From a virus, in IMG/VR virus record IMGVR_UViG_3300032085_001020, positions 1 through 32,717 of that record: DNA of 32,717 bases. One strand, written 5' to 3'. The notes beneath the pieces are model-generated. The model was given only the letters and a program-made list of their open reading frames with translations, did no database searches and had not been told where the DNA came from. Position 1 is the stretch's first letter. Every line of letters begins with the position of its first letter. The translations under genes were made by a program, and so were the position numbers. This document shows positions 1-32,717 of this stretch, piece by piece.

Positions 1-1066
1 ATGCAAGTGACATTTCTTTGTCGTTTTTAACTGGTTTTGCTAATTTACCTAGAGCTAGTAGTTCGTTTTGGTCATTATATAAACCAATATTCGTGACATA
101 TGTGGCAAAGTTTGAATGAGAGGCCTCACCTATAAGTTGTGTACCGATTTCATATCCAGAAGTACTCCAAGAACTTGTTGAATAACCAACAACATTATAA
201 TTGAAAGTATCATATATACTATGACCCTCTAATGAATGCTGAAAACCTTCTATCGCTACACTACTACTGAAACCTTGTTTTATACTTTTGTTATTAGTGT
301 GTTGAAAATCATTTTCATCTACTCTACATACATACTCTCGTTCATATATAGTTTGAGTTGAATCAAATTCTATAGTGAATCCATCAGAACCATTACCAGT
401 ACTTATATCTTTGTATGACCCTGTGTTTGTTACTACAGCTAGACCATCATTATAAAAAAAGTTACCTACTACACTACCACTACCCTGAGCTGTAACTGCT
501 TTGTTTGCGTAGCTTGAAGAAAAGTCTGTATCGTATAAATTACCTCTACCGTCATCTTTTAATATAATAGTTGAGTCGGTACTATTGTCTGTAATTGTGA
601 CAGAACCTGGTCTTACTCTTTCACCGTATAGTTTTTGTGATATTGAAATAACGTTAGCTGTATCGTGTAGTTGTCTTGTATATGGTCTACGTAAACTATA
701 TGTTCTTCTTCTTGTAGAGTTATCTAAAGTGGATAATGGTTCAGTATATGTATATGATAAAACTGCATCTGAAGCTGAAGGTACACCTCGAATATAATCG
801 ATACTACCTCTCATTTGTGTTATATCTCTATAATATAGTTTATAAATAGTTTGATATGTTGGTACACTATAAAACACACTAGAAGAAATTGTTTTAGTAG
901 CTGCTGAACTAATATCAAAGTCGTGAAGATTTGAATCAGTAGGCTTAATTAAATTTATAGCATAAACACCACTACCACTATCAGCCTCTGTTAAAGCAAA
1001 TGTTTTATGTGTTTCAAATGAGGATATTAAAATATCTTCTGGTTCAAGATTTTTCTTGAATGACAT
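1..1066 (-). CDS. Virion structural protein, partial (3' end beyond window)
   Basis: The frame is open from an ATG at 1066 to the window edge (about 355 codons), so the C-terminus is missing. A purine-rich AAGGGG sequence lies 6 bases before the ATG. It begins MSFKKNLEPEDILISSF. The end that can be read, a stretch of the form TNIGLYNDQNELLALGKLAKP, matches the C-terminus of the next gene upstream (VGMYNADNELLAIAKLSKP), so the two are paralogues sharing a C-terminal region. The composition is rich in Ser, Thr, Asn and Gly, as expected of a beta-rich tail or fibre component. It is the last gene seen in the late structural block. The exact virion position is not known. Confidence 0.8.
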   Translation of the reverse strand, partial: MSFKKNLEPEDILISSFETHKTFALTEADSGSGVYAINLIKPTDSNLHDFDISSAATKTISSSVFYSVPTYQTIYKLYYRDITQMRGSIDYIRGVPSASDAVLSYTYTEPLSTLDNSTRRRTYSLRRPYTRQLHDTANVISISQKLYGERVRPGSVTITDNSTDSTIILKDDGRGNLYDTDFSSSYANKAVTAQGSGSVVGNFFYNDGLAVVTNTGSYKDISTGNGSDGFTIEFDSTQTIYEREYVCRVDENDFQHTNNKSIKQGFSSSVAIEGFQHSLEGHSIYDTFNYNVVGYSTSSWSTSGYEIGTQLIGEASHSNFATYVTNIGLYNDQNELLALGKLAKPVKNDKEMSLA

Positions 1067-1078
1067 TTTTTACCCCTT

Positions 1079-2104
1079 TTAGAAATCAAGTTTAACTTTT
1101 ATAAGAGCTTCTCTTGATTTTGATTTGATGATTGGTTTACTTAATTTTGCTATAGCTAACAATTCATTATCAGCATTATACATACCGACAGTTGTTATGA
1201 ATGTCTTAGGGTCTTTTTGTAATCCAGGTACAACTCTTTTTACACCTGATACCGACTCTGTATAAAAAGTTTCATTTGTTGTACTATTAAACTCTTTTGC
1301 TGTAGCTCTTACGAAGAAATGTCTTGATGTTATTTCTTCTTGTCTTTTTGCTGAGAAGTATGCACCTTCTTTAACAGCATTTGAAAAAAGTCTAGCATTT
1401 CTATCATCACTATTAGAACCACTTTTTGTAATTAAATTCAATGGTGCATTTTGTAATCTTATTGGATTAAATATCATACTACCTAAGCTTGGATAAAATA
1501 AACCATATGAACCAATTGTTGTACCTTCACCAGCAGCTGTTGTGTTGATTGTAGTGCCACCTACGAGAGTACCACTAACAATGTTATACTCTGGTGAGAA
1601 ATTTCTTTGGTCTGTATTACCACCTTTATTAGTGCTTGAATCATCAATCAACTTAACTGTATGATTACCGTCATTAATATGTAGTTCCCAACCACCTGGT
1701 TCTAATGATTCTCTAATTCTTGCTCTATTGAATGTTAATGCATAAAATTGTTTTACATCATCTAACCCACTAAATTTAAATCTTTGTGTTTGAGGTGGGT
1801 TAATCATATTGTTGAACTGACCGAATACGGCTGCAGTTGTTCTATCACCTGCTGTACCAGGTAAACCAAGAGATGCACTACCCTCTGCGTGACCATAAGC
1901 AACACCAAATTGAACAGATGCTGATGAGTTAGTTGCTGGGTCATATCTGTATAAATCTACATTGTAGTCACCAGTATTTGTGTATTGTGTAGATGATGTA
2001 TGAAACGTAGTTATACTTGATGCTCCGTCTTGGAAAACACCCGAAGTAACTATAGCTACATCAGATACTTTATCATCTTCTGTTAATGGTTTAAACATTG
2101 ACAT
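1079..2104 (-). CDS. Virion structural protein, paralogue of its downstream neighbour
   Basis: This is a 341-aa protein starting MSMFKPLTEDDKVSD, with AAGGAA a few bases before the ATG. It has no signal peptide or membrane helix. It is rich in Ser, Thr, Asn and Gly. The last 40 residues or so carry the motif TTVGMYNADNELLAIAKLSKPI, which recurs in the downstream gene, so a duplication is visible directly. It sits 24 bp from the preceding structural gene and 12 bp from the next. Marine T4-like phages carry tail-periphery proteins of this general kind downstream of the baseplate wedge genes; that placement is family knowledge, and the precise role is unassigned. Confidence 0.8.
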   Translation of the reverse strand: MSMFKPLTEDDKVSDVAIVTSGVFQDGASSITTFHTSSTQYTNTGDYNVDLYRYDPATNSSASVQFGVAYGHAEGSASLGLPGTAGDRTTAAVFGQFNNMINPPQTQRFKFSGLDDVKQFYALTFNRARIRESLEPGGWELHINDGNHTVKLIDDSSTNKGGNTDQRNFSPEYNIVSGTLVGGTTINTTAAGEGTTIGSYGLFYPSLGSMIFNPIRLQNAPLNLITKSGSNSDDRNARLFSNAVKEGAYFSAKRQEEITSRHFFVRATAKEFNSTTNETFYTESVSGVKRVVPGLQKDPKTFITTVGMYNADNELLAIAKLSKPIIKSKSREALIKVKLDF

Positions 2105-2128
2105 ATTTTTATTCCTTATAATTTAAAA

Positions 2129-2785
2129 TTAAGGTGCTTCGTATTGACCAGAACCACCAGAACCTCCAGAATCTCCAGTATTACCAGTACCACTACCATT
2201 AGCAGGGTCTTGTGGTGCATCTGGAGGTGTTGTGCTACCTTCATCGGCCTTTACAGATATAGTGATTACATTTACTATACTAGAATTTTCACCTTGAACT
2301 GTAACAGTTGTTGTTGCCGTTGGGTTAATAGATTGTGCTATCAACGTAACAGTTTTAGCTGTATGTACTCGTTGTGATGGTACACTTTTAAATTTTACAA
2401 TATTTGTATTTTCTATTGTAAATACATAATTTTCTGCTGCTCCACCAACAGTGGTTGGTGAAAGTGCTATCTCTGAGAATGCGGGGGTGTCTGGATAAGT
2501 TAACGATGCAACATTTACTTTGACACCAGCTAAAGATTGATTTACAAGAAAACTATTGAATGCTTTTCTATTAGGTGCTGCCTCTAATAAAGACATATTC
2601 TCTATTGCTACACCATACGAATCTGTACCGTCTGGGTGTGTTACATCATAAAGTGTGTAATCTATTTCTTCATCGCTAAGTGCAAACTTAGTAATGTTAA
2701 AATTACCACCTTGTGATAAGATTTCCCTACCTCTTTTTGTTAAAATAGCATCTACTGTAATGCTCGAGTTGTCTAAAAAGCCCAT
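2129..2785 (-). CDS. Conserved phage structural protein with Gly-rich tail
   Basis: This is a 218-aa protein. Its N-terminal 90 residues (MGFLDNSSITVDAILTKRGR..., then FALSDEEIDYTLYDVTHPDG) resemble a virion protein I know from marine T4-like phages, where the same opening is followed by a variable region. Residues about 95-175 look like beta-sandwich. The last 35 residues are a low-complexity Pro/Asp then Gly/Ser/Thr stretch ending GGSGQYEAP. A GGAG Shine-Dalgarno lies 8 bases before the ATG. The 79-bp gap upstream carries a candidate late promoter motif at 2827-2837, so this gene may start a separate late transcript. Confidence 0.82.
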   Translation of the reverse strand: MGFLDNSSITVDAILTKRGREILSQGGNFNITKFALSDEEIDYTLYDVTHPDGTDSYGVAIENMSLLEAAPNRKAFNSFLVNQSLAGVKVNVASLTYPDTPAFSEIALSPTTVGGAAENYVFTIENTNIVKFKSVPSQRVHTAKTVTLIAQSINPTATTTVTVQGENSSIVNVITISVKADEGSTTPPDAPQDPANGSGTGNTGDSGGSGGSGQYEAP

Positions 2786-2826
2786 TGTTTATCTCCAAGA
2801 TTTAAAATTTGATATAACTTTACTGT

Positions 2827-2837
2827 TAATAAATATA
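2827..2837 (-). promoter_or_regulatory. Candidate late promoter motif TATATTTATTA
   Basis: The minus strand reads TATATTTATTA in the intergenic gap, 42 bases upstream of the ATG at 2785. Close copies of the motif occur before four other minus-strand genes in the window. No TTGACA-like -35 is visible at the right distance, which fits a gp55-type sigma that needs only a -10-like element. It is a candidate only, because in DNA this AT-rich some copies occur by chance. Confidence 0.4.
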
Positions 2838-2864
2838 TATGTTCTAAGTTTTTTAACAATTTAA

Positions 2865-5800
2865 TTACTCCGAATCTATGACGTTTAAGTTTGTATCAGT
2901 AGAATCAGTCGGTACTGCAACTGTTGGTGATGTAACTCTGATAACAACAGGGTAATCACCATCAATTGTTGTTGATATTGTGTTTTTAACACCTTCATAA
3001 AAACTATTATTTAGAGCAGTAACGTGTTGATATTCTGGGTCTAAATCAGTTTCTACCAAAGACTTAGAACTATAGAAGTTTACATATCTATCAAGTGATG
3101 TTAATTGACTCTGTGCATAATGTGCTGAACTTGTATAGTAAAATTTATATTGTTGATTAAGTTCTGATTTTCTATTATCAAGTATAATAGAACCTGTTGG
3201 CTCACTAAATACTTTATTTGGTCCACCAAATTTAGCAGAACCGCTTATATAAAGAGTTTCATCATTTACATATTTGTGTAGTGATTGATTCAATGTATAT
3301 AAAGATGGTGTTCTGAAAGTTGCAGAACTATCGATTTCACCTGTATAATTTGGATATTCAGTTTCGATTGTAATTATAGAACCACTTTGTTCTTGTTCAC
3401 CGTATGCTGATGTATCTACAAAACGTGATATATTAATATTATCTTCGTACGAAGGTTGAGTTACAGTTGGATTATTTCTTTGTACTGGTGATTTAGACCT
3501 TTCAAATATATTACCTTCAATCAATGTACCCATTTGAGATTTTGCTCTTGCAGGTACAAGTTTTCTCAACTGTTTAAATACAGATTGGTCATAGTATTTA
3601 ATAATATGCATATAGTCCCAAAACGTAGCACTACCAGATGTGTATTTCTGAAAGTATTGTTTTGAAATATCACGTAGTCCAGAATAACTTTCATCAAATA
3701 CATCTCTTGGGTCACCCAAGTATTGATTAAAATCTAAATTAGCAAATGATGAAATTATATCTTCATTAACAACATCAACGGGTGAAAAATAAATACCAAG
3801 TTTTGGTGAATCAAGAGGAGCAAAATCATTTGAACTTACATCATATCTCTCATTTATACTTAATGATGCACCACTACCACTTAGAAAATTATTTTCAATT
3901 CTAATCTTAGTGGCATTTCTACGATTTGGACCAGAATTAGGTATAATTGTTTTTGTTTTATCTACTACACTTTCAAACGTATTCTCACCGTCAAAACCAA
4001 AAGCACTACCTGTTTGTGTAGTTGTTTGGTTTGCCTTTACATCTCTGATGCTATCACCGTCTGATAATGTTTTATTATCATCAAACGAAAATCTTCTTGA
4101 TACATTATAATATGATGAAGACGGTGTATTACCAGTGTATGATTTTGGATTTGATACGTGAAGATTAAATGACTCTTCTTTTAGTGGTTCACTTAACAAT
4201 CTAAACTCCATCATCGAACCACCAAATCTATCGGCATTGAAAACACCTGATGCTGTACCACTATTGTCACCACCTATATATAAATTACCACTACCCGTCC
4301 ACGAAGCGTTGTATGATTGAGAAGCTGAGCCTGTAATATGAAGTGTTGATTTTGAAGAATGTACTATTCTATCTACACCAGAGTCATATTTCTTAACATA
4401 TAAATCATAGTTAAAATTATCATTTATAGAATCTGTATTTGATGAAACTTTTCTTAACGATATATCATCCCAGAAAATGGTTGTTTGAGGTTTTAGATTT
4501 TCAAATCGTACACCCAAATTAGCAGTATTTGGAAACTTCATTGTTTTTTCAACAACGATTTGTTTCCACTCTGTTTCATTCAATCCGACTTGTTCAGATG
4601 ATTTTATACCACCATCTTGTAAACTATATTCAAATTCTTGGTCCCAATTAACGATTTCTTCATTTGAATCTAATTCAAATAAACTAAGTCTACCGACAGA
4701 ATCAACTACACTCGAAGAAACTTTTGCATATGCAGAAAACATAAATGTTTCACCTTGACTTACACTCGCTGCAGATATGTTATCAGTTATATCGTTTGAT
4801 GGTTTTTTATAAAATTTTGAAAATGAAGAACCGTCATATGATGTATTAATATGACTCAAACTTTTTGTACCAGACTTAGCTACATTAGAACTACTTACTA
4901 TTTGTATATCACCATTTTCTGCATTTGATATACCTTTTATAAAAGGTGGATTAAATAGACTTGCGGTTTCAATTGAGGGAAATAAAAATAACTCAGGTTC
5001 AATTTTAGTTTTTCTCAACATAACAGAATGATACTCACCATCGTAGATTGGTAATAAAGAAGAACTTATTTCTTGTAAACCAAAAGAACCAGTGAGCATG
5101 AATGCTACAGTACCTTTATTATCAGTAGAATTATTATCTTTTAATTTTATTGCCCAATCTGTATCTTTTTGTACGAGTATTTGGTCTGAACCCGAAACTG
5201 CTCTAAATCTAAACTCAACAGTATCTGGTTTTCTATTCGTAGTATCATCATCATCCCAAGATGTCAAAACGTATTGAGCACCTTTAAATCTTAACGCTCT
5301 TGTAAACTTTCTAGCTATTTCAAATTGTGCTTTTTGATTTTGTTTTTGTAAACCACCGTATTCTCTAACACGTAGTATACTACTTGGTATACCATAACAA
5401 TTCAATACACCCTTCAATGCACCTAATGTACCTTTTGCTTTTAATAAGTATGGCATACTTGCTATTAATCTTTTTGTAATCTCTTTTGATATATCACCTT
5501 CAGGTGGTGAACTTAAAGAACCTGATGTGTAGAGTGAATAAGTCGAACCAGTAAGTTTTTGGCCAAAAGCAATTTGACTTAAATCTAATAAGTCTTTACC
5601 ATCTTGCTGAGTCCAACCTAAAGACTTTGCTATATTCAAAACTAACTCTTTAGAAAAGCCTTCAGATAAATCATTTTGTCTATCTGTAATTTCTGACATT
5701 GCTGTAGTGTATGACCATATCTCGTCAAACTGTTGACCAATCATATCAAGAAAATCAAAAAATTGTTTGTTCTCAATATCTTCTTTTACGTGTGTTGGTA

Positions 5801-7130
5801 ACAAATTTACTAATCTATTTTGATTATCTATATCATATAAAGAAGCACTATACAGTTGACCAGTTTTACTACCTATACTACCATACCAATCTGTAAATGT
5901 TGAATTAGATGAGCTTACTGGTACAAATGGGTCATCATAAGTACCACTACCTGTTTTAGGCCAACTAGCATTTGGAAACTCGCCTATTGAACTTGTAACA
6001 TAAGATGATTCTGTATTATAAAGATAGTTTTCGTAACCATCGAAGTTAGTTTTTAAGTTTCTTATTTTATTATCAACAATAGTTAAGTCTCTTTGAGAAT
6101 TAGATATATTAACTAATGAAGCACTTTCAGCTGTATATGATTCAAGTAATTCAATTTTATATTTAAAGTTCTCCAATCGTTTTTTAGCAGATGAAAAATT
6201 AATAAAATTATCATAGTTTGAATACTCAATATTTAATTCTTTTGGTTTTTCAGCTAAAAATTTATCTTCTATTTCTTTTTGTAATCTTTCATCACTCGTA
6301 ACTAAATCATTATAATTTTTAAATTCAGTTGAACGTTTTGTAATTGGAGAATCTACTTGAGCTGAATCAGGTACTCTTAATACCAACACGTCTTCATCTT
6401 CTTGGTCGTATGGTTTTAACTCTACTGTTTCTGTTACTTGTGGTAAAATTTCTTTAACTATATATACTTTATCTTTTTCTTCAATATCATCTGGTAAAGG
6501 TTCGTATAATTTATATACAGCTGAAAATGGTGAGTCTTCAAAGGTTTCTCTATCAGTTTTTACATTAGTAGTGAGTAACATATTATCATCACCAAAGTGT
6601 AAAAATGTATTTAAATCTCTTTTATTGTTTATATTATATGTTATAGTAGCATTACGAAATAAATCTATTGGTGTTAATCTATCTTCTATAATTTGACTAC
6701 TAAGTTTATTTTTTAATTCATTCCAAGAAGTACTTAAACTTATTTCATCATTTTTAATATCAGTAATTGATGAAACATATGGTATATAAATAGGTATTCT
6801 ATCATCAACTATAGAATCTATTGAAAATAAAAACTCTTCTACAGGTAATTTTTCAGTACCTGGGTCTGCATCACCACCTTGTTTTACTTCTTTTGTTGGG
6901 GTGAGTGTAAGTAAATAATCACCATTATTTTTAGCTTCTACTTGTAAGTAATTTGTTAGTGTGAAAACAACTTGACTACCTTGACCACTACTAACATTAA
7001 TCTTACTACCATCAGGTATTGTTAACGACCAGCGATAACCGTCAGCTACAGTAGTTGTCTCAAATGAAATAGCACTATCAAGTTTACCTACATTACCACT
7101 ATTTAATCCGTTGTTTGTTAATCTAATCAT
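2865..7130 (-). CDS. Large tail protein with gpI-like segment and LamG-like domains
   Basis: At 1421 aa this is the largest gene here. About residues 460-600 hold a helical segment with FFDFLDMIGQQFDEIWSYT and then PYLLKAKGTLGALKGVLNCYGIP...VREYGG, which resembles the phage tail protein I (gpI) family that links baseplate and fibres. Residues about 615-715 and 900-990 look like LamG/concanavalin-type beta-sandwiches, with a CBM-like jelly roll (ending WDDISLRKV) between them. A C-terminal region near 1120-1200 contains YYDQSVFKQLRKLVPARAKSQMGTL, probably another assembly segment. The combination suggests a baseplate-attached spike or fibre-base protein that binds surface glycans. It lies 7 bp after the preceding gene. 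Domain assignments are by eye. Confidence 0.8.
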   Translation of the reverse strand: MIRLTNNGLNSGNVGKLDSAISFETTTVADGYRWSLTIPDGSKINVSSGQGSQVVFTLTNYLQVEAKNNGDYLLTLTPTKEVKQGGDADPGTEKLPVEEFLFSIDSIVDDRIPIYIPYVSSITDIKNDEISLSTSWNELKNKLSSQIIEDRLTPIDLFRNATITYNINNKRDLNTFLHFGDDNMLLTTNVKTDRETFEDSPFSAVYKLYEPLPDDIEEKDKVYIVKEILPQVTETVELKPYDQEDEDVLVLRVPDSAQVDSPITKRSTEFKNYNDLVTSDERLQKEIEDKFLAEKPKELNIEYSNYDNFINFSSAKKRLENFKYKIELLESYTAESASLVNISNSQRDLTIVDNKIRNLKTNFDGYENYLYNTESSYVTSSIGEFPNASWPKTGSGTYDDPFVPVSSSNSTFTDWYGSIGSKTGQLYSASLYDIDNQNRLVNLLPTHVKEDIENKQFFDFLDMIGQQFDEIWSYTTAMSEITDRQNDLSEGFSKELVLNIAKSLGWTQQDGKDLLDLSQIAFGQKLTGSTYSLYTSGSLSSPPEGDISKEITKRLIASMPYLLKAKGTLGALKGVLNCYGIPSSILRVREYGGLQKQNQKAQFEIARKFTRALRFKGAQYVLTSWDDDDTTNRKPDTVEFRFRAVSGSDQILVQKDTDWAIKLKDNNSTDNKGTVAFMLTGSFGLQEISSSLLPIYDGEYHSVMLRKTKIEPELFLFPSIETASLFNPPFIKGISNAENGDIQIVSSSNVAKSGTKSLSHINTSYDGSSFSKFYKKPSNDITDNISAASVSQGETFMFSAYAKVSSSVVDSVGRLSLFELDSNEEIVNWDQEFEYSLQDGGIKSSEQVGLNETEWKQIVVEKTMKFPNTANLGVRFENLKPQTTIFWDDISLRKVSSNTDSINDNFNYDLYVKKYDSGVDRIVHSSKSTLHITGSASQSYNASWTGSGNLYIGGDNSGTASGVFNADRFGGSMMEFRLLSEPLKEESFNLHVSNPKSYTGNTPSSSYYNVSRRFSFDDNKTLSDGDSIRDVKANQTTTQTGSAFGFDGENTFESVVDKTKTIIPNSGPNRRNATKIRIENNFLSGSGASLSINERYDVSSNDFAPLDSPKLGIYFSPVDVVNEDIISSFANLDFNQYLGDPRDVFDESYSGLRDISKQYFQKYTSGSATFWDYMHIIKYYDQSVFKQLRKLVPARAKSQMGTLIEGNIFERSKSPVQRNNPTVTQPSYEDNINISRFVDTSAYGEQEQSGSIITIETEYPNYTGEIDSSATFRTPSLYTLNQSLHKYVNDETLYISGSAKFGGPNKVFSEPTGSIILDNRKSELNQQYKFYYTSSAHYAQSQLTSLDRYVNFYSSKSLVETDLDPEYQHVTALNNSFYEGVKNTISTTIDGDYPVVIRVTSPTVAVPTDSTDTNLNVIDSE

Positions 7131-7137
7131 TTGTTTA

Positions 7138-8571
7138 TTATCCTACACTTATAAATGCTGGTATATGTAAAGTACTTGGTTGACCGTCTTTAGGTTCAAT
7201 TGTTAATTTAACACCAACGTTTAAATGTTTTTGATGTAGTCTTATTGTTACTTCACTACCATTACTAGAGTCTATAATTAATTTTAACGGTGAGGAAATT
7301 TCTGCACTTGGTTCTACAAATTCAACATCTCCTTTTGTATTAGAAGAGCTCCATGCTGTGATTCTACTGTAATCCTTTGGATTTGAATCATAATCCCAAC
7401 CAGTTAATTCCCAAGTGTATTTAGTTGCCACGTTTGGTTTACTTGAATTACTTTTTAGAGTAATAGTATTTGGACTATCTGGACCTTGCCATGTGTACTG
7501 TACACGACCTCCTTTTTTCTGTAACTCTTGAATATTCGAAATATTTTCTTCTTTTCGTTTATATACTATATCATCATAACCACTAAATTTTATACCTTGT
7601 AAAGTATTTGCTAATTGGGTGGCCTTTTGTGCAGCAGTTGTATTTCCGATGATAGTTTTTGCAGTACCTACATCAGTTGGGTAATCAGTATCACTTAAAC
7701 CTGTAAACACTTCGACTAATCTGGTAAGATTTCTATCACCATATTCATAAGAAGCCAAACTATCATTTGATATAAAGAATCGAGCTTGTATTATTGATGA
7801 TTCTAATTCTTCAGTTGCACCTGGTGTTTGACTACCATCTGTAGATACTGGTGGTGGTAAAAATTCTTTTATAAATGCGTTATCAATTGAAACATAACCA
7901 CCTATCATTTGTTGTGTTAACTGAGAGATGTCACCAGATAATTTCATTGTTTTACTATCACCTTTTAATGCGTCTCTATCTGCATAAAAAGAAAGAGAAT
8001 TATCTTGAGGTATAGTTATTTTTTTTGAAGTTACTTGTGCTTCTAAAAAACTAGTTAAATACTCACTATCATTTATAGATTGTGGTGCTAACCTAATTTC
8101 TTTTCTTGAAGGTGAAATTTCGTGTACAAAATATTTATACTCTTTTAAAAATAATTCTTTAGAAAAATCTGTATGTGTTTCACCTGACATAATTTTACCA
8201 TTATCCATTATGTGATAATTAGTACCATTAAATATCCTACCATCTGAGTCAACTAACACCGTCTCATACGAGCCTGCAATTTTTCTCAAAAAATTATATT
8301 TCACTACATACTTACCTCTGTCATAACCCATTTTTCTAAGTATAGTACCAGTGTTTAATTTTACACCAGTTTCATAATTATAAGAATAGTCTGAAACATC
8401 TACGATACTTGTTTCTAATAAATTTTCGTTTGTGTCGTATATTAAAACCTCTACACAATCATTTGGATTAGTAGTGAATTCACCTCCATAGTAAGCATTT
8501 TCTACTGTAGACAAATTTACTGTTTGTCCAGTTTGTAAAAGTTCTAAATCTTTTTCGTTTAATCTACTCAT
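7138..8571 (-). CDS. Structural protein of the baseplate-distal block
   Basis: This is a 477-aa protein starting MSRLNEKDLELLQTGQTVNLS. The N-terminal half contains DCVEVLIYDTNENLLETSIVDVSDYSYN and IFNGTNYHIMDNGKIMSGETHT, with a tail-protein-like sequence rather than an enzyme signature. The C-terminal 130 residues look beta-rich, with Thr and Ser abundant. There is no signal peptide, membrane helix or catalytic motif. Its start codon overlaps the stop of the upstream 180-aa gene by one base, so the two are probably translationally coupled. The role is inferred only from position between the gp6-like wedge protein and the large LamG protein. Confidence 0.75.
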   Translation of the reverse strand: MSRLNEKDLELLQTGQTVNLSTVENAYYGGEFTTNPNDCVEVLIYDTNENLLETSIVDVSDYSYNYETGVKLNTGTILRKMGYDRGKYVVKYNFLRKIAGSYETVLVDSDGRIFNGTNYHIMDNGKIMSGETHTDFSKELFLKEYKYFVHEISPSRKEIRLAPQSINDSEYLTSFLEAQVTSKKITIPQDNSLSFYADRDALKGDSKTMKLSGDISQLTQQMIGGYVSIDNAFIKEFLPPPVSTDGSQTPGATEELESSIIQARFFISNDSLASYEYGDRNLTRLVEVFTGLSDTDYPTDVGTAKTIIGNTTAAQKATQLANTLQGIKFSGYDDIVYKRKEENISNIQELQKKGGRVQYTWQGPDSPNTITLKSNSSKPNVATKYTWELTGWDYDSNPKDYSRITAWSSSNTKGDVEFVEPSAEISSPLKLIIDSSNGSEVTIRLHQKHLNVGVKLTIEPKDGQPSTLHIPAFISVG

Positions 8572-9113
8572 TATGCTATAGGTTCTCCATCAGGTATAGC
8601 TAATATTTCACCATCAGTTAATGTTATTAATGTATCTAAAACATAGTCTTGACCATAGTATACTGCTAAGTCAACAAATTTTCTTTTTTGATTATTTTGA
8701 ACTAACCACCTATCATAATTTGTTGGGTCATCATTTGTAATTACGTTACCATTTTGAACATTATTAGGTAATGTAGTTGCAAAACTTTCTGTAGCTAGTT
8801 CAGATATACTTCTATCGATTATTTTTTCTAAACTGTTATTTCTAATATATCTTGGATAAGACTGAATGGTAGTCGTTTTAGATAATTCTTGTTGTTCTTT
8901 TGTTATATAGTCGTGATATTGTGAACCTGGTGTTATATCTACATTTTCTATACCGTTTGATGATATTATATCTTCAAAAGAATATAGAATATTATTTCTT
9001 CTAAATCCTATTGATGCAAACTCTTGCAAGTCTTCCAAATAACTTGTTCTAAGTTTAGATACAAATTCTTGATAAAAGTCTACAGTTTCTAATTCTGTTT
9101 TTGTATATGGCAT
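8571..9113 (-). CDS. Small structural protein between wedge and fibre genes
   Basis: This is a 180-aa protein beginning MPYTKTELETVDFYQEFVSKL. The first 30 residues are predicted to be helical, followed by a polar region containing PGSQYHDYITKEQQELSKTT and a short C-terminal acidic segment. I do not recognise the family. Both ends overlap neighbours by one base, which is strong evidence that it is a real, coupled member of the late operon. It may be an adaptor between the gp6-like and larger tail proteins; that is inference. Confidence 0.75.
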   Translation of the reverse strand: MPYTKTELETVDFYQEFVSKLRTSYLEDLQEFASIGFRRNNILYSFEDIISSNGIENVDITPGSQYHDYITKEQQELSKTTTIQSYPRYIRNNSLEKIIDRSISELATESFATTLPNNVQNGNVITNDDPTNYDRWLVQNNQKRKFVDLAVYYGQDYVLDTLITLTDGEILAIPDGEPIA

Positions 9114-10243
9114 TATTGACTTACCTTAAATGTGAATCCTTCATCATAATATTGGTCTAACTCATCAGCAGTACCTTCATCTGTCACTACTCTAAATTGT
9201 AATGTATAATATCTTTCTGGTTGATAACCTTGTAAATCTAAATTAAAATAGTTACCTGTTGAATCACAACTTAATTTAGAACCCGTACCAAATGGTACTA
9301 TGATATCATTTGTCTCCGCATCAGTAATTGAGTAGAATGAAGAACCACTTGGTAAATATTTTATTGTCAATCCTGCAGGTGTTGTTGAGTATGTTGCTGA
9401 TGGGAATCTTTCTCTACCAACAACTCTAAATCTAGCTCTTGAATTTTCTTTATATTCTGGTCGTAAACCTTTCATATAAATTACACTATCTTCTAAATTA
9501 GCAGAAGTTAATGCATCTAACGTACCAGTAGTCCAAGTTGAATCATCCCATACTGCTTCTAATGTTGGTGGAAATATTGTGTGAGTGTTTGATGAGAAAA
9601 ATGAAAAACTACCTAATCTATCTGTATTACCTTCTGATGCTGATGGGTGATTATTGCCAACACTACCACTACGCTTAACTAAAAAACCATCATTAATAAC
9701 AGTACCATTTAACCAATTATTTACTGTACCAGTGACATCTATTTTTAAATCTCTTGACTGATGATTAAGTGATGCAGATGCTGCTGGTGCTACACTAGAG
9801 CTATACCAAACTCCTCCTGCTCCATCATTAGCACCACTACCACTTGCCCATAATGTACCATCAGTTTCACTATATCTATATTTCCAACTACAACCATCTG
9901 AAGTCTGAGGGTTATCATATGAACGACCAGTACCCATATCCCAAGAACCACTTATTGCGTATGCAAATAAACTTTGTGATGCTGCTAATGCTTTTGGGTT
10001 TGCATCATATAAATTTAAAAAATACTTTGCTGCCCTACTACCAGTTTGAGGTATTAAACCTGAAGAAGAAGCTTCTTGGAAAAACGTTGTATCGAATTTT
10101 ATTAAAATTCTTGAGACATCAACACTAGCTCCAGTATCACTAACATTTTTTCTGATTTCTAATACTTCATCTAGCCCAGAGTTTAAACTTGAACTAGCCT
10201 CAAATATTGTTGTATCTTTTTCAGGAAATATAAAATAATGCAT
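9113..10243 (-). CDS. DNRLRE-like beta-rich virion protein
   Basis: This is a 376-aa protein beginning MHYFIFPEKDTTIFEASSSLN. It contains LNSGLDEVLEIRKN near the start and LKIDVTGTVNNWLNGTVIND with GFLVKRSGS near residues 175-195. These are the features of DNRLRE-type beta-sandwiches, in which a short alpha segment precedes a WLNG motif. The C-terminal third (VVGRERFPSATYSTTPAG..., ending GFTFKVSQ) is another beta domain. It stands 4 bp downstream of the gp6-like gene. I recall similar proteins in marine T4-like phages next to gp6, where they are treated as structural. It could be a wedge-associated or fibre-attachment protein. Confidence 0.78.
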   Translation of the reverse strand: MHYFIFPEKDTTIFEASSSLNSGLDEVLEIRKNVSDTGASVDVSRILIKFDTTFFQEASSSGLIPQTGSRAAKYFLNLYDANPKALAASQSLFAYAISGSWDMGTGRSYDNPQTSDGCSWKYRYSETDGTLWASGSGANDGAGGVWYSSSVAPAASASLNHQSRDLKIDVTGTVNNWLNGTVINDGFLVKRSGSVGNNHPSASEGNTDRLGSFSFFSSNTHTIFPPTLEAVWDDSTWTTGTLDALTSANLEDSVIYMKGLRPEYKENSRARFRVVGRERFPSATYSTTPAGLTIKYLPSGSSFYSITDAETNDIIVPFGTGSKLSCDSTGNYFNLDLQGYQPERYYTLQFRVVTDEGTADELDQYYDEGFTFKVSQ

Positions 10244-10247
10244 TAAC

Positions 10248-12224
10248 TTACTCCACTATACCTAAATTATCACCGACAACTTTACCTTTGATGTCTGCGT
10301 TTGGAAATTTAACTTCAAAAATACTAGGGTCAAGTGCTGGATACAAGACACCGTCAATCATACTATTTTTAATATCATAAAAATTACCAGAGTACCCTTC
10401 ACCTGCTTTGTATTTGTTTTCAATTTTTATAACGGTGTCTGAATCAATTGGCGGTACAACTGATGCAACACCTTCTACTAATGATAACTCATATGCAATA
10501 TCAGCTAATACAATCGGTTGACCTATTTGCCACCTATCAATGTCAAAGAAATCTTTTACTGTTGCAACACATCTAAGTAAAACATCATTCTTTGAAAATT
10601 CAGCTTTTGTCAATATTGCAAAGTTCACAGCAATGTTAATAACGTATGCATCTTTAATATTTACTGCATCAGTCACAAGTCTATATTGTGATAAATAAGT
10701 TTTTAAGTTTTCTTTTACTGTTTGATTTAATGGTGTTAATTTTTTATTTGAATTAAATCCTAATGTATACATATTCATTGCTAAAGGATTTGGTGTTCTA
10801 ACTTGTACAGATTTTATTGTTTTACCTATGTCACTTTCTTGAATTGTTCGCTCTAACTCATCTGTACCTACAGACTTATTTAACTGGTCATCTTGTACTA
10901 AATGTACTTTTGCAATATTACCATATTTTGATGGTAGTGAATAAGCACGTATAATATAATCTTCTTTAGTGACAGCCCTCTGTTGTGATTGAAAATACGC
11001 TAACGCATTTTCTCTAACTTCTCTAACTGATTCACCAGCTGAACCACCTGTTGCTGGTAGTGGGTTGATAAATGAGACTGAATCTTTTGACTCTTGAACT
11101 GAAGTAGTTGATAGCAAATCATCTTGTATTTCATATGAAATACTTGATATTGATGTTATATCGTTACTATTGACATTATCATCAATACCACCACCATAAG
11201 AATACTTGATAGTAAGTGTTGTATTAGAAGGTGCTAAACCAAAAGCTTTTGTATTTAAAAAGTTACTTGGGTCGAATGCCTTTGTTAAAAAACTTGGACT
11301 ACCAGGTAAAGTCGAACCTACCATAGAAGGGTTTGGTATAATTTCTTCATCTGGATTATTAGATATACCTGCACCAAATCTTAATACCGAAGAATCATTT
11401 TGGTCAATATATCTTGTGAATCTACGAGATGTTTTATTTAGTTTAAGAATATAAGGTGATACCTCTCTATTAATTACCGAAGTAGGGTCATTAGTTGCAT
11501 TGTTTTCAATATCAGCAAATACTGTATCTCTTGCCAATGAATCAACTTCAGACCAATTGTTACCATCACTATCAGTACAAGAAATAACTTCTATAACTTT
11601 TGGATTTGATAATTTTATTTGTGTATATTTTTCTGCACTACCAAATGTAAATGTTTCAGTAACTATATTACCACTTTCTGCTTTTACTTGTTTTTTTAAT
11701 AAATACTTTGTAGGTATATTATCTTCAGTTTCGAAAATTGTAATGTCACGTGGTTCATAAGAACTTGAAAACTTAAAATTAACATCTTCTAAAGTTCTAA
11801 ATGTAGTACCAGTGCTAGTTGATGTGAGTTGAGTACCCGCCTTAACATTAAGTGCATATCTTTCATCAGGTTTTTCGTTAAGTGCAGGTACAGTTTGAAA
11901 TACATCTAACACTACTGAAGCTGGGGCTGTAACATTTGGCTTATAACCAAAAGATTGAGCTATGTTATACACATTTCTTTTTTCTTCTGCGTAAGCTAAA
12001 AGTGATTCTTTAAATTGTGAATCAATATAATAAGAAAGAACATCACCAACATAAGCTGCCATTTCGATGAACATCATACCAGGTGATGACTCGTTGAAGT
12101 CATTGTATGTGTTTGGAAAATATACTTTAGCAAATTCAATTAAATTATCTCTAAAGTCACTAAAGTCTTTATTAAGATAATTGACTTGTTTTACCATATT
12201 CTTTTTTGTACTTGTTCTAGCCAT
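10248..12224 (-). CDS. Baseplate wedge protein, gp6-like (baseplate J family)
   Basis: This is a 658-aa protein. The N-terminal stretch VYFPNTYNDFNESSPGMMF followed by IEMAAYVGDVLSYYID is the hallmark of T4-like gp6 homologues. A central segment (VKAGTQLTSTSTGTTFRTLEDV) is the baseplate-J-like beta domain, and a later region has FQSQQRAVTKEDYIIRAYSLPSKYG, also typical of baseplate J proteins. In the family this protein forms the inner ring joining wedges around the hub. It follows the gp25 gene after 9 bp, an order also seen in related phages. The length matches T4 gp6 (about 660 aa). No truncation is visible. Confidence 0.92.
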   Translation of the reverse strand: MARTSTKKNMVKQVNYLNKDFSDFRDNLIEFAKVYFPNTYNDFNESSPGMMFIEMAAYVGDVLSYYIDSQFKESLLAYAEEKRNVYNIAQSFGYKPNVTAPASVVLDVFQTVPALNEKPDERYALNVKAGTQLTSTSTGTTFRTLEDVNFKFSSSYEPRDITIFETEDNIPTKYLLKKQVKAESGNIVTETFTFGSAEKYTQIKLSNPKVIEVISCTDSDGNNWSEVDSLARDTVFADIENNATNDPTSVINREVSPYILKLNKTSRRFTRYIDQNDSSVLRFGAGISNNPDEEIIPNPSMVGSTLPGSPSFLTKAFDPSNFLNTKAFGLAPSNTTLTIKYSYGGGIDDNVNSNDITSISSISYEIQDDLLSTTSVQESKDSVSFINPLPATGGSAGESVREVRENALAYFQSQQRAVTKEDYIIRAYSLPSKYGNIAKVHLVQDDQLNKSVGTDELERTIQESDIGKTIKSVQVRTPNPLAMNMYTLGFNSNKKLTPLNQTVKENLKTYLSQYRLVTDAVNIKDAYVINIAVNFAILTKAEFSKNDVLLRCVATVKDFFDIDRWQIGQPIVLADIAYELSLVEGVASVVPPIDSDTVIKIENKYKAGEGYSGNFYDIKNSMIDGVLYPALDPSIFEVKFPNADIKGKVVGDNLGIVE

Positions 12225-12233
12225 TTAATTTTC

Positions 12234-12686
12234 CTATCTTCTATATTGTAAACCATCTGAACCAACAACCAAAGTAGCTCCGTATGATGCATCTAAAGTT
12301 ATTGATTCCATTGTTTGTGGATTTAACGTAGTAGAAAATTTTACTTCTACAAAGATTTTATTTTTATCACCTTCTTCTGTAAGTGTGTTTACTTCTTGAA
12401 TATTGATATAAGGTAACCAAACACCAGTTGCTCTTCTAACTTCTTCTTCGAGTCTTATTGGAAGTTCATCGTTTTGTTGTTCAAAACACAACTCTCTCAA
12501 TCTACTACCAAATTCAGGTTGACCTACTCGTTCACCTACTTGAGTTAATAACAAGTTTCTTAAATTATGTCTTGATTGTTGTAATGAATTTTTAGTTAAG
12601 GCAAAGTCATTATTTATATCTCTTCGTAATGGAAAAGATAATCCAATATAAGTATTGGAATTCATATCATCTTCTCTTGCGCTCAT
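12234..12686 (-). CDS. Baseplate wedge protein gp25
   Basis: This is a 150-aa protein of the gpW/gp25 family. Recognisable parts are SLQQSRHNLRNLLLTQVGER followed by VGQPEFGSRLRELCFEQ, and a C-terminal IFVEVKFSTTLNPQTMESITL. In T4-like and P2-like tails this small protein joins the wedge to the hub and starts sheath assembly. The length fits T4 gp25 (132 aa) with a short N-terminal extension. Its start codon overlaps the previous gene's stop by one base, and gp6 follows immediately. The start could also be an internal Met (MNSNTYIGLSF) 7 codons downstream. Confidence 0.93.
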   Translation of the reverse strand: MSAREDDMNSNTYIGLSFPLRRDINNDFALTKNSLQQSRHNLRNLLLTQVGERVGQPEFGSRLRELCFEQQNDELPIRLEEEVRRATGVWLPYINIQEVNTLTEEGDKNKIFVEVKFSTTLNPQTMESITLDASYGATLVVGSDGLQYRR

Positions 12687-13135
12687 TAATTACCTTTTTT
12701 ATTATTCATAGCTTTCATTAAATCTGAATAGTCTCGTGTTAAAGCATTTGTTACGTGTTCTGGGACTTGTTCTGAATTTACACCTGCTTTTTTCATAGTA
12801 TCTACAGCTACCATATCACGTTCAACTTCTTCAGGTTGACTGTAACCCATTAACTCTGCCATACGATTTGTATCAAAAGCTTTTCCAGTTACAGTAGGAT
12901 ATTCATTTTGTTGAGATTTAGATAAACCAGCAGTTTCATTTAAAATGTTATTGATAGTTTCGTCTTTAGAATATTTTACTTCTTTTTTTGGTGAAGAAAC
13001 TTGTTTAGTGACTTCTGGAAGGACTTCTTCTAAAGTAGGTGAAGATTCTTCTTTTATAAATATCTTCTGTACTTCTTTTTGTACTTCTCTACGGACTACT
13101 TCTCGTATTATTTTTACAAGGCCTTTTTTAGTCAT
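12686..13135 (-). CDS. Small helical structural or assembly protein
   Basis: This is a 149-aa protein with a long charged N-terminal helix (MTKKGLVKIIREVVRREVQ...). The middle contains ETAGLSKSQQNEYPTVTGKAF then AELMGY. No enzyme motif or membrane helix is seen. I associate short proteins with an MTKKELIKIIREVV-like opening with T4-like phages near gp5/gp25, but I cannot name a function. It lies 8 bp after the hub gene and overlaps gp25 by one base. A chaperone, plug or hub-stabilising role is possible but is pure inference. Confidence 0.72.
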   Translation of the reverse strand: MTKKGLVKIIREVVRREVQKEVQKIFIKEESSPTLEEVLPEVTKQVSSPKKEVKYSKDETINNILNETAGLSKSQQNEYPTVTGKAFDTNRMAELMGYSQPEEVERDMVAVDTMKKAGVNSEQVPEHVTNALTRDYSDLMKAMNNKKGN

Positions 13136-13143
13136 AATAACTC

Positions 13144-14262
13144 CTATGTATTATTTTGATTAATTTTTTTAATTTTATCTAATGAGGCTACTGTTTTTGG
13201 TACTTTAAGTGCATCTAATTTAGATAAATCTACTTCAGGTAATTCTGGTACCTCAGGTAATTCTGGTATTTCAGGTAGTTTAAAATCTGGGTCTGCTGTC
13301 ATCACTTGAAAATTTAAAAACGACAAATTAAGTATTGAATCAGACACAGTATTAATATCTTTTAATAATTTAGCAGCATCAGTACCTACCTTTGGCCATA
13401 GTTGACTACCTGCTGAAACTAATATAGATTGTATACCAGTCAATACACCAACTATACTGTTTTGAAATTCTAACATTTTTTGACCATTAACTGTTGGTAA
13501 CATTGGTGCTCTCGGGTCACCCATTTTTATCGTATTAAATTTTGTAGCATTTAAACTAATTTCACCTGCTTTTAAAAATATATTTCTGTCTCCAGTAATA
13601 AATATATCATTCGATTTTATTTTAATTTTTTTATTATCAACATCAGTATTATCAATACCACCTTCTAAATATATAGATGAATCATCTTTATTTAAATTTT
13701 CTACTACATCTTTACCTCTGTGACCTGCTACTATTTTTATTTGAGGCTTTTGTTTGTTTGAACCAAACTTTATAGAATGCCCATATCTACCTTCAAAAAC
13801 AATATCACCTTCATTAATACGAATAGGTTGAACATCTTTTCTTTCAAATGTCTTACCATATTTAGTATTTTCTACATAATTACCAGCGGCTCCTGGTATA
13901 GAGTTTTCATTAACAGAACCTTTACGATTTATAATACCTGTATAATAGTGTTGTCCATTATATTCTAAAACCACAACGTGTTCTCCAACAAGTGGCACAG
14001 CCGTTATATTTGGTGTCAAAGATTTAACTACGCCACCTAATATTTCTTGATTAGGATTATTTATAAAAGTACCTCTAACGCTACCACGATTACTAGGTTC
14101 ATTCAATATAACCTCTGTAACTTCAAAAGCTTCACCTTCAAAAAAATCATACTGCGATGAAGCAATTAATTTTTTTACCATAGAACCTATTCTTGAAAAA
14201 GTTGGTACACCAGTATCATAAGACGTAGTTGTATCTACTCTTCTTTTTCGTCTATAAGCCAT
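13144..14262 (-). CDS. Baseplate hub protein, gp5-like OB-fold (no lysozyme domain)
   Basis: This is a 372-aa protein. Residues about 45-120 (AFEVTEVILNEPSNRGSVRG... to VVVLEYNGQHYYTGIINRKG) form an OB-fold like that of T4 gp5 and other central spike proteins. Residues about 150-255 (EGDIVFEGRYGHSIKFGSN, KIKIKSNDIFITGDRNIFL) resemble the start of a spike. No lysozyme domain is present, so tail-associated lysis must come from another protein. The C-terminus is a Pro/Glu/Leu repeat (PEIPELPEVPELPEVDLSKL) before a basic end. It overlaps the upstream gene by one base. Confidence 0.85.
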   Translation of the reverse strand: MAYRRKRRVDTTTSYDTGVPTFSRIGSMVKKLIASSQYDFFEGEAFEVTEVILNEPSNRGSVRGTFINNPNQEILGGVVKSLTPNITAVPLVGEHVVVLEYNGQHYYTGIINRKGSVNENSIPGAAGNYVENTKYGKTFERKDVQPIRINEGDIVFEGRYGHSIKFGSNKQKPQIKIVAGHRGKDVVENLNKDDSSIYLEGGIDNTDVDNKKIKIKSNDIFITGDRNIFLKAGEISLNATKFNTIKMGDPRAPMLPTVNGQKMLEFQNSIVGVLTGIQSILVSAGSQLWPKVGTDAAKLLKDINTVSDSILNLSFLNFQVMTADPDFKLPEIPELPEVPELPEVDLSKLDALKVPKTVASLDKIKKINQNNT

Positions 14263-14657
14263 TAATTTACCTTTGTTACTGTTTCAATCTTATTATGTAT
14301 TTTGTCTGATTCTTGTTGTAAATCTTTTATTGTATCTTCCATACCAGAAAGTAATTGTTCTTTCTCTGCTTCAGATAAACCAAATTCATCTTCAGCTCCT
14401 GCTTTACCTTCAGCTGAAATTAGTCTTTGTACAACTGCTGCCATCTTGACAAGTTGGTCATCGTTTCTAACATTGATTTCTAAATACTCTTTAATCATAG
14501 GTACTATCTGAACTGCAGTATCACCGTCTTTTATAAACTGCACAAGTTCTCTTGTTAGAACATCAAGTTGTTTTCTGTTATGTTTTGTATTGTCGTAAAT
14601 GTCTTTAAATAATGATGATAATGATTTACCATCAAAGATTTCATAATCTATTGCCAT
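14262..14657 (-). CDS. Conserved T4-like phage small protein
   Basis: This is a 131-aa protein starting MAIDYEIFDGKSLSSLFKDI, mostly helical, with DTAVQIVPMIKEYLEINVRN and LVKMAAVVQRL in the middle and an acidic C-terminal helix (LSEAEKEQLLSGMEDTIKDL). It is similar to a short protein I recall from marine T4-like phages upstream of gp5. Its function is not established to my knowledge. An AGGTGA ribosome binding site lies 6 bases before the ATG. It is the first gene of the late structural block and is preceded by a TATATTTATTA motif at 14684-14694. Confidence 0.8.
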   Translation of the reverse strand: MAIDYEIFDGKSLSSLFKDIYDNTKHNRKQLDVLTRELVQFIKDGDTAVQIVPMIKEYLEINVRNDDQLVKMAAVVQRLISAEGKAGAEDEFGLSEAEKEQLLSGMEDTIKDLQQESDKIHNKIETVTKVN

Positions 14658-14683
14658 AGTTCACCTAAAATAGTTTTGTATAC

Positions 14684-14694
14684 TAATAAATATA
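14684..14694 (-). promoter_or_regulatory. Candidate late promoter motif TATATTTATTA
   Basis: The minus strand reads TATATTTATTA 27 bases upstream of the ATG at 14657, at the head of the structural operon. It is identical over 11 bases to the copies at 2827-2837 and 32638-32648. A second, looser copy (TATATTTATAT) overlaps 14716-14726. There is no -35 match. A role as the gp55-dependent promoter of the structural operon is inferred. Confidence 0.45.
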
Positions 14695-14716
14695 GTACAT
14701 ATAAAAAACCTTCATA

Positions 14717-14740
14717 TATAAATATATATTGGTTTATATT
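14717..14740 (+). promoter_or_regulatory. Possible plus-strand promoter region for the 73-aa gene
   Basis: Two candidates lie on the plus strand before the only plus-strand gene. TATAAATA at 14717-14724 is an exact T4 late-promoter consensus, and TATATT at 14735-14740 equals the -10 of the window's strong minus-strand promoters but has no TTGACA at the right distance. TATAAATA is also nearly the reverse complement of the local minus-strand motif, so its direction is ambiguous. Confidence 0.3.
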
Positions 14741-14765
14741 ATTTCATTACAAAATAATTATTACT

Positions 14766-14807
14766 GAGGGTTACTCGGTTCATAAAATAATCGATGACCC
14801 TTTTTTT
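14766..14807 (+). terminator. Intrinsic terminator/attenuator hairpin in the leader of the 73-aa gene
   Basis: On the plus strand, AGGGTTA (767-773) pairs with TGACCC plus T (795-801), and inside it CGGTT (776-780) pairs with AATCG (789-793) around an 8-base loop. Seven T residues follow at 14801-14807. No plus-strand gene lies before it. It ends 21 bases before the ATG at 14829, leaving room only for the ribosome binding site, so transcription of the gene must pass through it. This suggests attenuation or a short leader RNA. Confidence 0.75.
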
Positions 14808-14828
14808 CTTAACTAACGGGAGATAACC

Positions 14829-15050
14829 ATGAAGGAAGTCGTAACAATGGTCAAAGGATATATTGATGATTTAGCTCATCTACTTATGTCCTTTGTAGCT
14901 ATAGGTGCCATTTCTGAAGTAATATTTGGAAGCGGTATCTTTGGCGTCAACGTTATAGGTAACCTAACATCCATCATTAACAAGTTCGGCGAGTCGGGTT
15001 TCGCTGGGCTTGTCGCCTTGTTGGTGTTGGTGGGTTTATTTCGAAAGTAG
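14829..15050 (+). CDS. Small hydrophobic membrane protein, only plus-strand gene
   Basis: This is a 73-aa protein with a strong GGGAGA ribosome binding site 6 bases before the ATG. It has an N-terminal amphipathic part (MKEVVTMVKGYIDDLAHLLM), a hydrophobic Gly-rich middle (FVAIGAISEVIFGSGIFGVN), a short polar linker (LTSIINKFGESG) and a C-terminal membrane segment (FAGLVALLVLVGLFRK) ending in basic residues. Two helices are likely. It is a single-gene unit flanked by two terminators and faces away from both neighbouring operons. A holin-like or membrane-remodelling role, or a small virion membrane component, would fit the size and topology; neither is proven. A second Met (MVKGY) is possible, but the ribosome binding site favours the first. 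Confidence 0.8.
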   Translation: MKEVVTMVKGYIDDLAHLLMSFVAIGAISEVIFGSGIFGVNVIGNLTSIINKFGESGFAGLVALLVLVGLFRK

Positions 15051-15095
15051 GAGCGAAATAGTTCTGTATTCCTACAATTAATACAGAGCAAAAAA

Positions 15096-15125
15096 AGAGG
15101 GAAGTGTAAAAGCTTCCCTTTTTTT
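15096..15125 (+). terminator. Intrinsic terminator, probably bidirectional
   Basis: AGGGAAG (98-104) pairs with CTTCCCT (113-119) around an 8-base loop, with seven T residues on the plus side and a run of A residues (T on the minus side) before it. It lies 46 bases after the stop of the plus-strand gene, and it can also stop minus-strand transcripts coming through the three tRNAs. It therefore separates the converging units. Confidence 0.85.
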
Positions 15126-15134
15126 GTTTATGTG

Positions 15135-15207
15135 AGCCTGAGATTGGATTCGAACCAACGACCTGAACATTACAAATGTCCTGCTCTACCAACTGAGCTA
15201 CTCAGGC
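15135..15207 (-). tRNA. tRNA-Thr (anticodon TGT)
   Basis: The minus strand folds into a complete cloverleaf. The acceptor stem is GCCTGAG/CTCAGGC, the D-arm begins TAGCTCAG, the anticodon loop is TTTGTAA-type with TGT at its centre, and the T-arm contains GGTTCGAATCC. No CCA is encoded. It is last in a run of three tRNAs. Confidence 0.93.
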
Positions 15208-15239
15208 TTTTGACTACATTCATTTGTAACCTAATTTAG

Positions 15240-15311
15240 TAGCCCGTAGGAGAATCGAACTCCTGTTGCAGGAATGAAAATCCTGAGTCCTAACCACTAG
15301 ACGAACGGGCC
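15240..15311 (-). tRNA. tRNA-Glu (anticodon TTC)
   Basis: A complete minus-strand cloverleaf is present. The acceptor is GGCCCGT/ACGGGCT with a G-U first pair, the D-arm begins GTCTAGTGG, the anticodon loop is TTTTCAT (anticodon TTC), and the T-arm holds GAGTTCGATTCTC. CCA is not encoded. It sits 4 bases from tRNA-Ala and 32 bases from tRNA-Thr. Confidence 0.93.
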
Positions 15312-15315
15312 ATTG

Positions 15316-15388
15316 TGGAGCTGACAGGAATCGAACCTGCGACCTCCTCCGTGCAAGGGAGGCGCTCTCCCAACTGAGCTACAGCCCC
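15316..15388 (-). tRNA. tRNA-Ala (anticodon TGC)
   Basis: A complete minus-strand cloverleaf is present. The acceptor is GGGGCTG/CAGCTCC with the G3-U70 pair that marks alanine tRNAs, the anticodon loop is TTGCACG (anticodon TGC), and the T-arm holds GGTTCGATTCC. Its acceptor stem is identical to that of the tmRNA at 22402-22808. Confidence 0.94.
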
Positions 15389-15393
15389 ATACT

Positions 15394-15413
15394 TTGTGTC
15401 AATCACGACACAA
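15394..15413. repeat. Perfect 7-bp inverted repeat between coding region and tRNAs
   Basis: TTGTGTC and GACACAA flank a 6-base loop, between the stop of the 60-aa gene and tRNA-Ala. There is no T-run on either side, so it does not look like a terminator. It may be a processing hairpin separating the mRNA from the tRNAs. Confidence 0.5.
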
Positions 15414-15415
15414 GT

Positions 15416-15598
15416 TTACTTAGGTGAAAATATTTTCTTAGCACCCTTCATAACAGCGTCAAGAAATTTATTATTCTCTGTTGTTTTTTTTAGTCTATAT
15501 ATTCTTTTAGACTGTTTATTAATTGTAGTGTAACTAGTGTCGTCTCTATAATTATTTTTATTTATTTTCTTTTTTGTCGTCTTTCTTTTTACTGCCAT
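15416..15598 (-). CDS. Small highly basic protein
   Basis: This is a 60-aa protein with an N-terminus full of Lys and Arg (MAVKRKTTKKKINKNNY) and a more hydrophobic helix near the C-terminus (FLDAVMKGAKKIFSPK). A GGAG-type ribosome binding site precedes it and it follows the gp55-like gene by 11 bp. It is small and basic enough to bind nucleic acid. It might be a partner of the adjacent sigma factor, as T4 has the small accessory proteins gp33 and RpbA, but no sequence similarity is visible to me. Confidence 0.65.
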   Translation of the reverse strand: MAVKRKTTKKKINKNNYRDDTSYTTINKQSKRIYRLKKTTENNKFLDAVMKGAKKIFSPK

Positions 15599-15609
15599 AA
15601 CAGTCTCCT

Positions 15610-16341
15610 TTAAAATATACTACCAGTGTTAGATGTATCGATACCACCTGTACCTGAAAACTCTTCTAACATATTAAAGTAGTATTTTTTCATTTGATTA
15701 ATAACTCTTGTAATATGTTGAGTGTTAGAACCAGTCATTTCACGAATCATAATATACAAAGCTTTCTTGTTAAAGTTTTCTATGTTCATTCGTCTTCTAA
15801 ATAATTCTAATACTGCATCAGCCACTAAAATATCTTTTTGTCTGCGAAATATATTGGTTATGTTATTATCCCAATATTCTAACATTTGACCTACGAATTC
15901 TTGATTGAAATCATTAATTTCAGTTTGTTCATTTTCAGAGTATACATTTCTTTTATAATCAAGAGTGATTATATCATCGTGTATCTTCATCTTTTTATAA
16001 TTATTGTTATTATTTAAAATTAAATAATTTTTACCTACTATAGAAAAATAAGAAAATGCTCTACCTTTATCAGGTTGATATTTTGGTATTTGTAATACCA
16101 TAAAAGATACTACTTCATGCTTTACTTGTTCAAGTGGTACATCAAAATAATAAAACTTAAAAGTGTGAATTAAGTTTTCTGCCATTTTTACAAAAGCAGC
16201 GTGTATATGTTCACCATATATTCTGTTTTTAATCGCAGGATTAGAAGCTTCATTATATCTTATTATTGCATCTTGTACAGGTTGACCAAAATACATTTTA
16301 CTTTTTTTACGTCTTTTTTTCTTAATGACTTTATCAGGCAT
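15610..16341 (-). CDS. Late-transcription sigma factor, gp55-like
   Basis: This is a 243-aa protein. After a basic start (KVIKKKRRKKSKMYFGQPVQ) it has IRYNEASNPAIKNRIYGEHI and then KYQPDKGRAFSYFSIVGKNYLI, which matches the sigma-70 region 2 core used to melt the -10 element. The C-terminal helical part (ALYIMIREMTGSNTQHITRV) is of the type found in cyanophage gp55 homologues. In T4 this sigma recognises late promoters having only a -10-like element, together with the sliding clamp. It is the eleventh protein gene downstream of the operon promoter at 21784-21812, so it would be made early. The length is close to T4 gp55 (185 aa) with extra N-terminal residues. Confidence 0.85.
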   Translation of the reverse strand: MPDKVIKKKRRKKSKMYFGQPVQDAIIRYNEASNPAIKNRIYGEHIHAAFVKMAENLIHTFKFYYFDVPLEQVKHEVVSFMVLQIPKYQPDKGRAFSYFSIVGKNYLILNNNNNYKKMKIHDDIITLDYKRNVYSENEQTEINDFNQEFVGQMLEYWDNNITNIFRRQKDILVADAVLELFRRRMNIENFNKKALYIMIREMTGSNTQHITRVINQMKKYYFNMLEEFSGTGGIDTSNTGSIF

Positions 16342-16590
16342 TTAGTTATTCTCCTTTAAATTATCTAGTTCATTTGTTATTTCTTTAATTCTTTTGAATA
16401 CGGAACCAACCTCATCATCTGCTTCAAAGTAACCTTTTGAGTCAACTTCTTTTAATTTTCTTTGAACTGATTCAGCTCGTTGTGAAAAATTCTCTACCCA
16501 ATTTTCTAGTAGTTCAGTTTTTCTAAATAAGTTCCAAATTACATATCCTTCAGTCAATGCAACTAAACTTAATATTATTTCAACAATCAT
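16342..16590 (-). CDS. Membrane-anchored coiled-coil protein
   Basis: This is an 82-aa protein. Residues about 2-22 form a membrane helix (MIVEIILSLVALTEGYVIWN), followed by a charged helical coiled-coil region (WVENFSQRAESVQRKLKEVD, then IKEITNELDNLKENN). No family is recognised. The start overlaps the HD gene's stop by one base, and the next gene starts directly after its stop codon. Location at the inner membrane is expected, with the helical tail facing the cytoplasm. Confidence 0.72.
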   Translation of the reverse strand: MIVEIILSLVALTEGYVIWNLFRKTELLENWVENFSQRAESVQRKLKEVDSKGYFEADDEVGSVFKRIKEITNELDNLKENN

Positions 16591-17408
16591 TATTTATCTC
16601 CGAATAATTCGTTAAACAAGTCTTTTGACTTATCAGATAATATTTCAGGTGTTTTATCTTCTGATATTGCTTTCTTAATATTACTTACTGACTCTTGTTC
16701 TTTCTGTTCACGTTCAACTTTTAACTCAGGTTTCAATACTTCATCATACTTAATACCTGAATCTTTACTAAACATATACTGTTCTTTTTCCCAACGAGTA
16801 GCTAACATATCTGCAGTGTGTAATAGATATGGTAAGTTAGTTTTTAAATTCTTTGCTTCACCATAACCCATATAATAACCTTTGTTAGCTTCTTCATACA
16901 TACCATCAGTAAGTCGTAAAGCAAGATATTCTATTTCACTCATCTTGATATCAAACTGACTTAATAACCAAACAGACCTATCCGTTACTGTCATATAATG
17001 TAACCTATCATCATAATCGTACATCTTACCTTGATTGATTCTATGCCATTCTGATTCATTTGGTTTATAATAATCATAATCTAAATTACCTACTTTACCT
17101 AAGTCGTGATGTAGAGTACAAAATATAACTGCTTCTTTATCATATTCTGATGTATGCATACCTAACTTTTCATATAGTTCAAATATCTCTAATGCAAATT
17201 TTGTAACATTTAATATGTGACATATATAACCACCTGGAAATGCATTGTGATAATACACAACACCACTTGCTGGTGCAAACATCATTCTGTCTTTAAAATA
17301 CTCATACATTTTTAAGATGTTATCTCTACGTTCACCATCAAAAGTATCTGTAATTAACTGAATTACCTCATCCCATTTACCTTGTAATTGTTCAGCATTC
17401 ATTTTCAT
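16590..17408 (-). CDS. HD-domain phosphohydrolase
   Basis: This is a 272-aa protein with the metal-binding pattern of the HD superfamily: His64 (YICHILN), His101-Asp102 (TLHHDLGKVG) and Asp200 (LLHTADMLATRWE). These enzymes use one or two metal ions to hydrolyse phosphate esters of nucleotides. Similar HD proteins are common in marine T4-like phages; the substrate is not known. The C-terminal 60 residues are charged and look disordered or helical (QKEQESVSNIKKAISED). An AGGAGAAC ribosome binding site precedes the ATG, and the gene follows the DpdA-like gene by 12 bp. It might act on nucleotides or on the guanine nucleotide pool touched by the modification genes; that is inference. Confidence 0.82.
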   Translation of the reverse strand: MKMNAEQLQGKWDEVIQLITDTFDGERRDNILKMYEYFKDRMMFAPASGVVYYHNAFPGGYICHILNVTKFALEIFELYEKLGMHTSEYDKEAVIFCTLHHDLGKVGNLDYDYYKPNESEWHRINQGKMYDYDDRLHYMTVTDRSVWLLSQFDIKMSEIEYLALRLTDGMYEEANKGYYMGYGEAKNLKTNLPYLLHTADMLATRWEKEQYMFSKDSGIKYDEVLKPELKVEREQKEQESVSNIKKAISEDKTPEILSDKSKDLFNELFGDK

Positions 17409-17420
17409 ATTGTTCTCCTA

Positions 17421-18602
17421 TTAGAAAAATTTATTTTCAATTGTTTCATTTTCACTTTTAACATTACTTAATCTTTTAAATAAAGGTTTGTACTTTTCAA
17501 ATACATCTCTTGGTTTATCACTTTTTACCATATCATCAATAGACTGTAATAACTCATACATATCATTCGACAATATTTGTTTCTTAATATAATCGTGACT
17601 ATAAACATAGTACTCAGCTTTCTCAATAGCTTCTTTAAATACCATAAAATTATGAAGTCGTATAGCCATAGTACATTGACCTTTCCATTCTACAGTATCA
17701 TCCCAAGTTAATGCTTCTCTTAAATATTCTCTATCAAACTCAGTAGTTACTGGTAGATGTTTGAATACTTGGTCTTTAAATGAATCATCATACTTAGGTA
17801 CATTTATTGAACGAAATGCTGGTTTCTTAAAATCATAACTATGATAATAAGAACCAAAAACAACAGCTCTATCTGGTGATGAACTATCAGTAGTAACAAT
17901 TATTTTTGAGTCAACTTCATTTAAAGATTTTTGTAATTGATTTAACATTAAGAAATCTTTAACTTTAGATATACCTAAAATATGAAAATATTTGTTTGTA
18001 TCTTTTAGATGTTCTCCACCTTGTAATAATGACATTACACCTGACATAAAAGCAAATACATTTCTACCACCACCACCGACAGCCCAACCTTGAAATGGAT
18101 AGTCTTTCATTTCATTATACCAGTTTATATATTCAAGGTCATTTGTACCCTGTACTACATTTAAAAAATCAGTATTACCAGATTGATTATCTGCAAAGTA
18201 TTTAAAATTGTCTTTACTAATCTTTAAACACTCTTCATACATACCTTCGTATTTTATCTTAGGTGGAATATCTAAGTTCATTGCTATATCTGAATTGTGT
18301 TCTAACCATTTAAAGATTCTTTCACGTATGGACATATCCCATTTGATAGCACCAGATGCAATTTGGTAACCACCTGAATCACCCATAACAAGATTTTTAT
18401 CTGTTAATCCTAAATCATTTTTATAGTCATCTTTTTTAAAATGATGTCCAGCTGTAATCAATATATCTGTATGTCTGTATTTTTCTGGAAACTCATCACT
18501 ATAAAATCTTATAGATAAATCATTTTTTAATTTAACATTCTTAGCTAATGAACTACCCATAGCACCTGCAGAGAATGATGGAAAGTATATAAATTTACTC
18601 AT
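17421..18602 (-). CDS. dpdA: DpdA-like 7-deazaguanine DNA transglycosylase
   Basis: This is a 393-aa TGT-like enzyme. Recognised motifs are DSGGYQ (Asp75, general acid/base), DIPP (111-114), VVQG (149-152), GWAVGGGG (172-179, base-binding loop), HILGIS (208-213) and TDSSSPDR (Asp239, nucleophile). The Cys-rich zinc site of bacterial tRNA-guanine transglycosylase (CxCxxC...H) is absent. In known phages, DpdA exchanges guanine in DNA for preQ0 or a derivative, shielding it from host nucleases. It is preceded by queD, queE, queC and folE in the same operon, which supports action on DNA rather than tRNA. The start overlaps the phosphoribosyltransferase stop by 4 bases (ATGA). Confidence 0.85.
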   Translation of the reverse strand: MSKFIYFPSFSAGAMGSSLAKNVKLKNDLSIRFYSDEFPEKYRHTDILITAGHHFKKDDYKNDLGLTDKNLVMGDSGGYQIASGAIKWDMSIRERIFKWLEHNSDIAMNLDIPPKIKYEGMYEECLKISKDNFKYFADNQSGNTDFLNVVQGTNDLEYINWYNEMKDYPFQGWAVGGGGRNVFAFMSGVMSLLQGGEHLKDTNKYFHILGISKVKDFLMLNQLQKSLNEVDSKIIVTTDSSSPDRAVVFGSYYHSYDFKKPAFRSINVPKYDDSFKDQVFKHLPVTTEFDREYLREALTWDDTVEWKGQCTMAIRLHNFMVFKEAIEKAEYYVYSHDYIKKQILSNDMYELLQSIDDMVKSDKPRDVFEKYKPLFKRLSNVKSENETIENKFF

Positions 18603-19009
18603 TTTAAATAGTCCTGTATTTCTTGTGAGTTTTCAGTTTCCCAAGGATAAACAATCCATTTATCACCCTTTTCAACAACTGAAAAATCTGGTTTAACAAT
18701 ACTTTGTTCGTGTTCGTGAATTGTTACGTAAAAACTTTTTTCTGATAGAGAATGTTTTTTATATTTTTTTAATGTTTCACCTGTATCAGCTATATCATCT
18801 ATAATCAGAGTATCTTGTGTAACTTTTTCAAAACTCTCGATATAAGGTATACCTGTTTTGTGACTTAACATTACAGCTAGTATCACACCACCTCTTGGTA
18901 TACCATAGATGTTATTAAATTCAACACCTGCGTGTCTAATAGTCTCGATATAGTGTGATATATCATCTACGTATCTTTCTATAGCTTTCCAACTTACAAA
19001 TTCTTTCAT
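18599..19009 (-). CDS. Phosphoribosyltransferase in the 7-deazaguanine operon
   Basis: This is a 136-aa type I phosphoribosyltransferase. The PRPP-binding loop is DTLIIDDIADTGETL (about residues 66-80), and an earlier IYGIPRGGVILAVML (34-48) resembles the purine/xanthine phosphoribosyltransferase core. Such enzymes join a free base to PRPP. Between folE and dpdA, a likely role is to recycle the guanine base released by the transglycosylase into GMP/GTP, which also feeds FolE. This is inference; a xanthine-guanine or other base substrate cannot be read from sequence. Starts and stops overlap neighbours by 4 bases on both sides. Confidence 0.78.
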   Translation of the reverse strand: MKEFVSWKAIERYVDDISHYIETIRHAGVEFNNIYGIPRGGVILAVMLSHKTGIPYIESFEKVTQDTLIIDDIADTGETLKKYKKHSLSEKSFYVTIHEHEQSIVKPDFSVVEKGDKWIVYPWETENSQEIQDYLK

Positions 19010-19635
19010 TTTAAATCCCTTATAAAGTTATAAAATTCTTCTTTTGCTCTTGCAGTTTTTTTAAATGCCCCACTCAACTTAGATGTCTTCATAGTAGCAT
19101 TGTGTTTGACACCACGAATAAATGCACACATATGGTTAGCCTCTACCATCACAGCAGTACCAATATTTTGTTCACATACTCCATCTATATGACTGTGAAT
19201 TTGCATTGTTAAGTTCTCTTGTACTTGAGGTCGTCTAGCATAAAACTCAACAATACGATTTAACTTACTTAGTCCTATCACTTTACCCTCAGGTGTAGGT
19301 AGATAAGCTACGTGAGCATGTCCTGTAAAAGGTAAATGATGATGTGAACAAAATGAATGTAGTTTTATGTTACCTTGAAAAACCATACCATCATACCCAT
19401 CAACATTATCAAATGCTGTAATCTTAGGAGGTTCATTATACACACCTGAAGCTAAGTCATTGACAAAAGCTTTAGTCACTCTCATCGGTGTGTCTGAAGA
19501 ATTAGGGTCACTTTCCCAATCAAATCCAAGAGCTGTCATATAACGACCGTAGTGTTTTGCAGCCTCGTTTATCATATTTAATTTTTCATCTACATTTAAT
19601 GGTCTATTACCATTTGCATGTTTTAATTTATTCAT
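19006..19635 (-). CDS. folE: GTP cyclohydrolase I
   Basis: This is a 209-aa FolE of normal length. The zinc ligands fall at Cys96, His99 (KLHSFCSHHHLPF) and Cys170 (NHMCAFIRGV). Other hallmarks are HVAYLPTPEGKVIGLSKLNR (108-127) and RRPQVQENLTMQI (134-146). It opens GTP to 7,8-dihydroneopterin triphosphate, the first step toward preQ0. It stands between queC (8-base overlap) and the phosphoribosyltransferase (ATGA overlap). A host may already have folE; having its own copy raises flux into the DNA-modification pathway. Confidence 0.94.
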   Translation of the reverse strand: MNKLKHANGNRPLNVDEKLNMINEAAKHYGRYMTALGFDWESDPNSSDTPMRVTKAFVNDLASGVYNEPPKITAFDNVDGYDGMVFQGNIKLHSFCSHHHLPFTGHAHVAYLPTPEGKVIGLSKLNRIVEFYARRPQVQENLTMQIHSHIDGVCEQNIGTAVMVEANHMCAFIRGVKHNATMKTSKLSGAFKKTARAKEEFYNFIRDLK

Positions 19636-20353
19636 ATTCTATTGTGTCCTTAACTTTTAGTTTTTTGAAAGCTAACATCCTATCATTACACGCTCCACAT
19701 TTACCACAAGACTTACCTGACTTAGATGGGTTATAGCAAGATAAACTATTTTTAAATATTGTTTCGTGATTTAAACCTAAGTTGTCACAACACTCAAGAG
19801 CATCTTTGACAATTAAATGTTTGTATCCATCTACATAAGGTAAGTAATAATTAATTTTATCTGATTCTACATTACCTTCTTTGAATGCACTTTCTAGTTT
19901 TTCAAAAAATATACGAGTAGAGTCTGGTGGTATAGTATGTTCACCGTCGTGTACACCTAATGCAATATCTACAGATACATTTTTTTCTTTTACTAATGAT
20001 ACTGCATAACCGTAAATCAAACTTGAAAATATAGCATTTCTATTTGGTACAAAATTTGATTTCATTTTAGTTTCATCAGTTTTACCTGTTGGAACATATA
20101 TACCGTCACTTGTCAATGATGAATTAAATTTACCCATAAAACTTGATAAGTTCATATAAGTGTGATGTATATTAAAGTTTTTTGATTTCAAATATTTTAA
20201 ATTAGCTTCTAACTTAGTTAACTCTAATTGATTTTTTTGACCATAATAAAAACTAACTACGTGAACTCTATCATAATCTTTGTTTAATAGATGTACTAAT
20301 AATGATGTAGAATCTAATCCACCACTAATACTTAGCACTGCCTCTTTATTCAT
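19628..20353 (-). CDS. queC: 7-cyano-7-deazaguanine (preQ0) synthase
   Basis: I place the start at 20353 (MNKEAVLSISGGLDSTS), giving 241 aa, because GGAG lies 6 bases before this ATG. A longer frame from 20383 adds 10 residues without a good site. SGGLDS (9-14) is the ATP-PPi loop, and VPNRNAIFSSL is a typical QueC motif. The C-terminal zinc site is present (CYNPSKSGKSCGKCGACNDR). QueC converts 7-carboxy-7-deazaguanine to preQ0 with ATP and ammonia. No glutamine amidotransferase domain is fused to it, so formation of the archaeosine-type product seen with gat-QueC is not supported. Confidence 0.93.
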   Translation of the reverse strand: MNKEAVLSISGGLDSTSLLVHLLNKDYDRVHVVSFYYGQKNQLELTKLEANLKYLKSKNFNIHHTYMNLSSFMGKFNSSLTSDGIYVPTGKTDETKMKSNFVPNRNAIFSSLIYGYAVSLVKEKNVSVDIALGVHDGEHTIPPDSTRIFFEKLESAFKEGNVESDKINYYLPYVDGYKHLIVKDALECCDNLGLNHETIFKNSLSCYNPSKSGKSCGKCGACNDRMLAFKKLKVKDTIEYE

Positions 20354-20567
20354 CTTTACTCCATTGTTTATAACCATATACATTCATACCTAATACAAAT
20401 ACACTTACTGCAATTTGTGGTATTGCATTTATTAAATAACTGTAAACTAAAAATACTATGTTACCTAAACCCCAAACAATAAAACACATTTTATATTTTT
20501 GTGCGTTGAGATAATAACCTAACATAATTAATACAGTACCTAACCAACCTATTGTTTCAACAATCAC
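20346..20567 (-). CDS. Small three-helix membrane protein inside the que operon
   Basis: This is a 73-aa protein with three hydrophobic segments (about 3-19, 27-45 and 47-67) and a charged C-terminus (WSKDE). It contains WGLGNIVFLVYSY and PQIAVSVFVLGMNVYGY, features that resemble short three-helix proteins of the PnuC/CBU_0592 or SemiSWEET kind. Its overlap with queE (one base) and queC (8 bases) shows it is made with the pathway. A transporter or sensor for a pathway base or precursor is possible. It is much shorter than the known QueT or YhhQ transporters, so it cannot be assigned to them. Confidence 0.7.
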   Translation of the reverse strand: MIVETIGWLGTVLIMLGYYLNAQKYKMCFIVWGLGNIVFLVYSYLINAIPQIAVSVFVLGMNVYGYKQWSKDE

Positions 20568-21322
20568 TAAACACCTCTTTCATCTCCATAAGCTAATATG
20601 TGTAATCTGTCTGTAAAGTTATAACCTTGTTGAGTACATATATCCATTAACCACTTACGTCTTTCATTCAACTGTTTACGTTCTAAACCTTCAGGCATCA
20701 ACCATACTTTATTATTTGGTATGAACAATTTTTGTTGTAACATCTTCACTTCTTCTAAATCTTTTTCACTTGATATGACTGGTTTTAATTGATAGTCTGG
20801 ATGAACATCAAGTAACATTGCCATAGCATCGTAATTACAACGCCACTTTTCGTGTTTCTTTTTATCACCCTCAGTAACTACTTTACCAGTGTAAGTCATT
20901 ACAGTACCAGGTCTTGGAGTACTATTCGATAACTTAGGTGATAATGAAATCATATCAGCTTCAGTATTTACATACTCACTACCCTCAGTTTCTATTGTTA
21001 TGTAACTGTCATAGAGTTTACCTATCTTACAAAGTTCTTGTAACATCTCAGCGTGTATTGTAGGACCTCCACCAGTAATCATAGTGTGTTTTATATGTGA
21101 GTGTTTTTGATAGAACTCATGCACATCATCATATGTAAATCTACCTTTTTCAGGTTTCCAAGAGCTATATGGTGTATCACAAAACGAATCAGCAAACTGA
21201 CAACGTAATCTACAACCACTTACACGAATCAAGATATGAGGTATTCCCATAAGTTTACCTTCACCTTGTAGGCAAGTATACATTTCATTTATAGGGAGTT
21301 TTTTATCTGACATATTCTGCAT
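20567..21322 (-). CDS. queE: 7-carboxy-7-deazaguanine synthase (radical SAM), unusual cysteine spacing
   Basis: This is a 251-aa QueE-like protein. The opening (PINEMYTCLQGEGKLMGIPH) and HILIRVSGCRLRC are standard for the family, but the radical-SAM cysteines are at 37, 41 and 48: CX3CX6C rather than the usual CX3CX2C, with a four-residue insertion (ADSF) before CDTPYSSW. A later MITGGGPTIHAEML is the usual GGEP-like segment, here GGGP. It converts 6-carboxytetrahydropterin to 7-carboxy-7-deazaguanine using SAM and an iron-sulfur cluster. It overlaps queD by 20 bases. An alternative start is the Met at 21313. The spacing change does not exclude activity. Confidence 0.85.
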   Translation of the reverse strand: MQNMSDKKLPINEMYTCLQGEGKLMGIPHILIRVSGCRLRCQFADSFCDTPYSSWKPEKGRFTYDDVHEFYQKHSHIKHTMITGGGPTIHAEMLQELCKIGKLYDSYITIETEGSEYVNTEADMISLSPKLSNSTPRPGTVMTYTGKVVTEGDKKKHEKWRCNYDAMAMLLDVHPDYQLKPVISSEKDLEEVKMLQQKLFIPNNKVWLMPEGLERKQLNERRKWLMDICTQQGYNFTDRLHILAYGDERGV

Positions 21323-21746
21323 GATTGTTTTCGTGTTCCCAAACCTCTACTCGTGTAATCTCAACACGATTATTTGTTTTCTCTTTTATCATTGGATTTA
21401 ATTTGTCATATAGATAACGACAGGACTCTTCAATACCAGGATAGTAACCATCATCAAGTACATTAAGATATATACCACCTTTACTTTCTAGTTCTTTTAA
21501 ATCAGATAGTAAAGGGTCATCAGCAGCAATCAAGACTCTATGGTCCCACTCTGATTCAATCCACTTCTTAACATCTTTTAAGTCACCGAAGTCCATAACC
21601 CACCCTCGTTCATCAAGTTCTGAAGCTTCAAATGTTAAACGAACATATCTACCGTAACCGTGAACATAAGAGCAATGACCTTTATCTCGCCATTGTCTGT
21701 GACCTGTTGTGATAGGTCCAAATCGTTTAGTTGATTTGAATTTCAT
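21303..21746 (-). CDS. queD: 6-carboxy-5,6,7,8-tetrahydropterin synthase-like protein with altered zinc site
   Basis: This is a 147-aa protein of the PTPS/QueD fold. Motifs seen are FGPITTGHRQW (His16), KGHCSYVHGYGRYVRL (Cys25 catalytic, His29), VMDFGDLK (50-57), EWDHRVL (66-72) and PGIEES. The usual motif CxxxHGH, which supplies two of three zinc ligands, here reads CSYVHGY, so the third ligand is Tyr31. It would turn dihydroneopterin triphosphate into 6-carboxytetrahydropterin. It heads the operon, directly after the promoter at 21784-21812. The neighbours make the assignment firm even though one ligand is changed. Confidence 0.85.
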   Translation of the reverse strand: MKFKSTKRFGPITTGHRQWRDKGHCSYVHGYGRYVRLTFEASELDERGWVMDFGDLKDVKKWIESEWDHRVLIAADDPLLSDLKELESKGGIYLNVLDDGYYPGIEESCRYLYDKLNPMIKEKTNNRVEITRVEVWEHENNHAEYVR

Positions 21747-21783
21747 TTATAACCTCATTTTTAATTGTATTTTTCAATGTCTT

Positions 21784-21812
21784 AATATACGACATTATTT
21801 GTCATTTGTCAA
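21784..21812 (-). promoter_or_regulatory. Sigma-70 type promoter of the 7-deazaguanine operon
   Basis: On the minus strand, TTGACA at 21807-21812 and TATATT at 21784-21789 are separated by 17 bp. It precedes the queD start by about 38 bases. Three other promoters of the same form occur at 25596, 26122 and 27353. The -35 overlaps no gene; the neighbouring 3D-domain gene ends at 21816. Confidence 0.8.
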
Positions 21813-21815
21813 GTA

Positions 21816-22337
21816 TTATTTTCCTATATTTTCTGAACTATTAAACGTTAAATTAGTTTTTACGATTGATGCCTTTTCAAACTTATATGGTTTTACATCA
21901 ATTGATTCAAGAATATCAATACGATTAACATATCGTTTATTCATTGTATCTCTAACTTGATAAACACCATCTTTACCATCTGTACCTTTTAATAGAATGA
22001 AGTCACCGTAGTCTAACCAACCACCCCAGCGTTTCAAAAGATTTCTACTCACCGCTATAAATTTATAATTGGACGCATCTTGTGTCCTAATTCGCGTTCC
22101 ATCTGCGAGAATGTTCGGTGTAGAATCTGTTTGACGTTCGACTGGTTGATACATAGTTACAGTCACGTGCATTCCTTCTGTTTCATACTCATTCAACTTC
22201 TCTGCTAGTCTTTTATTTTCATCTACCAGAGATTGTAGTTGAATATTCTTATCGCTTAAGAATTTTGTTGATATTATACCATTAGCATATGTAATCAATA
22301 CAATGGCTAATCCTAAAATATACTTATTCTTTTTCAT
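21816..22337 (-). CDS. 3D-domain (double-psi barrel) envelope protein with N-terminal anchor
   Basis: This is a 173-aa protein. Residues about 5-22 (KYILGLAIVLITYANGIIS) form a signal anchor, followed by a short coiled segment (residues 30-52). Residues 57-145 match the 3D domain found in MltA-like and other cell-wall proteins, with the expected aspartates at 79 (ADGTRI), 130 (VRDTMNKR) and 141 (RIDILE), and VSRNLLKRWGGWLDYGDFI. Such domains bind or cleave peptidoglycan. A periplasmic or envelope position is expected. It could help lysis or remodel the wall. A TATATTTATAG motif lies at 22354-22364, so late expression is plausible. Confidence 0.78.
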   Translation of the reverse strand: MKKNKYILGLAIVLITYANGIISTKFLSDKNIQLQSLVDENKRLAEKLNEYETEGMHVTVTMYQPVERQTDSTPNILADGTRIRTQDASNYKFIAVSRNLLKRWGGWLDYGDFILLKGTDGKDGVYQVRDTMNKRYVNRIDILESIDVKPYKFEKASIVKTNLTFNSSENIGK

Positions 22338-22353
22338 AGTTGTTTATCCTTTT

Positions 22354-22364
22354 CTATAAATATA
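22354..22364 (-). promoter_or_regulatory. Candidate late promoter motif TATATTTATAG
   Basis: The minus strand reads TATATTTATAG 17 bases before the ATG at 22337, with an AAGGAT ribosome binding site between them. It matches the 31830-31840 copy exactly. No -35 is seen. Confidence 0.4.
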
Positions 22365-22401
22365 CTACAGTTTTGTAAAACAATACTTTTTTATTTTATT
22401 G

Positions 22402-22808
22402 TGGAGCTGGCGGGAATCGAACCCGCGTCCAAATGTTTTCTCGATAAAGTCATTTACAGCTTAGTTAGGTTCCAAATACAGTAGTTACCTACAACCCACT
22501 ATGGTCAGTTTACAGATTGACGACTGAAGATATTTAAACTCTATCTCACGAGTTAGTGTCTAACTTTTTTTATGACCGAGTGTTAGACAACTCAGTAACT
22601 TACGCGTAAACGTGAGTTGGTTGAGAAGTACGAGCTGGTTCAACAAAAGTATCGAACATCATCTCAGAATTAGCTAGATGCCAATCCACTTTCAACCCGT
22701 GTAGCGATTCTTCGCCATTTGAGTTTGGTGAGTTTTTTGTAACGAGACCTACTCAATCTCTGCTGCACTTTATTTTCAAATAACATCTGTCGAAACCTTG
22801 TCAGCCCC
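22402..22808 (-). ncRNA. ssrA: tmRNA (transfer-messenger RNA)
   Basis: The 407-nt minus-strand RNA has both diagnostic ends: 5' GGGGCTGACAAGGTTTCGACAG and 3' GGACGCGGGTTCGAATCCCG ending CCAGCTCCA. The acceptor stem GGGGCTG/CAGCTCC has the G3-U70 alanine identity pair. CCA is not encoded. One pseudoknot is clear, with ACTGAGT/ACTCGGT and GTCTAAC/GTTAGAC interleaved just after the tag stop. The tag ends PARTSQPTHVYA before TAA at 22592-22594. The resume codon is uncertain: GCU gives 24 residues starting ANSEMMFD, while a GGC 12 bases after the likely first pseudoknot would give 38. It would rescue stalled ribosomes during infection. Confidence 0.93.
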
Positions 22809-22941
22809 AATCTTCTTCGCTTTGATATTCATCAAAATCATCTATTAGAACTCTGAGAGATTCTATACATTCGTCAACTAATTCCCAATCTTCTAATTCT
22901 TTTGCTTCATCTAATTTATGTAATATTTCTTCTAAATCCAT
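22801..22941 (-). CDS. 46-aa acidic microprotein overlapping the tmRNA 5' end
   Basis: This short frame (MDLEEILHKLDEAKELEDWE...) is strongly acidic and helical. An AAGGAT ribosome binding site lies 6 bases before the ATG. The stop TGA lies in the first eight bases of the tmRNA (GGGGCTGA), so the last codons are part of that RNA. The 53-aa gene upstream overlaps its start. Its function is unknown; a small acidic protein such as this could be an inhibitor or antagonist of a host nucleic-acid-binding protein, but nothing in the sequence proves it. Confidence 0.7.
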   Translation of the reverse strand: MDLEEILHKLDEAKELEDWELVDECIESLRVLIDDFDEYQSEEDWG

Positions 22942-23077
22942 AACTAAATCCTTTTCTAAAAATTTCTACTATAATACACAACATAAAATAAGTTGCGAGT
23001 AAAATAGAAGCTACAAAACATAGAAATGTTAAAAGTACAATTTCAAACGGTGTCATTAATAATTTAATGTAATTCAT
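22916..23077 (-). CDS. 53-aa membrane microprotein
   Basis: The frame from ATG at 23077 to TAA at 22916 encodes a short N-terminus (MNYIKLLMTPFE), a long hydrophobic stretch (residues about 11-39, containing VASILLATYFMLCIIVE) and a basic tail ending RRNIT. Its 3' end overlaps the next gene by 26 bases and contains that gene's ribosome binding site, which suggests coupling. The ribosome binding site before its own ATG is weak, so it is less certain. No family is recognised. Confidence 0.5.
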   Translation of the reverse strand: MNYIKLLMTPFEIVLLTFLCFVASILLATYFMLCIIVEIFRKGFSYGFRRNIT

Positions 23078-23089
23078 ATAGTTAACTAT

Positions 23090-23677
23090 CTACATGCAAC
23101 ACTTTTTGTGTTTTTTTCCACTACCACAATAACAAGGGTCATTGCGACCTATTTTAGTTTCATTTTTAATTGTAGTTATAACTTGTCTGTCGTGTATAGT
23201 CATACCATTTAAATGGTCTATCTCATGCTGTATACAAACAGCTTCAAGTAATCTTAATTGAGTATCATTTTCATTTTTCTTACCTTCTTCCCAACTACCT
23301 TTACCGTCACTAGGATTTTCAACACCACTAAAGTACCAATTACTTTCTGCTTGTTCAGTTTTTATCTCAATGTTTTTATATCGTTTAGTGTGAATACCTT
23401 TACCTTTAAAAGATAAACAACCTTCGTAATAAGGTACTTCTTCTGAAGTTTTAATTACTTTAGGGTTTATTAATATTAAAGGTTCACGAACATTAACGAC
23501 AGCAACACTAGCATCAATACCAACCTGGTTAGCCGCAAGACCAATTCCGTCTTTTCTTTTATTAAGAATCCTGAATAACTCTTCCGCAATTTTAAGTCCT
23601 TCATCTACTGTAACCTCTTTTAATTTTTTATTTATTACAGAGTTATGTTCTTTTAAACAGTTAATTATGTTTTTCAT
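23090..23677 (-). CDS. def: Peptide deformylase with C-terminal SEC-C motif
   Basis: This is a 195-aa protein. The three deformylase motifs are GIGLAANQVG (44-53), EGCLS (85-89) and HEIDH (151-155), which supply Cys87, His151 and His155 for iron or zinc. Residues about 110-140 form a polar insertion (FSGVENPSDGKGSWEEGKKN) between motifs 2 and 3. Residues 177-195 hold a SEC-C zinc motif (GRNDPCYCGSGKKHKKCCM), known from SecA and ribosome-associated proteins. The enzyme removes formyl groups from new proteins. Marine phages often carry a minimal deformylase; the SEC-C tail on one is unusual. It overlaps the preceding 94-aa gene by 17 bases. Confidence 0.9.
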   Translation of the reverse strand: MKNIINCLKEHNSVINKKLKEVTVDEGLKIAEELFRILNKRKDGIGLAANQVGIDASVAVVNVREPLILINPKVIKTSEEVPYYEGCLSFKGKGIHTKRYKNIEIKTEQAESNWYFSGVENPSDGKGSWEEGKKNENDTQLRLLEAVCIQHEIDHLNGMTIHDRQVITTIKNETKIGRNDPCYCGSGKKHKKCCM

Positions 23678-23945
23678 TGTTTAATGTAACCTTATAACCT
23701 TGTAGTGAATTACAACCAACACACCATGTTGGTTTTATAGTTTTATGTTTTGGGTGTGATATCAAATGGTCTTCCATATAACTCCGTACCGCTAGTACAT
23801 CAGCAGCGTTATACTCGTAAAGTAAATCACGAGTCACTCCATCATCACCACACTCTAAACATAAAGTTTTACTTTTTTTTGTAGTTTTACTTTTTAATGT
23901 GTAACTACCTTTTTTATTTTTTACTAAGTTATCTTTGAAACCCAT
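23661..23945 (-). CDS. Zinc-ribbon-like small protein
   Basis: This is a 94-aa protein with two CxxC pairs, Cys29/Cys32 (LCLECGDDG) and Cys75/Cys78 (TWCVGCNS), expected to bind one zinc. The N-terminus is basic (GFKDNLVKNKKGSYTLKSKT). The segment between the pairs is helical (YNAADVLAVRSYMEDHLISH). I do not recognise a family. Its ATG overlaps the stop of the 49-aa membrane gene upstream by one base (TAATG), and its own end overlaps the deformylase gene. A nucleic-acid or protein-binding role is possible. Confidence 0.72.
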   Translation of the reverse strand: MGFKDNLVKNKKGSYTLKSKTTKKSKTLCLECGDDGVTRDLLYEYNAADVLAVRSYMEDHLISHPKHKTIKPTWCVGCNSLQGYKVTLNNEKHN

Positions 23946-24094
23946 TAAAATAAATCTTTCATATAATTTATTATTCGTGTATAATAAAACCCAATTGTTG
24001 TAATAAACACACCACCTGATATTAATAAACTAGGGTGTGAGTGTTCACCACAAAAACCTATTATGTGTTTAAAGAAATGTAAAATCTCATTCAT
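23945..24094 (-). CDS. 49-aa membrane microprotein
   Basis: The frame MNEILHFFKHIIGFCGEHSH... has one hydrophobic stretch (LLISGGVFITTIGFYYT) and a basic end (RIINYMKDLF). It starts at the TAATG overlap with the 24-aa gene and ends at a TAATG overlap with the zinc-ribbon gene, so three adjacent starts and stops share bases. That arrangement is hard to obtain by chance and supports all three as real genes. The function is unknown. Confidence 0.65.
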   Translation of the reverse strand: MNEILHFFKHIIGFCGEHSHPSLLISGGVFITTIGFYYTRIINYMKDLF

Positions 24095-24168
24095 TAAAAC
24101 CTCATATTATTATCAGTCATTTTAATAGCTATATATCCTAATAAAAAAACTACAATTAATTCAAACAT
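24094..24168 (-). CDS. 24-aa membrane micropeptide
   Basis: The frame MFELIVVFLLGYIAIKMTDN... is one hydrophobic helix with a short polar end. Its ATG directly follows the TAG of the 129-aa gene, with AGGTAAATAG as a candidate ribosome binding site, and its TAA overlaps the next ATG (TAATG). It is unusually short, so it is kept with moderate confidence. Confidence 0.5.
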   Translation of the reverse strand: MFELIVVFLLGYIAIKMTDNNMRF

Positions 24169-24558
24169 CTATTTACCTACTTGATGATTTAAAAAATCTT
24201 TTTGTTTCTTGATAGCTTTTTTCAGAGCTTGTTTTTTCTCGTTATGTCTATCGATAAGTATTTGTTCTTTTGTCCTACGTTTCACTCTCCTCACTTTAGC
24301 TTTAGTTATTTTAGTAGGTGGTAAAGTACCTTTTAATTTAGGCATCTCTTTTCCTTTATGAAATACATTACCATCTGCATCAACAAACTCTTTCATAAAA
24401 TGCCAACCTGCAGGACGACCTGTAGGTTTATATGCTTTTGTTTTTTCTTCTGGTAAACCAACAGCCATCAAGACACATAGTGAACAAATAACTTTTTCTG
24501 TACTGTCACCTATGTTTTCTACCCAACGACCACATTTACTACATTCTAGTGAACTCAT
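24169..24558 (-). CDS. Zinc-ribbon protein with basic C-terminus
   Basis: This is a 129-aa protein. Cys6, Cys9, Cys25 and Cys28 (LECSKCGRW, ICSLCV) form a zinc ribbon at the N-terminus. The middle (PTGRPAGWHFMKEFVDADGN) resembles a short beta domain. The last 45 residues are very basic (KVRRVKRRTKEQ, then KKQALKKAIKKQK), suggesting nucleic-acid binding. Short phage proteins of this kind are common, but the role is not known to me. It is the second protein gene after tRNA-Cys. Confidence 0.72.
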   Translation of the reverse strand: MSSLECSKCGRWVENIGDSTEKVICSLCVLMAVGLPEEKTKAYKPTGRPAGWHFMKEFVDADGNVFHKGKEMPKLKGTLPPTKITKAKVRRVKRRTKEQILIDRHNEKKQALKKAIKKQKDFLNHQVGK

Positions 24559-24575
24559 AACTTTTCCTTTAGTAA

Positions 24576-24791
24576 TTATGCTTGACCTATTTGACCAGAC
24601 TCAATACCCATTTTAAAGATAGTATCTAGTATTTTAGATTCATTAACACTTGGTGTTTCGTGAAGTTGCAAGTCATCAGCAATTATAGCGTCAATTAAAT
24701 CACTTATTAATTCTTGTTCTTGCTGAGTACTTTTTTTATCTAATTTATTTTCAATATATTCAAGCTTTGATATTATTTCTCTTATTGTCAT
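24576..24791 (-). CDS. 71-aa helical protein, start corrected to 24791
   Basis: The frame starting MTIREIISKLEYIENKLDKK is mostly amphipathic helix with an acidic middle (LISDLIDAIIADDLQLHE). A longer frame would begin inside tRNA-Cys at 24842, so I choose the ATG at 24791, downstream of the tRNA. There is an AAGA-type purine stretch before it rather than a strong ribosome binding site. No family is recognised. It lies 20 bases downstream of the mature tRNA-Cys 3' end. Confidence 0.65.
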   Translation of the reverse strand: MTIREIISKLEYIENKLDKKSTQQEQELISDLIDAIIADDLQLHETPSVNESKILDTIFKMGIESGQIGQA

Positions 24792-24811
24792 CACAATCTT
24801 TCTTTTAGTTG

Positions 24812-24885
24812 AGTGCTGGACAGGATTCGAACCTGTGAACAATGGATTTGCAATCCACCCCGTTAAACCACTCCGGCACCAGCAC
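24812..24885 (-). tRNA. tRNA-Cys (anticodon GCA)
   Basis: A complete minus-strand cloverleaf is present. The acceptor is GTGCTGG/CCAGCAC, the anticodon loop TTGCAAA gives GCA, the T-arm holds GGTTCGAATCC, and position 73 is T as expected for cysteine tRNAs. Its first 23 bases overlap the 3' end of the SWIM-type gene. Confidence 0.94.
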
Positions 24886-25216
24886 GGCCTCTACTTGGCT
24901 GGAATGATTCACTAATTTGTGTAATATGTCTACACTTACGTCTATAAGTATAACCTAAACAATTACAACTGTATAAACCGTTAAATTTTACTGTATATTT
25001 ATTTACCTTGCCAGGTTTTTTTCTACTAGTTGATTCAACTGTCCAAGTTTTTAGTTTATATTTTTTTATTTTAGGTGTTGTATTTATCCAATTTAAATCA
25101 GTTAATTTAGTACCTTGAGGTACAGATACCCAATTAGAACCACTAACAGCATAAGTACCACTACTTGTAGTTACAACTGTAGGGTTCCAAGAACCTTTTA
25201 CTTTTATTTTACCCAT
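24863..25216 (-). CDS. SWIM zinc-finger protein whose end lies in tRNA-Cys
   Basis: This is a 117-aa protein. Residues 84-97 (CNCLGYTYRRKCRH) match the SWIM pattern CxCx8CxH, found in proteins binding DNA or other proteins. The first 50 residues contain WNPTVVTTSSGTYAVSGSNW and a short beta-rich part. The final seven codons and the stop lie inside the acceptor and D-arm of tRNA-Cys (GRAGAGVV end), so the tail is partly dictated by the tRNA. It may bind nucleic acids; SWIM fingers also occur in viral and plasmid proteins. The start overlaps the 54-aa gene by 8 bases. Confidence 0.75.
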   Translation of the reverse strand: MGKIKVKGSWNPTVVTTSSGTYAVSGSNWVSVPQGTKLTDLNWINTTPKIKKYKLKTWTVESTSRKKPGKVNKYTVKFNGLYSCNCLGYTYRRKCRHITQISESFQPSRGRAGAGVV

Positions 25217-25373
25217 ATAGTTTAAATAGTTTTGTTTCTATTATATTCTCACCATCATCAAATTCTTCATTCATATCATTAATAGCATGTTCCATAGCGG
25301 CGGTGTCTGATTCAACTTCTTTGTATAATTCTTCGTCAAAACCAGTAGTAAGTAAATCATCTACGTAACTCAT
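25209..25373 (-). CDS. 54-aa acidic microprotein
   Basis: The frame MSYVDDLLTTGFDEELYKEV... is strongly acidic, with a run of Asp and Glu in the middle (MNEEFDDGEN) and a short basic end (KLFKLYG). Its ATG overlaps the previous stop (ATGA), with AAGGAGA upstream as ribosome binding site, and its end overlaps the SWIM gene by 8 bases. It is a probable small acidic regulator; no family is recognised. Confidence 0.68.
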   Translation of the reverse strand: MSYVDDLLTTGFDEELYKEVESDTAAMEHAINDMNEEFDDGENIIETKLFKLYG

Positions 25374-25570
25374 ATTTTCTCCTTATCAAGATAATCACGT
25401 TCTAATTCATCCATCAGGTCTAAACGAGATTCATCAGACATATAGGATGATTTAGTAGGTTGACCACCATATATCATATCTACAATCTTAATCCCATTAG
25501 TAACAGAACTCATTACATACTCCACCTCAAGAGGAGCTAGTTTCATTTGTTTTTTATAAACATAAGTCAT
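25370..25570 (-). CDS. 66-aa small protein at head of an accessory operon
   Basis: The protein MTYVYKKQMKLAPLEVEYVM... has no membrane helix, catalytic signature or recognised family. It is the first gene downstream of the sigma-70 type promoter at 25596-25625, so it is probably expressed early. The C-terminus is charged (ERDYLDKEKI), and DESRLDLMDELERDYL is helical and acidic. Confidence 0.68.
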   Translation of the reverse strand: MTYVYKKQMKLAPLEVEYVMSSVTNGIKIVDMIYGGQPTKSSYMSDESRLDLMDELERDYLDKEKI

Positions 25571-25595
25571 ATTTTATTCCTTTAATTAACACCCT

Positions 25596-25625
25596 AATAT
25601 AACACATAAAACCAATACGTGTCAA
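25596..25625 (-). promoter_or_regulatory. Sigma-70 type promoter for the SWIM/deformylase/tmRNA operon
   Basis: TTGACA at 25620-25625 and TATATT at 25596-25601 are separated by 18 bp on the minus strand. It overlaps the last codons of the upstream 164-aa gene and precedes the ATG at 25570 by 25 bases. Transcription could run as far as the tmRNA. Confidence 0.8.
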
Positions 25626-26116
25626 GCCTTATTTGCAATTTTTTTGTTAAATCTTTTATACATCTTGTTAAGAGCTAGTTTTTGTTTAGGACTTAGATTA
25701 CCCCATCGATGAATTCTTTCTTCTATAGAATCTAAAAACTCTTCTGAACGCCATACATATGTATCGTGGTAATTAGCTTTATGTAACGCTTCACGAACCA
25801 AGTTTACTTTAGGTATTAGTCGTTCAATCTCTAAACGTTTCTTTTCAAGTTCTGCGAATGAATTTCTTTTAATTATATTGTGAATAGCTTGTAACATCTT
25901 TTTAGTTATCTTACGACCACTAATAATAGCAACATACATACTAACTGTAAATTCATCTGCCTTTTTGGTCTCAACGAGAAACTTTAATTCTTTATATTCT
26001 TTATTGTAAGTTTTTTTATTGAACTCTATTAGTTTCTTTGTCTCTTCGTGTTCTTTTAATATCTTAGGACTTATAGGTTTATTATTTAACAATGGATTTA
26101 ATACTACTTTATTCAT
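25622..26116 (-). CDS. 164-aa basic helical protein, possibly leaderless
   Basis: The protein is basic and mostly helical (MNKVVLNPLLNNKPISPKIL..., later KRNSFAELEKKRLEIERLIP, and WGNLSPKQKLALNKMYKRFN at the end). No enzyme motif or membrane segment is seen. The promoter at 26122-26150 places its -10 only 5 bases before the ATG, so the start of transcription would be close to or at the ATG. I cannot assign a function; nucleic-acid binding would suit its charge. Confidence 0.68.
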   Translation of the reverse strand: MNKVVLNPLLNNKPISPKILKEHEETKKLIEFNKKTYNKEYKELKFLVETKKADEFTVSMYVAIISGRKITKKMLQAIHNIIKRNSFAELEKKRLEIERLIPKVNLVREALHKANYHDTYVWRSEEFLDSIEERIHRWGNLSPKQKLALNKMYKRFNKKIANKA

Positions 26117-26121
26117 ACTAG

Positions 26122-26150
26122 AATATACAAAATAATATAATACAGGTCAA
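26122..26150 (-). promoter_or_regulatory. Sigma-70 type promoter with near-leaderless spacing
   Basis: TTGACC at 26145-26150 and TATATT at 26122-26127 are 17 bp apart on the minus strand. The gene's ATG is at 26114-26116, so the transcription start is expected within a few bases of it. The -35 overlaps the end of the neighbouring gene. Confidence 0.7.
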
Positions 26151-26830
26151 GCTTTTTCTTCCTTATTTTTTGGATACACTTTTAGTGTCTTAACCTCTTC
26201 ATCAGAAAACTTATCAAAGTATGATGTCTTCAGTAGTTTTCTATGAGCTTTGTTTAAATCATCTCTACCAGCTATATTGATTAAAAAATAAGGTGAACCT
26301 TTTCTTGTTTCTTCACCAGCTGCAGTATGATGTTCAAAAGGTGAAAAACACAAAGCTTTTATATCTTTATAACCGTGTTCTTTCATTAAGCTTTGAATTG
26401 TTTTTTGATATTTTTTTCTATCAACTTCTTCCCAAAGTATACCCTCTGTATTCATACATATAATTAATGCTGATGAGAAATTACTATCTTTAAACTTTTT
26501 TAAAATTTCTACAAAGGATGTTTCATTAGGATACCATATCTCAAACATCAACTCATCCTTTTCACGTTCTGCTTTTACAAACGGACATACAGGCATACCA
26601 CCGAAGTTTTCATTTGGTTTCTCTAAATATTCAGTTATCCATTCTTTAACTTCTGTTAACGGTTTGTTATTATATTTACGTTTGATTTCTTCAGGTGTCC
26701 CACCTAATGTTTCACAAAACTTATCATAAGAACCATTATCGATTCTTTCTTGTTTAAGTTCTTCAATTTCTTCAGAACTCATTCTAGCTATAACTTCTTT
26801 ATACCATAATAAGGTATCGTATTCTTTCAC
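26147..26830 (-). CDS. Conserved phage protein with GMPVCPF motif
   Basis: This is a 227-aa protein. The N-terminal 75 residues are helical and charged (SSEEIEELKQERIDNGSY). Then GGMPVCPFVKAER (78-90) begins a second part, with FEIWYPNETSFVEILKKF and SPFEHHTAAGEETRKGSPYF (about 163-182) holding two adjacent histidines. Proteins with a similar CPF-and-KA(E/R) start occur in bacteria and cyanophages, but I do not know an assigned activity; Cys82 and the His pair could bind a metal. Its ATG overlaps the previous stop by 4 bases (ATGA), so it belongs to the two-gene unit from the promoter at 27353-27382. Confidence 0.68.
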   Translation of the reverse strand: MKEYDTLLWYKEVIARMSSEEIEELKQERIDNGSYDKFCETLGGTPEEIKRKYNNKPLTEVKEWITEYLEKPNENFGGMPVCPFVKAEREKDELMFEIWYPNETSFVEILKKFKDSNFSSALIICMNTEGILWEEVDRKKYQKTIQSLMKEHGYKDIKALCFSPFEHHTAAGEETRKGSPYFLINIAGRDDLNKAHRKLLKTSYFDKFSDEEVKTLKVYPKNKEEKA

Positions 26831-27285
26831 CCTCTTAATCCTTTTTTAATTAAATCTTTTCTCTTTTTTCTTTCCATCCACTTTTCCCATAAATGCCACT
26901 TGAACCAACCTGTAACTTTACCCACTACATTCTGTATTGGTTTAAGTACTTTGGTTAATATATCATCAACCTTTTCTTGTGGTGTTTCATCATACTCATC
27001 TAAGAAACTCCAGTCTAAATTATCTGGTATAATGATATCACCCTTTTGGTGTTGAAGTAATTTTACCTCTTGACCATCAACATCAATAACTACCTCATAT
27101 TTATCTTCATAATGATGTGAGTGGTATTGGAATGCATTATCTTTTTGTTCTTGAATCTTCTGTGTTTCTTTCTCTAACACTCTTGATTCCCAACCATTAT
27201 AATAATCCATAACACTATTAATTATTAAGATTGGTAGTGCTAGAGTTATAGTAAGTTTCTTCCAGTACTCTGTTATTTTTTTCAT
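26827..27285 (-). CDS. 152-aa protein with N-terminal membrane helix
   Basis: The first 30 residues (MKKITEYWKKLTITLALPIL...) form a basic lead and one membrane helix. The middle (KYEVVIDVDGQEVKLLQHQK) is a short beta segment, and the end is helical and basic (EKWMERKKRKDLIKKGLRG). It could be an inner-membrane or membrane-associated protein facing the cytoplasm. It is the first gene after the promoter at 27353-27382 and overlaps the next by 4 bases. No family is recognised. Confidence 0.7.
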   Translation of the reverse strand: MKKITEYWKKLTITLALPILIINSVMDYYNGWESRVLEKETQKIQEQKDNAFQYHSHHYEDKYEVVIDVDGQEVKLLQHQKGDIIIPDNLDWSFLDEYDETPQEKVDDILTKVLKPIQNVVGKVTGWFKWHLWEKWMERKKRKDLIKKGLRG

Positions 27286-27352
27286 TTATTTAAGCGTCTA
27301 TCGTAGTAAATATTTTGATACAACTATATAATTTCCCAATTTGATATGACAG

Positions 27353-27382
27353 AATATACGAAATAAAACCTATACTTGTCAA
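27353..27382 (-). promoter_or_regulatory. Sigma-70 type promoter
   Basis: TTGACA at 27377-27382 and TATATT at 27353-27358 are separated by 18 bp on the minus strand, in the 105-bp gap before the ATG at 27285. The rest of that gap shows nothing else I can name. The leader would be about 60 bases. Confidence 0.8.
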
Positions 27383-27390
27383 GTGTTTTT

Positions 27391-27924
27391 TTATAATAAT
27401 TCAATAATTTTTTGTACGGTATTATCATCCGTTTTGATTGTATGATAATCTATATTATTATCATCTAATGTTTTGATACAATGTTTATCTATTTTGATTG
27501 AATCCTCTAAGTTCTGAAATCTCTCAGCGTCATTATGATTTGTTTCTGGTCGTTCCAACATTACATTTATATTATCATAATTGTTATGTAAATCTATTAC
27601 CATTTGATTAAAGGCTTCTGAATAGAACTCGGCTGGATAACCTTCACTATACCACGTCTTATATATTAATGAGAATAAGACTGGTGAATCTACAACAATG
27701 TAATCAACCTTACCATAACTTTCCGCTATACCTCTGTGTTGATTAGCACATACATAGAGTTGGTCTTTTATAGCTGGTAGATTATTATCCCAAGCTAGTC
27801 TTTTTGGAAACTCGTATGGATTATTACAACTTATATGTTTTCTTTTGAGTTCGTAAAAAACTCCCGCGGCTATGGAGGACTTTCCAATACCAGGCCCTCC
27901 AAATAAATTTATCAATTTACTCAT
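27391..27924 (-). CDS. P-loop NTPase/kinase-like protein
   Basis: I place the start at 27924 (MSKLINLFGGPGIGKSSIAA), giving 177 aa; the ATG overlaps the stop of the 72-aa gene (ATGA). GGPGIGKSS (9-17) is a Walker A loop and DYIVVDSPVLFSLIY (about 78-92) a Walker B-type segment. These features and the short length place it with phage AAA/P-loop kinases that may phosphorylate small substrates or act as adaptors; the substrate is not clear. A longer frame starting at 27957 would add 11 residues within the upstream gene. Confidence 0.78.
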   Translation of the reverse strand: MSKLINLFGGPGIGKSSIAAGVFYELKRKHISCNNPYEFPKRLAWDNNLPAIKDQLYVCANQHRGIAESYGKVDYIVVDSPVLFSLIYKTWYSEGYPAEFYSEAFNQMVIDLHNNYDNINVMLERPETNHNDAERFQNLEDSIKIDKHCIKTLDDNNIDYHTIKTDDNTVQKIIELL

Positions 27925-28139
27925 AGTGATTGATATAAACTGAATAAATAACCACAAAATCCTACTATGTTAAGTAAGGATAAATTATATTGTTTGGTTT
28001 TTTGAGTTTGAATAGTAAGTAGAGCTAAACCAATTAACATCCCTATCTTTCCTATATGTGAATTTATAAAGTAAGGTGATAACATCATAATGGCTGTACC
28101 AAGATATATCACTCCATATTTATATAATTTTTCGTTCAT
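27921..28139 (-). CDS. 72-aa membrane protein
   Basis: The protein has hydrophobic segments at about 8-24, 30-44 and 52-68 (VIYLGTAIMMLSPYFINS, IGMLIGLALLTIQ, LLNIVGFCGYLFSLYQSL), with a charged loop (TQKTKQYN) between the last two. The general form resembles the 73-aa protein at 20346-20567 (a hydrophobic three-part layout, short loops), but clear sequence similarity is not visible. A ribosome binding site CGGAG lies just downstream of the TonB-receptor terminator. It is coupled to the P-loop gene. Confidence 0.7.
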   Translation of the reverse strand: MNEKLYKYGVIYLGTAIMMLSPYFINSHIGKIGMLIGLALLTIQTQKTKQYNLSLLNIVGFCGYLFSLYQSL

Positions 28140-28151
28140 TTTATACTCCGT

Positions 28152-28177
28152 AAAAAGGGGGGAAATTAATCCCCCCT
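28152..28177 (-). terminator. Strong intrinsic terminator after the TonB-dependent receptor gene
   Basis: On the minus strand, GGGGGG (171-176) pairs with CCCCCC (157-162) around an 8-base loop, followed by a run of T residues (152-156). It is the strongest terminator in the window and isolates the receptor gene from the P-loop cluster. Confidence 0.92.
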
Positions 28178-28187
28178 AAAATTACTT

Positions 28188-30905
28188 TTAGAAATTAACA
28201 GTCAACCCAATGTTAGCATAACGTGGTGTTCCTAAGAATACCTCAGCGTTATGTGGTAGGTGAAGTTTATCACCGTATCCATTATACTGTGAGTTGTCAA
28301 CTGCATCTTGTACATAAACTGCATCGAGTGCGTTGAATACGTGACCCGTTAGTGTCATATCGTATCCTGCAATCTTAGGTAGTTTATAAGAAGCATGTAA
28401 GTCTAAACGATTATATCCTGGAGCTTGCCATACTTGAGTTCTATCTGCATCACCAGAAAGTTCACGTGAGTCTGGACTCCAATCTGCGTAGTTCTTATCA
28501 TACATCTTAAAGATACCTTGCAATCTAAGACCGTCCATAGGTGTAAGTGTTGTACCTAAGACATAAGCTGTTTGTGGTTGGTCACCTACATATAATCCAT
28601 CAAGTGTGTATGTGTAAGGTGTTTGTACTGGTGCGTCTTCAGCATACTCTGTATAAAGACCATCTGCATCACCATCAAACTTCCACTTACCAAATGATAC
28701 TGCTCCGTCTAAACGAATCATATCATTTAACTTCATTGAACCTTCGATTTCAAGACCTTGGTGTTTTTGACCGATACCTTTTAAGAATATCACATCAGTA
28801 TCACCTGAGTCACCTTGTCCAGTAGTTACAGCTTTTGTAAGGTTTCTATCTTTCCAATCTGTATTGTAAGCACTTACTTTAACTGCTACATTCTCAGTAG
28901 AGAAATTAATACCAGCCTCTGAACTAATGAATGATTCATTAGATGGGTCTGATGCAACTGTACCATCATAGTAGATTACGTTATCCATAATCGGTGGTTT
29001 CTCAACGTATCCTGTGTTAGCAAATACACTAACATTATCGTCTACGTCATACATAGCTCCACCCTTAACTTGGAAAGTCGAGATAGCGTCTGCTTTAACT
29101 ACTTCGTTAGCTACTGTAAAGTGGTCTTGGTAAGAATACTTGATACTTGATAATCCACCCATACCATATAGGTTAATCTTATCTTTAGTATATTTACCTT
29201 GTAAGAATCCACCAATCCAATCAACTGTGGTACTATTATGATATGCGATGATATCACCTAGTCCCTTCATTTTACTTTCGTTAGTTGTGTTATTCTTATT
29301 AGATGAGTTAACAAAGTAATCTCCACCTAATAAATCACGAACTTCACGAGCGTGTTCTATACCAGCAGTTCTCCAATCTAAACCAACTTGAACTTCAAGT
29401 TCGTCTGATACGTTATAGTTTAATTTAGAAATCAAACCGTAAGTATCTTGTCTATTGATTGAGTTACGAAGAATACCTTTTGAACGATTCTGAGTTGCAT
29501 GGTAATCAGTATCTACGTTATTGGAGTTAGCTGCAATAGCACCATTCCAATCCCAAGTCCACGGGGAACTTCTATACCACTTTTCACCATCTACAGCAGG
29601 AGTTCTGAAAGAACTACCATAAGTTCCTGTACCACCACCTGAACCACCACTCCAATAAAGAACTGAACTCAAACGAGTTTTTTCATTTATTGTCATAAAG
29701 TGATTTAGATTAACCAATGGTTTATGAAAGAAGTTTTCTCTTTCATTTAGGAAGTTAGAGTTATATCTAGCAGTTGTTCTTGCTCCATACATATACCAAT
29801 ACTGTTTACCTGTATAGTCTGAACTAACGGGTGCCCAATTTTGACTAAATGTACGACCAGCTTCTGTTTCGAATTTATTACCCTCTGCAAATGCATCAGT
29901 ATCATATCCGTCAATACTACCTGCTAACTCTTGTGAGTAAGTAGCAATATTCTGTTTGTATAGATTCTGTCCGTGACGTTGTGGAGCTCCGATTGCATAT
30001 AATTCAAATCTGTTCTTTTTATTTAATTGATATGAACTACCTAAATACCAAGCCCAAGCGTCTGTCCAGTTTCCATCAATAATACCATCACCAGTCTTAC
30101 GAACTAACGTTCCACTAAGTGCTAGTTTATCACCAATCAAACCTGTATTGTAATTAACAGTAGTTTTAAGAAAACCACCAGCACCACCTTCTTGTTTGAA
30201 CTTTCCACCTTTTGTCATTGCCGCAGGGTCGGTGATTATGTTCATGGTTCCACCAATTGATGGTGTAGCTAAGTTAACAGCACTTAAACCACGTTGCATC
30301 TGAATTGATTGAGCTGCATCTGCAACACCATCCCAATTAGACCAATATACCCAACCATTCTCCATATCATTTTGGGGAACACCGTTAATCATTACAGCCA
30401 CATTACGTTGGTTAAATCCACGAACATTGATACGAGCATCACCCGCACCACCACCTTGTTGAGTCGCATATACACTTGGTGTAGTGTTTAGAGCCATTGG
30501 AATATCTTGACTACCAAGACGAATTTCCATATCTTCTTTACTAACCGTTGTGTATGCAACAGGTGTTTTTTCATCTGCCCTTGAAGCTAAAACCTCAAGT
30601 GCCGACATTGTAAGAGCATCAATTGCCAAAGCAAAATCAACCTTTACATCTTCTCCACCCATAACAACCTCTTGAGATTGAGATGAGTAACCAATGAATG
30701 TAACTGTAACAGTATAAGTACCAGAATCAAGTTTAATAGAGTAGAAGCCGCTTTCATCGGCTACTGCTCCCAAGTCTGTTCCATTTACTACTACATTTGC
30801 TCCACTCAAAGGATTTGTGTCGGCATCAGTTACGAGTCCAGTTATAGATTGTGCAAACAATCCACTAACCATCATAAGTGATACCATTAGATTACGTATA
30901 TTCAT
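28188..30905 (-). CDS. TonB-dependent outer-membrane receptor with N-terminal regulatory-like domain
   Basis: This is a complete 905-aa receptor. Residues 1-18 are a signal peptide (MNIRNLMVSLMMVSGLFA), then a carboxypeptidase-regulatory-like beta domain (about 20-95: ITGLVTDADTNPLSGANVVV, later GTYTVTVTFIGYSSQ). The plug follows (about 115-225), with INVRGFNQRNVAVMINGVPQ and LATPSIGGTMNIITDP. The remaining 680 residues look like the 22-strand barrel and end in Phe (NIGLTVNF), the outer-membrane insertion signal. Such receptors import siderophores, vitamins or glycans using TonB. No SusD partner, TonB gene or promoter is seen. The GC content looks higher than that of neighbours, suggesting a recent host origin. 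It has its own ribosome binding site (AGGGAGA) and terminator. Confidence 0.95.
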   Translation of the reverse strand: MNIRNLMVSLMMVSGLFAQSITGLVTDADTNPLSGANVVVNGTDLGAVADESGFYSIKLDSGTYTVTVTFIGYSSQSQEVVMGGEDVKVDFALAIDALTMSALEVLASRADEKTPVAYTTVSKEDMEIRLGSQDIPMALNTTPSVYATQQGGGAGDARINVRGFNQRNVAVMINGVPQNDMENGWVYWSNWDGVADAAQSIQMQRGLSAVNLATPSIGGTMNIITDPAAMTKGGKFKQEGGAGGFLKTTVNYNTGLIGDKLALSGTLVRKTGDGIIDGNWTDAWAWYLGSSYQLNKKNRFELYAIGAPQRHGQNLYKQNIATYSQELAGSIDGYDTDAFAEGNKFETEAGRTFSQNWAPVSSDYTGKQYWYMYGARTTARYNSNFLNERENFFHKPLVNLNHFMTINEKTRLSSVLYWSGGSGGGTGTYGSSFRTPAVDGEKWYRSSPWTWDWNGAIAANSNNVDTDYHATQNRSKGILRNSINRQDTYGLISKLNYNVSDELEVQVGLDWRTAGIEHAREVRDLLGGDYFVNSSNKNNTTNESKMKGLGDIIAYHNSTTVDWIGGFLQGKYTKDKINLYGMGGLSSIKYSYQDHFTVANEVVKADAISTFQVKGGAMYDVDDNVSVFANTGYVEKPPIMDNVIYYDGTVASDPSNESFISSEAGINFSTENVAVKVSAYNTDWKDRNLTKAVTTGQGDSGDTDVIFLKGIGQKHQGLEIEGSMKLNDMIRLDGAVSFGKWKFDGDADGLYTEYAEDAPVQTPYTYTLDGLYVGDQPQTAYVLGTTLTPMDGLRLQGIFKMYDKNYADWSPDSRELSGDADRTQVWQAPGYNRLDLHASYKLPKIAGYDMTLTGHVFNALDAVYVQDAVDNSQYNGYGDKLHLPHNAEVFLGTPRYANIGLTVNF

Positions 30906-30933
30906 TTACGTTCTCCCTTGTTTTTTATTTAAA

Positions 30934-30957
30934 GACACATTTTTATTCAGGTGTGTC
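30934..30957. repeat. 6-bp hairpin in the leader of the TonB-dependent receptor gene
   Basis: GACACA (934-939) and TGTGTC (952-957) pair around a 12-base loop, 29 bases upstream of the receptor ATG. There is no T-run of the usual length on the minus strand. It might act as a weak terminator for the upstream gene or as a 5' regulatory stem. No clear promoter was found in this 79-base gap. Confidence 0.45.
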
Positions 30958-30984
30958 GACTGCCTGTTTGAGGTATGCGAAATT

Positions 30985-31827
30985 TTATCGACCAACCCTA
31001 CCACCTTTACCTATCGAAGAATCAATTTTTTGTTCTATGATTGGTAGGTCATCTGGGTTTGGTACTATATCTTCTTTTATTAAATCTAATTTTTTTGCAA
31101 TCTTTGGTAAAACTTTTATTGTATCACCATCATCCTCTAGTACTCTATTATAAGCTATAACTAAAGCAATTGCCATCGGGTCGAATACGAATATAAGAAT
31201 GAATATAAAAAACTTTACAACTGTATCTACGTCTGTATCGAATACCTTAGCCAAATAAATAGCGGGTCCCACATCAACACCTGTCTCTACCAACTCAACC
31301 TTTAAATCACCTATCTCACCTTTGAGTGTCATCATATCGGTATTGATTTGATTTATCTTTGGTTGATACTCTTCTCTTAATTGTCTTTTTGCTGTTCTAT
31401 AATTGTCTGGTAGTTCTGCGACTGCAGCTTCTAATTCTTCTTTTAAAAATCCTTTATCTTCAGTAAGTTGTTCTAACCTATCCTCTTTATATAATAAAGC
31501 TGTAGATTGTTTTTCAAAGTTAACAGTTGCACCTTGATATGCATTTGATAAATAACCAAATATACCAGCAGATGTTATACCAACTAAAGTAACAACACCA
31601 ACTGTCATATAGATTTTTAATAACTTATTTATTTTATTCCAGTAACGATATAAAAAAGATGCTCCGACTAGTTTACCAAACTCAAGTGAACCAGCCATAA
31701 TAATTACAGATAAAGCTGCACCTGAAAATAATTTTGATAAGCCAAATACACTAAAGAATGCAGCACTCCCTGCAATCAGAAGAGCAGACAAACCAACATA
31801 TGTTTTAAAGTTTTTTACTCGTTCCAT
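30985..31827 (-). CDS. Membrane protein with four helices and a central coiled coil
   Basis: This is a 280-aa protein. Three membrane helices occur at about 9-30, 35-57 and 71-93 (with KIYMTVGVVTLVGITSAGIF), then a long soluble helical region 104-182 (EQLTEDKGFLKEELEAAVAE, then QINTDMMTLKGEIGDLKVEL), and a fourth helix at about 204-226 (FFIFILIFVFDPMAIALVIA). It resembles DUF4407-like phage membrane proteins by layout only. A role in the inner membrane, perhaps superinfection exclusion or receptor-channel control, is possible. It precedes the TonB-dependent receptor by 79 bases. A TATATTTATAG motif sits 3 bases before the ATG. Confidence 0.78.
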   Translation of the reverse strand: MERVKNFKTYVGLSALLIAGSAAFFSVFGLSKLFSGAALSVIIMAGSLEFGKLVGASFLYRYWNKINKLLKIYMTVGVVTLVGITSAGIFGYLSNAYQGATVNFEKQSTALLYKEDRLEQLTEDKGFLKEELEAAVAELPDNYRTAKRQLREEYQPKINQINTDMMTLKGEIGDLKVELVETGVDVGPAIYLAKVFDTDVDTVVKFFIFILIFVFDPMAIALVIAYNRVLEDDGDTIKVLPKIAKKLDLIKEDIVPNPDDLPIIEQKIDSSIGKGGRVGR

Positions 31828-31829
31828 GC

Positions 31830-31840
31830 CTATAAATATA
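31830..31840 (-). promoter_or_regulatory. Motif TATATTTATAG directly before the start codon
   Basis: The minus strand reads TATATTTATAG with only 2 bases between it and the ATG at 31825-31827. If it is a promoter the message would be leaderless. The copy is identical to 22354-22364. Confidence 0.3.
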
Positions 31841-31851
31841 ATATATATTGC

Positions 31852-32058
31852 TTAAACTGTACTATCATTTTGCTCTATATCGATAAACTCTGCGTTGATA
31901 ATTTTCATACATAAGTAGAGTTTATTACCGTTCCGCAGAACGGTATCAGCTAAGTGATACTGATTTTTTAATTCTTCAGTAGATTTGTTTGTAACCTTTT
32001 GAGCTAATACCGTTCCACAGATAACATACCTATCATCATTTACATTGATGATTTTCAA
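31852..32058 (-). CDS. 68-aa small protein following Hsp20
   Basis: This is a short protein with a beta-like N-terminus (MKIINVNDDRYVICGTVLAQ), a polar middle (STEELKNQYHLADTVLRNGN) and an acidic end (IDIEQNDSTV). It begins 2 bases after the Hsp20 stop codon, so it is probably co-transcribed. Two overlapping perfect hairpins lie inside its coding sequence (31926-31960). No family is recognised. Confidence 0.65.
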   Translation of the reverse strand: MKIINVNDDRYVICGTVLAQKVTNKSTEELKNQYHLADTVLRNGNKLYLCMKIINAEFIDIEQNDSTV

Positions 32059-32060
32059 GA

Positions 32061-32534
32061 CTATCCAATCTTAACAGTATGTTTTTTCGGTTTCTCTGGT
32101 TCGATTTTAGGGACATCAACAGATAAAATTCCATCTTTGAAATTAGCTTTGATATTCTCACCATCTAATAAATCACCTAATTCAAATTGACGTTTGAATG
32201 ATGATTGTTTTAATTCTCTACGAAGAACCTTAGCACCGTCATCATTGAATGCACTATGCTTATCTCCTGAGATAGTTAAAACACCTTCTTCAACTGATAC
32301 TTCCAATTGCTTTTTATCCAAGCCAGGAATCTCAGCAATGATACCAACCTTATCATCATACTCATATACATTAACCTTTGGATAAGCAGAACCTTGCATT
32401 GGATTTACTCCAACGGATTTTGTTATCTCTGGATAATGTTGTGAGACCATTTGGTCAAATATTTTATCGAACGGTGTTAGAAAGTCATCCCTATTGATAA
32501 AAGGGATATTGCGATTAAAAACAACTTTAGTCAT
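32061..32534 (-). CDS. hsp20: Small heat-shock protein, Hsp20 family
   Basis: This is a 157-aa alpha-crystallin-type chaperone. The core spans about residues 50-150, with VYEYDDKVGIIAEIPGLDKK, LEVSVEEGVLTISGDK and the closing FKDGILSVDVPKIEPEKPKK. It holds unfolded proteins and prevents aggregation. Cyanophages and other marine T4-like phages carry homologues. A ribosome binding site (AAGGAG) lies 7 bases before the ATG. A TATATTTATTA motif lies 104 bases upstream. It is the first gene of the right-hand segment. Confidence 0.93.
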   Translation of the reverse strand: MTKVVFNRNIPFINRDDFLTPFDKIFDQMVSQHYPEITKSVGVNPMQGSAYPKVNVYEYDDKVGIIAEIPGLDKKQLEVSVEEGVLTISGDKHSAFNDDGAKVLRRELKQSSFKRQFELGDLLDGENIKANFKDGILSVDVPKIEPEKPKKHTVKIG

Positions 32535-32637
32535 TGTATTTCTCCTTGTTTACTTTTAGTCAAACTGAGATAGATTCTTACGACATCTAATCTCTTTACA
32601 TTATCGACCTCACTTGAGCGTCGAATTTTTATTACAA

Positions 32638-32648
32638 TAATAAATATA
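32638..32648 (-). promoter_or_regulatory. Candidate late promoter motif TATATTTATTA
   Basis: The minus strand reads TATATTTATTA about 104 bases before the Hsp20 ATG, right after the hairpin at 32646-32708. It matches the 2827 and 14684 copies exactly. No -35 is seen. Confidence 0.35.
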
Positions 32649-32708
32649 AGGGATACTCATTTTTAAGTTGTTTATATCGTGAGAACTAAAAATTGTTGTA
32701 TCCCTTAT
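32646..32708. repeat. Long inverted repeat upstream of Hsp20
   Basis: ATAAGGGATAC (646-656) and GTATCCCTTAT (698-708) are perfect 11-bp inverted repeats. Inside them ATTTTTA (659-665) pairs with TAAAAAT (687-693). On the minus strand the right arm is followed by an AT-rich stretch overlapping the TATATTTATTA motif, without a clean T-run. It may be a terminator for the gene to the right or a regulatory stem for Hsp20. Confidence 0.6.
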
Positions 32709-32717
32709 TTAAAGGTT

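Follow-up and report, generated by a model that had tools for sequence, protein, structure and literature searches.

A TonB-dependent receptor gene with a predicted pseudoknot leader in the replication region of T4-like phages

Why a phage genome should carry an intact gene for an outer-membrane receptor is the question raised by the window analysed here, an IMG/VR virus record of 32,717 nt with baseplate-wedge genes. The gene encodes a TonB-dependent receptor (TBDR), and the features of its locus are as follows.

28188..30905, minus strand: TBDR gene, 905 amino acids, ATG to TAA, no internal stop
30849..30905, minus strand: signal peptide, residues 1–19, identified by eye; helix at residues 3–15 in the AlphaFold2 model
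30603..30845, minus strand: CarboxypepD_reg-like N-terminal extension, residues 21–101 (Pfam), under the weakest constraint of any domain in the mature protein
30246..30572, minus strand: TonB plug domain, residues 112–220 (Pfam), the most conserved part
28191..30221, minus strand: β-barrel, about residues 229–905 (AlphaFold2 model)
30912..30919, minus strand: ribosome binding site, AAGGGAGA (sequence)
30934..30966, minus strand: predicted H-type RNA pseudoknot in the TBDR 5′ UTR (covariation)
28148..28176, minus strand: intrinsic terminator, hairpin GGGGGG...CCCCC and T tail (sequence)
30985..31827, minus strand: 280-residue gene upstream of TBDR, membrane-like segments by eye, in the place filled by a ribonucleotide reductase (RNR) gene in most relatives
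27391..27957, minus strand: dTMP-kinase-like AAA gene downstream of TBDR (profile match)

The initial annotation had described an intact receptor on a phage genome with its own ribosome binding site and terminator, and all of these are borne out by the uninterrupted reading frame, the Pfam matches, the structural model and the phage genes on the record. CarbopepD_reg_2 matches residues 21–101 (5.4e-18) and the plug model PF07715 residues 112–220 (5.5e-15, exceeding its curated cut-off), and the Pfam barrel model gave no match at E values up to 0.01. Plug and barrel are both present in an AlphaFold2 model built from 94 sequences (pLDDT 85.9, pTM 0.81); with only 27 sequences as input, model confidence had been poor (pLDDT 54). 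Foldseek with the final model returned PqqU (1.6e-42), VIA returned TonB-dependent transporters (Z 31.0 over 621 residues), and PqqU, FhuA, FecA and BtuB align with it across plug and barrel up to residue 905, the last of the terminal GLTVNF. By its plug and plugged C-terminal barrel the protein is a TonB-dependent transporter, transport itself being predicted. Its score of 61.9 bits lies below the cut-off of the SusC/RagA family TIGR04056 (368.25), and the fold assigns no substrate, as PqqU, BtuB, FecA and FhuA tie.

Relatives of this TBDR are encoded in 318 stretches of IMG/VR contigs, the best 80 of which show 70–100% identity, with a match extending to the C terminus in 79 of the 80 (L029 is cut). 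Among the 78 readable loci of these best 80, a class II (B12-dependent) RNR lies directly upstream in 74 and a DNA polymerase directly downstream in 46, the class being assigned through PF17975 and PF21995 in the two RNRs tested. The TBDR cassette thus normally stands just after the RNR and before the DNA polymerase; in L003 and L004, annotated as representatives, the neighbouring genes encode SSB, UvsX, exonuclease, helicase, clamp and clamp loader. The window is a second genomic location of the viral TBDR, besides this RNR-type place. Its 280-residue gene occurs upstream of TBDR in six other contigs, directly in L002, L009 and L012 and at most 1.5 kb away in L294, L311 and L326, and relatives of its dTMP-kinase-like AAA gene sit between TBDR and DNA polymerase in the RNR-type loci L018, L020, L021 and L024. 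A search for the same gene and locus in related phages had been proposed as a check on assembly, and the recurrence of the window arrangement answers that doubt.

The gene is accessory. Close phage relatives without it have a clean empty site, it is missing from 20 close phage loci, and its presence and absence on a helicase tree (a quick tree with long branches) take five parsimony state changes, two of them forced by well-supported branches. Among TBDR-positive fragments, the FAD enzyme ThyX is encoded by 9 of the 18 of RNR type and by neither of the two of window type; as 2 of 6 TBDR-negative fragments encode it too, it does not discriminate. The 30 plasmid records contain no close TBDR copy, all being below 60% identity.

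The viral TBDRs form a single clade (SH-aLRT 100) nested among Marinimicrobia TBDRs, with one intruding MAG contig (L082), in a quick tree from which L029, L099, L147 and L150 (short), L135–L161 (not chosen) and viral near-copies at 92% or more were left out. The nearest cellular genes are Marinimicrobia TBDRs, 67–69% identical to that of the window from end to end, and 41 dereplicated viral TBDRs have a mean identity of 74% (lowest pair 64%). Phylogeny therefore upholds the bacterial origin proposed for the receptor, whereas a fairly recent capture, argued at first from a difference in GC content, is ruled out by the divergent viral clade and by third-position GC. Whole-gene GC is 38.3% for TBDR against 31.9% for the window, but the third-position GC of TBDR (0.235) falls within the 0.116–0.248 spanned by the remaining genes of the window (not counting an ORF that is cut at the end and was read out of frame), so that the argument fails; the value is near the upper end of that range, as are Hsp20 (0.241) and QueE (0.238), with baseplate-region genes at 0.12–0.17. 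The gene was apparently acquired by an ancestor of these T4-like phages, in the simplest case through a single transfer from a Marinimicrobia-like bacterium.

Pairwise dN/dS is 0.04–0.16 in nine pairs and 0.12–0.15 in four window comparisons, in which the plug gives 0.00–0.04 and the extracellular loops 0.13–0.15, with no diversification. Identity in the plug and TonB-box region is 0.90 among phages and 0.89 to hosts, against 0.77 in extracellular loops and 0.75 in strands, and under the cut-offs used no position in any region, loops included, is fixed differently in viral and host TBDRs. These substitution patterns indicate strong purifying selection on the viral TBDRs, with the plug and TonB-box region almost frozen. 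Phages carry metabolic genes, and by its cellular origin, accessory distribution in the phage group and selection the viral TBDR is a candidate auxiliary metabolic gene.

We regard it as rather probable that the viral TBDR is a captured and retained outer-membrane importer. A T4-like phage ancestor would have taken the gene from a Marinimicrobia-like source and kept it as a cassette of pseudoknot leader, receptor and, usually, terminator. Its normal position between RNR and DNA polymerase makes co-transcription with the replication genes probable; the product would be secreted to the outer membrane, energised by the TonB of the host, and may add uptake of a scarce small molecule during phage DNA synthesis. 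Among the roles put forward in the initial annotation, nutrient uptake fits best, and masking, decoy and accidental pickup fit less well because the plug and TonB-box region is the most conserved and viral and host proteins show no fixed differences under the cut-offs used.

Superinfection exclusion or receptor replacement is an unlikely alternative: the phage would supply its own form of the receptor used by itself or by rivals, and later phages would bind poorly. TBDRs are common phage receptors, a phage lipoprotein blocking FhuA is known (structure 8a60, among the Foldseek matches listed), and the accessory distribution of the gene, with its five state changes, agrees with such a role. However, the extracellular loops show neither diversification nor viral-versus-host fixed differences under the cut-offs used, the plug and TonB-box region, which a mask does not need, is the most conserved, and the usual place of the gene is among replication genes.

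The viral gene is accompanied by an RNA element. The TBDR leader is, as predicted from covariation, an H-type pseudoknot RNA, with stem 1 CAGG/CCTG, stem 2 GACACA/TGTGTC and an A-rich loop. It was found in 92 of 119 stretches read, with TBDR as the next gene in all 84 loci with enough sequence, and its pattern is absent from 199 Marinimicrobia genomes. In an alignment of rows gathered with a motif in which certain columns were fixed (GG, CACC, AAAAA) and pairing was not required, and from which the leaders that differ in length (L025, L035, L077) were excluded, 99.4% of 330 pair cells are paired in two interleaved helices; two-side changes number 28 against 6.8 in shuffles, and pair types show no excess (7 against 6.9). 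Rfam gave no match at the leader in the window and six relatives, and the leader region alone hit only RF00522, at 13 bits (E 3.6), where the gathering score is 39. A promoter scan of the TBDR region found 10 sites against 12.8 in shuffles, and none stands out. The terminator is not phage-specific: a loose test detects it in 65 of 79 viral loci and in all 19 host loci.

The T4 gene 32 leader and the preQ1-I and SAM-II riboswitches are also short H-type pseudoknots in 5′ leaders, with stem lengths different from those of the TBDR leader, which differs further in having no Rfam match and in its association with a single transporter gene. Its probable role is to adjust the translation, or the fate of the mRNA, of TBDR alone. 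That it is a new phage-specific riboswitch class sensing the compound imported by TBDR is a speculative possibility, to which we give perhaps one chance in a few. Among the literature matches listed, no paper dealt with a viral TBDR family beside RNR or with this pseudoknot.

The association of the cellular family with nucleotide pyrophosphatase (NPP) and, in two of the genomes, with an FMN riboswitch makes flavin or nucleotide-type compounds our tentative leading guess for the substrate. NPP follows the cellular TBDR in 17 of 66 loci. An FMN riboswitch precedes ribD-ribE-ribBA-ribH-TBDR-NPP on one strand in L148; in L141 it precedes a tandem pair of TBDRs, which share 29% and 45% identity with that of the window, and NPP. 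Among 61 cellular loci scanned with Rfam, no others have an FMN riboswitch near a family TBDR, rib genes occur in one, and the substrate-linked relatives are only 45–51% identical to the window TBDR. NPP is encoded in 16 of 21 Marinimicrobia genomes searched, but L090 is the one TBDR locus among them that contains it, and there it is not adjacent; the viral TBDR loci compared contain neither NPP nor rib genes.

A cobalamin importer supplying the adjacent B12-dependent RNR was the first choice after the class II assignment, and we now consider it doubtful. Of 78 loci, 74 have the RNR directly upstream, the model resembles BtuB (Z 30.4) as it does PqqU (Z 31.0), the two being tied, and in the Saprospiraceae loci L126 and L139, through which the idea is kept, a cobalamin riboswitch lies just downstream of a family TBDR, where it precedes another TBDR and a DUF4465 gene, respectively. 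The riboswitch test weakens it: of 22 Marinimicrobia genomes, 17 contain a single match each to the cobalamin riboswitch, and no close family member lies within about 1.5 kb of it, so that in these genomes and within this distance the family TBDR is not, as BtuB would lead one to expect, the source phylum's cobalamin-riboswitch-controlled TBDR. In 8 of these 17 riboswitch loci a same-strand ORF just after is 20–26% identical, in the N-terminal and plug region only. None of the 61 cellular loci scanned, 58 of which include 300 nt or more ahead of the gene, has a cobalamin riboswitch upstream of its family TBDR, and TBDR-negative phage relatives retain the same RNR.

Carriage by chance, or as a decoy that draws off phages or bacteriocins from the debris of lysed cells, would suit the accessory distribution, but is very improbable in view of the purifying selection, the dedicated conserved leader RNA, the replication-operon position and the many contigs involved; the same 318 viral stretches and low dN/dS dispose of the earlier suggestion of a host gene picked up by accident. 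An assembly chimera or host contamination in IMG/VR can be dismissed for the TBDR family because, although the window record is itself a fragment and no record of the phage collection holds a close copy of its TBDR, the arrangement recurs across six other contigs (window type) and tens of contigs (RNR type), and the main flanking phage clusters are missing from the 23 cellular loci compared (L082–L104).

Gene phylogeny suggests Marinimicrobia (SAR406, Fidelibacterota) as the candidate host group of these phages. Neither of two other routes yielded a host link: the phage DNA polymerase matched 1 of 149 Marinimicrobia genomes, at 33% identity at best, and the phage tmRNA tag, read by eye, is unlike the nine-residue Marinimicrobia tags (ADYGYMAAA and kin) among the ARAGORN matches listed. 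The Marinimicrobia TBDR lies near dnaG in several genomes (with yqeY and cvpA in the chromosomal locus L084), and those Marinimicrobia TBDRs inspected have no pseudoknot leader.

Marine phages carry auxiliary metabolic genes for nutrient supply, such as pstS and cobS. Like these, the viral TBDR is host-derived, accessory and likely to raise the supply of a limiting nutrient; where those encode an enzyme or a periplasmic binding protein, it would act as a TonB-dependent importer of the outer membrane. The phage PA-2 porin and phage T5 Llp also act at the outer membrane, where they serve exclusion, whereas in TBDR the transport features are conserved. PHROG 5687, a family of phage proteins with no assigned function, matches the window plug and barrel start (E 1.4e-14). 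Passages of PMC9723777 describe putative SusC-like TBDRs in marine and other megaphages, proposed to raise carbohydrate uptake in infection; LR745206, named there, and LR756501–503 are 26–30% identical to the window protein over 15–25% of its length, around the plug. Compared with the megaphage TBDRs as those passages present them, the present case concerns T4-like phages and one conserved family, with a fixed operon place, a leader RNA and tested selection.

A conserved TonB-dependent importer in a replication operon means that a virus may remodel outer-membrane uptake by its host while copying its DNA, and would link nutrient scarcity, probably in the sea, to replication in a many-membered group of uncultured phages. 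The analysis also offers a candidate host group for phages without isolates, an RNA element with covariation and without an Rfam match, and a gene neighbourhood that serves as a substrate lead for a TBDR family across several FCB phyla. If the riboswitch reading is true, the phage would build vitamin or cofactor import only when the infected cell runs short, and the cassette would be a virus-encoded, RNA-controlled outer-membrane nutrient circuit linked to DNA precursor supply.

The receptor gene of the window forms a single uninterrupted reading frame:

28188–30905, minus strand: TonB-dependent receptor (TBDR) gene, 905 residues, no internal stop
Start of the product: signal peptide, recognized by eye
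Remainder of the product: CarboxypepD_reg-like extension, TonB plug, and barrel with a terminal Phe

The plug and barrel of the predicted structure (pLDDT 85.9, built from 94 related sequences) match TonB-dependent transporters. The window, an IMG/VR virus record of 32,717 nt, also carries T4-type baseplate wedge genes. The initial annotation of an intact receptor on a phage genome is upheld. Also encoded in the window are Hsp20, a dTMP-kinase-like gene and a set of 7-deazaguanine genes (17421–21746, minus strand) comprising FolE, QueC, QueE, QueD and a weakly TGT-like gene; the last is perhaps DpdA-like, and the set perhaps serves DNA modification. Full-length tmRNAs (RF00023) were found in the window (22399–22808, minus strand; 111 bits) and in its relative L045 (14899–15303; 82 bits); ARAGORN did not report the former. 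By eye, the phage tag reads as unusually long, and it does not resemble those Marinimicrobia (SAR406/Fidelibacterota) tags that were seen.

Relatives of the receptor are encoded by 318 of the 325 stretches from a scan of viral contigs. Identity to the window receptor is 70–100% in the best 80 of these 318, and the match reaches the C terminus in 79, the other (L029) being cut. Deposited phage records gave 14 matches, all below 31% identity, two of which extend over 80% or more of the query. When neighbouring ORFs were clustered, most of the best 80 loci proved to share one constant gene order, and the main viral neighbour clusters have no counterpart in the cellular loci used for comparison (23 loci, L082–L104). 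As annotated on L003 and L004, the order is SSB, UvsX, exonuclease, DnaB-like helicase, ribonucleotide reductase (RNR), TBDR, DNA polymerase, clamp and clamp loader, the RNR being of the B12-dependent class II (two tested). Of 78 viral loci that have an ORF upstream of the receptor, 74 have RNR immediately 5′ of it; of 78 that have one downstream, 46 have DNA polymerase immediately 3′. A second site is that of the window, where the receptor follows a 280-residue gene near Hsp20, as in six further contigs; a search of three records of this type, all fragments, gave no RNR. Three hybrid loci (L006, L011 and L045) join the RNR side to downstream genes of the window type. In L053, L255 and L257 the RNR, and in L053 also the helicase, is seemingly interrupted by inserted sequences, perhaps introns or inteins. 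Relative L030 carries a manA RNA motif (794–995; RF01745, 64 bits).

Lying within the interval from the upstream stop to the receptor start in viral loci is a leader, CAGG-N5-GACACA-CCTG-(A-rich 8)-TGTGTC or a variant, predicted to form an H-type pseudoknot. A strict scan detects it in 73 of the 80 loci; the other seven comprise one cut by the contig end, four with TAGG/CCTA, one with a longer loop and one with mismatches. Across 33 distinct leaders, standard pairs fill 99.4% of 330 pair cells (90.9% in shuffles) and 28 cells are changed on both sides (6.8 in shuffles), neither value being matched in 500 shuffles, which ignore relatedness. Both-side changes affect five pairs (2.9 in shuffles; equalled in 10 of 500), further pair types show no excess (7 versus 6.9), and slid registers give 19–51% pairing. 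A DNA operator of two overlapping palindromes is a less likely reading of this leader. The pseudoknot leader, which had no match in Rfam, is a new candidate RNA element. Searching the whole collection with its pattern returned at least 119 stretches, of which 92 loci were read. RNR precedes the leader in 87 of these, the window-type gene in 4 and a contig end in 1, and the receptor follows it in all 84 with enough downstream sequence (8 were too short). The pattern was not seen 5′ of the Marinimicrobia receptors inspected and, with one mismatch allowed, is absent from 199 Marinimicrobia genomes.

A loose test finds a GC-rich hairpin and T tract 3′ of the receptor in 65 of 79 viral loci, and a hairpin is visible by eye in 11 of the remaining 14; because the test is also positive in 19 of 19 host loci, the terminator is no phage feature. 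In the last three (L059, L060 and L061) a tRNA gene, identified from sequence and for L059 also by Rfam, lies directly 3′ of the receptor, in the terminator's place.

A presence/absence scan anchored on the helicase instead of the receptor (best 80 of 213 loci) gave 21 loci with the receptor, 18 in which polymerase follows RNR without it, and 41 too short to assign, two of which (L209 and L264) also have polymerase directly after RNR. At most of the 14 empty sites inspected, the stop codon of RNR abuts or nears a promoter-like TTGAC...TATATT stretch, followed by the polymerase; in most of the 18 positive loci inspected, the cassette of leader, receptor and usually terminator sits between RNR and this stretch. 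No receptor was found elsewhere in the 20 negative records, which are fragments. A quickly built helicase tree of 88 loci (68 with the receptor, 20 without it; 65 distinct sequences) requires five changes of receptor state, two forced by well-supported branches. The RNR tail is often state-dependent, ending in GDNDDQEYAN in positive and CEIPGEEIKST in negative phages. L246 lacks the receptor yet keeps the positive-type tail, which suggests that the gene was lost there.

The nearest cellular genes are from Marinimicrobia. In a midpoint-rooted tree of 93 rows, 41 viral receptors (79 full-length viral rows plus the window, dereplicated) fall in one clade (SH-aLRT 100) nested among Marinimicrobia. 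A single other sequence intrudes into the clade: the first of the two tandem receptors on L082, a MAG contig of 4.3 kb that has no match to RNR or polymerase. Third-position GC of viral receptors (mean 0.238) is near that of their own RNR (0.215) and polymerase (0.231), and is higher in 18 of 19 Marinimicrobia copies. The recent host capture proposed initially thus gives way, on the single clade and the phage-like third-position GC, to an old cassette. The phage polymerase has one weak match in 149 Marinimicrobia genomes, and we therefore infer a Marinimicrobia host from the receptor gene alone. L012 and window receptors are nearly identical over the first about 120 residues, after which their identity drops clearly (86% overall), a pattern in the alignment that points to recombination within the gene.

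Between the window and four close relatives, dN/dS is 0.12–0.15 overall, 0.00–0.04 in the plug, 0.13–0.15 in extracellular loops (borders from the structure model) and 0.39–0.49 in the N-terminal extension. Overall values in another five pairs were 0.04–0.16, the closest pairs showing few changes. Mean pairwise identity among the 41 viral receptors is 0.90 in the plug and TonB-box region, 0.75 in strands, 0.77 in extracellular loops and 0.52 in the N-terminal extension. Plug identity between viral and host receptors is 0.89, and no positions were fixed differently between them under the cut-offs used. A near-frozen plug, constrained loops and the lack of fixed virus–host differences are what retained transport would predict, and argue against a mask or a diversifying surface.

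What is transported may be hinted at by cellular neighbours. The next gene 3′ of the receptor is an ENPP-type nucleotide pyrophosphatase (NPP) in 17 of 66 assessable cellular loci (PF01663, one tested; PDB match ENPP1, 6.5e-83), the linked receptors, from records of several FCB phyla, being 45–51% identical to that of the window. An FMN riboswitch occurs at two of 61 scanned cellular loci: in L148 it precedes ribD-ribE-ribBA-ribH-TBDR-NPP, by inference one operon, and in L141 two tandem receptors (the first 29% identical to the window) and NPP. Upstream in three loci is an adjoining class B acid phosphatase or distant relative. Together, these neighbours make uptake of flavin or nucleotide-type compounds by the family a tentative proposal. 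On the viral side, a search of 266 loci plus the window detected no NPP, and none of the viral loci showed rib genes. ThyX occurs in 9 of 18 RNR-type receptor-positive and 2 of 6 receptor-negative fragments; both the window and the L002 viral record lack it. B12, first guessed because of the class II RNR, is an improbable substrate. Exactly one cobalamin riboswitch occurs in each of 17 of 22 Marinimicrobia genomes; the ORFs within about 1.5 kb of these 17 include no close family receptor, and distant TBDR-like ORFs follow in 8. Two Saprospiraceae loci place a cobalamin riboswitch after a family receptor and before another receptor or a DUF4465 gene.

Judged from sequence, the receptor is probably an old, selected, RNA-led importer cassette of a many-membered T4-like phage group, and the cassette would belong to a known kind, the phage-borne nutrient-supply gene.
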